Program-made: the position numbers and the translations under genes
Assembly: GCA_022835595.1 (NCBI GenBank)
Contig: BQUP01000008.1
Coordinates: 434,001-498,000, forward strand
Direction: 5' to 3'
DNA length: 64,000 bases
From: Cystobasidium ongulense
Lineage: Eukaryota; Basidiomycota; Cystobasidiomycetes; Cystobasidiales; Cystobasidiaceae
Shown: positions 1-64,000 of the stretch, piece by piece
Position numbering within the stretch: the stretch's first letter is position 1
Layout of the letters: the number at the start of each line of letters is the position of its first letter
Notes under the pieces: model-generated
Told to the model about the DNA's origin: nothing
What the model saw: only the letters and a program-made list of their open reading frames with translations
Databases searched by the model: none

Positions 1-692
1 CTGGTGTCGTGCGCGTCGGTAAAGAGGTTCTCTCGCTCGACCCTGCAGATTCCAGAGGTATCTTTGTCCATGCCATTCAAGGTATGAGAGCCAATCTCGT
101 AGCTGCAAAGTGGAACTTTGGTTACTTCAACTCTACAGACGAGAAGGAGGGTGTCAGTTTGATGATGATGGAGTTTACGACCACTTCAAGCTATGGTAGA
201 AAGACGATCAATGTTGGAAGCGTTGTTGTGGGAGATCAGTTAGTCGCTGTCGTTGCGGATGGATCAGCTACGCACTTGGAAAATGAACAAGAAGATACGG
301 ACACAAGCTATCCTGCGCCTGGCAAGATTAGCTGGAAATGGGCTAGCAGCCGCTCTCTCCTACCTTCCAATGGATCAGAAGATGAGAGCAATACCGTCTC
401 GGCTGAGATCTTACTCGATCTACAACCTGAAGGAAGCACAGCCGCGCCAGCTGGCTCTGCTCCAGCTCAACGACAATTCAGAGGTTTGATTGAGAAGGTC
501 GACTTTTTGGCTCATATCCCATTCGTCGTCAAGAAGGTCATCTCTTATGTTGCTGGTACGAAACCTTTCATCTATCAGTTTTTGAATAATACGACGGCTG
601 TTATTGAACTCCCTTCGAGCGATGGAAAGGGAATGAAACGGATGGAAGTTGAAGGAACTATGTTCAACGAAGCTACTTTTATCTCATCATAG
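1..692 (+). CDS. SVF1: Svf1-like survival factor, 3' part
   Basis: The reading frame is open from the left edge of the window and stops at 690-692, so only the C-terminal part (about 230 residues) is present. It matches the C-terminal half of the fungal Svf1 family. The stretch AIQGMRANLVAAKWNF near the start and the late KPFIYQFLNN stretch are what I recognise. Svf1 proteins are lipocalin-like. In yeast they protect cells in oxidative and cold stress and have been linked to ceramide transport from ER to Golgi. The real start codon lies outside the window. The frame from the edge to the stop shows no intron. Family assignment is from remembered motif similarity only. Confidence 0.8.
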   Translation, partial: GVVRVGKEVLSLDPADSRGIFVHAIQGMRANLVAAKWNFGYFNSTDEKEGVSLMMMEFTTTSSYGRKTINVGSVVVGDQLVAVVADGSATHLENEQEDTDTSYPAPGKISWKWASSRSLLPSNGSEDESNTVSAEILLDLQPEGSTAAPAGSAPAQRQFRGLIEKVDFLAHIPFVVKKVISYVAGTKPFIYQFLNNTTAVIELPSSDGKGMKRMEVEGTMFNEATFISS

Positions 693-1204
693 ACTACTCT
701 CTCTTTCTCTCTTTAGGCTAGCTTATCACCTTCACAATAGCATTCAAAGACTCTTCTTTAGTATTTATCTTCTCGTTTCCTACAGACTGCAGATACCCCT
801 ACGCGTACTCGTTTGTGCACCCATAGCTAATATCGCGCTACTCTTGACTTGTGTACCATGAACGCAATAATGCACTTTATCTTTGATGAATGGCCGTTGT
901 GTCTGTGGAAATCTCTCCAGCCGTGTTCGTTTACACTATTTCCCGTCTGCTCGATCAGGCTGACGCGCATGATGTAACTTCCAAGCAACACCTCGACGAG
1001 GTTGATAACTCCACTTGCTCCACACCTTTCAGCCCACTTGAAGACGTGAATTGTCTGGATTGCGATAGCGACCTGCTGCTGCGACCACGACGACCTGCCT
1101 GACCTGGATCCCGAACAGCTGCCAAGGTCCTTGACGTGACGTGCAGGCGAGCAGTGGACAGCCTGTTGGACACACACGCACCTTCAAGACACTCGAGACG
1201 CAGC
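693..1204. other. Intergenic, SVF1 3' flank to MUG190-like 5' flank
   Basis: About 510 bases without a convincing gene. Short open frames occur on both strands but none has recognisable content. The left part should hold the SVF1 3' UTR and the right part the promoter of the next gene. Confidence 0.5.
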
Positions 1205-4200
1205 ATGGCCATCACAGACCACGCCTATGGCGAGGGATGGAGGTGAGTTGGGCCTTGCTTTCCTACTCTATGCTTGCTTGGTTGCTTGACTGGCGCACAG
1301 CTGTCATGGTCTTCAAACGGCTGAAATCACGCTTCCGCCCTGTGCCGCCTCGCAGTGAACACCATGTAGGGACATTCTAGCAACACATTCAGCATTGCTA
1401 ACTCTTGGAACTGACCATCTCTCATCATATCCTCGCTCATGTCCTGCAGAAAATCCCGACCGTCTCTGAATTCAGGAAGCTCCAGAAGGAGAGGTACAGC
1501 AGTAAGCTCCGCATACATGCCGTCGCCTACAAAGTATTGGCTGCTGATAATGGCCTTGTTCTTGACTTACAGCATCCGACGACAAAGCAAGCAAGCTATC
1601 TCTGCAAGCCAACGAAGATTACGTCGATACCGACGCATACCGCAAGGACGACAAAGCGGACGCCACTGCAGCTGCTTCAGGCGCGACACCCGTTCAAGGG
1701 CAGAGCAAGCAAACTGGCGATACAGACTTGACAAGAAACAACAAGACTGGCGATGGTCCTACTGATCCAATTGTTGGAGGACCACCCAAGCAAGCAGAAC
1801 GGTCCGCACAGCAAGATCAAGATCAAGATGATTTAGAAGGAGACCTCAGCAAGATTCCAAGGGAAGATGGTCCCAAGTCAGGTAAAGAAGAGAAGGAAGA
1901 AGCTATGCGAAAAGCTCAGACTGCAGGTCAGAAATCTAACAAGATCGAGTACAAGGGGTGAGTGTTTAGTACTGTTGCTGGTGCGAGGCAGCCAGTCTCG
2001 TAGGCAGCCTGTCTCGCCACCAATATCGTGGAGAAAGAGCAAGGGCTGAGGTTTTCGTGCAACTTTGTAGTGAACGTATCGTCCAGGATCCGGTCACTGG
2101 ACAGGTAAGCCTCTTTCCGATGATTGAGAGGGACGAGCTGCCAACACGCGGTTGTTTAATTTCCCCAGGACGTCATCGTCAAAGATGCACAGGAAAACTG
2201 TAAGTTTGCGCTTATGCAGTCGGTCGTTTCCATCTTCTTTATCTCATCTTCACCGCGTGAACAGCCTACGATGTTGAACGATTGGACCCAAGCAACAAGG
2301 ACAAAACAGGACCGTCTCTGCAACCTCCTCCTCGCAACAAGCATGCCTATGATACTCTACACACCTCACCTTCTCCGGCTTCACCAACGAACATCCTATT
2401 GCAGCCTTACCCTGCCCCGGTTGAAGCTAAGACGTTCGCCAACCTTCACATGGCTCTACATACTATCTCAATCGGTGTCGCTGCAGGATGCGCTCTCATC
2501 TGGTTCCTCGTTGCGTTCCGCGCTGGTTTCTGGGCATTTGTCATTCGAACATCCCTACTTTCCACCTTGGCAATCGGTACATTCTTAGCATGCGGCATAA
2601 CAGCCAGCAAAGTTGACAGATTCCTCGAACAAGCAAGAGCTGAAATGCATCGTAAAAGAGGACTCAATCATGTTCCTCCTGTTCCTGAATCTGCAGAATG
2701 GATGAATGCTCTGCTCACTGTAGTTTGGCCTCTTATCGATCCTGCGCTATTTACTGGTATAGTTGACATGGTAGAAGATATTATGCAGGCCTCCTTACCT
2801 AAGTTTGTGGACGCTATTCGTATCTCGGATTTAGGCCTTGGTACAGAACCTTTTAGACTTGTTGCCATTAGAGGTTTACCGGATCAGCAGACGGATAAGG
2901 ATTACCCAAAGGAGGAATGGATTTATAGAGCTACACCTGGCGAATCTCAGATGCCCAAAGATGATGCTGCTCCTGAATCGAGAAATGGCCCAAAGAAGGT
3001 ACGTTGCAAGTTTGTTAAACGAAATATAACATCGTCAAGCAGTTTTGATTGACAGAGTTCTCCCCACTCCATTGGCAGGGTTCTAATGCTACTACAGTTA
3101 ATAATACAGACGGTGCAGCCCAGAACAAGGACAAGACCGAAAGGGCCGTCGCCGCCAAAAACGCTCAACCACAGTCCAGCATGAATGACGTTGATAAGTC
3201 AGAGGAAGAGCTTGATCAAGCTGGTGACTATGTTGTGAGTTCTTTCGATACATACAACAGGCGAGTCTGAGCTGAGCATGCTATCATTTTAGAACTACGA
3301 AATCAGCATGGTTTACCAGGCTAGACCCGGTAATACTATGGGCAAGCGAGCCAGCAACATTCATCTTCTGATTCAGTTCTTCCTGGGTGCTGTAAGTTGT
3401 GTTCATTCTTACTTTCCTTTGAAGTGGGATGTCTCGTTAACAGCTTACATGGTCCGCTCTTCTCCCATAAATAGTATGACTGGTTCCATATTCCTATTCC
3501 TATCTGGATCCAGTTTGAAGGTCTGGTCCTAACTGCAAGAGTCAGGCTACAAATGGTTCCTCAAATGCCTTATATCCGAAATATGACCTTCACACTCATG
3601 GGTGTACCAAAGGTGCAACTGTCTGCAATTCCTATGTCTAAGATGGTAGGTCATCAGCTCCAATCGGAACATCAAGATGGGAGTCATACTGACCTGAATG
3701 TTCGCTTGAAGCTACCCAACGTGCTTGATCTACCAATGATTTCCAGCTTTGTGCAGAGCAGCGTCGCTGCTGCTGCCAACGAATATGTCGCACCCAAGAG
3801 CATGACCCTAAACCTTGCAAGCATACTCATGGGAGACGGTATCAAGAAAGACACACTCGGTCTGGGCGTCTTCGTCATCACACTTCATCACGCTGAAAAT
3901 TTATCGGCTCAAGATAACAACGGCAAGAGTGATCCTTATGTGGTCTTATCGTATGCCAAATTTGGAAAACCTCTTTACTCGACCAGAATCATTTCTGGTG
4001 ATCTCAATCCTGTTTGGGAGGAGACTGCCGTACTGCTGCTATCGTCTGATGAGATCAAGGCTGGCGAATCTCTCTCCATTCAGCTTTGGGATAACGATAA
4101 GTAAGCACGCAAGCAATTACAAACGTCTATGGGATGTGCATTGACTGACTTTGTCAAACAGAATGTCCGCCGACGATTTGGTAGGAAGAGTCAACATTCC

Positions 4201-6046
4201 ACTGAAAGAGATTATGGACGACCCTGGCCACACTACACGAAGAACAGACAAGCTGATGGGTTTCGAAGATGCCGACTCAATGGCAGGAACACTGACCTGG
4301 TCTGTGGCCTATTACGAGAAAGCCAAGCTTGATCAAAGTCTTAAGACTAAGAAGGGAACTGCAGAAAGCGAATCTACCGATTTGGCTACCCAAAACACCG
4401 AGCAGCAACCCACTGCATCAGACAACAAGGCTGAAGCAGATGCTTTACATATTCCACCTCGCAAGGATCTCAAATCTGGTATTCTCTCTGTTATTGTTCA
4501 TCAAATCAGTCAACTTGAAAGGCAAAACCTCAAAGGCGCTAGTGGCAAGGCCGCAAAGAGAGAAGGCGCTGCTGGTCAAGATACTGATGCGCCTGAAGAA
4601 GAAGGACCCAATTTGCCAAATTCATATTGCGAGATCTACGTCAACGACAATATGATCTACAAGTCTCGAACTAAGATGTATACCTCTATGCCTTACTTCG
4701 AAGCCGGTACTGAGGTTTTCATCCGCGATTGGACCACTGCAACTGTCAGAGTCGCAGTCAGGGACGCCAGGTAAGCAGCTTTACAACACGGTCAGAGTAG
4801 CTTCGCTGATGGCCTATCTCTTACTTCAGACTGCGTGAACATGACCCACTCCTCGGTATTGTTTCGATGAAACTTACCGATGTTCTAGCGGGCAGCTCCC
4901 AAAACACTCTCACCGCTTCGTGAGCATTGCTTTTGCGATGCCATACTTGGGCATACTGTATGCTGACTTTGTCTTTCGAACTAGATTGCAAGAAGGTGTA
5001 GGCTTCGGACGGGCCAATATTTCAGTTCTCTTCAAGGCTGTTGAAGCAAGATTGCCAAAGAACATGCTTGGATGGGAAACCTCTACAATTGAGCTCTTGT
5101 CTGATATTACTTTTGACAACGCTGAAGGAGAAGGCGACTATTCCACCAAGAAGCTCAGCCTTCACACCAACAATGGCGAGCAGAAAATCTCGTCTAAATT
5201 CGCCACTGTCGAAAATCACACGGTCACATGGGATATTGGCGACGAGGACATCCGCTTGCCCATCTACAGTCGCTTCACCAATGCACTTCACTTTGAACTG
5301 GGTGGTACTAATCCTCTCAACCCGCTTGACACTACTCCTGAAGCTATTGCGGTCTTGTGGCTTCGCGATCTTGTTGATGAGGAAGAGAAATCGTAGGTCT
5401 AGCCTTTGAGCGTATCTTATATCACACGTATGATCTAAATGATGCCTTCTTCTATCGCAGTGTTCGTATTCCAGTCATCAAAGGCGACAACATGGCTTTG
5501 TTGAGTCAAAATTACTTGAATGAGCAAATGCTCAAGACACATCCCCACAAGATTATTGGCTACATTACCTGCACCGTCAGGCTCGATCCAGGCCTTGTAA
5601 GTATTCCGTTCACGCATGAAATTGATCGCAATGCTAATGCTCCCCTCAGGACCCGGATCACGAAACAATTGCGCAAGCCACTAATACAAATCGACATGGC
5701 TTTGAAGTATACGATCATCTCGAAGGACAAGCTAAGGTTTCCGAGCATAACGCCCATGCCAATGACGATGGAGTCATTGACAAAGACGAAAAGAAGCAAA
5801 TTGACAAATCGCACAAAAAGGCTTTGGAGTCACGTCACAGAGGGTGAGAAAATTGTCCTGTCAGTCCGTCATGCGATTACAAGCTGACCTCGAGTCGAAT
5901 GGTTCCCTTACAGCAAAATGCAATTGTCGGCCGTGCGCACAATGGTATGGATGAAAGACGGTCTCAAATCACGAAAGAATGCTTTGAAGAACAAATTACC
6001 CGGTCATGAAGCTGCCAGAGAGCCTCATATCCAAAGTGAAGTATAG
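1205..6046 (+). CDS. MUG190: Mug190/tricalbin-like SMP and C2 domain protein
   Basis: Multi-exon gene for a membrane-contact-site lipid-transfer protein of the Mug190/tricalbin/extended-synaptotagmin type. Order of parts: an acidic, Lys-rich N-terminus (1574-1958); a short motif ERIVQDPVTGQ (about 2070-2104); two adjacent hydrophobic segments forming an ER hairpin (about 2450-2600); the SMP domain (about 2690-3830, with IRNMTFTLMGVP and YVAPKSMTLNLA); a classical C2 domain (about 3860-4105, with DPYVVLSYAKFG and LNPVWEE); a second C2-like region (about 4450-4920); and a basic tail ending at TAG 6044-6046. The 5' end is ambiguous. ATG 1205 followed by a donor at 1243 joins in frame to sequence after the acceptor at 1450, but a second frame across 1451-1502 is also open and reads more like protein. 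It converges on the CLC gene 220 bp downstream. The family and 3' exons are firm; the first exon is not. Confidence 0.8.
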
Positions 6047-6266
6047 GCGGCTATGATAGGATAGGCGGAAAGCGCAAATTGCCTGCCGCTGATACGAGCA
6101 ATGACTATCAGCAAAGATTGCGAGTACTGGACCTCTCGACTGTTCATTATACACGACTTCAACGAAGTACGACTTTGTATCTACTTATTGCCATCTAAAA
6201 TACAGTTCCCGTCTATTGCAGGGTGTGCATGCTTAACGAGTGTGAATGGCCAAACTCTGACGGCTT

Positions 6267-9200
6267 TCAGTGATCTAACCTATCGTCAAGACGTCGTGTT
6301 GAAGCTGTGGGAGACTCATACGCATCGTTCTCCACTCCCAATTTTCTCCGCATTAAATCAGCACGCGCCGAGGACCGCCCATCTGCGCTTAAATGATCGT
6401 GCACATCGGTTTTCGTAAGCAAGCCTTCGAGTCTGCCTCGTCTTGTGAGTAGCAGATAGCGTAACCCCTGTGTTGCCGCATCGTTAGCAAAGCCTGGTGA
6501 GGACGAATAGATTACTGCACTTCCCATTCGCTGAAAGAGATGAACAGCTATCTCAGCCGGACTGTTTACCGATAATGTCATTGGCGTCTGGTTTGCCCAT
6601 GGTGCGAGATTGAGTACACCAGCTTGTTCGGTATTGCCATCATCGCGACTACCTGGTTGCGAGCGAGCAGTGAAGGTACAGCGCGTTGTACCAAACGTCC
6701 CATGACTTGCGCGGGCTTGATCTGAGAAAGGACTCAGCTAAAGGCATGCCGGGAGCTGCACCTAGACTTAACTTACGCAAAGCAGCTATTAAATCATTGC
6801 GGACGATGTAGCCGCAAACAATTTTGTCTTCAGAAGAGGTAACAATTGGATAGCCTCGGTATTGGTGATCTCTGATATAATCTTCAAGTTCTGATACGGT
6901 CCAATCTGCTTGCTTTAAAGTGACGATATCCTCTACAGGTGTCATGATGTTTTTGACGAAAGTTCCATCGCGCCGATACTCAATCTTCGGATCAAGGAAT
7001 GGGTAAGACCGGAGCTTGATCCAACTTTCGTAGATACCATCTCTTGCAAGGAAATCTCCGGTGAACTGGTTTAACGCATGCTCAGCTCAAGCTAAGAGTT
7101 GGAGATATTGAGCAGAATCTCACCTTGCTGACCATGATTGCGATCATAATAGACAGGACACTTGTTACGGCGCCGGTCAATTCAAAGAAGACTACTGTCA
7201 AGCTTATTGTCATCCGCGTAACTCCGCTCAACACAGCTGCTGCTCCAATGACAGCGTATATAGTAGGTGACACGCACTGCCCATCTGCTGGGCAGCCAGA
7301 GAAGAGGAAGAATAGGGGGTAGGCTTGTTGGAAAGAGGACACAAGCATGCCGACGGCGCGCCCTATACAGCTCCCGATAGCTATGGACGGTAGAAAGATA
7401 CCAGCTGGGACCCGCATGCCAAAAGTAGCGGCCGTCATTGCCGTCTTGGCCAGTGCAGTGACCAGCAATAGGAAGATGGTGAAAGCTTGATGATCCCGGC
7501 TGCAACAAAATCTTGAACATGCTGTCTAGTGGATCATGAATCGTCTGAGTGACTCACTCGCAAAGTCCATACGGATCATTTGTGCAGTCAGAAAATAGCG
7601 TCTCGACTAGCTCGGTAGTAGGTATTCTGCGGATTCGGCTCAGCAGTGTCGACGTCTTTCGCATAGAAACATGCTTACCTTGCGTAAACAACGAGATAGG
7701 AAACCAGAGCCGTGAGTAAGGCTACCACAGCAACTTCAAGTATGGGACCTCGCGAAAGATCGCTTGCGCGAAATTTGGCGTATGCGATATTAAGACGAAT
7801 AAAGTAGTGTCCGAAGACGCCGCCGACGACTCCCAGGAACACGAACGGAATGAGCTCGAAGCCTCGATAGACTTGGGATGCAGTGACTTGGAAGAGGACC
7901 AGCCTGACGAAATAGGCGTTAACGACTAAATAACGGGCAGCAATAAACTTCAGGCGTACCTGCCAGTGCCGTAAGGATCTATGTATTGAAGGGTGACAGC
8001 AGCTACGATGGCGCAAACAAAGCTTTGCCACAGTACAGTATCCGGAAAGAAAGAAGAAAGCTCTTCACTGCCGTTGATAGGAACGCTTCAATCAGAATTT
8101 GCCCCTATTTTCGAGCTCACTTCCCTTACAGACTGAAGAGTACTCCGCCAAGAGGCGCACCAAAAGCAACGGATATGCCTGCTGCCGCAGCGGCGGACAG
8201 AATTTCGCGCTTACGAGCTGGCGAAGGTAGGAAGTCAGTACGCTAAGGTGCTGTGCGGAGATCTAATCACTACATACCCTCATTGTCTCGAAATACTGCA
8301 AAGCGGCTTGCAATAATATTACCAATGGAGCATGCGATGTGTACAAGCGGCCCTTCGTTTCCCAATGACAAGCCTGAAGCTACCGCTAAGGTCTGTGATG
8401 TAGTATTCAGTATCGTATCGTTTCTTTGTTAATTTCGGGCTTACAAGACCAAGAGACTTGATGAGGAGCGTCCAGGATGACAGGAAACCCTGAAGGATGT
8501 AGCCATTGAGGATAGTTTTGATCTCTGCGCAGCACAACGCCAGGGTGAGCCAAATATTGGCTTGTGAACAGCGCCTGTCTTACCAGGTATACCAGTGTGG
8601 AAGGCTTGAGGGGCATAACTCTGCACAAGAACGGCAGAGCACGTTGCGAATCCGACACCGGAAGCCAGGTAAACAAGATATGGGATGATAGCGCGAGCAG
8701 GACGGGCTCGTAGGGCGAAGAAATCTGCCCAGGTCACCCATGAGTAGCAAATCTCGCCAGGCTGTCAAGGGGCGTAAAGATATTAATGCGGCTCCGGTGG
8801 CGGAATCTGGAAGACATGCGCTCAACTTACTTCGAGGCCTGCACAGCAGGCTGCCTCGTTCAGGTAGAACTCGGAAGGACACACACCCTGGCGGAGGTCA
8901 CTACGCATGCCGTCAACTCAGGTGTTCGTGCGCTCAATCATTAGGTTGCTCGCACCTCAGCCATATTGTTACTATTGCGAGGAAGGCAGCTAGCAGGCCT
9001 GTCAGGACACCGGTTATCTGTAAGTGTATGTTGCGTGAGTATAGCAGAATCTCTGAGTATGTGCATATTGACTGACTGCAATGACCAGCCATGGCGCAGC
9101 TGTGTTCCACAACTTTATACCGACACCTTCCAGACCGCGTTGGCGCTTCAAGCGGAGCAGCCTAAGGCGCTCTTTGGCGTACTCTCTTATCCAGTCGATA

Positions 9201-9406
9201 GTCGTACAGTCTCCATACACATCGTAATCGCTTGAAAGATATTTGATGGTAGCTTCATGATCCGAAAGACCCGAGAGAAACAGCGACTCGTCGACGCTGT
9301 CCTGCTCTGCTTCGCGCTTACTGTCGAGGCCGCTCAAGCCAAAGGCACTCGCACGACTTCTCACGTAGTCATTGACAGACGTAGGCGAGAACGGGAGCCT
9401 GACCAT
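6267..9406 (-). CDS. CLC-type chloride channel/proton exchanger
   Basis: Multi-exon gene for a CLC family anion transporter, probably of endomembranes like yeast Gef1. The exons give a cytosolic N-terminus, the helical transmembrane core and two C-terminal CBS domains (about 6950-6270, with [12 protein letters not shown] near the end). Hallmarks seen: TGIPEIKTIL across the intron near 8530-8580, [11 protein letters not shown] near 8340-8375, a FSLEE motif split by an intron near 8050-8135, and [11 protein letters not shown] near 7385-7420. The FSLEE glutamate is the residue that carries protons in Cl-/H+ exchangers, so exchange is likely. Two filter motifs are unusual: GSGIPE reads HTGIPE and GKEGP reads GNEGP. 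The start given is the first ATG of the open first exon (9406). A short upstream exon joined at an acceptor near 9437 is also possible. Confidence 0.85.
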
Positions 9407-9564
9407 CCATGCGACTCGTGCTGTGTCGGTGACTGATGCCAACAGTCAAGGCTGTCGAAACTATGCAACTACAAGCTGATCGAAGGCCAGCAACTAGCTA
9501 CGAAGACGAAGACGAAGACGGATGAGCATGATGCCTTGCATACGCGTACGCAGATGTCGTAGGC

Positions 9565-9765
9565 TTAATTCATTTTGCAGCATTTACAACCATCATTTCC
9601 AAACAAAGTTCCGCCAAAGCTAGCAAGGAAGGGAACTTTCTGCTTCTGATGTCCGCGGCGATGGAAGATGTCCATTCGTCTGGAAGACTTGCTTGTTGAG
9701 CTTTGCAAGACTCGCTCTTCCAACCTTCCACATTTCGGGTATAAAAGCGCGCTTGCGGAAGCCAT
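9565..9765 (-). CDS. Possible small protein with Cys-rich C-terminus
   Basis: ATG 9765 opens a 66-codon frame ending at 9565. The product is basic in the middle (SSRRMDIFHRRGHQKQK) and ends GGTLFGNDGCKCCKMN, a compact CxCC cluster. I do not recognise a family. The neighbourhood is A/T-rich with TATATA-like sequence upstream at about 9779-9785. It may be a small gene, the last exon of something larger, or chance. There is no other support for coding. Confidence 0.25.
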   Translation of the reverse strand: MASASALLYPKCGRLEERVLQSSTSKSSRRMDIFHRRGHQKQKVPFLASFGGTLFGNDGCKCCKMN

Positions 9766-10185
9766 TGCTCCTTGGCTTTCTATATAACTAAATATTACCA
9801 ATTAATTAATGGCCGAATGCACTCTCAAGCAGTCCAAGTTCTAGTTCGGCTTCCTTCGACACATCTGACATAATTCAGACACGTACTTAAACCGCTAGGA
9901 CATCATCCCAAATGCGCAAACGAAAGGACCCGGACTTCATTCACGCCTAGTCAAATCAGCCCTGGAAGCAAGACTCCGTTGGAGTATAGACAAGCTTTCG
10001 GAGTTGAGCGTGATTGCCAGTGAGTTCAAATAGTAATACCTTCTTCCGTGCCAGGGAAGCGTGTCCACACTAAACAACTTGCTCACCTTTGGTAGAGAGC
10101 CTCAACCAGACAAGACACCTCTCAGAAGAAACAACTAAGCAACCCATTCAGCGGTACGTAAGCTGATGATTAGCTTGAGAGTATT
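9766..10185. other. Intergenic or unresolved exons
   Basis: About 420 bases. Short open stretches separated by possible GT-AG signals (for example 9960-10020 and 10095-10153) could be leading exons of the unrecognised gene that follows. No ATG-initiated frame of useful length and no family signal were found. Confidence 0.35.
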
Positions 10186-10818
10186 ATGATGAAGACTAAC
10201 ATGCGGTATCTCTTAGGTCTCCCTCTGCGCACTGACTGGGCGTTCGGCCGTGCGTTGAAAGTTGGCCAGCTACAGACCCAGGCGGCACGGGTCTCATTAC
10301 ACAGCCAGACATCAAAGCCTGGGATTCGGTCGAGAAGGAGCATACATCCTTCGGCAAATTTGACGCACATGAGACAAAACACCACTACTGCTTGGGGCGC
10401 TCGCCTAGCAAGCTGGGTAGAAACCTTTGTTCAGGTATGGACAAGCATAACTCAACTCACCTTCCTGGCGGAAGCCGCATTTGAAGGCCTCATCTGCTCC
10501 TTCAGGGAATACGCGACTCTTGTAGACACTGCAGAAGCGAGCTTGAGATTCTGGAACGAGCCAGGGGTTTTGAATATGAGTGCTAGGGAGAGAGGCCAAC
10601 GCCTAATCACATCTATCCTCAAAATATTCGACACTACTCCCGAAATCCGATCTACAACCAAAGACTTCAGGCACGAAATGGAACCGGCGATTGCAGCTGC
10701 GCCCTTCAAGGCCAGTGAGTATATGAAGGGTCTAATGCCGGTGGCCTGGAGAACAAGGGAGGAATTGGAAAACTCTGTCGACTGCCCCAAAGAAGCTGTC
10801 TCCACTGACTCTGCTTAA
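10186..10818 (+). CDS. Unrecognised protein, 210 codons
   Basis: Continuous frame from ATG 10186 to TAA 10816-10818. The first 60 residues are basic and Arg-rich, which would suit a mitochondrial or nuclear N-terminus. The rest is helical-looking, with WGARLASWVETFVQVW and FEGLICSFREYATLVD. No known domain recognised. A CTCTTAG acceptor-like sequence lies inside the frame just after the start (10210-10216), so the true first exon may lie upstream. Open frame in another phase at 10885-11212 may be a further exon or a separate fragment. It sits in a block of lineage-specific sequence. Confidence 0.4.
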   Translation: MMKTNMRYLLGLPLRTDWAFGRALKVGQLQTQAARVSLHSQTSKPGIRSRRSIHPSANLTHMRQNTTTAWGARLASWVETFVQVWTSITQLTFLAEAAFEGLICSFREYATLVDTAEASLRFWNEPGVLNMSARERGQRLITSILKIFDTTPEIRSTTKDFRHEMEPAIAAAPFKASEYMKGLMPVAWRTREELENSVDCPKEAVSTDSA

Positions 10819-10884
10819 CTCAAACGCAACTCGAAAGCTACAAGCATCTCACGTTCCAGTCATCTCATCTGAACAAATCCCTGA

Positions 10885-11212
10885 GCAATGACTCGCCCTA
10901 AAGATCGAGAACCCAACCACCTATGGGGTTGCTGGTCAGCCAGATGCCACTGCTGATGAGATGGAAGATAAGTTGATTGATCTGTCCACGGCTCTCGGCT
11001 TTGATATCGACAGGAGAACGAGACGTACAAAGATGTGGTGCGAACCCTCCTCTTCATCTAGTAAGTACTTCCCTGGAGACATGGCAGGACACGAGTCTAC
11101 AGAGCTGAAGAGCGCTGCCTCTCTCAAACTCAAGGGCACTGCCCCAAACTTTCTCGAACCCCACAAGGATCTGCTAGGTGAGAATAGAAGGCATGACCAC
11201 ACGAATAACTGA
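10885..11212 (+). CDS. Unrecognised ORF fragment
   Basis: Open frame from about 10885, preceded by an AG acceptor-like site, to the stop at 11212. It includes EDKLIDLSTALGFDIDRR and a Ser-rich stretch, and the first internal ATG is at 10961. It may be a downstream exon of the 10186 gene. No family recognised. Exon status rests only on the open frame and a plausible acceptor. Confidence 0.25.
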
Positions 11213-11342
11213 AGTACATGAGGTGACGACCGTGTTTCCAACAGTACAGCCCAATGCTATCCTTCAGAGAGGCAGGCTCAGTTGACGATCCTGAGAGGAA
11301 GGGTCCGAGCCACCCTCTCCACTAGCGAGCTCCTAATTCAAC

Positions 11343-11741
11343 TTGTTGGACAATGTGTCTTGGGAAGCCAAGGCATCAGTTGCAGTCATTGTGGGAGGCT
11401 GGTATAAGATCGTTGAATGGTCTCAGCAAAGCAATGACGGAATGCGGAAGATGTTCCCGAGCAGGTCCCACGTATACGACAGAGACTGGGAAACCCTCTT
11501 CGGCGAATTCTTCGAGAACAAGCTAGGAGGCCACTTCATTGGGCAGATCGTAATGGGCAACCGTCGACGCGCAATACGTCGACTTTACCGAGACCTAGCC
11601 GAGAAGCATATGTTAATCCTCCGGCATGCTTCTTCCCTGCGGGGGCTAGTGTTGCCTCTCCTCCTCGCCCATCCGCCCCTGTTGCTAGCACCAGCGGCAG
11701 TTCTACATCTGCCGCCCAAAGTTTGTCGACCTTTCGACTAA
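11343..11741 (+). CDS. Unrecognised protein, copy A of a local duplication
   Basis: Frame of 132 codons, reading continuously to a stop at 11739-11741. The conserved core is DWETLFGEFFENKLGG and HFIGQIV (about 11490-11550), which recurs 700 bp downstream in a damaged copy. The core continues here into basic sequence (NRRRAIRRLYRDLAEK), then a Pro/Leu-rich tail. The start is uncertain because the first codon of this frame is not ATG. I do not recognise the family. The layout resembles small helical DNA-binding domains, but that is a guess. Confidence 0.35.
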   Translation: MLDNVSWEAKASVAVIVGGWYKIVEWSQQSNDGMRKMFPSRSHVYDRDWETLFGEFFENKLGGHFIGQIVMGNRRRAIRRLYRDLAEKHMLILRHASSLRGLVLPLLLAHPPLLLAPAAVLHLPPKVCRPFD

Positions 11742-11752
11742 ACGAATCTTGA

Positions 11753-11983
11753 GTGGCTCGAATAGAGCTGACCCGTACATTAGTTCCTCTTCCCCCTTCA
11801 AAGAAACCCTTCCGCTTTCAACTTCCCGCAGCGATGACCGCACAAAGACGAACAGAGGTTGGCGCCGTAAGAAAGCCTAGTGGGAGTAAAAGCAAGCGAT
11901 CGCGTGGAGAGGAAAAGGGAGATGATGATTTAGCTAGCGGCAGCGCTTCAAAGGGTAAGGGTAAAAAGGCTAGGAAGAATTAG
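11753..11983 (+). CDS. Basic Lys/Ser-rich ORF, possible 3' exon
   Basis: Open frame ending at 11981-11983 with a strongly basic C-terminus (SKSKRSRGEEKG, KGKGKKARKN) typical of a nuclear localisation signal. It may be the last exon of the copy A gene, with an intron near 11730-11760, or a separate small ORF. The only in-frame ATG lies well inside at 11834. Confidence 0.3.
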   Translation: MARIELTRTLVPLPPSKKPFRFQLPAAMTAQRRTEVGAVRKPSGSKSKRSRGEEKGDDDLASGSASKGKGKKARKN

Positions 11984-12022
11984 TGAATGACCAACAGATG
12001 AAGAACTTCGGGCTTCGGCAGA

Positions 12023-12262
12023 GTGAGTCCGGTGCTCGTTCACCGAATACATCGGAAGTCTCACAATTTGATGATAGAAGACGCCGGATTGACCCTCACT
12101 TCTAACGAAATCAGCGAGCAACTCGTCGGAAGAGGTTTCGAAAAGCGAGGCAGGAGCAGCCTGGACTACATTAATCGACGATATGATGCAGACTGGGAAC
12201 GTCTATTCGGCGCCTTCTTCGAAAATAAGCTAGAAGGCCACTCTATCGGCCAGATTGTATGA
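12023..12262 (+). pseudogene. Degenerate copy B of the 11343-11741 sequence
   Basis: Carries a second version of the conserved core (DWERLFGAFFENKLEG, HSIGQIV at about 12192-12258). It resembles copy A at the DNA level across 11474-11556 versus 12178-12261. The frame ends in TGA immediately after the core, where copy A continues into a basic stretch, so copy B looks truncated. Its upstream part (AGLTLTSNEISEQLVG, then a RSSLDYINRRYD segment) looks more like an intact domain than the matching part of copy A, so each copy may preserve different pieces. This is a tandem duplication of a host gene with decay. Confidence 0.4.
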
Positions 12263-12497
12263 GGAACCAGGCCCAACTTTTTTCATGATAGGTCACGAGC
12301 TTTATGGTTTGAAGGAGCAAGGAATGCTGGATCTCGGCATACCCGCAAGACCCTTGTCCCTTTTGAAGTAAATCCTTCCGCTTCTGACCTTCTTTGTATT
12401 CTCGCAGCTACAGTCTCGATGAGATACTTCAACTGGGAATTACACGTGGACCTGATCTTTTAGGCTCGTCGTCCGCATTCTACAGCTTTATCCGTGG

Positions 12498-12977
12498 TTG
12501 AGGGTCATCGCAGGTTCAGCCACCATCCCATTCCAACGTCATTACAAGACTGTAAATTACATCAAGCGTTTCAAAAGGCCGACTAGATCTATGGCTGCAC
12601 GAGCTGGCAACTTACTCTTCTTTCCTCCGTCTAGCAGCAAAGATAGTGGCCCGGATACGACGTTCCGTACGTTAGAAGCTGGTCTGTCCGACGCCGGCTT
12701 ATTCACTATGGACCTCTATTCATTCTCTACAAACAAACCTCGAATGTCTTCAAAATTGAAAGCCTTTGTATCCGATGATACCCTCGAAGATGACCAGACC
12801 GCTCAGGACTTGTGGGATATCTTGCTTGGCGACGCCACAGCCGTTTATGCTATTCGAGCTATCACCCCCGGCCACTGGCTGGCTCAAAACAAGCTCACAA
12901 AGGTGAAAACTAAGCGTCTTGGTGATAGTGATCGGATGTTTCCGCTGAATATATCTGATGACACGCAATCACTCTAG
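12498..12977 (+). CDS. Unrecognised protein, 159 codons
   Basis: Continuous frame to TAG 12975-12977. The first codon is not a certain start, and an in-frame ATG lies at 12591. Content is mixed hydrophilic with TAQDLWDILLGDATAVYAI in the middle. No family recognised. It shares no visible similarity with the neighbouring ORFs in this block. Confidence 0.3.
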   Translation: MRVIAGSATIPFQRHYKTVNYIKRFKRPTRSMAARAGNLLFFPPSSSKDSGPDTTFRTLEAGLSDAGLFTMDLYSFSTNKPRMSSKLKAFVSDDTLEDDQTAQDLWDILLGDATAVYAIRAITPGHWLAQNKLTKVKTKRLGDSDRMFPLNISDDTQSL

Positions 12978-13245
12978 GAGAGGAGACGCTCTCACCTATG
13001 AGTTGGTTAAAGACGTGCCGCGCATCTATGGAGCCAGCTACTGGAAATTGATGGTGGCGATCATTTCCTTTTCTTATCAGTCAAGACCTTTGGTAGACCT
13101 TTCCCGTGCAACAAGATGTAGTAGAGGTTCGTATAATTTGAATCTATTCTGTACTGCAAGAATCACTGCTTAAATGCTACAAGAGGGCTATCTATGTTCT
13201 CACAATTATGATCTTACACGTTGAAATTTGCAATGCCAGACATGT

Positions 13246-14451
13246 TTAGAATCCAGCGTAACCTCCGTCCATATCGATAAGTTCAGGATGAGAAGCGCCC
13301 CAAGTATCTAGAATGTGATTTCCTTCCTTGTTACCGGTCTTCCAGTTTTCTTCCTGTTGCACAGCGGTAGGAGCAGCTTGGAAAGCTCTAGCGATTCTTT
13401 CAAAGACACCATTCTTAGCTTGCTTCTTGAAGCGTGCGTCACTGTTTGCTTTCTGAGTAGAGGCTAGCTTCTGTCTTCTTGCGACTCGAGACGGATGCTC
13501 ATGCACATTCTTGTCAACTTCATCATCGTCGTCTGTTCTGCGCTTCTTGTTCTTCGACCATCTAGCAGCCCATTTTGCAGCTCTTCGTTCTGCCATTGCT
13601 TTCTCTGCCATCAAAACTACGTCTGGATCTGGATCAGCAGCCATGAGAAGATCGTCTGGCATTTCGAGATCGCCTAGACCAGCAGGAATTGGTACAGGAA
13701 GAACAGTTTGAGCAGTCTCGCCATCTGATCCAAGAATGACTTGCGCCCATCTCGAAAAGCGATTCGCTACTGCCTGATGTTCGGGTTGAGGGGATGCAGC
13801 TGTCTCTCTGACTGATCTGACTTGCTTGTGGAGTATGTTATCCCGCTTAATGACAGAGGCGGACTTGGACTTGAGCGAAGTCTTGCTTCGCGAAACAGGT
13901 AGAAGTGTTCCGCATACAACGAGAGCTGAGAAAGCTAGAAAGAAGACGACAAACTTCCATCGCTTGTAAAAACTCTTGACTGTAGTTTCCCATGACTTGG
14001 TAGTGGAGACGCCGGACTTCGAGCTAGATTCAAACGTAATCTTGGGCGAGGAAGAAGTCTCGACAGGAGCAATAGAGTAGGTTTTTAGTGAACCTTCGGA
14101 CTTGGGAGAGTCAAAGGGAGGTGAAGTGCGTCTCTTGACATGTGTGGAGCCTTTTTTGGCCTGTGAAGTGGTTGATCGAGAGCTGTCGTCTCCGCGAGAG
14201 TCGGCGCTGACGGCGAAGGTGGAATAGGATGTAGGGAAGCCTTCGCCGATGTTCAGACCTTCAGATGGGTTCCTGCGATGGGTCATTGTGCGGATTTGAC
14301 TGCCTTGAACGTTTATGTGATGCTGCGACGATATCTGGAAGCGAGCGAGCGAGCGTGTAAAGTGGCTCTGCTGGGTGGTAAAGAGCAAATGGAAGACTGC
14401 AGGATGTGCAGCATAGGTGCGAATCAGAGTCAGCCTTCCACTAGCAAGCAT
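13246..14451 (-). CDS. Unrecognised single-pass membrane protein
   Basis: Single open frame of 401 codons from ATG 14451 to TAA 13246. A second in-frame ATG at 14286 (MTHRRNPSEG) is an equally good start and would remove a poorly structured leader. A Ser/Lys-rich region is followed by one clear hydrophobic segment (WKFVVFFLAFSALVVCGTLL, about 13895-13960). After it comes a charged half with a basic, Ala-rich helix (EKAMAERRAAKWAARW) and a conserved-looking C-terminus (HILDTWGASHPELIDMDGG). It is probably a type II or inner-membrane protein. I do not recognise the family. Confidence 0.6.
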   Translation of the reverse strand: MLASGRLTLIRTYAAHPAVFHLLFTTQQSHFTRSLARFQISSQHHINVQGSQIRTMTHRRNPSEGLNIGEGFPTSYSTFAVSADSRGDDSSRSTTSQAKKGSTHVKRRTSPPFDSPKSEGSLKTYSIAPVETSSSPKITFESSSKSGVSTTKSWETTVKSFYKRWKFVVFFLAFSALVVCGTLLPVSRSKTSLKSKSASVIKRDNILHKQVRSVRETAASPQPEHQAVANRFSRWAQVILGSDGETAQTVLPVPIPAGLGDLEMPDDLLMAADPDPDVVLMAEKAMAERRAAKWAARWSKNKKRRTDDDDEVDKNVHEHPSRVARRQKLASTQKANSDARFKKQAKNGVFERIARAFQAAPTAVQQEENWKTGNKEGNHILDTWGASHPELIDMDGGYAGF

Positions 14452-15237
14452 AGTTGAGCAGACACTGGACTCACACTCTCGAGTACGCTTCTACGGATAG
14501 CGGGTGGTGGTGAGGTGGGCAGCAACCAGTGGCGTGGGTGACAGCAGACCAAATGCTCGAGAGAAAGTGGGTGGTTGGGAGTGGGTGCAGAAGTATGCAA
14601 GGACTGCAAGCGAGATGATGGGCAGAGTTGCTACAATTCAAGGCAACGACAGAGGCATGCGTGAATTGCACAACCATCGCTCGCATCCTTCACAGTTTCA
14701 CCGGCTGTCCTGCATTGCAATTGCTCCCGAACGCTCAGAGTTGCTGCCGGAAATGGAAGGTGAAATAATCCGATCGAGCAGGCTGTCAACGCTTTTATCG
14801 CAGTAATCATTACAACAGCCTCGAGCATTCGTAATGCCTGTCCTAGTACTTTACTCTTCTACCTTAGCTTGTTTGCTCTCAGCCAGGCCAAAATTTCCAG
14901 CTCACGTTGAAGCAACATTTTCACTGCCAGCCACCGCGCAAACTGCCCCATCAGGAAGGCGGCGAGCTTGCTGCAGTACATTGACCTCCTTTTCACAGCG
15001 TGCTAGCACCACGACACATCGGACTCGCATCTAGACTGCCTGCACATGCACATGCGGAATCAGAGTCCTGTCGAAGCGGGTCAAAGGTGGTCAAAGTTGG
15101 ACCTTTCAGGCTGAGAAAATTGTGCTAGTACCGGTAGACTACTCGTGTATGGCACAAGCTTGTATTCGACTTTGTTCCGCTCAACCATATAACCTTTTAA
15201 CGGTGCACAGCACTATCTACAAAACTATCTACAAAAT
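14452..15237. other. Intergenic between two minus-strand genes
   Basis: Holds the promoter of the 13246-14451 gene and the 3' flank of the next one. A near-repeat of ACTATCTACAAAA occurs at about 15211-15235. No gene seen on either strand. Confidence 0.5.
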
Positions 15238-18200
15238 TCAGGCTATACCAGCCTCTCGCGCTGCTGTCGAAGCAAGCGATAATTTTATGACACCTTGATC
15301 AGCTCTCGCACTTCTATCCATCAAAGCCATGAATCTAGCTTCTTTGATATCATTCTCAATGGTAGCTATTTTATCCATAGCAGCGAAAGAACCCAATGTA
15401 TTCGGAGCAGGACTATCTGCGAAACCATTAGCACCTGTCAAAGTTGCACTTAGACCACTTTTTCTTGCTGAATTCAAAGATTCATTCGCTTTATTGATGA
15501 CTAGCATGCCTGCACGCGTAGGCGATGGTAGATCATCACTTGATCCACCGTTATTGAACAGCGCTGCTCGCGGTGTAGTCGGAGATAGGTCAAGATCAGG
15601 AACGGTCTTCTTGCCCCGATGACCAAGTGAGGGCGATCTCAGCAGGCCAATTGCCTTCCTGCTTGCTTTGGGTAATGTCGACGCAGAAGGTGGACTACCA
15701 GCCTCGTTTCGCATGCCAAAAGGTACCTCAGGCACTGGAGGTGCTAGATCGTACCCTCGTGGGGTAGCGCCCAGCTCTGACGAATGCCCGTCTGAAGAGT
15801 CACCATCTTGCGAGATTGTCCTCGAACGAGAGCCTCTTCTTCTAAGTCCATCTATTTGAGCAAAGTGATACTTAGCTTTTGTCAATCCTGATTACGAGAG
15901 ACAACCACTTACTGCTCGCTTCTGACTTGTCACTGGATAGACTATCTTTCCGTGGTGAGCGGTGCAGGAAGCCAGGCAATGATATCGTAGACGAAGCGGA
16001 GAAGGGATCGCCATATATCGTCTTTCCTGTCGAAGTTGAGGGACCGGAAGGTAATTGAGGCAGTGCTTTGGTATTGTCAGTCTTCGACTGATCATTATGA
16101 TGGAAGGGGTGCAGCCACGATCTAGAGGCTTTTCCTTCGCCTAGCTTCGGACTACTTTGATTATTGGTAGTGTTCTGGAATTGTGGTTGCTGAGCAGTAG
16201 ATTTGTCTGGAGGTGGTGGTGCGAATACGCCGCTGAAATATCCTGGTGATGCATCCAGAGGCGTCGGAACGATTTCAAAACTGGGCGGTGGATCCTTTAT
16301 ATTTGGATGAGACAGTTTCCTTGTGATAGAAGAGAGAAAACCTCCCGTGCTCGTGCTTCTCTTTGGAGGTAAAGCAGGTGGTTGTAGAACGTTATGCGAC
16401 ATTCGCCCATGTAAAGGCATATTCTTGACAATTTCAGACATGGGACTAGGCATTGGGAAGCCATTGGAGTCTGTGATCTGCTCGTCTGGTACACCAATAG
16501 CAGTTTGCGATCTTTTCCGCCTGTAGAAGGAGCCTTTGCGTTTGGGGAGGACCGCCACTGCTGGAGGTGCCTCCAGTGGCGAGGTGAGCAGAGTCGAGGT
16601 GGAAGGCAGCGAGGATGGTGCAAAGACAGGTGGTCCCGGAAGCTGGCTCAGCGAGTTCAGACTCCTGTTATTATGTTGCTGGTAGAGGGGTTGGTATTGT
16701 TGCTGAGGTGGCTTCGTACGAGACGACATGCAGGTTGTCGGAAGAGGCGGAAAAGTTGCATTTGGATCCTGGTCCAGCCAGGCCGGCCGCTGAGTAAAGA
16801 AGTGCGAATGTGAAGAAGTGGTTGAAGTTAGGTCATCTTGCTCTGAGCCTGAACCAGACCCAGTACCAGCTGTTGAACCCCTCGAAATTGCACGAGGCAA
16901 GGAGAGTGCGCGAGAATGTACGGTAGAAGAGGAAGAGCCATGGGCATGCGACGATCCTGAATCCTTGCGTACATGACCTCTCGACTGCTTACGGACCAAT
17001 TTCTTGTGTGTGACAACGGGGGAGCTAGTTGCAGCCAGACCGCGTTCCTTCCTTGACTTGGTAGGACTACCTAGCGTAGGTTGCGAGGCATGCTCTGGAC
17101 TTGTCATCACTTCTGAAGAAGAAGATGGCGGCGAGGTGACGAAGAATCCCTCTATTGAAGGTTGTCGATTCGGTCGGAGGGTTAAAGATGTCGGCAAGAT
17201 TGATTGGTAGAGTTCATTCTCGGAATGGGTTTTAGATCTAGGCGAGGGAGGTGCAGCAGGTTGATTCCATGATTGAGGGTAAGCGTGTTCGTATGAGAAA
17301 GATGTAGGACCAGATGATGTCGGAGCTATAGGGTTGAGTGGTCTACGCGTGGAGGGTGATTGTCTGCCTGCATTGGGCGGTGAAGACAGCGAAGGAGAAG
17401 TCCCCATAGGCAGACTGCTGTTCCGAATCTTGCGTGGTGTCTGCGGTGAAGGCGGTCTGGGAGGGGAAGCAAAATTATTTTGCTGACTTGCCCAAGTATC
17501 GTTATTGCTTGTTGAGCTATCAAGGCGGGACGGGCCAGCTGAATAGTATTGCTGTTGTTGTGAGCTACTGCTGTCCACGTGCCATTGATGGTCAGAACTG
17601 TTGCTCTCGCTGCGTAAATACTGCGGTTGCGAGCAGTTTTCTCCTGATGGGTATGTATATGATCTGCTGTTGTTACTGTTGTTGTTGTGGTGGCTGAAGT
17701 TGGAAGCATTCGAAGCAGAGGGTCCAGCTCGGTGCTCCGCAGACAGCGGCATGGTCAAACGCTCGTCGTTATCGCGTGACTTTGTCGAGTCGCGCAGCTT
17801 GGACGTGCTAGCTTGAGACGATAGCTGGGTCGAAGACAACATCGTCGTCAAGGGCGAGACAAGGGAGTCGTGCTGCTCGTTCGGCTTTGTTGCGACCCTT
17901 CCAGGTTGATCATCTGTTCCTCCGGCCATTGCTGTCGAGTAAGGTGCATTCTGCCGTTCCTCGAGCAGTCCCATGCTAGAGCTACTCTGCTGTTGGTATT
18001 GCAGTTGCTGAGGTGGTGCAGGCTTGGAACGCAGTCTCTTCATGTCGAAAAGAGAGGGCACGTTGCTCGGAGCTTTCGCTGCTGCATTATTGTTGATTCC
18101 GTCCATCAATCGCGCTGGAGGCGAGTGAATCTCTGAAGGTGCATTGAAGGGGGCGTTGCATGGCGAGTACCACAAGTACAGGGAGTGATTCGTGAGCACC

Positions 18201-18741
18201 AGTTGGGCAGTTGAGGCAGAGCGAGAGTACCCAAAAACCGAGGGGGAGGATTGCAGATTAGGGTTATTATCGAAGGCGATCATACAAGGCGAAGACAAAA
18301 GCATTAGCTTGCGCAGAGGTTTATAGCCGGATGGCATATCCCCAGACTACTCACCTGGGGCTGAAGGCCGTCTCTCGCGGAAAAGAGGTGACAGCTCGGA
18401 CGTTGAAGCTCGTGGACTGCCTGGGACCTGCATGCTGGACCGGCGAGTGACAATCTGAGACTGATACAGGGACCTTTGAGCGTGAGATGTCCGACTTGCT
18501 GATGGAGAGTTGGGTGCACTGCTGCTGCTCGTACTCGCGCTCGCGCTGTTCCAGTTGCTGCTTCCAGCCTCCGACGCGCTTGTGCTCGTGTATGCGTCGA
18601 TGAAGTTGCTCTGCAAGCAGCACGTGCGAGAACAACAGCGAAGGCAAGCATGGAAGCAGGAGTCAGCATGCGCGTACTCAGACGTAGTCCTGCGATACGA
18701 TAAGCAGGCTAGCTCACCACTGAACTCATCTGTCTGCCCAT
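15238..18741 (-). CDS. Large Ser/Gln/Pro-rich protein, function unknown
   Basis: Built from four exons. The first is short, starting ATG 18741 (MGRQMSSV) with a donor at about 18717. It joins at the acceptor near 18609 to a Ser-rich exon (about 18355-18608). A long exon (about 15905-18310) follows. The last exon runs to TGA at 15238, beginning after an acceptor near 15885 and reading KYHFAQIDGLRRRGS. The second intron may extend further than the minimal 46-nt version, because an acceptor near 18118 gives a cleaner protein. The product, near 1000 residues, is mostly disordered with Gln runs, many Ser-Pro sites and a coiled-coil-like end (ATIENDIKEARFMALMDRS). No domain recognised. It looks like a phosphoregulated scaffold or polarity protein, but that is inference. 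Confidence 0.65.
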
Positions 18742-19653
18742 GCCAGGTCGTGTGAGCAGCCTAGCTGGGTGTGCAGCGGGCTGAACAGGCACCTTGGCGC
18801 ATTGCCCAGAACTCGCACGTAATATCCTGCCAGCGTACAGCGTGGAGGGTCTGTTCGATAGTGCGTCCGTCTCTTCCTCTTGATCTCCCTCCTTCTCCCT
18901 GTCCGCCGCTGCCAGCTGTTTGGCATGCACGGCTGTGGCCATTTGACTTGTCGATTTGCAATTGTAGGTGTGTCTCCGATGACTTTGATGATTCTCCTGC
19001 CACGCAGGCTAGCAGAGCTATAAGGAGTTGATCTCTGGTCGAAGCAGTTTATATTCACTGCTGCAAGGAATTAAATGCGGCACTTGGACTACTTGTGCTT
19101 TCAATAATAATGGCCGTCTCGAGGCATGCGGGCGTCATGGGCGGCTGCCTTGCGGAATGGAAGAGCTTGTCCCAGAGTAAGCAAGGTGACACTGCGAGCT
19201 TGGCGAACGATATGTCTAGCTCTATGCTGAATGTATTGGTGTAAGGGAAGCTTCCTAATTCACCGTACGCTATCGACGTCAGCCCGCTACTTCAAGCTTT
19301 CAATAAAGAACTTGTTTGCTTGGTACATTGCGCCCACGAAGGATGGTGGCGAACACAAAAGCCGGGGACGATCAGTAGGTTTCAGGTACCGAGCGGGTCC
19401 CATCGTGGAGGTGTACTCGAGTGCTTTATACGACACTATCTTCCTCAATAGCTAATCAGTGAAAGGTGTACAGTCAAGTTGGACATAATGGACTATGCGG
19501 AACAAACCACTGCAAGGCTACTGTTAAACGCAATGCTGTTCAAGCGGGAAATTATAGTATTACTTTCAGTATTTTAAGTACTGGGTATCGATTGAATTAC
19601 GGTTGGGTGAGTACTACGGGAGGGATTTGGTAGACAGTTTGATTGATCTTTCT
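18742..19653. other. Intergenic region, about 0.9 kb
   Basis: Divergent upstream DNA of the Ser-rich gene on the left and the 3' flank of the NPC2-like gene on the right. Short open frames exist but none looks like protein. No RNA gene recognised. Confidence 0.5.
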
Positions 19654-20333
19654 TTATTTGAGCTTTCTGCCCGACACTGAAGGCATGTATAGCGCTTCGA
19701 AGCCAACACAAAGGAAGGACGGACCTGCAAGGCTCGTCGTCGCATTGAACGTGAGGTAGTCGAAGCGCTAACCAGATCATCAGTACAGCTATCAGGTGTG
19801 CTAAGATTCGCCAGTACTCACACTTTTCAGAGTCTGGAAATTGTATGTGTATGTAGACGAGACTCCAGCCTCTACTGGACAAGCAGTATATTCGCAAGCT
19901 ATTACAGAAAACATATTCAGCATACACTCGAGGCAGATGTAGATGTAAGGAAATGCGTACCGTCAAACGCCTGTCCACTATACGCATAATCTACAGCAGG
20001 TTCCTGCGTATTGTCTCGAGCAACTAGAGAAGAACGTGGTCTATCGCCGGAGGATTCGAGAGAGGTATAGTCGACTGGTGGATGCTAATGAGCTTTTCGT
20101 TGCTAACAATGGCTCAGTAACTATGACTTACTTGTAATAGTGTACTCTTCACCAAAGCGGAATCTACATGGCTCATTGGCATTACTCCGTTCACAAGGTG
20201 ATATGTCGACCGATGATACAATGCCATTTGTATATTCTGTACAAGAGTCGAAGAGGATCGAATCTGCTTTCGCGGATGGGTTGAGGAGAAGTAGGAGACT
20301 TGCTGCCGTTGCTAGTACCCTTGGAGAGATCAT
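19654..20333 (-). CDS. NPC2: NPC2-like ML-domain secreted lipid-binding protein
   Basis: Four-exon gene resolved by eye. Exon 1 (20333 to about 20132) encodes a signal peptide (VLATAASLLLLLNPSAKA) and DSCTEYTNGIVSSVDISPC. The second exon starts near 20073 (DYTSLESSGD), the third near 19902 (ACEYTACPVEAGVSS) and the fourth near 19769 (RFDYLTFNATTSLAG), ending at TAA 19654-19656. The joined product is about 165 residues with exactly six cysteines after the signal peptide, spaced as in ML/NPC2 proteins that use three disulfides. NPC2-type proteins bind sterols or phospholipids in the vacuole/lysosome lumen. All three introns have GT-AG ends and the frame stays open across each. The fourth exon could be read in another phase, but only this one ends cleanly and contains the sixth cysteine. 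Confidence 0.75.
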
Positions 20334-20640
20334 TGTGTCTGTTTGGTATATAATGGTAAGGTGTAATGTTGAATAAAGCGGCGGGATGCAACAATGAATC
20401 GGCGATATGTAGGAAAGTCAATGTCACGTTCAGCATTGTTGAAGCATGCAAAAATGGAAAATAAACAAATAGGATGTACCAAGAATGAAGGCCCTTGTTA
20501 GGAGAAGCTCAAGAATGTTTCGGCAGATCCCAAGTATGCTTGCGCATTTGACGAGGCGGAGAATGGGCACAGCCGGTGCATATAGCAGTTACAACACCAT
20601 CAGGAACATTTAAGTTCGAGGAACATCACACTGGAAAACG
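20334..20640. other. Upstream region of NPC2-like gene
   Basis: Promoter side of the ML-domain gene. Contains a TATATAAT-like element at 20346-20353 on the plus strand. No gene seen. Confidence 0.4.
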
Positions 20641-20845
20641 CGACAGAAGGCCTGACGAGGCAGAAGGTGCCCGTCAGGGCACCTGTGCCTGCCCAGGTTG
20701 AGGAAGCACGTTCAAATGCAGCGGCTCCGCCGCTGCAGTCGAGAGTAAGGGAGGACGAGACCGAGAGGAGATACAGCTACGGATATCTTCACGTACAGCC
20801 TAAACAACATGACACCTGGCCAAAGGCAAAGGCCAGGTGCACTAG
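20641..20845. other. Hairpin-rich segment, possible structured RNA
   Basis: Three near-perfect hairpins follow one another. The first is an 8-bp stem with a 4-nt loop (20665-20684). The second is an 8-bp stem with a 5-nt loop around GCGGCTCCGCCGC (20717-20737). The third is a 9-bp stem, CACCTGGCC with GGCCAGGTG (20813-20839). No long open frame fits. I could not match the segment to U1-U6, SRP, RNase P or RNase MRP RNA. Confidence 0.25.
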
Positions 20846-20881
20846 AAATCAAGTTTGGATGATTTACCGACAGGACCGGAG

Positions 20882-20970
20882 GTCCAAAAAAAATTTCTGT
20901 GCTTGTCAGAAGTGAATGATGAACACAAAAAGAGAGGAAAGTGCCTCGAATCGGGCTTGACCAATGACCT
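20882..20970 (-). repeat. Truncated duplicate of the tRNA-Phe 3' half and flank
   Basis: This 89-bp block repeats 21042-21131 with one single-base gap as the only difference seen. On the minus strand it contains variable loop, T arm, 3' acceptor strand and the downstream T-run of the tRNA-Phe gene, but no D arm or anticodon arm. The missing base lies in the TTC of the T loop, so this copy would not form a normal T arm. It is a broken 3' fragment, not a second functional gene. Confidence 0.8.
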
Positions 20971-21041
20971 GGAGCTGGGCGTCGACGATACAGAGCTTTC
21001 CGACGCTGAAGTCGGTACGGTTTGCCACCCGGACCAAAAAA

Positions 21042-21131
21042 GTCCAAAAAAAATTTCTGTGCTTGTCAGAAGTGAATGATGAACACAAAAAGAGAGGAAA
21101 GTGCCTCGAATCGGGCTTGAACCAATGACCT
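21042..21131 (-). repeat. Parent copy of the 90-bp direct repeat
   Basis: The intact version of the block at 20882-20970, covering the 3' third of the tRNA-Phe gene plus 60 bp of 3' flank that includes runs of T on the minus strand. Both copies begin at the same GTCC followed by an A-run on the plus strand and end at the same AATGACCT, so the duplication has sharp edges. Confidence 0.8.
21087..21091 (-). terminator. Pol III T-run terminator of tRNA-Phe
   Basis: TTTTT on the minus strand, 11 bases after the discriminator base. A longer T-run follows at about 21046-21053. Both lie in the duplicated 3' flank. Confidence 0.65.
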
Positions 21132-21137
21132 TGCGCT

Positions 21138-21150
21138 GAGCTTATTGGAA
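21138..21150 (-). other. Canonical tRNA-Phe intron, 13 nt
   Basis: Sits one base 3' of the anticodon, between positions 37 and 38, the standard place for introns cut by the tRNA splicing endonuclease. Its removal closes the GAA anticodon loop with a TGCGC/GCGCA stem. Confidence 0.8.
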
Positions 21151-21162
21151 CTTCAGGCGCAC

Positions 21163-21224
21163 CTAATGATGAGATGGTTGTCAGATGATTGAACCGCTTG
21201 TCGAAGCTGATGATTTGAACTCAC
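21163..21224 (-). other. Ectopic 62-nt intron in tRNA-Phe with spliceosomal-type ends
   Basis: Lies between tRNA positions 25 and 26, where nuclear tRNAs are not normally interrupted. It begins GTGAGT (21224-21219), ends ATTAG (21167-21163) and has CTGAC about 20 nt before the 3' end. These are the signals used by the protein-gene introns in this window. The border has a one-base ambiguity because G follows on both sides. Removal restores a continuous D stem, G26 and anticodon stem. How it is removed in the cell is not shown by sequence. Confidence 0.7.
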
Positions 21225-21249
21225 GCTCTCCCAACTGAGCTATCAAGGC

Positions 21250-22152
21250 GGCTTTCTTGGATGAAAGCTCTTTCCTTGTAACGCTATATAAAATTCTAGT
21301 CGCGGCATCGTAAATCCTCTCCGGCAAGAGTCAATCAGGACATGGGATGTGTCATTGTTAGCGTCCACTTCGACCAGAGCGTCTGCAACCGTAGACTGCT
21401 TTCTAACCGGCCACGCGAACAACATAGACATACCTTGGTCTCTAGTGCTCACACATTCCCTTTTCTGCTTTGCGAGAAGTGAAAACTCGATAAGCTTCTT
21501 AGCTCGGGCGGCTTCGCCGCCCAGGAACAAGCTTTTGCCCACAGATTGCATCTATCGCATACACCAAACCCAATCGTCCCAGCCTTCAATACAGGAAATA
21601 ATACATAAGTAGTCTTCTTGTTGCCCACTTGATGGCCGTACAATCAGCAAACCAGCTCGTTCTGATCTTTTGGTCGAGTCCAACCGACCACATTGATTTG
21701 TAACTTCAACTCCATTCACGCGCGATAAGAAAGCAATCCTAGTAGCACCTCAGACTTCCACGAAACGTCAAGAACATAGGTAACTGCTTTAATGGAAAGC
21801 TTTTTTCTTATTCTCAGTCTTCTTGCTAGTTTGGAGAAGAGTCTGACTCTATCTTCCTTTTCATTTGGGTGCAACGACGCATTCGGACCTGCAATCTCTC
21901 CTGTGTGTCTAGCATCCCCATCCATTCTTAGGTATATCTTGACTTCTCTGCATCATGTACCTGGCTATTGCCTGACCTGAGTGCCTATGATGTCGCTTGT
22001 CCAAAAGGCATTTTCTTCGGCACGTGACCAATGTAGATCTGCAACGGCGTGATACGAAGCCACGAGTCTCTCGGAACCGTAATCTTTATACATGCGAATG
22101 CGAGGACACCATAAGAAAGGTTCATGACTGACCTGGTACACACGGGATCGTG
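21250..22152. other. Intergenic region, about 0.9 kb
   Basis: Contains several short open frames on both strands, none with recognisable content. A small GC hairpin (GGCGGCTTCGCCGCC, 21508-21522) is visible. No further tRNA or other RNA gene recognised. Confidence 0.45.
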
Positions 22153-22284
22153 ACGATACTAGATGGAAGTACTCTCTCTGACGTGAATCATGGCTAGCTC
22201 GAACCCTGATAGAATATCGCAATTCTATCAGGGTTCGAGCTAGCCATGATTCACGTCAGAGAGAGTACTTCCATCTAGTATCGT
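22153..22284. repeat. Perfect 63-bp inverted repeat with 6-nt spacer
   Basis: The left arm 22153-22215 and right arm 22222-22284 are exact reverse complements. The spacer ATCGCA is at 22216-22221. Pairing stops abruptly on both outer sides. The arms carry GGCTAGCTCGAACC and its complement, and no open frame fits. Such a palindrome can be a hairpin transcript, a fold-back insertion or an assembly artefact. Confidence 0.9.
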
Positions 22285-23168
22285 ATTCTTCTACATTTCA
22301 TGGTTCAGATCGTGCGCTGATGGTTCAGCCCTACAATTACCGAGGAATAAGCAATGGAGGCTACGGCTGCGGGCAGGAGACAGGCTAGAGGCTTGTTTTG
22401 ATGCAGCTGAACCTGGGGACGACCGTGAATAAGATGCCTGGTACAAAGAGAATCTTGCGCGTCGTCATGATTTATGTTTTCCCTATAGGAGAAAACCCCT
22501 ATTGGCAACTTGAGCCAATTACTCGAACTGGCAACTATCGCGTATCTCAGTCTATTTGGCATACGGAACAGGAACAGTAGGCGTCCTGTAAAAGATTCTT
22601 CAGGAGCTTTCAATCAGGTTTCCAGCAAACCTCAAGCAGCATAAGAGGTCTAACGGACCAAATTTAGTTCAGTTTAAACCCGGTGTGGCCCAGACTGCAG
22701 TTAGCTTACTCGTTTCAGTCTCACTTCGCAGTCAAATGAATTTGTGCAGTCGGTAAAGCAGCCATGTAAATATCCAAATTGCCTTCCATAGCATATCTTC
22801 CGAATCGCGATCCACATTGTCTTCACTGATTGTCCTCAGACTTGATTATCGGCATTGCTTAGCGGGTACTTGCAGAAGCAGGAGTACATCTGGGCTACAG
22901 AATTCATCAAGCTTGAGCAGTGACGCAACGGCGCATGAAGTCCGTCCGAGCTGGAGTTACGGTGTTGTCTTTGGAATTGACTTGAGATGGTAATTGGCCC
23001 GAAGTCAACCATCATTGCGATTGACGCTTCGCTTTTCTAGACGGGGTCTGTTTGGACCCGGTCAATTTCTCATGCTCTGCACTTCCCTATCCACTCTTGA
23101 CGGATACTAGACGGATACTACAATCCAGCTTCATCGTCCAGCAGCAACACTCACTGAAGAAGTACACG
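22285..23168. other. Intergenic, promoter of the FHA gene at the right
   Basis: No gene seen. The last 120 bases before ATG 23169 include a tandem GACGGATACTA at about 23099-23119 and should hold the 5' UTR of the FHA protein. Confidence 0.45.
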
Positions 23169-26100
23169 ATGGAGGAGAACGGCGAGAATGCCAGCCCACC
23201 TGGCGGCGCGAGCTTAGCCAACGGCTCGTACAGTGGAGACATGCAGAGCACCAGCAATGGGAGCAATGGCACTTTAAATACCACCAACATGGCCAACGGA
23301 GTGTACACTGCAAATGCAGCAAAGCCCAGTGGCTCTGCGGGCGTAGCTGGAAACAACGGCTCGACAGGTGGAGCAGCAGCAGGTGTCTCAGCGACAACCT
23401 CGACAACAAACGGAACAGGCGGCAACTCGACCACAGGCGGTAAGGGTGGGCGGCTGTCACCATTGTACCTCACTACTCCACGTTAGATGCTGATGCTTGG
23501 TGTACTGTTTCTGCGCATCTCGCTTCTGTTTTGGATGCGATCATCTTGTGTGCTGCTCCAAGTGACAGGCTTCAGCACAGCTACTGCCAAGCGTTCGAGA
23601 CTCGGAGGTGTGCCTCCTCCAGTCTACAGTCCATTGGGAGCATCGAGCCCCTCCATGTCCAGCAACGGCTCCTTCAATGGATCCAGCGGCTCAGCCTCCT
23701 CCTCAGCAACTACAACCCCTTCAGCAAGCCCGCAGACGTCAAACGCTCACTTGCCCAACACGAATAGCTATGGCGCTCCTCAGCAAGGACCACAGCTAAC
23801 CTACGTCAATCCGGGACCCCCCACTGCTTCTACGTCGTCTCCAATCTACCCTGCACTCCACCTGCATCCTCTAAACGACACTTTCATTCCAAAACAGATC
23901 TTGCTGTACCCTCCAGGACCTCAGAACAGGATCAAAATAGGAAGGCAGACCAACGCTAGAACAGCTCCTGCGCCAAACAATGGCTACTTCGACTCCAAGG
24001 TTCTGTCCAGGATGCATGCTGAAGTCTGGGCTGAAGGCAACAAGGTAAAAAGAATACTTGATTCACATACTTCACTGGCTCGCAGGAAATTGACTGTATA
24101 TACTGAACAGGTCTACATCAAAGACGTCAAGTCTTCTAATGGAACATTTATCAACGGGGAACGTCTATCTCCAGAAGCTGTCGAGTCTGATATTTTTGAA
24201 TTGCACAACAACGATATGGTCGAGTTCGGAATAGACATCACATCGGAAGACGCCAAAACTATTGTACACCACAAGGTTGCAGCTCGCTGCTTCCTGGTAA
24301 TGAATGCAGATGATGCGGTCGCTGCATCCAGGAATTTCGCGAACTACTACCGAGACCTCGGCGACTCACCCATGCACCGACGACCTGGCATGGGTCCCAA
24401 CAAAGGAGGCATGTCAAATTCAGCTGTGAATATTGACCAGGTGCTTAGTCGCTTGCAGGTATGCTTCTCGCAAATACCTTCTCCTCCGCTTTGACCTCAT
24501 GCTCACGCTTACGATCACCTGTTCTCGATCCAGACTGAACTGCAAAAGTCCCGCGACACTGGCGCAGACCTGGGAAATTTGACCAGCACAATAGGCGAGA
24601 TACACGAGACTTTGGGAGGTAACTTGCCAGTACCACCGGTACCTGCTTATCGCGTGCCGCCATACGTGCCGGGATCAGCCAATGGACCTCCGCTGCAACA
24701 GCAAGCATCACAATCGCAATCGCAATCACAACTACAGACACAACAACTACTCGCTAGTCTACAGAGTCAATTGCAAGAGACACAAAACGCACTCAATGGT
24801 CATGTTGAGCGGATACGTAACCTAGAAGGGTTGCTAGATGAACAAGAGCGAATGCGTAGAGAACTGAAAGAAGTTAAAGAACGTATGGAAGAGGCTCGCG
24901 GTGAATGGGATCGCCTGCGCGAAGATCGCGAACAGAATCATATCGATCTCACAGATGAAGACGATTCGGATGAGAAGGACGACCTGCAAGAGGACCAAAT
25001 TGATGATGATGGAACAAGGACGATCCGCCTGGATGAAAGTGAGGCAGCAGAATTATTGGACCACAAGTCTGAAAGTGTGCCGCTGAGCCTGCACAACTCG
25101 GAGAGCAAGAACAACACCCAAGAGATAGACTATACATCGACTCACGAGGCAAGCAGAATCGCCGCTACTCAAGCCCGATTGGAGCAGGAAAATACCGCTC
25201 TCTCGCAAAGAATGGAAGCGCTATCGAACGAGCTTTCTGCGGCTTCCCAACTATCCTCTTCGCTCAAATCGCAATACGTTGAAGCTGCTGAGACTATTCA
25301 CGGACTCGAAATCAAAGTTAACAGTCTGGAAAAGGCTTTGCACACGAATCGCTCAGCGCCGCAAGCGCCTGAGCCAGGAAGCCAGGAAGTCACACGGAAG
25401 ACAGCTGAGGTGCAAGCTGAGCAAGGTAGCCACCGGGACGACATTCTACGCGAGGTAGAGAGTCGCTTTTCTACGTGGAAGCAAAGCTTTGAAGAAGCAG
25501 TGCAGAAAGAAAGACAAGGTTGGGAGAAGGAGCGGGAAGAATTGCGAGTAACATTGTCAGAGTGGGAGAAACGCTCAGAAAGCCTGAACCAGTCCCAGAA
25601 TGTGTCGTCTGTGTCCAATGGCGGGCGCCGCAAGCGACGCAGCAAAGCCTCCACGGTAGGCACATCGTCGGAGGAGTCCAGCGACAGTGGGAATGATAGT
25701 CCTGGAGAAGAAGGATTTATTTCTCCAGTAACAGAAGAAGAGGCACAGTCACCGCCTCGTGATGGAGACGATTCGTCGACAGCAGAAGGAGCAGCCTATA
25801 CAAAACGACCGCGCTCCCGTCGCAGGAATTATAGAAGTGGTGAAGCAGCCAAGGCAGCTAGACGTGCGGAGGCAAGGGCAGCATCCCGCGATGCTCAAGA
25901 CGGGAATATGTCAGCGACCCAGACAGCGGGCGAATCAAATTTGAGAAGACGTCAATCCTGGATCCCATTCTCTCGGTCGTTTATTGGTACTGCCGATGGA
26001 AAGGAAGTAGACAACGTCGCTGGTCCCGAGAAGAAGCAGCAACAGCGCGGGCGCGAAGCTGCATCTGTCATGGATGTAAGTAAATTTGTGCTTCGGGAAG

Positions 26101-26229
26101 GCGCAAGACACGTACTGACCGTTTGCTCACCACATTTATCAGCATCCCGCTTTGCCGATCGTATCAGTTGCAGGAGTCATTGTCATTGGCTATCTAGCCT
26201 ACACGGCAATCATGCAACAACAGAAGTAG
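23169..26229 (+). CDS. FHA-domain, tail-anchored STRIPAK-type protein (Far10/SLMAP-like)
   Basis: Five exons. A Gly/Ser/Asn-rich N-terminus from ATG 23169 is followed by an intron at 23440-23568. The FHA domain (about 23925-24330) shows KIGRQTN, SRMHAEVWAEGNK, then across an intron (24044-24111) VYIKDVKSSNGTFING. An intron at about 24460-24532 leads to a long coiled-coil region (about 24760-25560), a basic Arg-rich linker and a last exon after an acceptor near 26141. That exon encodes one hydrophobic helix (IVSVAGVIVIGYLAYTAI) and stops at TAG 26227-26229. FHA, coiled coil and C-terminal anchor is the layout of yeast Far9/Far10 (Vps64) and human SLMAP. These hold the STRIPAK phosphatase-kinase complex at ER and nuclear membranes. 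The orthology call rests on architecture and FHA motifs. Confidence 0.8.
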
Positions 26230-26601
26230 TCATTTCATAGCTTTGAATCATTCGGCTTTTATCCCGCAAACCGAATTACCTGTTGTAAACGCTATGCGAG
26301 TTATACTTTTCAGATGCCATCTCTCACGAAATCATGCAATGAACAGTCTTAGCCCGGACAGCCGAGCAAGAAGCTTTACTGTCAAACAGAAGAGCCATAG
26401 TCTGGGCTGCTGCAGCCAGCGTCCGAGGCCTACTCGTCGATGCACAGTGGTGACTCCGCTGTGGCAATCATGCTTCTGCTCGAGTACGCTTTCAGGCAGC
26501 CATCAAGTCTACACTTCGAAAACAATCTCAACATCGAGAGTACCGCACCTCATATTATTCAGCAACATGACTATGGTTCAATGGAATACAGCACAACAAA
26601 C
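26230..26601. other. Convergent 3' intergenic space
   Basis: About 370 bases between the FHA gene stop and the stop of the minus-strand zinc-finger gene. Only UTR-like sequence seen. Confidence 0.5.
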
Positions 26602-27657
26602 CTATTCCTCATCTTCATCATATCTGTTTACTTTCACATCTCTGACGCCAATATTAGGCAGGCTAGTTCGATTCGCCAATTTCCATTCAAGCGGTGGTAT
26701 ATCCTCATCTCGTATTGGTCTGATGACCGGCTCTGCTTCAGGGCCAAGTTCTGTCTGGAAGATTGTGTCTAACATGGTATCCTTTTCTTGCTGTATACCC
26801 TCCTTCTTGCCTTCAAGCTGTTTCAGCTCAGCTTGTAGGATTTCACGCTCGTGGGCTGCATATTTGTGACGTGCCAAGTAGCACAGGTATCTGACTTGAT
26901 CTGCAGGTATGTGGGGATTGGCCTCTATCGCCTGCAGTATCTCCGGATCATCCGGTTCCTCCTCATCATCACCCAGAGGTAGATGACTTGGTGCAGGAAA
27001 AGGCGTCGTGATACGTGGAGTGGCGCTGCCGGATGCTATTGGAGCCGACACAATGGGCGTGCCTGTTGCTAAAAGTGCAGGGTCGTACATGGCGTTTGAG
27101 CTATCGAGCACATCTTCCTGGAACGCAGCCACGCTCGAAGCGCCAACTTCGGAAGGATCATCCTGTTTGCTGCCTTTCTTGGTTGGAGGCTTTCGAGACA
27201 GTGGCATACTCTCGTTGTGCTGCACTCTCATGTGCTTCTGCAGTGCATCGGTTCGTGTAAAGGACTTATCGCATTCTATCAACAACAAAGTTCAGCGGGC
27301 GAAGCACCAGGAGGCACGAAAGTAGCTCAGCATACCTGGTCGGGGACACACGAAGGGCTTTTCGCCTGTATGCGAGCGTAGATGCGCCAACAAGGCGAAC
27401 TTGGATGTTTGTGGCTTGCCTTTCCTAGGACAATCGGTCCATTCGCACTGCGGACGCTTTGCAGCCTGGACGTCGATATGGCTATCGTGCAGATGTTGGA
27501 CCATGTCTTCCAGTTCCCAGAATCCTTGATGGCAGCCTTCCCACTGGCAGTACATGGGCTGTATTTCGAACCTTTGTGGCGCGTCCGGATCGTGTAGCTC
27601 TTCCTCTGACGGCGTCCGAGGACGTGCTTCTTCTGCTTGAGCCTCCTCATCTCCCAT
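26602..27657 (-). CDS. IEC1: C2H2 zinc-finger protein, INO80 subunit Iec1-like
   Basis: Two exons. Exon 1 starts ATG 27657 and encodes an acidic leader, then zinc fingers: CQWEGCHQGFWELEDMVQH, then CEWTDCPRKG with FALLAHLRSHTGEKPFVC. A short intron (about 27288-27338) separates the last finger (ECDKSFTRTDALQKHMRVQH). The C-terminal half has a conserved-looking helix, VRYLCYLARHKYAAHEREIL, ending at TAG 26602. The spacing of the fingers, with CPRKG between the two Cys pairs, matches fungal Iec1, a YY1-like subunit of the INO80 chromatin remodeller. Function as a DNA-contacting INO80 subunit is inferred from that resemblance. It could instead be a free transcription factor. Confidence 0.65.
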
Positions 27658-28286
27658 AGGGCTGTTATGAAAGTATGTAGGTATAGATGTTCAGCTTTTC
27701 TGAGCACCATTCTGCCCACTATACGGCTGTCACGCTGCCGCACGCGGCAACTCACACAAACGCCAGCGCCGTTGATATAATTGTGCCTGGCGCAACCATG
27801 GTAGCCCTCGCTTGAAGGAGCAGCCGTTGCAGCGGGCGCAGAAGCTCTCGTGTTCGAAGCTTGTACTGCTTATTCAGCAGCGAGCCGTGTTGTCCGAACT
27901 ACATTGAGTTGATCAATCGTCAAGAAAGGCCCGGATGAAATGCTCGGTGGTCACCACGGTCAAGCAAAGAAAGCGAGCAATTTGGACGCTGTTCTAATGG
28001 TGCTTACTTGCACTTTTGCGCCAAACATAAATACGAAAGTTCGCTTCGAGGCGGGTTTGGCTGTAAATTGGCTAAAGTAAAAAGAAAAAGAGCCATGTCC
28101 ATACTATGTTCACTTGAAAGACGTCTACTCAAGGCGGCTAGGGGACGACATTAAAAGACAGAGACAGAAGAACGACAAGATGCGGGTGCACTGTGATGTA
28201 CTAAATGGTACTGCAGCAGGTGAAGCTCATAATTGAATGCCCACTCTGGAGTCGGGACAGCAAAGGTGCGAACTTGTGGACTACGA
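27658..28286. other. Intergenic, about 0.6 kb
   Basis: Upstream DNA of the zinc-finger gene and the 3' flank of the Zds-like gene, both on the minus strand. No gene seen. Confidence 0.5.
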
Positions 28287-31200
28287 TTACTGAGAAGGGA
28301 GCGTAGAGGGCGTATGCGCGCGCGGTGGAGGCGGAGACTTGGCCATATGGCGTGATGAGCCGGGTAGGGCAGCCGCAGCAGCATGCGCAGTTATGCTGGA
28401 CTGCCGAGGCGGCGTCGCTCTATGTGCAGAGTTGTGTAAGCCATGACTACCATCCTCGTGTACTTGTGATTTGTGACCGTTGCGGTGTGAGACGCTCGAG
28501 AACGGTGGAGATGTTAATCTTGCCCCTCTGCTGTCCTCGGAGGCAGTCTGCAGTGCAATCATGCTCTTGCGTCTCTCTTCATCGGCATAGCTGTCAAGTG
28601 AGACGCCTTAGTACGCAAGCTTGCCTGCCAGAGAGAGACACAGTATATCACTCACGCTGCTATGATATCGTACGTGTCCAACTCTACGCTGGTGTTCCTG
28701 CCATCATATCGCACATCGTCTGTTTCCGCACATTCAGAGGAGAAACGCCTTGCTTTCCTCGCGGATGCATTCTGCCAAGCGTCTCCCTCTCTTTCTCCTG
28801 ATACGGATTCTGCCATCGCATTGTGCTTGACTGTCTGATAGCCGTTGATAGATTGCTCTTCAGAGCCAGCGGTCGATATGTAGTCTTGGTACCTGTAGGG
28901 CTGCGTGCCTTGCTTCGGCGGAGGATGCGCTTCCTCGTGCACTGCATTGCTCCCGTTTGCAGGCATTGTTTGCGGCCGTGAGCGGTGACCACTGTCAGCA
29001 TCGACTAGCTCTGTCGGCGGAGATCTGACACTCGACGGAGGATGTGAAGCAGGCCTCTGGCTAGCTACTGAGCCTGATTCATCGCCACACTCGTGCTCGA
29101 GAGATTCTTCGGGTCTTGCTCGGGGAAGCAAACTAGGCACAGTTGTCCCAGAGTTACTGGAGTTCTCCCTCGTCATTCGGGGTCTCGAAGGCTGTCGGGT
29201 GGGGCCGGGGCGAGCTTCGTTTGTGGCAGATTCTGCTCCAGAAGCATGGGACACAGGCGCTGGCACTGGCTGCACTTGTTGCTGCTCGGACGGAGGCCTT
29301 TGCTGTACTTGCGATGGTTGCCCTACTGGCTTATTGATAACACTGAAGAAGGAGGCAAGTAAGTTCACACGCTCGTGAAGTCTAGAGGGTTCCATCTGAT
29401 TGCTCACCCAAGGTACCAGAACATCAAGTTGGAAATGAGGACTTGTTCGTATAGAGGACGACGAGGATTTGCCAGCTTGATGTGTGATAATCTATACACT
29501 GCTCTTTCGATGTGTATGGGTAGTCTGTAGAAGTTGATGTACTTGCCATCAGGCGTGAGCATTCCCGAGGCAGTGGGTGGTGGAGTTGGCATCTGCATCG
29601 GTGTTGGCGAATGTGTCCCGTCTTTCTTGCTCGGCTCATTTTGTTCCGCCTTCTTTTTACCAAAGAGCCCGCCGAAGAAGCTAGCTGGCCCGTCTTGCTT
29701 GTCGGCTTTATCGACGAAAGCGTTTATGATCGGTGCCTTCTTTTCCGGACTGATCTCATCCTGCAGTTTATCCTTCTTCGTTTTCTTGCCTTTCCGACCA
29801 AAAGTACCGCTGCCGCCGGAAGACGTCGAGGCAATACTGGCTGCATCATCAAGATCAGCTTCATCCTTGGTGCTTCTTGACAGCCCAAGCTTCGCCCAAG
29901 TAGACTTCTTTTCCTTTTCCTTTGGGGAAGCACTTATGGGAGACGTGGGGGTTTTGCGAGGTATTTGCGATGCCTTTGCGTCTGTGACCGATTTAGGCCT
30001 TTCTTGCTGAGCAGCCGACTCTGTTTTAGAGCGAGTCTGAGGCGGTTCGACACTTTGCTTGTCTCTGATAGGCGCTGAAGCTTGTAATTCTACTTGGACG
30101 GTATCGGATGCCTTGCCAGGCACTGCAGGGCGGTTGTCGGTTACTCCTGCACGAATATTCCTGGACGGGTCTGGCGCATCGAAAAGATGTTGCGAAGACG
30201 CTTCGAGAGAAATAGGTACGGATAAAGGCCCTGACGGAGGAGGTGACATTGGTTTGGCGCCTGTACTTGAGGTTCTGGGTTGGAATTCGGGTGTAGCCTG
30301 GGCTTTCCCTCCTATAGGTCTTGCCGTTCGCAGAGATCCACTTGTAGGTATGGCAGGTTTAGAATACCCATCTTCCGTGGCAGGAGCAGATGTCCACTGC
30401 AAAGCTCCAGTTGGAGAGTGATCGCTTTGGGGCATATCTGCACCAGCGCGGACGGGTGACACGGTCATCTTATTGCTTTCTTGAGGACCCAAGTCTGCTG
30501 ATTCCATTCTTTCAGCCAGGCTGAGGCCGGAGGACGGGACATACTGCATCGGCAAAGGCTCTGATGTATACTGAGATTTCTCGGAAGACTCGGGCGACCG
30601 GGGAGACCTCCGCCTGTACTCAGCCGATGTTGGTCGTCCAGTTTGAGACGCTCCTGCATCTTCCTCTGTGGAAGTCAAGCTACTAATGCTTGCTTGACGC
30701 CTGCTGGTCGAAGGTCTGCTTGAGTCCTCGCTCAGCGGCGAGTCCGTTCCTCTTGTGCCACGCCGACTAGGTCCAAACCGATGGCCCCCTCCATCGCCTA
30801 GCAAGGAATTCTTGCGTATCTTTGTGCGTGCACTTCGTCGGAGAATTGAACCAGGCGGCGGTACAATCAGAGGAGAATCTGTGTCATCTTCGACATAGGA
30901 ATCATCGTCCCGCAGCTGGTCGGCGGCGACTGTTCGATTAAGTCAGCATCTATGTCTTGCAAGCACACACTACGAGAGCAGTGGCTTACCACCTAAAATT
31001 GCAGCTGGGTTCAAGCTCAGACTACGCCGCACAAGTCGCTTGAGCTGAGCTTCGCCTTCATCACCTGTCTGACCCTCTTCGGCAGCCTGACGGGCGATAG
31101 TTTCCAGCTTTTGAAGATCGGCAAGCGTCAATCTTTCTAGTCCTGAACTCCTCCTGAAGCTGCCGGCTCGACTCGGTCGTCGAGAGATTGACGGACTTGT

Positions 31201-31897
31201 GCCTGGCGTGCTGTCTGCGTAGCTGGTGAATAGACTAGCGCTCTCTGTGTCGGTATCACTAGGCTGATACTGCCTGGATAACATGCTTTTCCGACGTCCC
31301 AACTGACTTCCCGACCGACGTAGGAGGTTCTCCGGCTTTGTCTGGTCGCGTATAAAGTTGCGAAACTCTTGAGGAGCAATCTCGGGGTGTAGTCGCGCTG
31401 GGAGCCAGAAAAGTTCCGAAAGATTGTCTGCTAGCGGTTGATCTTCGGTAGGCTCCTCTTCTTCCACTATATCGCTTGACAGATGAGATGGTCCAACTGA
31501 ACGATTGCTATTGCTGCTGCCGCTGCTGGCAGACGACCCAGCGAAGGCAGCTGAGGGATCGCTTGGCCCGCCAACAGTAAGATGCAGCTGCTTCGGGGAC
31601 GTAGCAGGGCTGCCATGACTGTATTTGGATGGTGACGGTGGTAAATCAGGATCTATGCCTTCGGAAGGTTGCGAGATGGATCTGCGACGAAGCGAGCGTA
31701 ATGTGTCGAGCTCGGCCTGCAACTCGACGGGCCTGTGTAATCAAGAGAGACCGATGATAGATGTCAGCGGTGAACGGCGGAAGCAGCGTCCTCGTAGAGA
31801 CTGTACAGCTAGATACAGAAACACAAGCGGCTGTGTTTGCTTGGAGTGAATAAACTGACGTGATGTTGCCTTCGTCCACCTGCTGCTGAACTCGCAT
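28287..31897 (-). CDS. ZDS1: Zds1/Zds2-like PP2A regulator
   Basis: Five exons. The first is ATG 31897 to about 31860 (MRVQQQVDEGNIT), with the acceptor at about 31733. The second holds AELDTLRSLRRRS and the N-terminal family motif LPARLHPEIAPQEFRNF (about 31370-31420). The third (about 29404-30930) is Ser/Pro-rich and ends with the C-terminal Zds domain: RLPIHIERAVYRLSHIKLAN, then PRRPLYEQVLISNLMFWYLG. The last two exons encode a long disordered tail to TAA 28287. Zds proteins bind PP2A-Cdc55, keep it in the cytoplasm and so act on mitotic entry, Cdc14 release and polarity. Here the Zds_C region is followed by about 330 further residues, whereas in budding yeast it lies near the C-terminus. 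The motifs are clear. Borders of the last two exons are less certain. Confidence 0.8.
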
Positions 31898-32708
31898 GGC
31901 CGCACGAGGCAACCACGCCGCGGAGACCAGAGCAAGTCTGGCCCGTCCAGATTGAGCTTGAGCTTGTAATTCCTCCTACTCTTGACTTTCAGACTGCAGG
32001 CTGGTGCTTGTCTTGCACGGTTGCAATACTTGACAGCCCTTCTTGACAGGGCGGTCGCAGATACGCAGTAGCTAGATAGCTGCCTGTTTGCAGCCGAGCC
32101 AGGCGAGATAGCGCTCAATGCCGACTGATCAACCAGGAGCAACCAGCTCTCGTCTCGAATGCAGGTGGATCACCGCTATCGCTCTGCCTGTTGCTGCTTC
32201 CTGGCGGTGTCGGGTGTCCTTGCTCGAGCTGCGCCCTCAAAGGGCGGAGACTGATGCTCTGACCTTCAGACGAAGGTACCGAGCCCGTCCTCGTCGTATC
32301 TCTTCGCTGCCCAACGTCGTCGACTCGAAACCTCCACAGGTGTCCAGTGTCCTGTGCCGTGTCGGTGGAAGCAATGCGCCGTCAGCAATTCGCCTCGTTC
32401 AAGCAGTGACAGCACTCAGCGGCTGTGGCTGAGTGTTCATGATCTTGCAAATTCAATGTAGACTGTTTAAAACGAAATGGTATGCATTGCTCTTCTCTTC
32501 GTTTTCACATACAGAAACTCAAAAACCAACTGGCGAACGTATACAATAAAACACTCGAGGGTAAAAGAGCAGACCTTGTGTCACAGGGCGGATGAATTTA
32601 AGATTCGTAGCCAATGGCTTTCTGCTGAAGGATTTCAATTACATACTTCGGGTGGAAGATGGTCAATTTTCCTAGTGAGGCAGGTCATGCGCGGAGGATG
32701 CAGTCATA
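31898..32708. other. Intergenic, about 0.8 kb
   Basis: Promoter of the Zds-like gene on the left and the 3' flank of CRM1 on the right, both minus-strand. Short open frames only. Confidence 0.5.
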
Positions 32709-35700
32709 TCATAGTTCCTCATCTTCATTCGGTGGCAATTCACTCGGCTTTATCATGCCTGGAATGTGCAGCTGCTTTTCTCGCTCTTCTGCTTCCTTCT
32801 TTTCCTTTTCTTCTTGTGCTTCTTGTCTGTAAATGTCGTCTGCCTCTTCGCCAGAGTACTCTCTCAATTGAATAAGGAAATCTCGCAGATTGAGCTTGAA
32901 CTTGACAAAGTCCTGGTTGAGCTCGCAAAGACCCGTGACAAAGGTCTCAATTTGTGTTCGCTGGACGTGTGGGAAAGCACTTTGTAGTAGGTTTGCACAG
33001 TATCCTCGGATGAATTCTTGATTTGTCATGTTGGGGTTCTCAACTTGGGTAGGATCGAATAGTGGCGCCTGAATTGCGCCGCTCTCGACGAGGTAGAATA
33101 ATCTCGCTAGAAGAACAGACTGATTCTTGAAACCACTCTTGTGCTCCGAGTCGGTAAGCACAAAGAAGAGATCTTGCAGCATACCCAGGAAGTACTGCTG
33201 GAAGAAGGCATTGCTGACTGCAGCATCTGCGCTGGCGAAATTGTTGATAAGCTCGAGCAGAATGTTCAAGCCCGTATCGGCGATGTCTCGCATCGTATGT
33301 TTAAGGCCCCACATGAATGCATCCATTGTCAATTTGAACTGCTGCTCATTCAGCTTGAGCAGAGCAGGGAAGCAGTTCATGTTGACAGCCCGCATGAAGC
33401 GGAAGAATCCTGCTCTGTGCTCAGGGAATTCGGCGAGATCCTTAAGGGCAAGCTTTAGATAACGGTTTGTGATTTGGATTGAAGTCATAAGGTCGCTCAC
33501 CTTGTTGATCATTTCCAAAGTTGGCTCGAAAATAGCATCAAGCATCGCAGGGACGCTGTCAATGATGAAAGGCTACGGAGAGGATTGCTTAGTTACTGCG
33601 AACGTCATATCTAGCAAAGATCATTGACTCACTCCAACCTTGTTGATGATGGTTGCCATTACGTTCAATACCTCGGCATCTCTCGCCGCTGGGATATTCC
33701 TATTATAGTCGCCAAGGACGGCATCGAGCAAGGCTAGGAAAGGGTCTAAGTCAGAAATCAGACTGACATGCACAGGTTTAACAACAACTCACGTGGAACA
33801 AGTGTAGTGCTGATCTGTTCCAATTCTTCGGCCTATAGTTGTGGGTAAAGGATTTAATCAGTTTTCTAGTATGCAGAGTAGACAAAGATAACCCTACCTT
33901 TCGGATATGCGTTTCGATGACTGCAAAAGGGAAGATATTAGTAGGGGAATTTGCTGCAACCTCGTTCGACCAACAACTCACGCTTCAGAATCTCCTTTTT
34001 GATCGTTCTTAAACCTCTAACTTTCGGCGTCCGTGTGGCGATCAGACCGTCTGCAGCGATGGTATCGCTGATAATGCCGGATACAGCACGATATAAGTTG
34101 AGCATATCTTCGAATATACGAGTGATTTGGGGAAGGAAGAATGTTCCGATACTTGTGCATGCGGAGACATTTGTTTTAAGGATATTGGAAAGAATTTTGA
34201 TATTCTCAGGTGATCCGAGGACATCGACGTTTGATTTTGCTTGAAGCATAAGATTGTCCCACTGAACATACACATACGTGTCAGCTATGCTTTGATATAA
34301 ATCGGTCTGCATCGACTTACCGCTGCATTGGGCATTTCCATCAACTTCATAATCAAGCGTTCTTGTACAGCTTTATTTGGCTGAGCAGAAATCATGTAGC
34401 CTATAGCTTCGTAGCATGTCTGAATCTGATGAGGTGCGAGATCCTTTGTCGTGTTTGGCAACTCGCGAAGTATTTCATCAATGAAGGGTTCCTTCTCTCC
34501 TGATTGCTGGAAGATGAAGTGACGGCGACCTGCATAATACGACCCATTAGCGAGTGCACGAATCCAAAAGGCCTGGAACTTGCTTACACTTCTGTGCGAT
34601 CTTCAGGAAAGTATCGCACGCCATATCCTGCACACCCTCATGCGTCTCGTGCATGAATTCGAAGTTTTTGTTGACGACAGTCTTCAAGAACTTCCAGTGA
34701 GCTTTAAGGAAGCGGGGGTATTGACCAACAATGTACATAATATTACTTGCTACTACTGCTTTGTTGTCTTTACCACGCTTGAACTCGCAGAGACCGAGTA
34801 ACTCTTTGATGACTGTTACGAGGAAGCGTTTCTCCATTTCTTCGTTCATCGCGCCAGAGATGGATCCGATTGCCCAGCAGAGGGTGTTCAGGTTAGCCCA
34901 AGACCACTCAGACTAGTTCGGGAGAAAGTCAGCGGCTGTTGAGTGATAATGGTGATAAGCGCAGGACTCACTCCATCGACTTGCTTCTGCAACTTCTCCG
35001 TCATGATAGCTTCGGTGTCGGCAACGTCCAAATGAGTCAAATACACAAGCACCTCTCTCATATTCTTGTATAGAACGATAGTATCGATCTCCTTGAGGTG
35101 TTCTCGAACGATTTCACCTTCGTCATTCTCAACCACGAGCACTTCCTCCGGCTTGACCATTCTTCCAATGATAATGATTCGAAGGTTGGTGAGAATCTCC
35201 TCGTATAGTGTTTTGCGCTGTCCTATAGCGCTTGATCGTCCACCTAGAGAGAGGTTGAGCATACCCGCCATGTCGAGAGGTAGTGTCTGTGCTTCTTCAT
35301 AAAGAGAGGATACCAGAGTAGCCCAGTACTCGAGGCAGACCTTGAAGACTTCTCGCTCTTCTACCTGAGAGATCTTGATGAGATAGAGATGGGCATTGAG
35401 GAGTACTGCTTTGTTCTCTTCGTTCTCGAGCAGCTTGAGATGAGCAGTAAGGAAGGAGGTAAGGAAAAGAGCTAGGTTGAGTACGAGCTCTTGATCTGCA
35501 TCACTTGACTCGGCGTAAGCCATGGCGATGTCGGTGTGTGGTGGGATCATCTTGTTCTGAAACAGCAAAATCATATTCTATCAGTCAGTCACCAGTGAGG
35601 TACGAACAAGCTGTTTTCAAGAACTTACAACTGAAGTCATGACGAGGTTGAACAAGACCACAAATTTTTCATTATACTCGCGTCCAATCTGCAAAGCACC

Positions 35701-36752
35701 GACTTCGGCGAGGCACTTGAGTGTAATATTCCTGAATTCTCTTGCTTCGAGGAATCTTCCAACGAGGGTATCGATAAGACCTGTTTCCCAAACATAGCCA
35801 AGCGGAATCCATGAAAGGAAACGAAGTAGTGTTTCCAAAGTAGCTTTGATGAGGGAAACCTTGCTTGCTTTGTCGAGCACTTCGCGACACAATGTGAAAA
35901 TCTGGTGAAATTCGGCGCAGAACTGATTCTTGAGCGTCTTGACTTTGTTCGAAGCTGTGTACCGCAAGCAGGAATTGTAAATACGCGAGAACATGTAAAT
36001 GAATGTAGGAAGGGGATGACCTACTCATTGTTTCAGCAGAATAGTCGAAAACCTCTTCGGACAGCAATCGTAGAATGATCATGTTGTTTTCGCACAGGCC
36101 GAGGTTGTTCTTCGACGAAGTGACAATCTCGTCGATAGCGTTTGGCCATGTGCCCGTAGGCCATTCCTGCTTGAGAATCTGGACGACAATAAGGTTGATC
36201 TTGTTCATGAAAGCTGTGCGTTCGCGCGGCGAGTTCGTGTGGAGATACGCTGCCGCTGCAGGATTCATCGCTGTGGTGGACGCATTTGGATCGTCATCCT
36301 CTGTTGATGCAATCTTGATGACGACCTGGACGATGAAGTTGCGTATGCCCGAGCGCTGATCCATGGGCAATGTCTTCCAGCGTGTTGTGATGAGATTGTT
36401 CATGATCTGAAGGGCGATGAACTAGGAGGCAGACAGAGAGTCAGCTTCAGTCGTTGCAGGCAGTTACAAACAGTTCTACTAATTCACCTTCGCTTGCAGG
36501 TTGGTTGACGTCTCGAGAATTACAGGCACGCGCTGCCAGGCTTCCGGGTGTTCCTGGAACTGCGTCAAGGTACGCTGAGCCTCTTGTTGCTGAGAGGGAA
36601 TAGCAGCAGGTGAGCAAAGTCGATAGCGCGTTGAAGGTAGTCTGTATCTATTGGACACCCACCTCTGCGCCTGATGTAGTGTACATGACCTGTACAACAC
36701 GGTCCAGCGTCGAAACATCGAGCTCTTGCGAGAAATCTAAGATGGCCTGCAT
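32709..36752 (-). CDS. CRM1: Exportin-1 (Crm1/Xpo1)
   Basis: Nuclear export receptor that carries NES-bearing cargo out of the nucleus with Ran-GTP. About ten exons, from ATG 36752 ([20 protein letters not shown], very close to yeast and animal Crm1) to TGA 32709-32711. Recognised parts: the importin-beta N-terminal region, with the exon joining ...[16 protein letters not shown] to [16 protein letters not shown]; the NES-groove HEAT repeats ([20 protein letters not shown] and [15 protein letters not shown] near 34600-34740); and the C-terminal HEAT repeats ending [13 protein letters not shown]. The groove cysteine that leptomycin B attacks is present (TGC at 34618-34616, in MACDTF). Introns are short with GT-AG ends. 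This is one of the most confident calls in the window. Confidence 0.95.
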
Positions 36753-38330
36753 GACGGGCAGACTGGGAGATGCTGGTGGGTGGTTTGAAGGGCGTAGGTG
36801 GTGTATGAGGGTGATTTCAGACTAGAATGCGGGCGTATCGTTGTTGGCGGAGGGCACTTCTGAGCAGAACAATCACCAAAGAAAGGCTCGCTGCTGGCTT
36901 GAGGTGCACTTGCGCGACGACGAGCGAGCAAACAGAGAATAGGCGGGTCGACAGAGGAAGCAGGAGAGCCGTGACTTGAAGCACTGGGACTCTTGCTGTC
37001 TTCAGGTCAGACCACGGGAGCTAGCGATGTCTGCAAATGGGTGGATTGAGGATGCGTCGATGATGGGCAGACACGCTGCATCAGCAGTGGCCCAGCACGC
37101 CGGCGCCGTTTGGCGCAAAGCAGCGAGCGAGAAGCGACCTACCTCCGAGCAGCTTCTCCTTGAGAGTAGCCTCGAACAGACGAGTGTGCTGTTGTCCCTG
37201 CTGTGCCGTGCCTCGTGCTGGCTGGATGCGTGGATGGATGCGGTGTGTGGTTGTTGGGGCGAAGCAGAAGGCAGCCACTCTGGACAGCATCAAAGCAAGG
37301 TCAAGTGGACGACTTTGACCACGACCAAGTGGACACGATTCATCACGACACTGCACTGCATTCGCAAATACCACTCATATGATGTATGCTCCATGAACAG
37401 CAGCTCCCTCCAACGCTGGGTGCCCATGTCGAATCCTGATGATGCTGCCTCTGCGTGTAGCTTCCACATACGATCGTCCATGTTCATGTTCGGCGAGCAA
37501 TGCACAGCGACTGGAAGCAGCAAGCGCACTCTTACACAGAGAAAGGCTACTCTCTGAGCTGTTGGAGGGCGCTCTCCTTCAGCGGCGGACCGCCCTTCAG
37601 GCTTCCCATGTCACCTCTGCAGGTCTGCCTGCCTCGATTAATTCCCACGCTTGTACTATTCCCACGCCTGTACTTTGTCAGACGCCTCTTTCTCAGTCAA
37701 GCAGGCGTCGACAGAGACCTCGAACAAAGCAATGCCATCTTCACGTCACCTCGCCATCACCCCTTGCAGTTGAATACTCCTTCCAAATGCCGAATTAGCT
37801 TTCGGGCCCGGGTCGTCTCCAAATTCCGAATGAAGCAAGAAGAAGTTGGACTTCGAAGCTGAAAGCAGTCTCCGTTCCCTCTTTCTTTGAATGCTTTTCT
37901 TTGTGCTGCCTGTTACTGCATCTTTGCTGTTGATTCATATCCAGAACACGTACAACCAGAGAAGATCCCCTTCGGAGCGATTTCACTCGCATTGCAATCT
38001 GTTCATTCAATACAATAACAGCACCTGACCACCTGCAGCTGCTGAGAGACACTCCCTCTTTCAATGCCTCTGTAAGAGCGGAACCACAGATGAATCGCTC
38101 TCCTTGCGGAAGCGTTCAACTCCAACACTATCACTTGGGCATGCAGTGGCGGAGGCATTTCACACAAGTGAACGAAGATGGAAGGCTGACCAGGTGAGGT
38201 ACTTCGTTGCTTGCATATCATGGGTTAGGACGTCTCTTGCCTTCGTTCCTATCTTCATCTCATATCTTGGTCGTCTAGCCTGCAAGTGCACCATCCTAAA
38301 CATCTAATCTCACCATAAATCGAGCTCCTA
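36753..38330. other. Divergent intergenic region, about 1.6 kb
   Basis: The longest gene-free gap in the window, between the starts of CRM1 and the HSF-type gene. A 193-codon frame at 36976-37557 begins with TTG and has no recognisable content. Imperfect repeats of CAAGTGGACNNNTT occur near 37300-37340. It presumably holds both promoters and perhaps 5' UTR introns. No RNA gene recognised. Confidence 0.45.
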
Positions 38331-39389
38331 ATGGCACCCAAAGCCAGCATGCCACCCACTTTTTTCGAGAAGCTATACACGTAGGTCCTATACGCCTTCC
38401 ATAATTTGCTTCACTTACTTGCCGGTTCATCGAACTAAGCTGTGGTTTTGATGACAGTCGTATCCTCTCTAATCCCAAATACAATAGTATCGTAGATTGG
38501 CAACCCAACGGCAACTTGTTCATTCACAATATCGATGCATTCGAGAAGATAGTCAAAGATGAGTGGGTGTATCAAGGTTCGGAAGGGTACAAAAGCATTG
38601 GAAGACAGCTACGTGTGGGTTACTACTAGTCCCCGCCTCTACTTACTCAAAGACAGCTAAAAGAGCTATCTCAACGCAGATCTATGGTTTCAACCGTGTC
38701 TTGGGCAAGCAGTTTAATGTGCCTGGGAAGTCCCGCGAAAAGGTGTGGACGCACGAAATTCTCGTGAGTTCTGTAGGCTGGCCGTGAACGAATAGATAGA
38801 GGACTAGCTCAAGCAAGCACGTTCTATCTAGACTTCAGAATGTACCCTGGAAGATATCAAGGCATACAAGAGACGTACCAAGGCAAAGCAGTATAAATGG
38901 CGACCAAGCAAGAAGTCTTCCAAAGCTCGTTCAAAAACTGAAGAGGCTGACGATGACGATGACGATGACGATGACAATAAGCGAGATGAAGTAGCCTACA
39001 CCATACCAGAGATGCCACTTCCATACGAGGCTGGAGAAGACATCGATCTGGCTCTCGCCGATGAGATTGTCTCAGCCTGCAGAACGACAGCTTCCAATGC
39101 AGGTGCTGCTCGTGCAGCATCAGCTAGACAAGACGTTCAAAGAGGTGGCGCCCCCTGGTCAGCTCAAGACCTTCCCATCGAAGAGCTGGCTGATTGGGCA
39201 TTTGCATCTCCCGACGAGGAAGATCACAGCTCTGGTACTTCATTTGATGAAACGCTGGAAGATATACAAGCTGTCCGCTCTGGTTCAGAGACTCTACAGA
39301 CCGTACGGGAGGGAATCGCGGACCTCACCCAAAATATGTTTGTTTATACCACTCAGATGATGTTTGTTGCTCCGGTTGAGCATTCTTAG
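38331..39389 (+). CDS. HSF-type DNA-binding transcription factor
   Basis: Four exons from ATG 38331 to TAG 39387-39389. The first exon (MAPKASMPPTFFEKLYT) opens directly into an HSF-type winged helix. After an intron (about 38382-38457) it reads ILSNPKYNSIVDWQPNGNLF, then the recognition helix region GYKSIGRQLR. Across a further intron it continues IYGFNRVLGKQF. This matches the HSF signature of W-x-x-(D/N)G followed by RQLNxYGF. A third intron (about 38764-38831) precedes a basic stretch and an acidic Asp run encoded by a GACGAT repeat, then an acidic C-terminus suited to activation. No heptad trimerisation region is obvious, so it is not the canonical heat-shock factor. The next gene carries a related domain. 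Confidence 0.75.
38949..38975 (+). repeat. (GACGAT)n microsatellite coding poly-Asp
   Basis: Twenty-seven bases of perfect GACGAT repeat inside the HSF-type gene, encoding nine consecutive Asp residues. Confidence 0.9.
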
Positions 39390-39737
39390 TAGGGATAGGG
39401 GAGATTGGATTCATCCGGTGTGAGGGTTTCGGCGCTTTGACGAAGCGAGATTGAAAATTGTAGCATTGCAGAATCACAGGACCAGACTAGCTAGTAGTAT
39501 TTATTGCCTATTTGTCTGTCGTTGCAATACACTTGGAATGCACAGCATATTCGTGACAGTATCGCCTGAATGCCACATTTTGCCAGCAAAGAGGCCACCT
39601 GGAAGGCTCGCGAGGTTCTGTCGGACTGAAGACGATTGTATTCAACATGGAAGGCGCTCAGTGCGTCTGACGTCCAGCAGCATGTGACGGCGATTCTCGT
39701 TTCCTCTCTTCAACGTTTCTAGCATTTGACCAAGAGT
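39390..39737. other. Short intergenic space between the two HSF-type genes
   Basis: About 350 bases. Nothing beyond 3' and 5' flank seen. Confidence 0.5.
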
Positions 39738-40718
39738 ATGGCACCAACAGCACCTAGATGGCTACCTCCAAAGCCGTCGCTTTTACATGGAGAGCTTTGG
39801 CAGTGAGTGAACTCACACTGGTTGCTGACACAGTAGGCCAGGTAATGAGATGACCCATTTCTGGAAGACTTCTCAAGGACAGTACCGAATCATCCAACGT
39901 CCGTTGGTCGGAAGATGGATCTGTCATAGAGATAAGCAATACAGAAGGCCTGATACAAGATCTTCAAAAGGGTCGAGAGGCGCCGATGAAGCCAGGTTCT
40001 CTTGAAAGACGACTGCGGGTATGCTTCCACGATTTGGCATAAGACCAAGTGAATGACGGCCTGACGATTGCCTTTTTAGTACTTGGGCTGGCAGCTTATG
40101 ACCAAAGAGACGATTCATGGCTCTGAATCGACATCTCTTGGCTTGTTGACGCGTGTAACATCGTCATGGATGCATGTCTGTTTGGTGAGTCCAGTAAGCT
40201 AAGAGGTTGCCTTCAAGGAAGCGATTGCTAAGCACACGACCATCGTCTAGACTAAGTCGTCGTCTCGTCATGACTTCATGCTGCACTGGAAATATAGCCT
40301 TCCCGAAGAACAGGCATCAGGCAGTGCGAGTCCTATACTTGAGCCCCGGCCTCAAGTTGCCGAAAGCAGCACGAACGAGCTTGAAGCTGCGGCGGAGGCT
40401 CTTCTTCTATTAGGAGATACGTCTAGCATCCCAATTGCGAGCGTGAGCAACGCATTGCCCTCCACGGAGGAACTCAGCGGACGTGAAGACTCGGTCGCGA
40501 CAGCTGAACCGCGTGGGCGATGGACGAACAAAGACATGGAAGAGATAGCTATGCTATCAGAGGCTGCAGGAATACACACCTGCAAGCTTGACTTGGAAGA
40601 GTGCCTGATTCTCGACGATTGGTACTCATATTTTGGGACGTTCATGATGCCCAGCTCAGCATGCCTTGCAGTTCCTGCGGGATGCGTGTCGTGCGAGCGG
40701 CTGTTCGGCGGAGCGTAG
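39738..40718 (+). CDS. Diverged HSF-type DNA-binding protein, adjacent to the first
   Basis: Four exons joined by eye from ATG 39738 (MAPTAPRWLPPKPSLLHGELW) to TAG 40716-40718. Intron 1 (about 39804-39871) joins to QLLKDSTESSNVRWSEDGSV. Intron 2 (about 40018-40079) splits SLERRLR from YLGWQLMTKE. Intron 3 (about 40182-40250) leads to TKSSSRHDFMLHWKYS and a Glu-rich C-terminal half. The helix-WSEDG-helix-RRLRYLGW layout aligns with the HSF winged helix: WSEDGS for WSPDGT, and RRLRYLGW for RQLNMYGF. Introns 1 and 2 fall at places like those in the upstream gene, which suggests an old tandem duplication. The recognition helix differs strongly. Function is unknown; it may be a transcription factor with altered specificity. 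Confidence 0.55.
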
Positions 40719-40931
40719 CAGAGTGGTGTATTTTATAGCTATTCGAGCTATCTAGCCTGTATAATACTGTTCTGTCATTGTGGTCGAGTTGGTCGAGAAA
40801 GAAACAAGCAAGCCAGGCGCCACTGCGACGACGCGCCGTCTCTCGCCAGCCGTATGACAAGATCTCACCTTCAGGACAACACGACTCGACAGCAAGGCGA
40901 GTGAAGCTCCAGCTCAGCTCACGGCGACAGC

Positions 40932-42940
40932 ATGGCGGACGAGGCAGCCAGCTACAGCGTCACGAATCTCGTGCAGGACAAGTGCGTCGAATCCAGGCTG
41001 GCATGAAGGCAGGCTGATTGCAGAGTTGCTGAGTGCTGCGACACGCTTTCGCGCAATCTTTCTGCAGATACATCGGGCTCTCTCTGGCAATCTCGTCCAG
41101 TATAGCTATTGGCACATCATTCATCATCACCAAAAAGGGCGAGTCTACTTGTCCTGCTGCGCTTGTCGCGCTCCTCGACTTCACGCTCACGCAACCCACT
41201 TTCTCTTGGGACTCAATATCCGACAGGTCTCATCGATGCGGCCAATAGAAGCTCCCTCAAGGGCGCAAGCAAGTCAGGCCCAGTCGACCCAAAAGAATAC
41301 CTTCGTAACCCGCTATGGTGGGCTGGCAGTGAGTGTCGACCAGCAATTGCTACGTCGCGCAGTAAAGGTCGCGGGATCCCCAGGCTGACCCGATCGACCA
41401 CGTCTACTCTACTTCGAAAACTAGTGATTACAAGTGAGTAATAGGCATGCTGGCAATCACTTGGATGCACCATGCTGATGACCTGTGCGTTCTCCAGTGG
41501 CTGTCGGTGAAAGTAAGGCTGGTCTGCTTGCTTTAGTTACGCTGTAGTCAAACTAACCTTATTCTACTCCACTCAACCGCAACAGTTGCCAACTTTGCAG
41601 CATAGTGAGTTCAAAATTCGGATAGCATACATCTTGAATGCCTGCTGAAGCAATCGCAAACCTCCCCTTCAGCGCCTTTGCACCGCCGGTACGCTCCCTG
41701 TCTAGACACGAGATACGGTAAGGCGGAGCTCGCTAATCATGCATGCATTAAACAGGTTCTCGTCACTCCGCTGGGTGCCCTATCAGTGCTCATTGGCGCC
41801 GTACTCGCATCAATCTTCTTGAAGGAAGAGCTGGGACGGATAGGCGGTGTAGGATGCGCCTTATGTCTGCTGGGCAGTCTGGTTATTGTTCTGCACGCTC
41901 CGGAAGACAAGGACATCAAGACGGTGGATGAGATGCTGGCTTATGCGACGGCTCCTGGTTCGTAGACTCGAAACGTCACCATCCTTGTAACCCACGCAAC
42001 GCTGAAATCGAGTTGCTCGTTCCCAGGTTTCCTCTTCTACTCCTTCTGTTGCTTGGCCTACTGCCTATACATGATATACAAAGTAGCTCCACTACACGGA
42101 ACCAGCAATCCTCTAGTCTACATTTCTATCTGCTCTTTAGCAGGAAGTATCTCTGTCATGGCTATCAAGGGTCTCGGCATCGCTCTCAAGCTCACTTTCG
42201 CCGGCAACAATCAGCTCACTCACTTGCCGACATACGTATTCGGCATAATCGTTGCAGTCTGCATTGGGACACAGATGAACTATTTCAATAAGGCATTAGA
42301 CACCTTTTCGACGAATGTGTAAGTTGATTGCGTTACTTGGTATGTGGTCGGAATGAGCTGAAAACCAAAATTGGAACACAGCGTCAACCCTATCTACTAC
42401 GTCTTCTTTTCGACAGCAACCATTCTAGCTTCTATGATTCTCTTCAGAGGTCTTAATACAGATGGAGGCGTCAATAGCGTCTCTCTCGTTTGCGGCTTCC
42501 TCACTACCTTCCTCGGCGTCTATCTGCTCAATCTGTCACGCTCGATTCCATCGTCTACCGACGCCCTTCCCGTCAACGCGTCACGGCACAACCGCCGAGT
42601 CTCGCACTCAACGCTCGAGACTGGCTTCCTCAATCCTCGCATATCAATTACGAGCGACAGGCATGGCAGAGGCAGCTTTGATAGCCTGCCAACGGATGAA
42701 GATGAGGCGTACCCTCTGCGCGACAAAAGCATGAATGGTACACACGGCAGGGACAGCCGGCGGCAATCGGGTTCAACGAGATCGCCTATTGCTGGCTATA
42801 ATCACCAACACGGCGCGAATGGTCGTGCTTACTCTCCAGTCTTGGGCAGCAGCGATAGACGGAGAGACTCTGCGACAGATGTAGTATTTGACATTGGTGA
42901 CGATGAGGAAGAGCATGGTGGAAGTAACCGCTTACGCTAG
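40932..42940 (+). CDS. NIPA-type magnesium transporter (DUF803)
   Basis: Multi-exon gene from ATG 40932 (MADEAASYSVTNLVQD) to TAG 42938-42940. After a first intron (about 40981-41068) comes the first membrane helix, YIGLSLAISSSIAIGTSFII, typical of NIPA proteins. Later exons give LRNPLWWAG, a block of helices with LVTPLGALSVLIGAVLASIF and LKEELGRIGGVGCALCLLG, then HAPEDKDIKTVDEML, and further helices ending LVCGFLTTFLGVYLLNLSRS. The C-terminus is a cytosolic Ser/Arg-rich tail. NIPA family members move Mg2+ and related divalent cations across plasma or endosomal membranes. A short distance after the HSF-type genes, same strand. Length and helix count fit the fungal family. Confidence 0.85.
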
Positions 42941-43523
42941 GAGTGCGAAGCTAGGCAAATTAAAGCACCTGCCAGCCTCCAATTCGCAGAATCTAGATGC
43001 TCGCTGAATATCAGGCAGCGTGCCATTCTAGCTAGGGAGGCAGACAGAGCTGATAGATACATGCATGTAATGCCAGTATATAGCATACCAGGATATCACC
43101 TATCTATCAAGCTAATGACTGGCCAATGTAGACCGTTAGTGTTTTGTACATAACATTCGGTGTCTGTACATAGCAGTATTCGAAAGTATACCATAACATT
43201 ACATTACACGGCAATTCGGCTGGAAAGTGGATGCCTGACACCTCGAGGATATCGTGTGTCTACCGTGTGTACGGATATGGCAGCAGCTCTATGCACGTAC
43301 ATCGGCGCAATGACACATTTCTGGTTGTTTCCCGCCGCTTGCCACTGACAGGCTGCTGCACATGGCTATGGTACTCAGTAAGCATGACCTCACAACTCCG
43401 ATAGGAACAGAAGTTGTGCCTGCTAGTCATCAATGATTGCCCTGTGCATGGCTGTCTGCACTGCAGCCTCGTGAACTAATTAACGAGGAGGGTGGGCTGC
43501 CGCAGTTTGCGCGCACTTTGGAC
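42941..43523. other. Intergenic, about 0.6 kb
   Basis: Contains the 3' flank of the NIPA gene and distal promoter of the MFS gene. No gene seen. Confidence 0.5.
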
Positions 43524-43731
43524 TTCGGCATGGAAAACTCCGGACACCCGGCCCTCGGAGATTCGGCAGAGGTGGGCAAGCTTCGAAGGGCCTGCGGAGT
43601 CCCTCTGCTCTTCACGACGCGGACATGCGCTTGAAGCGCTGCCCTCCAGGATTTGCAGCCATTTACGCTGGCTTCAAGCTTCGGCACCAATGCTTCCAAC
43701 CCGCTTGCCGTGTGGTCAGCTCGCTGCCGAA
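43524..43731 (+). promoter_or_regulatory. Four TTCGGCA motifs upstream of MFS transporter
   Basis: TTCGGCA occurs at 43524-43530, 43562-43568 and 43680-43686, and its complement TGCCGAA at 43725-43731, all within 400 bp of the MFS start codon. A TCCGGA palindrome lies at 43539-43544. Repeated CGG-containing sites are typical targets of fungal Zn2Cys6 factors, but the binding protein is unknown. The spacing is irregular. Confidence 0.4.
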
Positions 43732-43793
43732 AGGTCGGAGAGCTGACCATGGTAGGCAGGACTTTCTTGCACTCGCCGCCTGGCCTGGCAAGG

Positions 43794-43800
43794 TATAAGT
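43794..43800 (+). promoter_or_regulatory. TATA-like element of MFS transporter
   Basis: TATAAGT 128 bases before the start codon, followed by a CT-rich stretch (43822-43840) that often marks fungal transcription starts. Confidence 0.4.
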
Positions 43801-43927
43801 AGCGATGCAATAAACTTTCTGCTTCTCTTCTCTTCTCATTTTCATTCTGTATCACCACCAATCAACCGCTACTTACGCTTATCCAGTGTCAAGCTCTTTA
43901 ACCGATAACTTCAGATAGGACAGCAAC

Positions 43928-45990
43928 ATGATCGTGCCTGCAGAGGCCGAGTTGGCTCAACCACCAATCTTCAGCGAGGCCGACGAGGCTACCCTTCGTA
44001 ACGAAGGCATAGAGAACCATCAACTACCTTCCCATATACACAACAAGGAAAAATCTGCTGCTCTTCCAGGTAGCAATGGCACCAGCGCCACTCAAAGTGT
44101 AGACCTCGAGAATGCAGAGCTTGCGGAAAAGTTCATCATAGTCGAGTTCGATGAAGGCGAAAGCCCCCGTGAATGGAGTAGAGCCCGAAAGTGGTTTGTT
44201 ACATTCAGCACGAGTTCGCTCTGCTTGGCAGTAGCACTAGGTTCATCTCTACCTACTGGAGAGTAAGTCTTGCGTCGGCGACATAATAGCTACTCTGTTA
44301 GCAGCTCCGAGAAGCAAAAGTTGATTGTTTCTGATTTTACCCGAACAGTCTACCGGGTCCAGCACGCACTCTTGGAGTCTCCAATGAAGCCATCTACCTT
44401 TCCATTTCACTCTTCGTCGTCGGGTTCGGTGTCGGACCTCTAGTCTTTGCACCCATGTCCGAAGTCGTCGGAAGACGCATTATCTACGCAATTTCTATGT
44501 TCTTCTGTGAGTATATGCGACTGTTAAATCAGATTGCCAAGAATTATTCAACTGACTTCGCAAGCAGTCTTCATTTTCACGCTACCAAGCGCTCTTGCAC
44601 AGAATATCGGAACTATGCTTGTCTGCCGACTGGTGAGCTACTTTAAATTCCGAATGTATACCCAGACGATTTACTTACCTGTCCCGTCGTCTTTAGCTCG
44701 CCGGTACTGCTAGTTCAGCCCCCATGACCAATGTCGGTGGAACTATGAGTGACATCTGGGCTGTTCACGAGCGAGGTATCCCAATGGCCATTTTTTCAAT
44801 GACGATCTTGTAAGTCATCGCGAAGCTCTGGCAATTCACAATCAATAATCTCACGCTTCCTTTGTTTCTCTAGCATGGGTCCATGCCTTGGTCCTCTTTT
44901 CGGAGGTTGGATTTCATATAAGACGCACGACTGGAGGTGGATCTACTGGGTCCTGTTCATCCTTTGCGGATTCACCTTCATGACAGCAGCTCTATCTCCG
45001 GAAACACTAGCACCTGTACTTCTGCGACGCAAAGCCGCCAAGCTACGCAAGACGACTGGCAACCCATCATACAAGGCCGCCTCTGAACTCAATGTCGTCC
45101 CTCTATCCGAGCGCTTGAAGGTCGCCATGACGCGTCCATTGATTATGATGTTCGCGGAGCCAATCATTTTCTTCCTCTCCATCTATCTTTCATTCATCTA
45201 TGCTCTACTATATCTACTCTTCTTTGCTTTCCCCATTGCATTCGAAGAGGTTAGAGGCTGGAACCCAGGTATGACAGGCGTCGCTTTCGTCAGTATCATT
45301 GTAAGCAATCTTTCTTTCATTTTCTTTACCGTGCGGGAGGTAGCCTTGAACTTGGCTGACACGCATTCCTTTCATTTAGATTGGTATTCTCCTTGCCGGC
45401 TGTGTTCTACCGCTCCAAGAAAAGTTTTACGCTCGAGCAACTGCCAACGGTCCCTTCCCTGAGGCACGTCTATATCCGATGATGCTGGGATCTATCACCC
45501 TACCCATTGCACTATTCATCTTTGCCTTCACCGGCGGATACGATTGGGTACACTGGATGGGACCCATGGTTGCCGGAACAATTTTCGGGTTCTCCATGAT
45601 TTGTATTTACGTTTCCGCCAATAGCTAGTGAGTACGGTCACACTTGAACGATCCGGAATGTATACTGACGCTTAGCTTTGATCTTAATAGCATCGTTGAC
45701 AGTTATGCCAGCTATGCGGCTTCAGCCATCGCTTCCAAGACACTCATGCGCTCTCTGGTTGGAGCTTCGGTACCTCTCTGGGTAACGCAAATGTTCCACA
45801 ACATGGGCTTCCAATGGGCCGGCCTACTGTTGGCTCTCGTGTCCTGCGTGATTCTAGTAAGCCATCTGCGATATTCCCACTAGCATCAGCCTCGCACTAA
45901 CTTTTGATTCACTTTCAGCCCATTCCATTCCTGTTCTTCAAGTATGGCAAACAGATCCGTGGACGCTCTAGCCGTGCCGAACGCGACTAA
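43928..45990 (+). CDS. DHA1-type MFS efflux transporter
   Basis: Multi-exon gene from ATG 43928 to TAA 45988-45990. A hydrophilic N-terminus ends in [17 protein letters not shown], the usual lead-in of fungal DHA1 drug:H+ antiporters (Flr1/Tpo1/Caf5 type). Twelve membrane helices follow in exons joined across short introns. Signature motifs: [20 protein letters not shown] with GRRIIY (motif A), [27 protein letters not shown] (motif C), DWRWIYW, and late [20 protein letters not shown]. It ends in a basic tail ([14 protein letters not shown]). It probably exports drugs, polyamines or related small molecules at the plasma membrane. Substrate cannot be told from sequence. The promoter carries repeated CGG motifs. 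Confidence 0.88.
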
Positions 45991-46599
45991 GCGAAATCGA
46001 CCTAGTAAATTTATTCATAGCTTTCATTATTATAGAGGCACACAGAGTGCATTAATCATTACCAGATTGGTTCACAATCAATTAATAATGCAGAATACCT
46101 GCAGGTACACACAAGTGTGATTGTACTTTTGTTGCGTAATCCGATAATTCAGTTTTCAGCATGTTTGATGTGGTGACTTATCGCAACCGTCAGTCCCCAG
46201 TCTGAAGCCAGCTAATGCACTGATCAGATTGCCTGTTAAAGTGTCGGCCAGTTTGCGTGGCAAATCACGCGCATCATTGTCTGAGCGGACAAGACAATTT
46301 GAGGTGGAACGTTGATAAGAACAGCTCAGCCAGTTAGCGACTTGAGGTACTCTGCAGCCCTTCAAACGTAACCGTACCATAGAGAGGATTCCTGGAAAAG
46401 CTTGCTGCTGTTTTCCTGTTCCTGCATTCCTCAAGCCTCTTTAAGAAGTCTCGCTCGCGCAGTTCGAAAGCCTGACAGGTTGAGGCACGCCCAAGCTTTC
46501 CTGTAAGTCGTACTCGAGCTAGAAAGTATACATGGACAGCATGGTACTGATGGATAGCTGCAAATAATAGCAGCTTGTGATATTGGTCGTTCCTTCAAC
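45991..46599. other. Intergenic, about 0.6 kb
   Basis: A/T-rich near 46000-46140, with no convincing gene on either strand. Confidence 0.5.
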
Positions 46600-47268
46600 A
46601 TGCATAATCAACCGACCCAAGCGCCTCAAGACCCGCAACCTTTTCCAACAGTCACAGCTCTGCTTATTGCGATAATACTGTCGCTGAGCAGATGCGTAGA
46701 TTGGCTTTTGCGTAACACTGTTCCTATCGTCACTTCACCTCGCTTTACGAATGCTGTGAAAGATGCTGGGCTGGCAGCGGCACCCGTTGTGCAGAAAGTC
46801 GTGCGAGACGTTTGGAACTGGTATACTGCAACGGAGCGAGACAAACCAACCTCTTCAGTATCTGCAACAGGAGCCATTGTTCCCTGCAAAACTTCGCAAA
46901 CCCTCACGTTCGGCATCTCGATGCCAGGCGTAACTTTCAACATGCAATATCAAGCGAATAGTGCGCCCGTAGTGCAGTCAGCAGGGAAAACTGAATCAGC
47001 AGAGCCTCGCCTCCGTCCGACATTGGAAGAAGATAGGCTGCAACTAGAGTCTGGCCAGCAGCGGCGCGTGCTGTTCGCTCCTCCTTCGGAAGCTGCGCCA
47101 CCGCCGTCAACGCTCTTCAGCAAGGCGCGAGATTCCGTAGCTTCCGTATCAAACCTGCCTCTACACACGCTTGCTTATCTTCCCTATTTCACTCCTCTGC
47201 ATCCACTTCGCATGTGTACAAGCGTTTGGAACGCATCGCGGCCTGCAAAGCCAAATGCCTTGCGGTAG
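46600..47268 (+). CDS. Unrecognised small membrane protein
   Basis: Intronless frame of 222 codons, ATG 46600 to TAG 47266-47268. One hydrophobic segment near the N-terminus (TVTALLIAIILSLSRCVDWL) is followed by a helix ending VQKVVRDVWNWYTATER, then a polar, Pro/Ser-rich remainder. It may be a membrane-anchored peripheral protein, for example of mitochondria or ER. No family recognised. The clean ATG, the length and the lack of stops support coding. Confidence 0.5.
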   Translation: MHNQPTQAPQDPQPFPTVTALLIAIILSLSRCVDWLLRNTVPIVTSPRFTNAVKDAGLAAAPVVQKVVRDVWNWYTATERDKPTSSVSATGAIVPCKTSQTLTFGISMPGVTFNMQYQANSAPVVQSAGKTESAEPRLRPTLEEDRLQLESGQQRRVLFAPPSEAAPPPSTLFSKARDSVASVSNLPLHTLAYLPYFTPLHPLRMCTSVWNASRPAKPNALR

Positions 47269-47503
47269 CGGTAATCCAAGACCCCTTGAACCCTTAACGA
47301 ACGATAGACTTAATGGAGGAGACAATTCGAGAGCTAATAAAGACATTAATGATTGTAACACTTAGATATGGGAAGTCTTCAGACTAGACAGTGCATAGGA
47401 ATATACTTACATTAGATGCGAAGACGCTTGATCGAGATCTTTCGCTACTCTGCAAGCTTGCTCTTCGCAGAGCTGCTTCGTACAGCCAGCAACGGCAGCA
47501 GAC

Positions 47504-50500
47504 ATGAGTACCGCTTCACTCGTCTCCGACTTTCTCAACAGTCCAGATGGCGCAGAGAGCCCCGCTGTGGCTCAGCTTCCGGCCGAGCTTGCCCAGCTCA
47601 TCATTCAACACCGTGCGAATCTACTCGATATCGTGAGGGCTTCTGGAGAATACCTTACGAGCGACGACGACAAGCGCCGCGGAAAAGGTGCGCAAGTCAT
47701 GATACCGTCGGCAATTGTTGTGGAAACTGACAAGCCCTGTATCTGTCCTTACAGGAATCAGCCTGCTCGCTCGTGTCGTGACGAAGTGTCCAAAAGAAGC
47801 TGCAACAAGACAGGAGAGTAAGCTACACCTCCTAGTAAGCTACAGGTGATGCTGCTCGGGCTGACTCGAACTTGTATGTCTGATCTCAAGCCCGAACGCT
47901 GGCCGAATTCTTCACATCCTGCATATCGAAACCACTTAGCGAGCAGGTCTTCGTACCTACTTTAGAAGGCTTGACAGCTCTCGCCAAACTGCCACATTTC
48001 GGACCTCTGGAGACTGTAAATGTTTGCAAGGCGTGAGTAAAATACCGAGGACGATTGTCAGCAGTATGGCCACTCCAGCTGAAGGCTTTACTGATTGGGC
48101 TGCTTCCATTGTACAGTATCTTCAAGCATGTCGATTTACACGGGCGGCCACAGACTACACGCTTTCTAGTATACTGCCTTATGGACGCGCTTATGGCCCA
48201 ACGTAGGGAAGGTACGTCAGACAAAAATACACAACCACGCAGATTTGTGTGAACTTATATCCGCTGTTCGGCTTCGTCTTGCATACAGCTTTGAAGCGAA
48301 TGGGAAAAGACTTCTTAACAGGATACTGTCAATTGGTGACCGGCGAGAAGGATCCCCGGAATCTTCGCCTGGCCTTCTCGATAGAGCGAGTCATGCTTGT
48401 GGAGTTCGATATTTCAGAGAGTGTCGAGGTAAGCGGAATCGAGAGTCGGAGCGACGGCTGTGACATGTACTGAACAGGCTCCTATAGGATCTATTCGATG
48501 TCATCTTCTGTTACTTTCCCATAACGTTCACGCCGCCGCCTAACGACCCTTATGGCATAACTAGTGAGCAGCTACAGGCTTCCCTAAGGTAGGCAATTTC
48601 GTCTGTCAAGCGTACCATTAGAAGGCTGCTTAGCAGTTGTTGCCATTTCAGAGCTTGCCTGGCAGCTAGCCCGAAATTTGGACCACTCGCATTGCCGTTA
48701 TTTATGGAGAAACTACAAGCGAGCGCTACCAACGCCAAGGTAGGCTTAGAGGTTGTGACTTTCACTGTTTCCAGCACTAACTCGGTCTCTATTAATCAGC
48801 GCCAAACTCTGGAGGCTCTTGTCGCATGCTTTCCTGTATATGGGAGAGCTATCGTTCTGCCTGAAGCCGGGAGGTTTTGGGAAGCGTTGAATGTCGAAGT
48901 AAGGGCCGTTACTCCATTTGTGCCAGAAGTTGGCTAACGTTGTCCTCCTTTCATAGATATTCCACGCTAGCGATCCCGAGACGGAAGAATGCGCACTCAG
49001 AGCTCTCAAGGTGATGCTATCTACCTTGTTCCCAGATGAAAGCGAGAACCCCGATGAAAGCGAGAATGATACACACTCGCTACCACAAGATAAGGCGATA
49101 GGAATATACAACAAAATGAGAGATCACTGCCTTCTCGAATTGAAAGATGCAGACAAGACAAATGCCACCCCAGCAACAAAGATACTTTGTCAAGCAATAA
49201 CAGCATCAGGTAAGTCTGTCGACATGCCAAGCATGTATCCGAATGTAGCTGATCTTTCTATTCAATCAGGCATCCTGGCACACCACCTTGTTCCAGTCGT
49301 GTTCGAGCATATCCTGGACGCATACAAATCGCCGGACAAAGCACAGCAGAGATCCGCCCTGTTCCAGATCATGGGCCAGCTGATCAAAGCTATGCAAACT
49401 TCGCCTGGACCCTTAGGACGTCAAGCGCTTTCAGCATATAGGGAGGAGATATTGAGCCTAGCGGCATCCAACCTTGGAACTTCGTCGACTCAGGAGCAAG
49501 CCTTATTCTGTCTTGCTCAGCTTGCAGGATTGGCCAACTGCCTCTCGCATCAAGAGCTGGTGTTCGCCCTTCAAAGTATCACCGATGTTCTAGTCAAGCC
49601 CGATCCAGATGCTAGTGATGATATGGCTGCAAACGCTCTAGATGCGTTGAACAGCCTGACAAAGCTATATTCCTCGGACATCGAAGAAATCACCCTTCCT
49701 CCACTTATGCAACTTCTGCCGGATGCCGCGCCTCCCCGAGAAGATACAACCGCTATTGCCGAGTATAGGGTTGCTCTGGCTAGTTTGGCGACTTTATGCG
49801 TCTCTCCGACCCTCTTCGAAACCTTCCTCATCCGAATACTCAGTCGCGTGGAACGGTTATCGCGGCCCAATACAGACGCCTCTCAAGCTTACCAACAGAC
49901 GGTCTTGTACTGCCATCACCTCCTTACTACTTTGCGGGTGGTTATTGAGAAGAAGATTAAAGCGGGACACAAAGACATACAAAGCTGTGCGAGTCGAGTC
50001 ATTAACCGCCTTTTTGGACTATTCATAAGTCGGAATCAGGATACTTCGACTAAATCATCGGCAGCCACGAGCACCAGATTGATGGGAGATGCAGGCAGAA
50101 TCATTACTTCGCTTGTCCAGCAAATGGACGAAAGGTATGCCAGTATTGCCAACAGACAAACCGAGACTTGACTGACTTTGGCTTGATTAGATCTCAACGC
50201 TCATTAATGACAGAGTTGCAGGCAGCTTTCTTCGACGGCAAGGTGCAAAGCTTGTGCGCGGATATCAGTGCACCTGAACATGATTTCCGACCGTTCTCAG
50301 TTAGTACCATTCTTTACTATATTAGCGCATGGCTTACCCTTGGCGTCATCAGATCGAAGCGCCTGTGCAGCAGCGCAATCTCTGCGTGCTATACGCGCAT
50401 GCATTATTTTCGATGCGACCACAAGTGAGTGTATGGTGGTCGATGATGCCTGAATCGACGCTGACATCGGCAATTAGGTACTCGACAACGCCCAAGAATT

Positions 50501-51771
50501 GCAGCGCCTATGTGCGACTGTCCTTGATATGTTGCCCAAATCACATAAAGAATACTCTTTGGATAGCCTGTACAAGCTGTTATCATCCTTGCTCAACAAG
50601 AAGGCCGAAGGTATGCATGCAGCTTAGAGATATCCGCTATCAGTTGCTGACTGCTTTACAGTTCTAGAATCGTTCATTGATTCACATCTTGGATCCTTCT
50701 GGGAAAGCCACATCGTTGATGCTGCAGTCCCTTTGCACGAGCGACAAATCTCCCTAGCCGCCTATGCTTGGGTGGGTACCAGCTAACATCAGTCAAATGA
50801 GCGACCTAAGCTGAGTTTGTTTGTACAGGCTATGCGTGGTCTCGTCATGCGCAGCGATAGCCGGGCATATACTGGTATATCGAGTGTTTTGGGACTCTTC
50901 CAGGACGACGTCTTAGGTGGAGACGCTGCCAGATCCATGGTAATCCTGAGTCGCGAAAGCGACAGCGTCATTGCTAAGGAGAACTACTCTGTCATTCGGG
51001 TAAGTGATTACGCGTGTATTGCCAAACCATATCGCCAAATCAATGACTAATCCGTCTTCGCGATTCAGCTGTTGTATAAGCAACGCTTTTACTCCTTCAT
51101 CATGCCTAAATTGGTACAAGGCTATCAAGCAGCAGGTAAGCAACCTGATACGAGACCGGCGTACTTTTGAGTATCTAACATATCTTTTAACCAGAAACAG
51201 GCAAGGGGACATCATACCTAATCGGACTCTCGTGCTTGCTACAAAGCATGCCAAAACAGACCTCTGTGACTGAGCTTCCTAAGGTGAGAACTTCAATATG
51301 CTCCTGCCGAGAGACCTGCTAACGTCTGCCTGCTGCCAGCTCCTGCCGTTGCTGCTACGAGCTCTTGATCTACCTGAGCTGGATCTTCGCGCCAACGTCG
51401 TAGATACGCTAGCGTTGCTGGTCAAAGATACTCCGGAAGCCATCAAGGGACATGCCGGATCAATTGTGTCTACTCTGCTTCGAATGGCACTATGCGAGAA
51501 CCCCGCTACAGATAGCGAGGCGGCGGCAGTAAGCTTCATAGAACTTGTTGAAACGAACCGGACTTACGGTCGTTGCTCATAACAGAATTTGCGCATCGCC
51601 GCACTCAAATGTCTGACTGTCTTCCCGGACAGCCTAGACTGGCTCACGCTGCATCAACAGAAGCAGCCTGTTTTAAAGGCTTTGGCAACGGCGGTTGATG
51701 ACCCGAAGAAGCGTGTTCGGAAAGAAGCTGTCGATTGCAGAGCGCGGTGGTATCTTTTCAAAGCGCCTTAG
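47504..51771 (+). CDS. MMS19: MMS19 HEAT-repeat protein
   Basis: Scaffold of the cytosolic iron-sulfur targeting complex. It delivers Fe-S clusters to DNA enzymes such as XPD/Rad3 and polymerases, and so affects nucleotide excision repair and transcription. Many short exons run from ATG 47504 (MSTASLVSDFLNSPDG) to TAG 51769-51771. Recognised stretches: the N-terminal MMS19 region (VLAEFFTSCISKPLSEQVFV; GKDFLTGYCQLVTGEKDPRN; FDVIFCYFPITFTPPPNDPY), a long middle exon (49011-50171) and the C-terminal HEAT repeats (LRIAALKCLTVFPDSL; DDPKKRVRKEAVDCR). The gene converges on UBC7, 100 bp away. Family is clear; several internal exon borders were not worked out base by base. Confidence 0.85.
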
Positions 51772-51872
51772 CGTAGTGTAGGTATACAGTGATAAATGTT
51801 TAGGCTAGAATGACATGTAGCTACAAATGCAATATACAATATAAGAAGACTTGAGTGCGCTAGGAGAGCCGT

Positions 51873-52847
51873 TCATACAGTTGTAATCGTTGCCGACTTG
51901 GCAGTCTCTGGAAGGCCGAGTTGCTGTCTGACGAAACCTCTTATCGTGTTCTCGTAAAGGGTTTTGTTGTCGCGATACAGTTTCTATTCAATATCCCTTA
52001 GCTTTAGAAGGTAGTACTAGGTAATAGGGCAGCACTGCTTACGCATACGTCGATGTTTGCGCCAGACTCGATATTGGGTTCTAGGACAGACCTCAAATTA
52101 GCTTCACTGTGTTGAGGGGCTGCCAGGGAGAAACAAACTCACCTGCAAGCATGCTCAATACGCTGAGGAGGATCGAGTTGACGTTCTGTACTGGTGACCA
52201 TCTTTCCGAGCTTGATTCGTACATGTTGGGATCGTCTCCTGGCGAATGCAATATTGATATACAGACGTTTCCATCGGCATAGACTGATGGACATGAATTA
52301 GCGTCTGATACCACTTCTATCAGGAAGAAAACACCCACTATTTGGATGCATTAGTGGCTAGGAGGCGCAGCGTTAGTTACGGTAGACACATATCCGAATA
52401 GGCACGTCGCTTACCGGGTCGAAGCGCATCTGCGGAGTTATAGTCAGCACAGCGACTCGTTTAACGCAGAAAGCCACCTACCTTTGGAGGATTCAGAGGA
52501 TAGTCTCGCGGGAATGAAAGTCTCGCGCAGAAGATGCCACCTTCGAAAGGTGTTTCGTCAGGTCCTTTGATGTAGGCTTCCCATTCGAAGAAGTTGTTCT
52601 CGTCAATCGGGCCTGCGAACGCATGCAATGCCGGTCAATAGCTTACGGATTGACTGCCTCCTGCTCCTTGCTTACCAGCTATGAACATGTCCTCTGCCGG
52701 ATCACCATTTCGGGTCATTTGCTTGTACTGCAAGCAAGGCAAGCGGACGTTGGTAGCCGTTCGTCCAACTCAGGTCTAAGCGAGCCAGCCCACCTCGGTC
52801 ATCAGCCTGCGCGTGGCAGTGGTCATTTGCTGTCGGCCACTCTGCAT
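51873..52847 (-). CDS. UBC7: Ubc7-like E2 ubiquitin-conjugating enzyme
   Basis: Eight small exons from ATG 52847 ([18 protein letters not shown]) to TGA 51873-51875. Joined exons read [15 protein letters not shown], then [18 protein letters not shown] and [20 protein letters not shown] with PLNPPK, then [20 protein letters not shown], which holds the catalytic Cys. It continues [29 protein letters not shown] and a last exon [16 protein letters not shown]. The 13-residue acidic insert after the active site ([13 protein letters not shown]) is the mark of the Ubc7/UBE2G/Cdc34 class. Ubc7 serves ER-associated degradation with Cue1 and Hrd1/Doa10. The gene is divergent from a phosphatase gene, with 142 bp between the start codons. 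Boundaries of the exon before the active site have a small ambiguity. Confidence 0.85.
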
Positions 52848-52989
52848 CTTGTTCGTATATCGTGGTTGTGTGCTGTACAAGGTGCGAGAACGTGATCGGC
52901 CCGTCCTATGTGGCCACAAGGCAGCACCTTCCTCTTGTTTCGTTCTCTACTCCAATAATGCTGCCTTCTTTATACTGAAGTATCAAGAC

Positions 52990-54510
52990 ATGCCTCGCTT
53001 CAGTATGCGGCCGCTGCTGGTTCTGTCGACTTTCCTGCTGTTCTGCTGGGCTTTTGGACTGCCATCCTGGCCACGGCTGCAGGGCAAACAACCTGCCCAG
53101 GTGACATTCAAGCAGGCGCAAAGTGCGGTTCACTCGCTGGAAAAGCCATGGAAGAAGCGAGTGGTTGCTATTGGAGGTAAGCAGTGTTACTTCCTAGCTT
53201 GAATGGCATTGGCTGATACACTTGAGCAGATCTGCACGGTGATCTATCACATGCACTCAAAATACTGAGAACGGCTTCGCTAGTGGATCAACGTGGCTAC
53301 TGGATAGGAAAGGATACAACCCTGATACAGACGGGAGACATCGTTGACCGAGGGCCAGATACCATAGCGATATACAGGCTCTTTGAAACCCTGCGAACGC
53401 AAGCTAGGGAAGCTGGTGGCGAGGTTGTCTCCTTGTTAGGAAACCACGAGGTATGTCACGTCCAAGCAGGTGACGCATAGTGATAAGCTGAGCATCTTTC
53501 CATACAGTTCATGAATGGTAGGTTCGAATAGCACCGGACCTGACTATCCGCTGACATGCCTTCAGTGATGGGCGATTGGCGCTACGTGACAAAGGTATTT
53601 GAAAGTTGCAACTACTCTTAGTATCGCAGCAGCTGATTCGGATATACAGGAGGACATTGAAACTTTTCACGGTGACCAGGCGCGTCGCCGAGCCTTTTCT
53701 TCTGGATGGATTGGACAGGTACGACCATCACCTGCTGTGATTGTTTAGCTCGATTGCAGACTAGCTGATAACAGATGACCTAGACGTTCCTCGCCAACTA
53801 TTCGGTGGCTACGCAAGTCACCTACAGTCCGACCCTTCCCGCTAGCCTAAAGGGATTGCTCACTCCGCATTCTGTGGTCGCCGTGCATGGTGGAATACAC
53901 CCATCATGGGCGAATGTTACGCGCACCAATGAAGTAGGACACAGCTTCTTACAGCGTCTTATAAGCGCAGATGTCGCATCTTCGAAGTCGTTACCTCCAG
54001 ACACACCGTATGAGGAACGAGACCTGTACTCGGCTTCGGGTAAGCTTTTACAATGCTGTCAAGCCGAGTGATCGTTTACACGTTCTTTTCCTGAAAACCT
54101 ACAGGGCCACTCTGGTACCGCGGGTATGCGCTAGATAGCGAAGCGGACGGGATCTGTGAGCAAGCTGAAGAGGTTTTGAGAACACTTGGGGCTACCCGCA
54201 TGATCATGGGACACACACCTCAATTCAAAGGCATATGGAGCCGATGTCGCTCGAAAGTTATCGTTATTGATACGTAAGCTGAGGTTTCCTATTCACGTCC
54301 GACTCTGATGACAATCCAACCCTTCGCAGTGGTATCTCAAGCGCATACGGAGGCCCTCTAAGCGCGCTAGACATCCAGTACTCATTGGTACCGTCGGCAG
54401 ACGACACCAGCAAGCTGGTGGAGAAAGAGACTATAACCGCCTTGTATGAACAAAGCAAGCAGGTCCTGGTGAGGAAAGAACGAACGATTGAGATTCCGAG
54501 GGATAAGTGA
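52990..54510 (+). CDS. Calcineurin-like metallophosphatase, secretory-type
   Basis: Multi-exon gene from ATG 52990 to TGA 54508-54510. An N-terminal hydrophobic segment (LLVLSTFLLFCWAFGLPSW) acts as signal anchor. The metal-binding motifs of the PPP/MPP fold follow in order: VVAIGDLHGD (split by an intron near 53176-53229), TGDIVDRGPD, SLLGNHEFMN (split near 53452-53507), AVHGGIHP, and MGHTPQ. This matches the Shewanella-like protein phosphatase group, found in the ER or secretory pathway of plants and fungi. The substrate is unknown. It shares a short divergent promoter with UBC7, whose product acts at the ER. Confidence 0.8.
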
Positions 54511-54646
54511 TAGATGCGGCTGGGATCTGGAAATGGATTGTACAACGATAGATGCACAAAGTATGTTAATTGGAAGATCCCGATATGCTAGAACTCGACT
54601 GTGAATGTATTTTTTTCGAGCTGTGAAGCACAACATGTTAGAATAC

Positions 54647-54987
54647 TTAATACCCTGTACTCTGTATACGCTCAGCTTCTTCACTCGCCTCGTCTTCCAG
54701 TTGCTCCTTGATCATCTCAACCGAGTCGGCCGACACGAGGAGATGCGTCTCGTCGAGGTCTTGAATTAGGAAGTTGCGCTCCTCGTTCATCACAAGGATG
54801 AGTTGCTTCACAGGCGGGTCGCTATTCAGCAGTATCAACAGCGCGTCAGTGTTGACCTGCAAGAGCAAGTGTCAAAGAATCGGCTCGTACGTGGTGATAA
54901 GTACCCCTACACAAGGAACGAAAACGTCAACAGAGTCATAGAAGGTCAAAGAGGCGAGCAAAACACACCTTTGATGGCTCTGACCAT
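54647..54987 (-). CDS. TFB5: TFIIH subunit Tfb5 (TTDA/GTF2H5)
   Basis: Two exons for a small protein of about 77 residues. Exon 1 is ATG 54987 (MVRAIKG), with a donor GGT|GTGTTT at about 54966. Exon 2 starts after a TTGCAG acceptor near 54857: VNTDALLILLNSDPPVKQ, then NFLIQDLDETHLLVSADSVE, stopping at 54647. MVRA-KG, DP-KQ, and DLD-THL are the Tfb5/TTDA signature. It stabilises core TFIIH through Tfb2/p52 and is needed for nucleotide excision repair. The intron after the seventh codon hides the N-terminus from simple ORF calls. It is divergent from the next gene, with 153 bp between the start codons. Confidence 0.8.
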
Positions 54988-55140
54988 GCTGCCGGTGCAG
55001 CCTGTCAAATCGCAAGTCGCAACAAAGTCAAGGTCGGGCTGCTCGATTGCCTTTTTGTAAAGCCAGAAGTGTGCCACGGTTGTTCATATTGCGCTTGTCT
55101 TCGCATCCAATTGCGATACAATCTCACAGCAGTAGCAAGA

Positions 55141-56344
55141 ATGGACCTGTTCGAGCCATGTACGCTGGGCGCACTCTCGGGTGGCTTCGCTTCCAGAACC
55201 AACTGACATTATCGTGATGCAGGGCGAAACGCTCCACCGGCGCGTCATACACTCGAGTCTGACAGCGAGGAAGAGCAAGATCCAGAAGACGTTTACAAAT
55301 CTGGTCCCTCCACATCAACGAGGTTTCAAAAACCCGCGGCGGTAGTGGAAGTGCAATGGACAGCCGGCCCTCCCTCGGCAAAGGTTCAAGACCTAATCAT
55401 CGCAAACGGCGAAGCTGGCATGGCCTGGAGTCAAGGTCTAGAGGGATCAAGTCTATCAGTTGACGGGTTTCTCCGTGTAGATGGCCAAAAGGTGATTTGT
55501 ATGTCCTAAGAACAAGCGACCCAAGCTGACGACGCTCTCGTCTACTTTGTAGGCAGCGAGTTTGACTTGCTTTGCAAAACCCAAGCCCACAGTGATTGCG
55601 TTTATATCAGCATCGTTGACATATCAAGCAATGCATACAGTGGCAGAACGTCTTATAGAAGAATCCCAACCATCCAAGTAGGACGCCACATCACAGCATA
55701 CCCGGCAATCCAAAAAAGCAATTCTGACGAACGGTGTCTATATTTCAGTATGACCATCATCGACTCCTACTCGTACTCTTCGTACTTATCGTCTACTGCT
55801 TCGAAGCCTTCAATTCGCTATTTGGCCACGGGTAGCCAACCAGATGTCAAACTGCAGCGCTTCGAACCTCCGAATCTTATGCAGGGCTTGACAGCAGCTT
55901 GTGCATGCGAGGTGTGTGTATCAAGTCAAAGTTTCGATATTCAGAGTGATTTTGATAGTTCTCTTGAACTCTCTTCAGGCCGATGAACGCGACATTCCCT
56001 GTTTAATTGTCTTGTTCCCATCGAATCTTTCCGACTCTACCAGCGCCTCCGTAATTGTTCACGCAACACATAGGCAACCTGTCCCTGAGAGTGTATACGA
56101 CTACGGAGGTCCTCTGCCTGGGTCTGAGAATTTGCTCGATGGGGGAGATAATCGAAGCGCGCTGTCGCACTTAAGCACCTCTCTTGGCTGGAACAATTTG
56201 GGTTGGCGTGTCCCAGTGCTTTCCAGCGGAATGCAGAATAGGCGGCCAGGGAGCGGTTCTACGAATCAAGCTGGCTTTGGCTGGTGGGAAGAATCCAAGC
56301 GGGCTCATCGACAGGCCATCTCGGATGGAGGTATGTATACATAG
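55141..56344 (+). CDS. Conserved-looking protein, possibly proteasome assembly chaperone 1
   Basis: Four exons from ATG 55141 (MDLFEPCTLGALSG). A small intron (about 55180-55226) joins to RNAPPARHTLESDSEEEQD. A second intron lies near 55499-55552 and a third (about 55912-55979) separates PPNLMQGLTAACACE from ADERDIPCLIVLFP. The gene ends at TAG 56342-56344. The order of acidic N-terminus, beta-rich middle and a late helix-strand pair resembles PSMG1/PAC1, which pairs with PAC2 to assemble the 20S alpha ring. The match is weak and from memory. The 3' end is only 26 bp from the stop of the opposing methyltransferase gene. A GTATGT just before the stop could be a donor, but continuing would run into that gene. 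Confidence 0.5.
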
Positions 56345-56370
56345 ATGTTGTCCGTTCTGCATGGCGCAAT

Positions 56371-57419
56371 TCAGGTGTTTGGGAGGCCACGCCATCGGAT
56401 CTCGTAGTATCTGTGCGTGTAGGGATAAAAATCGTCTTCGGCAGCTTCAATTTCTTCGCATTTGATGATGGCCAAACAAGCTTCGCCCGTTATAGCTTGC
56501 TTTCCGCTAAATTTTTGGTCTAGCGCATCGATGTCCTTCGCATGCGTAGGTCTGGCTACCAGTACGAGGTGGAAGATACTTTCTGGCTGCTTTGCCAACA
56601 ACCGGTATACTACCTCGTGAAGAAGGTCTGCGTGTTCGGGTTCGTATACGATGTCGGCGCCGATGATTACGTCAAATGGCTCGAGGGCGCTTTCGCTGAT
56701 TTCGTTCCAATCGAGACGAACGATATCTGTGCGAAGGTTTCTCTTGTGGTCTAACGAGATGCAATTGCTTAGAACGTTTGTTCGCAGAGTCTCCAGCGTT
56801 GATCGGTCCATGTCGCTTAGAACAACCCGCATCTCGCCCGGAAGCTGCGACAGAGCTTTCGCTGCTGCAATACCAGCAAGACCAGTTCCACTGCCGAGTT
56901 CCAGAACTTGCAGACATCTGTTAGGAGAGAACTCGTGGCTTTGAAAAAAGAATTGGCTTGGGTCGGCCAGCATTCGACGAGCAAGGTGCACGGCGGAGCT
57001 CCAGGTTCGAAATCCAGTAGCGTGAACATCTTGCATGTATGATTCTCCAATTGTGATTTCCTCTGGTCCTTGTGGGCTAGGGAAAGAGTAAGGTGCAGAC
57101 CGATTTGTTTCTGGAAATACACGTTGGGACTCAGATGTGGCAAAGTATGTTACGAAAGTTAGCTTATCGTACCTGGTTGTAGCAAAGATGTACACGTTGT
57201 AAGGAGTTCACCAGCTTCTTCAAGTATAGCTTCGTCTTCGCACTTAGTAAAGAGGCTAGTCAACCATGTCTGAGCGTAAGAGCGTTCATAGCTGTCGAGT
57301 CCAGTGTTCGCGAGTGCCGTTCTGAGTTGAGCCAGAGCGTCGGCCAAGCCAGCTATCTTGAGACTGTCATTCTTCCTACTTAGAGGAGGCAGGAAAGTCG
57401 ATGGCTGTGCAATTGTCAT
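56371..57419 (-). CDS. Family-16 protein methyltransferase (FAM86/Efm-like)
   Basis: Two exons. Exon 1 from ATG 57419 (MTIAQPSTFLPPLSRKND) includes YERSYAQTWLTSLF, like the N-terminal helix of FAM86/Efm3 proteins. The intron runs to a TTTCCAG acceptor near 57116, after which ETNRSAPYSFPSP continues in frame. The Rossmann methyltransferase follows: LQVLELGSGTGLAGIAAAK (SAM motif I), VVLSDMD (acidic loop), LDWNE, and FDVIIGADIVYEPEHADLL (post-motif II). The stop TGA is at 56371-56373. Relatives methylate lysine on elongation factor 2 (EEF2KMT/Efm3, Efm2). The exact substrate here is uncertain. It is divergent from the TPR gene, with 134 bp between the starts. Confidence 0.75.
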
Positions 57420-57553
57420 CTTCGCTGAATGAACTCCAGCAGAGAACCAGGTGACTTGCACTTTATAGAAAATTAGGCCATTTGCAAAAACGTGATCGAG
57501 TTGATTCGAACAAGCTCTGGCTTCGCTTCTGACAATTAACAACAGCACTCACC

Positions 57554-58622
57554 ATGGCTACTCGAGCATCACGCACCTTCGTACCTGCCATCAAGACCTG
57601 CCTTCGAGCAAGAGCGGTGCAGATGCCTGCTGTCCGGCTGGTGTCAACCTCGGTGCGACCGACTTCCAGGCCGATCAAGCTTTCAGTGCCAACATGGACA
57701 AGATACGCCTCTTCTGTCAGCGCGCCGTCTGCTTCCGGTTGGTCGTTACATCTTACTACGATGAATGAATGGCAAAACTTATATCTGACGCGGTCGCCCT
57801 GCTCGGTCTAAACAGACCCAACACCTTCGGAAGTCGAGAAGCTCATGTTACAAGGTCTCGAATGTTTGCAAGAATCCGATTTAGAGGGTGCTCGTCAAGC
57901 ATTTGAGCGCAGCATAGCAATGAAGGAGAATCCAGGTATGCATAACCTAGCTCTAGCGCTGGCACCGGAGGATGCAAAAGGCTGATTCATTATACATTCA
58001 GCGGCGCTGTACAACTTGGCTCTGGTGTAGGTTACGTTTCTCCAAAAATGACTTCGTTACCAAGGCTAATATTCTAACACACCAGCTTGTATCAGCTAGG
58101 CGACGTTCCGAGGGCTATCGATGCATTTGAGCGATCCTTGGCCTTGGAACCATCAGCAGACGCCCATACCAACGTCGCATCTGCTTACATCCTTTCAACA
58201 CCTCCCAATGCCTTTAAAGCCATTGAACATCTACAAGTCAGTGAAATTACTGCGTTGCTACTAATGCAAGGACGCGCTGAGCAGGTCCCTTGGCTGGTTT
58301 GCAGAAAGCACTTACGCTCGCACCCGAAGATGGCGAAATCAACTTCAACATGGGTGTCATTTTCGAAGCGAGTACGTGTAGTCTCCAACCTATCCATCAG
58401 TGAGTGAAACAAACGCTGACATCGCTTGTGTTGACATAGGCAACCGCCTTGAGGACGCTCTCCGGGAATATAAGCGTGCCGAAGAGCTCGGTATTGAAAG
58501 AGCTGCGCAATGTATAAGAAATGTCAGTATTGATTTCACAAATACTATGCAGCCTACTGACGCGGAGTTGACAGGTTGGTGGAAAGATCGTCGAAAAGAA
58601 ACGGACTGACTCAGCGGAATGA
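57554..58622 (+). CDS. TPR protein, probably mitochondrial
   Basis: Multi-exon gene from ATG 57554 to TGA 58620-58622. The first 60 residues are Arg/Ser/Thr-rich with almost no acidic residues (MATRASRTFVPAIKTCLRAR), a good mitochondrial targeting peptide. After an intron ending near 57809: SEVEKLMLQGLECLQESD, then tetratricopeptide repeats across several short introns (GARQAFERSIAMKENP; LYQLGDVPRAIDAFERSLAL; EDGEINFNMGVIFEA; NRLEDALREYKRAEELGIE). A last exon ends GGKIVEKKRTDSAE. About three to four TPRs are visible. The specific partner is unknown. Confidence 0.65.
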
Positions 58623-59294
58623 AGGAAAATGACTGAAAGTCCCTGCAGCAAGCCGTTTCTAGGGAATAGTGTAGTATAGTATACTACAAGATTTTCTACA
58701 CACACAAAGCTACTATCGGCGGTAATGAACACGATTTACATAAGATGCATCAGATCCGAACTGCAAGCCAAACTGTAGAATGAGTATGGAGTCCTTTCAA
58801 TCTTCGCTCATTCGGCATCGCTGAGCACGCCTGCATGCTCTTTTGCAAGCAGGCTGCTGGTCAGCACAACAAAGTATATCACTTCGACCATACATATACA
58901 CTCTGACGTCACGTGCGACTCAGTCTCGACACAGCTCTGTGCAGAGTCACTGTTCGTGTCGGAATCAGATGTACGACAGCTGCTGGACCATATACATGTC
59001 AACTTAGGTGCTTGTTGTCAACCATTTTCCGAAGCTCAATTACTGTTCCTGTGCCAGTCTGTACGTGTAAAAACCATTCTTTGCAGACTGTGATTATACG
59101 CGCTCATGTCTGATCGAACTTCCAGCCTCCGCAGCAACGTTCTATTGCTCATCGACTCAACATTCATTAGGCAAACTGCGTTCGTAACAGGCACATCTCC
59201 AGTATCTATCAATCATCGTGGACCCGTTTCCTGTTGAAACTCGCCGCGGTTGTCGCTTTTTGACCTTTGGCTTGGAATAGGCCAAGTTTTCGTA
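58623..59294. other. Intergenic, about 0.7 kb
   Basis: Includes the 3' flank of the TPR gene and the promoter of the glycosidase gene. No gene or RNA recognised. Confidence 0.5.
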
Positions 59295-61107
59295 ATGCCA
59301 ATGCGCGCAGCTTTTCATTCTCCTACCATTTTCTTTCTGCCTCTTCTCCTCTGGACTACTGCGTAGGTGTTTTGAGATACATACGAGAAAGCCTTCCATC
59401 TCGTTGCGAAGGCTGGCCACCGGCTACGTCTACTAGTTCCGCTAGTGTGACTTCCAAATCTCGGGTCACACAGCTTGGCTCGTACCTGGGCAAGCAGGAA
59501 TCTTGATCTCAACCGCAACCGAATATGAAATGCAGGAAGCCATCTACGCTGCTTGCGCTGCAGAGTTGCTGGGTGCTGCAAGCTGCAGCAGGGCTCGTTC
59601 CGCGAGCAGACGTACCCTCCGTCAATACCCTTTCGGATGCTACGATAGATCTAGTGAAGCAACGGCTGGCGGAATCGTCGATTGGAAGGTGAGCAATTCG
59701 TCATGCGCGAGCAGTAATTCGGCTCCCTTGGATTTGTTAATGCTAATGCCGTCTATTCACTTTGTTTGGTCACGCAGCTGGGAAAATGGAACTCGTGCAC
59801 AGGCTCTACTTGAATACGACTGGCCAATGCTGGCAGTCTTTTACAACCCCGCCGTCCCCATTGTCGCCGGGCACGTGCCTACAGAATCGAATGCTATAGC
59901 GGAGTACACGATTACGAACCGGCCTGTCAATACCTTGATGTTCTGCGAAGATGGTTCAGCTGGGGATCCGGCAAGTTTGGGGATCTCAGTCCTCTTAGCG
60001 AACCATACAATGGATGTCGATTACATGAGCGCAGTCAATGATGAGAACGAATTCCTGTTTAACCACGCACCAAGAACTCCAGATGGAGCAATCTCCCATA
60101 GAGTTTCGGAAGTGCAACTGTGGTCGGACTTTGTTGCCATGTGAGCGTTTCCCCTTGAGCTTATCATGGTAAAGCGTGCAGGCTGACCAACTTTCTCGTT
60201 CAGGGTTCCTCCTTACTTGGCATACTACGGAGCCCTTTATGGCAACGACTCATTCACTCAAGAAGCCTGTAAGGTTTTATCGGCTGAATGTATTATAATC
60301 CAAGCTGACCATACGCGCAGACGATCAATGCAGACTTTATCGCCAGTACATGAACAACGGGACAGGCTTGTGGCAGCATATCATCCTCGGCAGCCCCTCT
60401 TCCATCGACTACGGATATTGGGCCACAGGGAATGCTTGGGCTGCATACGGAATGCTCCGAGTGTTGGTCACGATGATGCACTCTGAATATCGAGAAGCCA
60501 TGGAAGCGCAAAAGGAGGATCTGAAAGATTGGATTGTCGAAATTTTACAAGCTTCATATCCCCATACCAATGTAAGCATGACTTAACCCCGTCCGTTCAA
60601 ACATCCTCAGTTAGGTTGCGTGTTGACATCCTTTTATTGCTATCTTAGACAACGACGGGACTTTTACCGAATTATCTGGGAGAAGACAGCTTCTCAGAAG
60701 CAGCAGCTACGGCACTAATGGTGTCGGTTTCATATCGAATGGCACAGCTTGGTCTAGATTCAAGCACGGTATCGAATGCACATGCAGCACGAAAAGCAGT
60801 CTTTGGAGCTATCGATCAGAGTACCGGCTGGTTAACTCAAGTTGTAGATCCTCGTGATTGGTCCGCGCAAGGCAAGGAGAGTGCAGAAGGACAAGCTTTC
60901 ACACTTCTTCTCGCTGCTTCTTATCGGGACTACGTCAACACTACCAATGATATCGGAGACGATATACCAATCGCCACTGGCACATCCACACTGCCAAGCC
61001 CTACAAGTACTGGAAACAATACAGGTGGAGCTCCGCACAGCCAAACTATCACAGCAATCCCTGTTGCCACTATACTGCTGCTCAGCGTAGTGCTTCTATG
61101 CCTATAA
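59295..61107 (+). CDS. Secreted GPI-anchored six-hairpin glycosidase, GH105-like
   Basis: Exon 1, ATG 59295, encodes a signal peptide (MPMRAAFHSPTIFFLPLLLW). A long first intron of about 200 nt ends near 59572, and its acceptor is the least certain border. Further exons read VPSVNTLSDATIDLVKQRL, joined in frame to SWENGTRAQALLEYDWPML, then DYGYWATGNAWAAYGMLR, ASYPHTN, LLPNYLGEDSFSEAAATALM, and SAEGQAFTLLLAASYRDY. The C-terminus is Ser/Thr-rich, then GNNTGGAPHS and a final hydrophobic tail (IPVATILLLSVVLLCL), the layout of a GPI anchor signal. WATGN-WAA-GMLR and SWE-G--AQALLE match fungal alpha/alpha six-hairpin hydrolases related to GH105/GH88, which cleave unsaturated pectin or similar sugars. 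The true substrate is open. Confidence 0.75.
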
Positions 61108-61792
61108 CACAGGACGAAAAGGTCTGGTTCCAACCCTTTTACTTTGACTTTAAGACATGTCCCGCAACAAACCAGCACCCTGCTATTGTAATGTCATGAT
61201 GCTTTGAATTAACGAAAACTTCTACGGTGTTATTATTCCCGGTTCATATCATAGAGTACTTGTCCAACTTTCTCCATACCATGTAGCTTTATTTATCAAC
61301 TACTCAACTTGTTTAATGATCACGAACGGTCTTTGCGCGGCGTACATTATCTCCTTCTGTGATCTTCTCATTTGCCAGCCGCTGTTGTACCTTGCTTTCC
61401 TCCCCACGCTTCGAATGACTCCCGAAGATAAAGGGACGCGAATCGGCATTTCGTGTGCCGGACACGTGCGTAAGCTCGGAGCTTCAATATCGCGTCGTTG
61501 AAGCAGGCAAGCAAAGGAGCCCGAGCTACGACGCTTACACACCTGAGGTTGATTTACAATCGCTACCTGTCGTTCGCGATGACTGGGCACGGAATATGTG
61601 TTGATCACCTGAGAAGTGCGGCGATAAAGGTAGCATCGTCGGTATCCGAAGACCGCGCATTACAAACGTATTGCCAGAGAGGAAAAGATAGACTTTGTCT
61701 CGACTTTCCTGTAACTCTCTTCTCCTCTCTTGTTCCCACTTCTTCAACGCTCAATCAACACATAACTTAGTCTCTTTCTCGCACCTCACATT
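61108..61792. other. Intergenic, about 0.7 kb
   Basis: 3' flank of the glycosidase and promoter of the dehydrogenase. CT-rich from about 61719 to 61780, just upstream of the start. No gene seen. Confidence 0.5.
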
Positions 61793-62958
61793 ATGCCCAA
61801 CCTCACTTATCTCGTCACAGGCGCATCACGCGGCATAGGACGCGCATACGTCTCTGCTCTTCTAGAGAGGGAAAACAACAACGATACTATCATAGCAGCT
61901 GTTAGGAACCCAGAAGATTCGAACGCTCAGAGCTTGAAAGAGTTGAAAATTGCAAATGGCAATAATTTGATCATCGTTAAGATTGATAGTGTCGAAGAAG
62001 ATGATACTAAGAAAGCTGTGGCTGAATTGAAGAACAAACATGGCGTCGAGCATCTTGATGTAAGTATACCTACGTCGTCCCTTTTTGTACTAAGGATGCA
62101 TCACTTACTCGCAAGTCTTGGTCTTCCACATTATTTGTAGGTCCTCGTCGCAAATGCTGGCTCTGCACTTGAAAGGTAGGTCCTACCTATAGATAAGAAG
62201 AGATCTTCTCATGTGCTTATGACACCTTCTTTCTTTCCGCAGTGGTCCGCTTATGACACTTGATCCAGCTAGCTTACGGGCAATGTACGATGTGAATGCA
62301 GTGTCCATTTTGGCTTTATATCGTAAGTCGCTTGTCAGGGTGAGCTTAAGAGTCAGTGAGAGATAGACTTACTGATTAAAGTCAATCAACTTGATGCTCT
62401 CTTCGTTTATTATCTTATCGCTTAATGTAAGCAGAAGCTACCAAACCTTTGTTGGACAAGAGTACCCTACCAAACGGGAAGTTCGTCTACATTGGTTCAA
62501 GTGGTGGTTCTATAGCCAATGTTACTACCTTTGGAGCACACCCTCCTGCTTCTTATTTTGCTAGTAAATGTGCTGGACACTACCTCGTTCGGGCACTAGC
62601 TCAGCAAGACGACAAGCTGTGCATTTGCGTAATATGTCCTGGCCTGGTGCGTCTCCATGCTATCTCAACGAGCTGCTGGTATAGGTATGTGTGCAGATTT
62701 GAACAAGCTGATGCTGTTTCACGTGTTCGACAACAGGTCTCCACGGGACTAGGTAATGAAGCCGTTCTCAAGACCGGCAAGACGTCATTTGAAGAGAAGA
62801 CCGAGTTCTACAAAAAGATGGGAGCTGTTGAGCCTGAAGAGTGTGCTCGAGGACTGCTTCTGAATGTAGACGCTGTGAACATGGAGACTTCCCAGGATAA
62901 GTTCTATTCGAACCCTCAGAGCCTGAAAGCTGGCAAGCTGGTTGAAACAGCTTGGTAG
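61793..62958 (+). CDS. Short-chain dehydrogenase/reductase
   Basis: Multi-exon gene from ATG 61793 (MPNLTYLVTGASRGIGRAYV) to TAG 62956-62958. It has the cofactor motif TGASRGIG, then across the first intron (about 62060-62140) HLDVLVANAGSALES with the NAG motif. Next come DVNAVSILALYQATKPLL across short introns, the catalytic Ser region YIGSSGGSIANVTTF, the active-site YxxxK as SYFASKCAG, and VICPGLV. This is a classical NAD(P)-dependent SDR of about 260 residues, close in style to fungal ketoreductases and sniffer-like enzymes. The substrate is unknown. An intron near 62648-62736 separates CPGLV from STGLGNEAV. Confidence 0.85.
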
Positions 62959-63908
62959 GTGCAGCAAGGCAAACAGCAGCCGTTATTATTGTACTACGAA
63001 TTAATCTGTGTTGGTCAGATTGAATGAAGGAATGCCAGTGCCGCGTCGGCTCGCTGATCCGTTACTAGCGTGAATTAGTGGATCGACAGGCAAAGTGCTT
63101 GTTGGATATTCCGGCAATCCATACTGAAAGCTCCCTGCAGCTGAAGCACTTTACGTGCATGCAAGCTCGCATCAGTCTGGAAACTTGCACTACTGCCTTA
63201 TCGCACGCACGCACACACCTTGCTTGCCTTGCTTTGCCAGAAAGGAAAGAGCCGAAACAAGCTGAGAGAAGATTACGGTGCGAGTGTGCTTGTAGCTTCT
63301 GGGCCAACGGGAACCAGCCTGTCTTCGTTCCTACATCGACCATTCTCGCCCGAGTTGCTGTTCGAAGAGGAGCGCGAAGTGTTCCAGTTCCAAGACCGCC
63401 TCTTCTTCTTCTTCTTCTTCGCGACTTCTACGCTAAGGCGGTGATCGAGAATTGCATGCTCTGATAGCGCGGGCTGCGAGTGTTGGACGAGATTATCATT
63501 GTTGTTGACCTTGTTGCAGGAAGATTGGTGAGTGCAGATGGCGTCTACGATGCATACTTGGTCGCCGTGCTGAGCTACTGCCCGTTCAGCTCGCCGTCCT
63601 TCGTCTGGCCATCGACACCTTCTCGCCAGGCCACAATCGATATATGCGTGCTGCATGATCAGTGTCAAAGACCCACTCGTGGTACACTCGACAGGACAGG
63701 ACAGCACACACTGCCCAAGCGGAGCGTGTGACCCAAAAGATATACCTGTGGACAGATAGTCAAGCCTCGCTGCCACCTCGAGCTAGGTAACCTGGGCGCG
63801 AAGGCGAGGTCCTCTGCTGCCACGGGCGGTCAAGATCATACGCCATATCCGACACACAGCTACACCTGCCCGGCGAGCACTGCCGGTATACCAAGTACAA
63901 GCCCACAC
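62959..63908. other. Intergenic, about 0.95 kb
   Basis: No gene recognised. A minus-strand frame of 167 codons (63273-63776) owes a poly-Lys run to the CTT microsatellite and looks spurious. Confidence 0.45.
63401..63420. repeat. (CTT)n microsatellite
   Basis: Twenty bases of uninterrupted TCT/CTT repeat in the intergenic region. Confidence 0.8.
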
Positions 63909-64000
63909 ATGAGCGACTTCGCGTACAGCGTTCCGCCTGGAGAGGGCACTCCATCCGCTAGACCCGGCACTGCGACAGCTCGTGACGCACAATATTACCA
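63909..64000 (+). CDS. Possible 5' end of an unidentified gene
   Basis: ATG 63909 opens a frame (MSDFAYSVPPGEGTPSARPG) that stays open to the window edge. The same frame is open upstream to about 63800, so the start could lie further left or the segment could be an internal exon. There is too little sequence to recognise a family. Confidence 0.3.
   Translation, partial: MSDFAYSVPPGEGTPSARPGTATARDAQYY

Follow-up and report, generated by a model that had tools for sequence, protein, structure and literature searches.

The stretch of DNA analysed here (64,000 nt of contig 8 of the Cystobasidium ongulense assembly, hereafter the window) contains a tRNA-Phe(GAA) gene with two introns on the minus strand (21102..21249). 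The gene is the lone Rfam tRNA match in the window (RF00005, 21249-21102, minus strand, 36 bits against a gathering score of 29). ARAGORN reports no tRNA gene in the window, and names tRNA-Phe(gaa) with a 13-nt intron only once a 62-nt GT-AG segment is deleted. In the direction of the gene, exon 1 (21225..21249) supplies tRNA positions 1-25, comprising the acceptor 5' strand and the D arm. The GT-AG segment follows at 25/26 (21163..21224), an intron of apparently spliceosomal type that reads GTGAGT...TTAG and has a branch-site motif, CTGAC (21180..21184), whose A lies 18 nt from the intron 3' end. Exon 2 (21151..21162) supplies positions 26-37 with the anticodon GAA, as read from the sequence and by ARAGORN on the spliced form. 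The ordinary 13-nt tRNA intron at 37/38 (21138..21150; i(38,13) by ARAGORN on the spliced form) separates it from exon 3 (21102..21137), which supplies positions 38-73 with the T arm and the acceptor 3' strand. The 37/38 position of endonuclease-type introns is thus occupied by the 13-nt intron only, the 62-nt insert being at 25/26.

The signals of a functional tRNA gene (cloverleaf, boxes A and B, T-run terminator) are all present, also on the minus strand. Box A, TAGCTCAGTTGG (21231..21242), is a complete match to TRGYNNARYNGG, which we take to be the consensus and used as the yardstick throughout. Box B, GGTTCAAGCCC, was found by pattern search at 21113..21123 (C8:455113-455123), and a terminator, TTTTT (21087..21091), starts 10 nt beyond the tRNA 3' end. 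A TATA-like sequence, TTTTATATA (21285..21293), about 36-44 nt upstream of the gene, may serve as a promoter element. A preliminary description of this DNA, which named no strand, had proposed the two-segment anatomy (13 nt at 37/38 and 62 nt of GT-AG type at 25/26), which proves correct throughout; the promoter boxes and terminator that it named are in the sequence, and neither intron includes TTTT, as it had stated.

The borders that it gave for the 62-nt segment need one qualification. When deletions of 40-94 nt were scored for the cloverleaf without regard to GT-AG, the top score was tied among four, all of 62 nt and offset by 0-3 bases, and one of the four is GT-AG. The border can slide by 0-3 bases because a GTG repeat is present at both ends, so that from this gene alone it is ambiguous by 3 bases; the GT-AG register was chosen by splice-site logic and from the other genes described below. 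Chance is excluded as the source of the insert because like inserts recur in 20 tRNA genes of the genome.

A repeat comparison identified an incomplete tandem copy on the minus strand at 20882..20980, which reproduces the 3' end of tRNA-Phe with the flank downstream of it and is not a gene. It consists of a 79-nt repeat at 100% identity and an adjoining 21-nt repeat at 86%, and matches the tRNA 3' end at 90% in a genome search with the mature tRNA. A similar partial copy lies downstream of the tRNA-Tyr gene (L109). Both copies begin near the variable loop and extend past the tRNA 3' end into the flank, and are perhaps due to an element targeting tRNA 3' ends. The window also has a perfect 63-nt inverted repeat with a 6-nt loop (22153-22284), and the neighbouring genes include those for MUG190-like and Zds_C proteins, presumably of fungal families.

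Interrupted tRNA genes of the genome

The genome (19.77 Mb in 19 contigs) was searched with patterns for the D arm, box B, and box B with a T run, and with Rfam. Among 45 tRNA genes recognised, 21 are interrupted and 24 uninterrupted; nearly half are thus interrupted, as counted within the loci brought up by the searches and not over the whole genome. The 24 are what is left of 28 ARAGORN predictions after removal of an organelle-like sequence (L018) and three misread interrupted genes. Excluded from both counts are a degenerate elongator-Met (L113), a degenerate Gln-CTG (L134), two Ser-like repeats (L069 and L070) and a truncated Ala-AGC (L031). One more gene is Asp-like, with a sequence not legible in full.

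GT-AG introns, 25 in all (21 unique), are present in 20 of the 21 interrupted genes, which represent 17 anticodons. They are 57-67 nt long (median 62) and occupy 14 positions, the offsets having been converted by hand to standard tRNA numbering. A single intron is found at 7/8 in Ala-TGC, 10/11 in Arg-CCT, 14/15 in Leu-TAG and Ser-AGA, 20/21 in both copies of Gly-GCC, 22/23 in elongator Met, 24/25 in Cys-GCA, 25/26 in Phe-GAA, 26/27 in Gln-TTG and Asn-GTT, 28/29 in Lys-TTT, 32/33 in Thr-TGT, and 56/57 in both copies of Val-AAC. Five genes have two each: Trp-CCA (13/14 and 25/26), Tyr-GTA (14/15 and 28/29), Leu-AAG (19/20 and 24/25) and both copies of Ile-AAT (28/29 and 46/47). The layout of Leu-AAG requires a 7-nt exon. 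In both Ile-AAT genes (L112 and L121), the anticodon loop region TACTAATA, flanked by the two introns, resembles a branch site. An ordinary 37/38 intron of about 11-24 nt is additionally present in 11 of the 20 genes. A 37/38 intron of another gene, Pro-CGG (L019), includes TTTTT, which is expected to hinder Pol III. The remaining interrupted gene, Arg-TCT (L055), has a comparable insert whose 5' end is not GT: it starts GAAAGT, contains a branch-like CTAAC and ends CTGCAG, with no fitting GT. Possible readings are an intron with GA-AG ends, use of another GT together with a longer D loop, or damage to the gene. The preliminary description had seen a single case and suggested scanning the other tRNA genes for GT-AG inserts away from 37/38; since 19 more genes carry them, the inserts are a genome-wide trait.

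Genes for His-GTG, Pro-AGG, Ser-GCT and Leu-TAA, and a sound gene for Ser-TGA, were not found by the box-B-based searches, in which 100 of 126 AGTTCRANYCT-type box-B matches were among the matches listed and most were left unread. Introns in the T arm, as in Val-AAC, escape box-B patterns, so these five isotypes may have such introns and may have been overlooked. Rfam at gathering scores gave no match at 12 unspliced loci (11 tRNA loci and the U6 locus described below).

The GT-AG borders of the 25 introns were first placed by eye, with GT-AG in mind. They were then checked, in the 16 single-insert genes only, by a scan blind to GT-AG, in which deletions of 40-94 nt were rated by cloverleaf pairing and by conserved bases. 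The GT-AG deletion is among the top scorers in 13 of the 16. It is the unique optimum in Lys-TTT and one of 2-4 tied optima in Phe, Cys, Gln, Arg-CCT, Asn, Thr and both Val genes. In both Gly genes, Met and Ser, where the insert is in or beside the D loop, 17-22 optima are tied. GT-AG falls short of the best score by 1 point in Leu-TAG, 2 in Ala-TGC and 10 in Arg-TCT. By manual reading, the T6-T67 mismatch of Ala-TGC is shared by Ala-CGC, a paralogue without such an intron. In Lys-UUU, the border is fixed by comparison with intron-free Lys-CUU genes, from which the spliced form differs only at the anticodon base and one T-stem pair. Recovery of the tRNA by program is also conditional on splicing. 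ARAGORN reads none of the 21 interrupted genes correctly when unspliced, three being misread. With the GT-AG introns taken out, each of the 20 genes is called as a tRNA; the isotype is the expected one in 16, and the four that are misnamed all have 37/38 introns.

The U6 snRNA gene of the same genome (L126; C1:2353058-2353147 and upstream, minus strand) is split by three GT-AG introns, each of which begins GTTAG, and one of its exons, AGAAG, is 5 nt long. It scores 37.3 bits with Rfam, below the gathering score of 44, and its exons were identified with what we take to be the U6 sequence.

Intron signals, transcription and gene copies

For comparison with mRNA introns, 48 introns were predicted ab initio in the window and the loci; 47 were kept after one turned out to belong to U6. 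These are unverified, include at least one overlapping pair, and were picked by branch motif, YAG and a length of 48-84 nt, so that the set serves for comparison of TTTT and 5' ends, less for length, and not for branch sites. With that limit on length, the mRNA-type introns are 48-79 nt (median 61) and the tRNA GT-AG introns 57-67 nt (median 62). In the CRM1 gene of the window, ten candidate junctions delimit introns of 58-73 nt, with one more junction unsolved; they were selected by use of what we take to be CRM1 proteins. Among the 21 unique tRNA introns, CTRAY is present in 15 (3.5 expected from shuffles) and CT[AGT]AY in 20 (7.1 expected), and the top-ranked branch motif is 17-23 nt from the intron end in 17 and elsewhere in four. 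The 5' ends of the mRNA-type introns are mostly GTRAG(T/C), a form (GTRAG) seen in 9 of the 21 unique tRNA introns. GTTAG begins 10 of the 21 and all three U6 introns vs none of the 47 mRNA-type introns (p = 1e-6 for tRNA).

Several other kinds of intron and one other factor were considered. U12-type introns were rejected, as none of the 25 begins with ATATCCTT or GTATCCTT, presumed to be the 5' ends of that type. Group I and II introns were rejected since 57-67 nt is too short for a catalytic core, and Rfam at gathering scores has no match to them in the window. An introner family is not claimed: the highest similarity score for two introns from different genes is 18, which is marginal against the maxima of 200 shuffles (95th percentile 16, top 22). 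A special U1 for GTTAG sites was also dropped, because the single good U1 match (C6:859842-860019; 56.5 bits, below the gathering score of 69.5) has an ordinary 5' end, ATACTTACCTG.

The inserts might instead be unusual tRNA introns, cut by the tRNA splicing endonuclease at non-standard sites, for which Cyanidioschyzon and nucleomorphs offer examples. The many 37/38 introns of this genome imply that the enzyme is present, and red algae have ectopic introns that are cut at bulge-helix-bulge motifs, according to passages of a review (PMC4090602). When that motif was defined as two 3-nt bulges around a 4-bp helix at the intron borders, allowing one base of slack gave a full bulge-helix-bulge-like match for 2 of the 25 inserts, and the 4-bp central helix for 4 of 21 unique inserts. 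Without slack the full motif is found at none of the 25 (2.3% at random places), a test of low power, for in the control the 37/38 introns show the full motif with slack in only 1 of 10, and the central helix alone in 5 of 10. What argues against the endonuclease is that the inserts have GT-AG ends, a branch motif and the length of mRNA introns, none of which the enzyme requires; we consider cutting at non-standard sites unlikely. Recurrent branch motifs, the narrow length range and the lack of TTTT in the inserts give further support to the spliceosomal reading of the preliminary description, and we infer that the GT-AG inserts of the tRNA genes are removed by the spliceosome.

The transcripts in question could in principle be made by Pol II, or by both polymerases, with the tRNA processed from a Pol II precursor handled by the spliceosome. 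Spliceosomal splicing is normally coupled to Pol II, as is generally known, and in five genes the intron makes for a poorer box A, with one mismatch in Leu-UAG, Tyr and Ser, two in Arg-CCT and three in Trp. The features of the loci are otherwise those that Pol III predicts. TTTT stops Pol III, and it is absent from all 25 tRNA introns, as against 8.3 expected from base shuffles or 4.8 from dinucleotide shuffles; the contrast between none of 21 unique tRNA introns and 10 of 47 mRNA-type introns is significant (Fisher p = 0.025). Downstream of every interrupted gene (21 of 21) there is a T run of at least 4 nt at a distance of 0-33 nt; it is within 13 nt in 18 of them and at 28-33 nt in both Gly genes and Ala. 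U6 of the same genome has the same type of intron. Pol II transcription therefore appears very improbable, and spliceosomal splicing of a Pol III transcript, as proposed in the preliminary description for tRNA-Phe alone, is supported by the recurrence of such inserts in 19 other tRNA genes and U6.

Box A as it stands in genomic DNA matches the consensus completely in 10 of 18 distinct genes; the Ala-TGC intron precedes it and is outside the scanned stretch. The three introns at 14/15 interrupt box A, and their own first bases replace RYNGG with one mismatch. In Val, the intron splits box B, yet starts GTGAGTTCRAATC, providing the box-B core. How promoters would be used in genes with a weakened box A or a split box B is not obvious. 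A box-B-like GGTTCRA is present in 3 of 21 tRNA introns (window 21163-21224 in Phe; L056; L128 and L132), vs 0.03 expected by shuffling and none in the 47 mRNA-type introns. In the Phe intron it is 47 nt from box A. The motif was noticed post hoc and is only a lead.

A whole-genome DNA search with 17 mature tRNAs as queries, including Phe, Lys-UUU, Cys, Tyr, Trp, Asn, Ile and elongator Met, gave 42 matches at E values up to 10, and all 24 candidates were scored. No intron-free copy of any of the 17 was found in the assembly. Every interrupted gene was found in pieces, together with the partial 3' copies beside Phe and Tyr, while Lys, Ala and Ser paralogues were matched at lower identity or partially. 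The eight tRNAs named are indispensable, so that without intron-free copies their introns must be removed in vivo, unless the assembly misses other copies. Between the two copies of the Gly, Ile and Val genes, 0 of 218 aligned exon positions differ, as against 22 of 253 in the introns; the exons are under selection. With intact exons, no intron-free copies and exons conserved between duplicates, the genes were rejected as tRNA pseudogenes. The preliminary description had also allowed for a dead tRNA-Phe gene, which is contradicted by the search with mature tRNA-Phe, as it recovers only the gene and its own partial 3' tandem copy. That all of these are dead genes with insertions, their working copies being elsewhere or in unassembled sequence, is hardly credible in view of the exons, the absent copies, the tRNA readings after splicing and the T runs, even though the genome searches score the best candidates only and skip very common words, and 5.8S rRNA has no match in the genome search, so that some repeats, and with them hidden gene copies, may be missing from the assembly.

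Proposed splicing route and related systems

The reading we favour, with a probability of roughly 0.9, takes tRNA-Phe as a working gene, the sole one found for this tRNA, whose 62-nt segment is a spliceosomal intron of U2 type, and has the spliceosome act before the endonuclease. Transcription by Pol III, removal by the spliceosome and the order of the steps are what we infer from sequence features. With boxes A and B as promoter, TFIIIC and Pol III would produce a transcript that ends at the T run, and Pol III would not be halted within the 62-nt intron as it lacks TTTT. In the nucleus, the transcript would next lose its GT-AG intron to the spliceosome through the usual lariat pathway. The tRNA splicing endonuclease, which gauges its cuts from the mature body, would then recognise the restored cloverleaf and cut out the 13-nt intron at 37/38, after which the ends would be ligated. 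The GT-AG intron most likely leaves first because the eukaryotic endonuclease is considered, in passages of the same review, to measure from the tRNA body (PMC4090602). The same route would apply to at least 20 tRNA genes, which cover 17 anticodons.

A tentative extension, to which we give less than an even chance, is that translation in this fungus depends on the spliceosome for its tRNAs, at least 17 of which, like U6, would be made solely from Pol III precursors that carry spliceosomal introns. Such introns could then constitute a distinct class, marked by a GUUAG 5' site, the lack of runs of four U and, in some, a box B of the intron itself; their recognition would differ somewhat from that of mRNA introns, and reverse splicing might have spread them to many positions within tRNAs.

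We know of no other tRNA intron of this kind, and the proposed mechanism is a variant of spliceosomal introns in Pol III RNAs. Among the matches listed in the open-licence literature there was no report of spliceosomal introns in tRNA genes, the known parallels being U6 and U3. Introns of mRNA type are present in U6 of fungi other than Schizosaccharomyces pombe as well, and there, as in the tRNA case, a small structured RNA made by Pol III is interrupted by introns of GT-AG, spliceosomal type. In fission yeast, an mRNA-type intron is spliced out of the U6 precursor, which provides a precedent for a Pol III RNA, and that intron is thought, in the passages concerned, to derive from reverse splicing near the catalytic bases of a spliceosome component (PMC10484740). 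According to a title cited there, Schizosaccharomyces U6 introns contain a box-B match (PMC10484740), which resembles the box-B-like motif in three of the tRNA introns. Unlike U6, which is part of the spliceosome, tRNAs have no such role, and they already have a splicing system of their own. Fungal U3 snoRNA genes, too, encode a small structured RNA and have ordinary spliceosomal introns, widespread in Basidiomycota, and the passages describing them do not name tRNA (PMC5832005).

Ordinary nuclear tRNA introns at 37/38, which are handled by the Sen endonuclease and Trl1, share transcripts with the GT-AG introns in the 11 genes that have both. The GT-AG introns differ from them in their other positions, their length of 57-67 nt, their ends and their branch motif. 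Similar in distribution are the ectopic introns of Cyanidioschyzon merolae and nucleomorphs, which likewise are found at many positions, with more than one in some tRNA genes. They differ from the mRNA-type introns described here, being 3-24 nt in Guillardia nucleomorphs and cut at bulge-helix-bulge motifs in C. merolae, as given in passages of the 2014 review (PMC4090602). In those passages, non-standard eukaryotic tRNA introns are otherwise rare and supposed to mark pseudogenes, save in nucleomorphs and one red alga (PMC4090602).

If the favoured reading is right, production of essential tRNAs would depend on the spliceosome, hitherto thought dispensable for tRNA splicing, and two unrelated splicing systems would act on one molecule. 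Splicing would work with a 7-nt exon and without the cap and tail of Pol II RNA, and intron gain would no longer be limited to mRNA plus a small number of other RNAs. A direct test of how splicing is coupled to Pol II would become possible, and the spliceosome would control the supply of tRNA. Other fungal genomes may harbour the trait unnoticed, given that none of the 21 interrupted genes was reported correctly by ARAGORN, which either missed or misread them.
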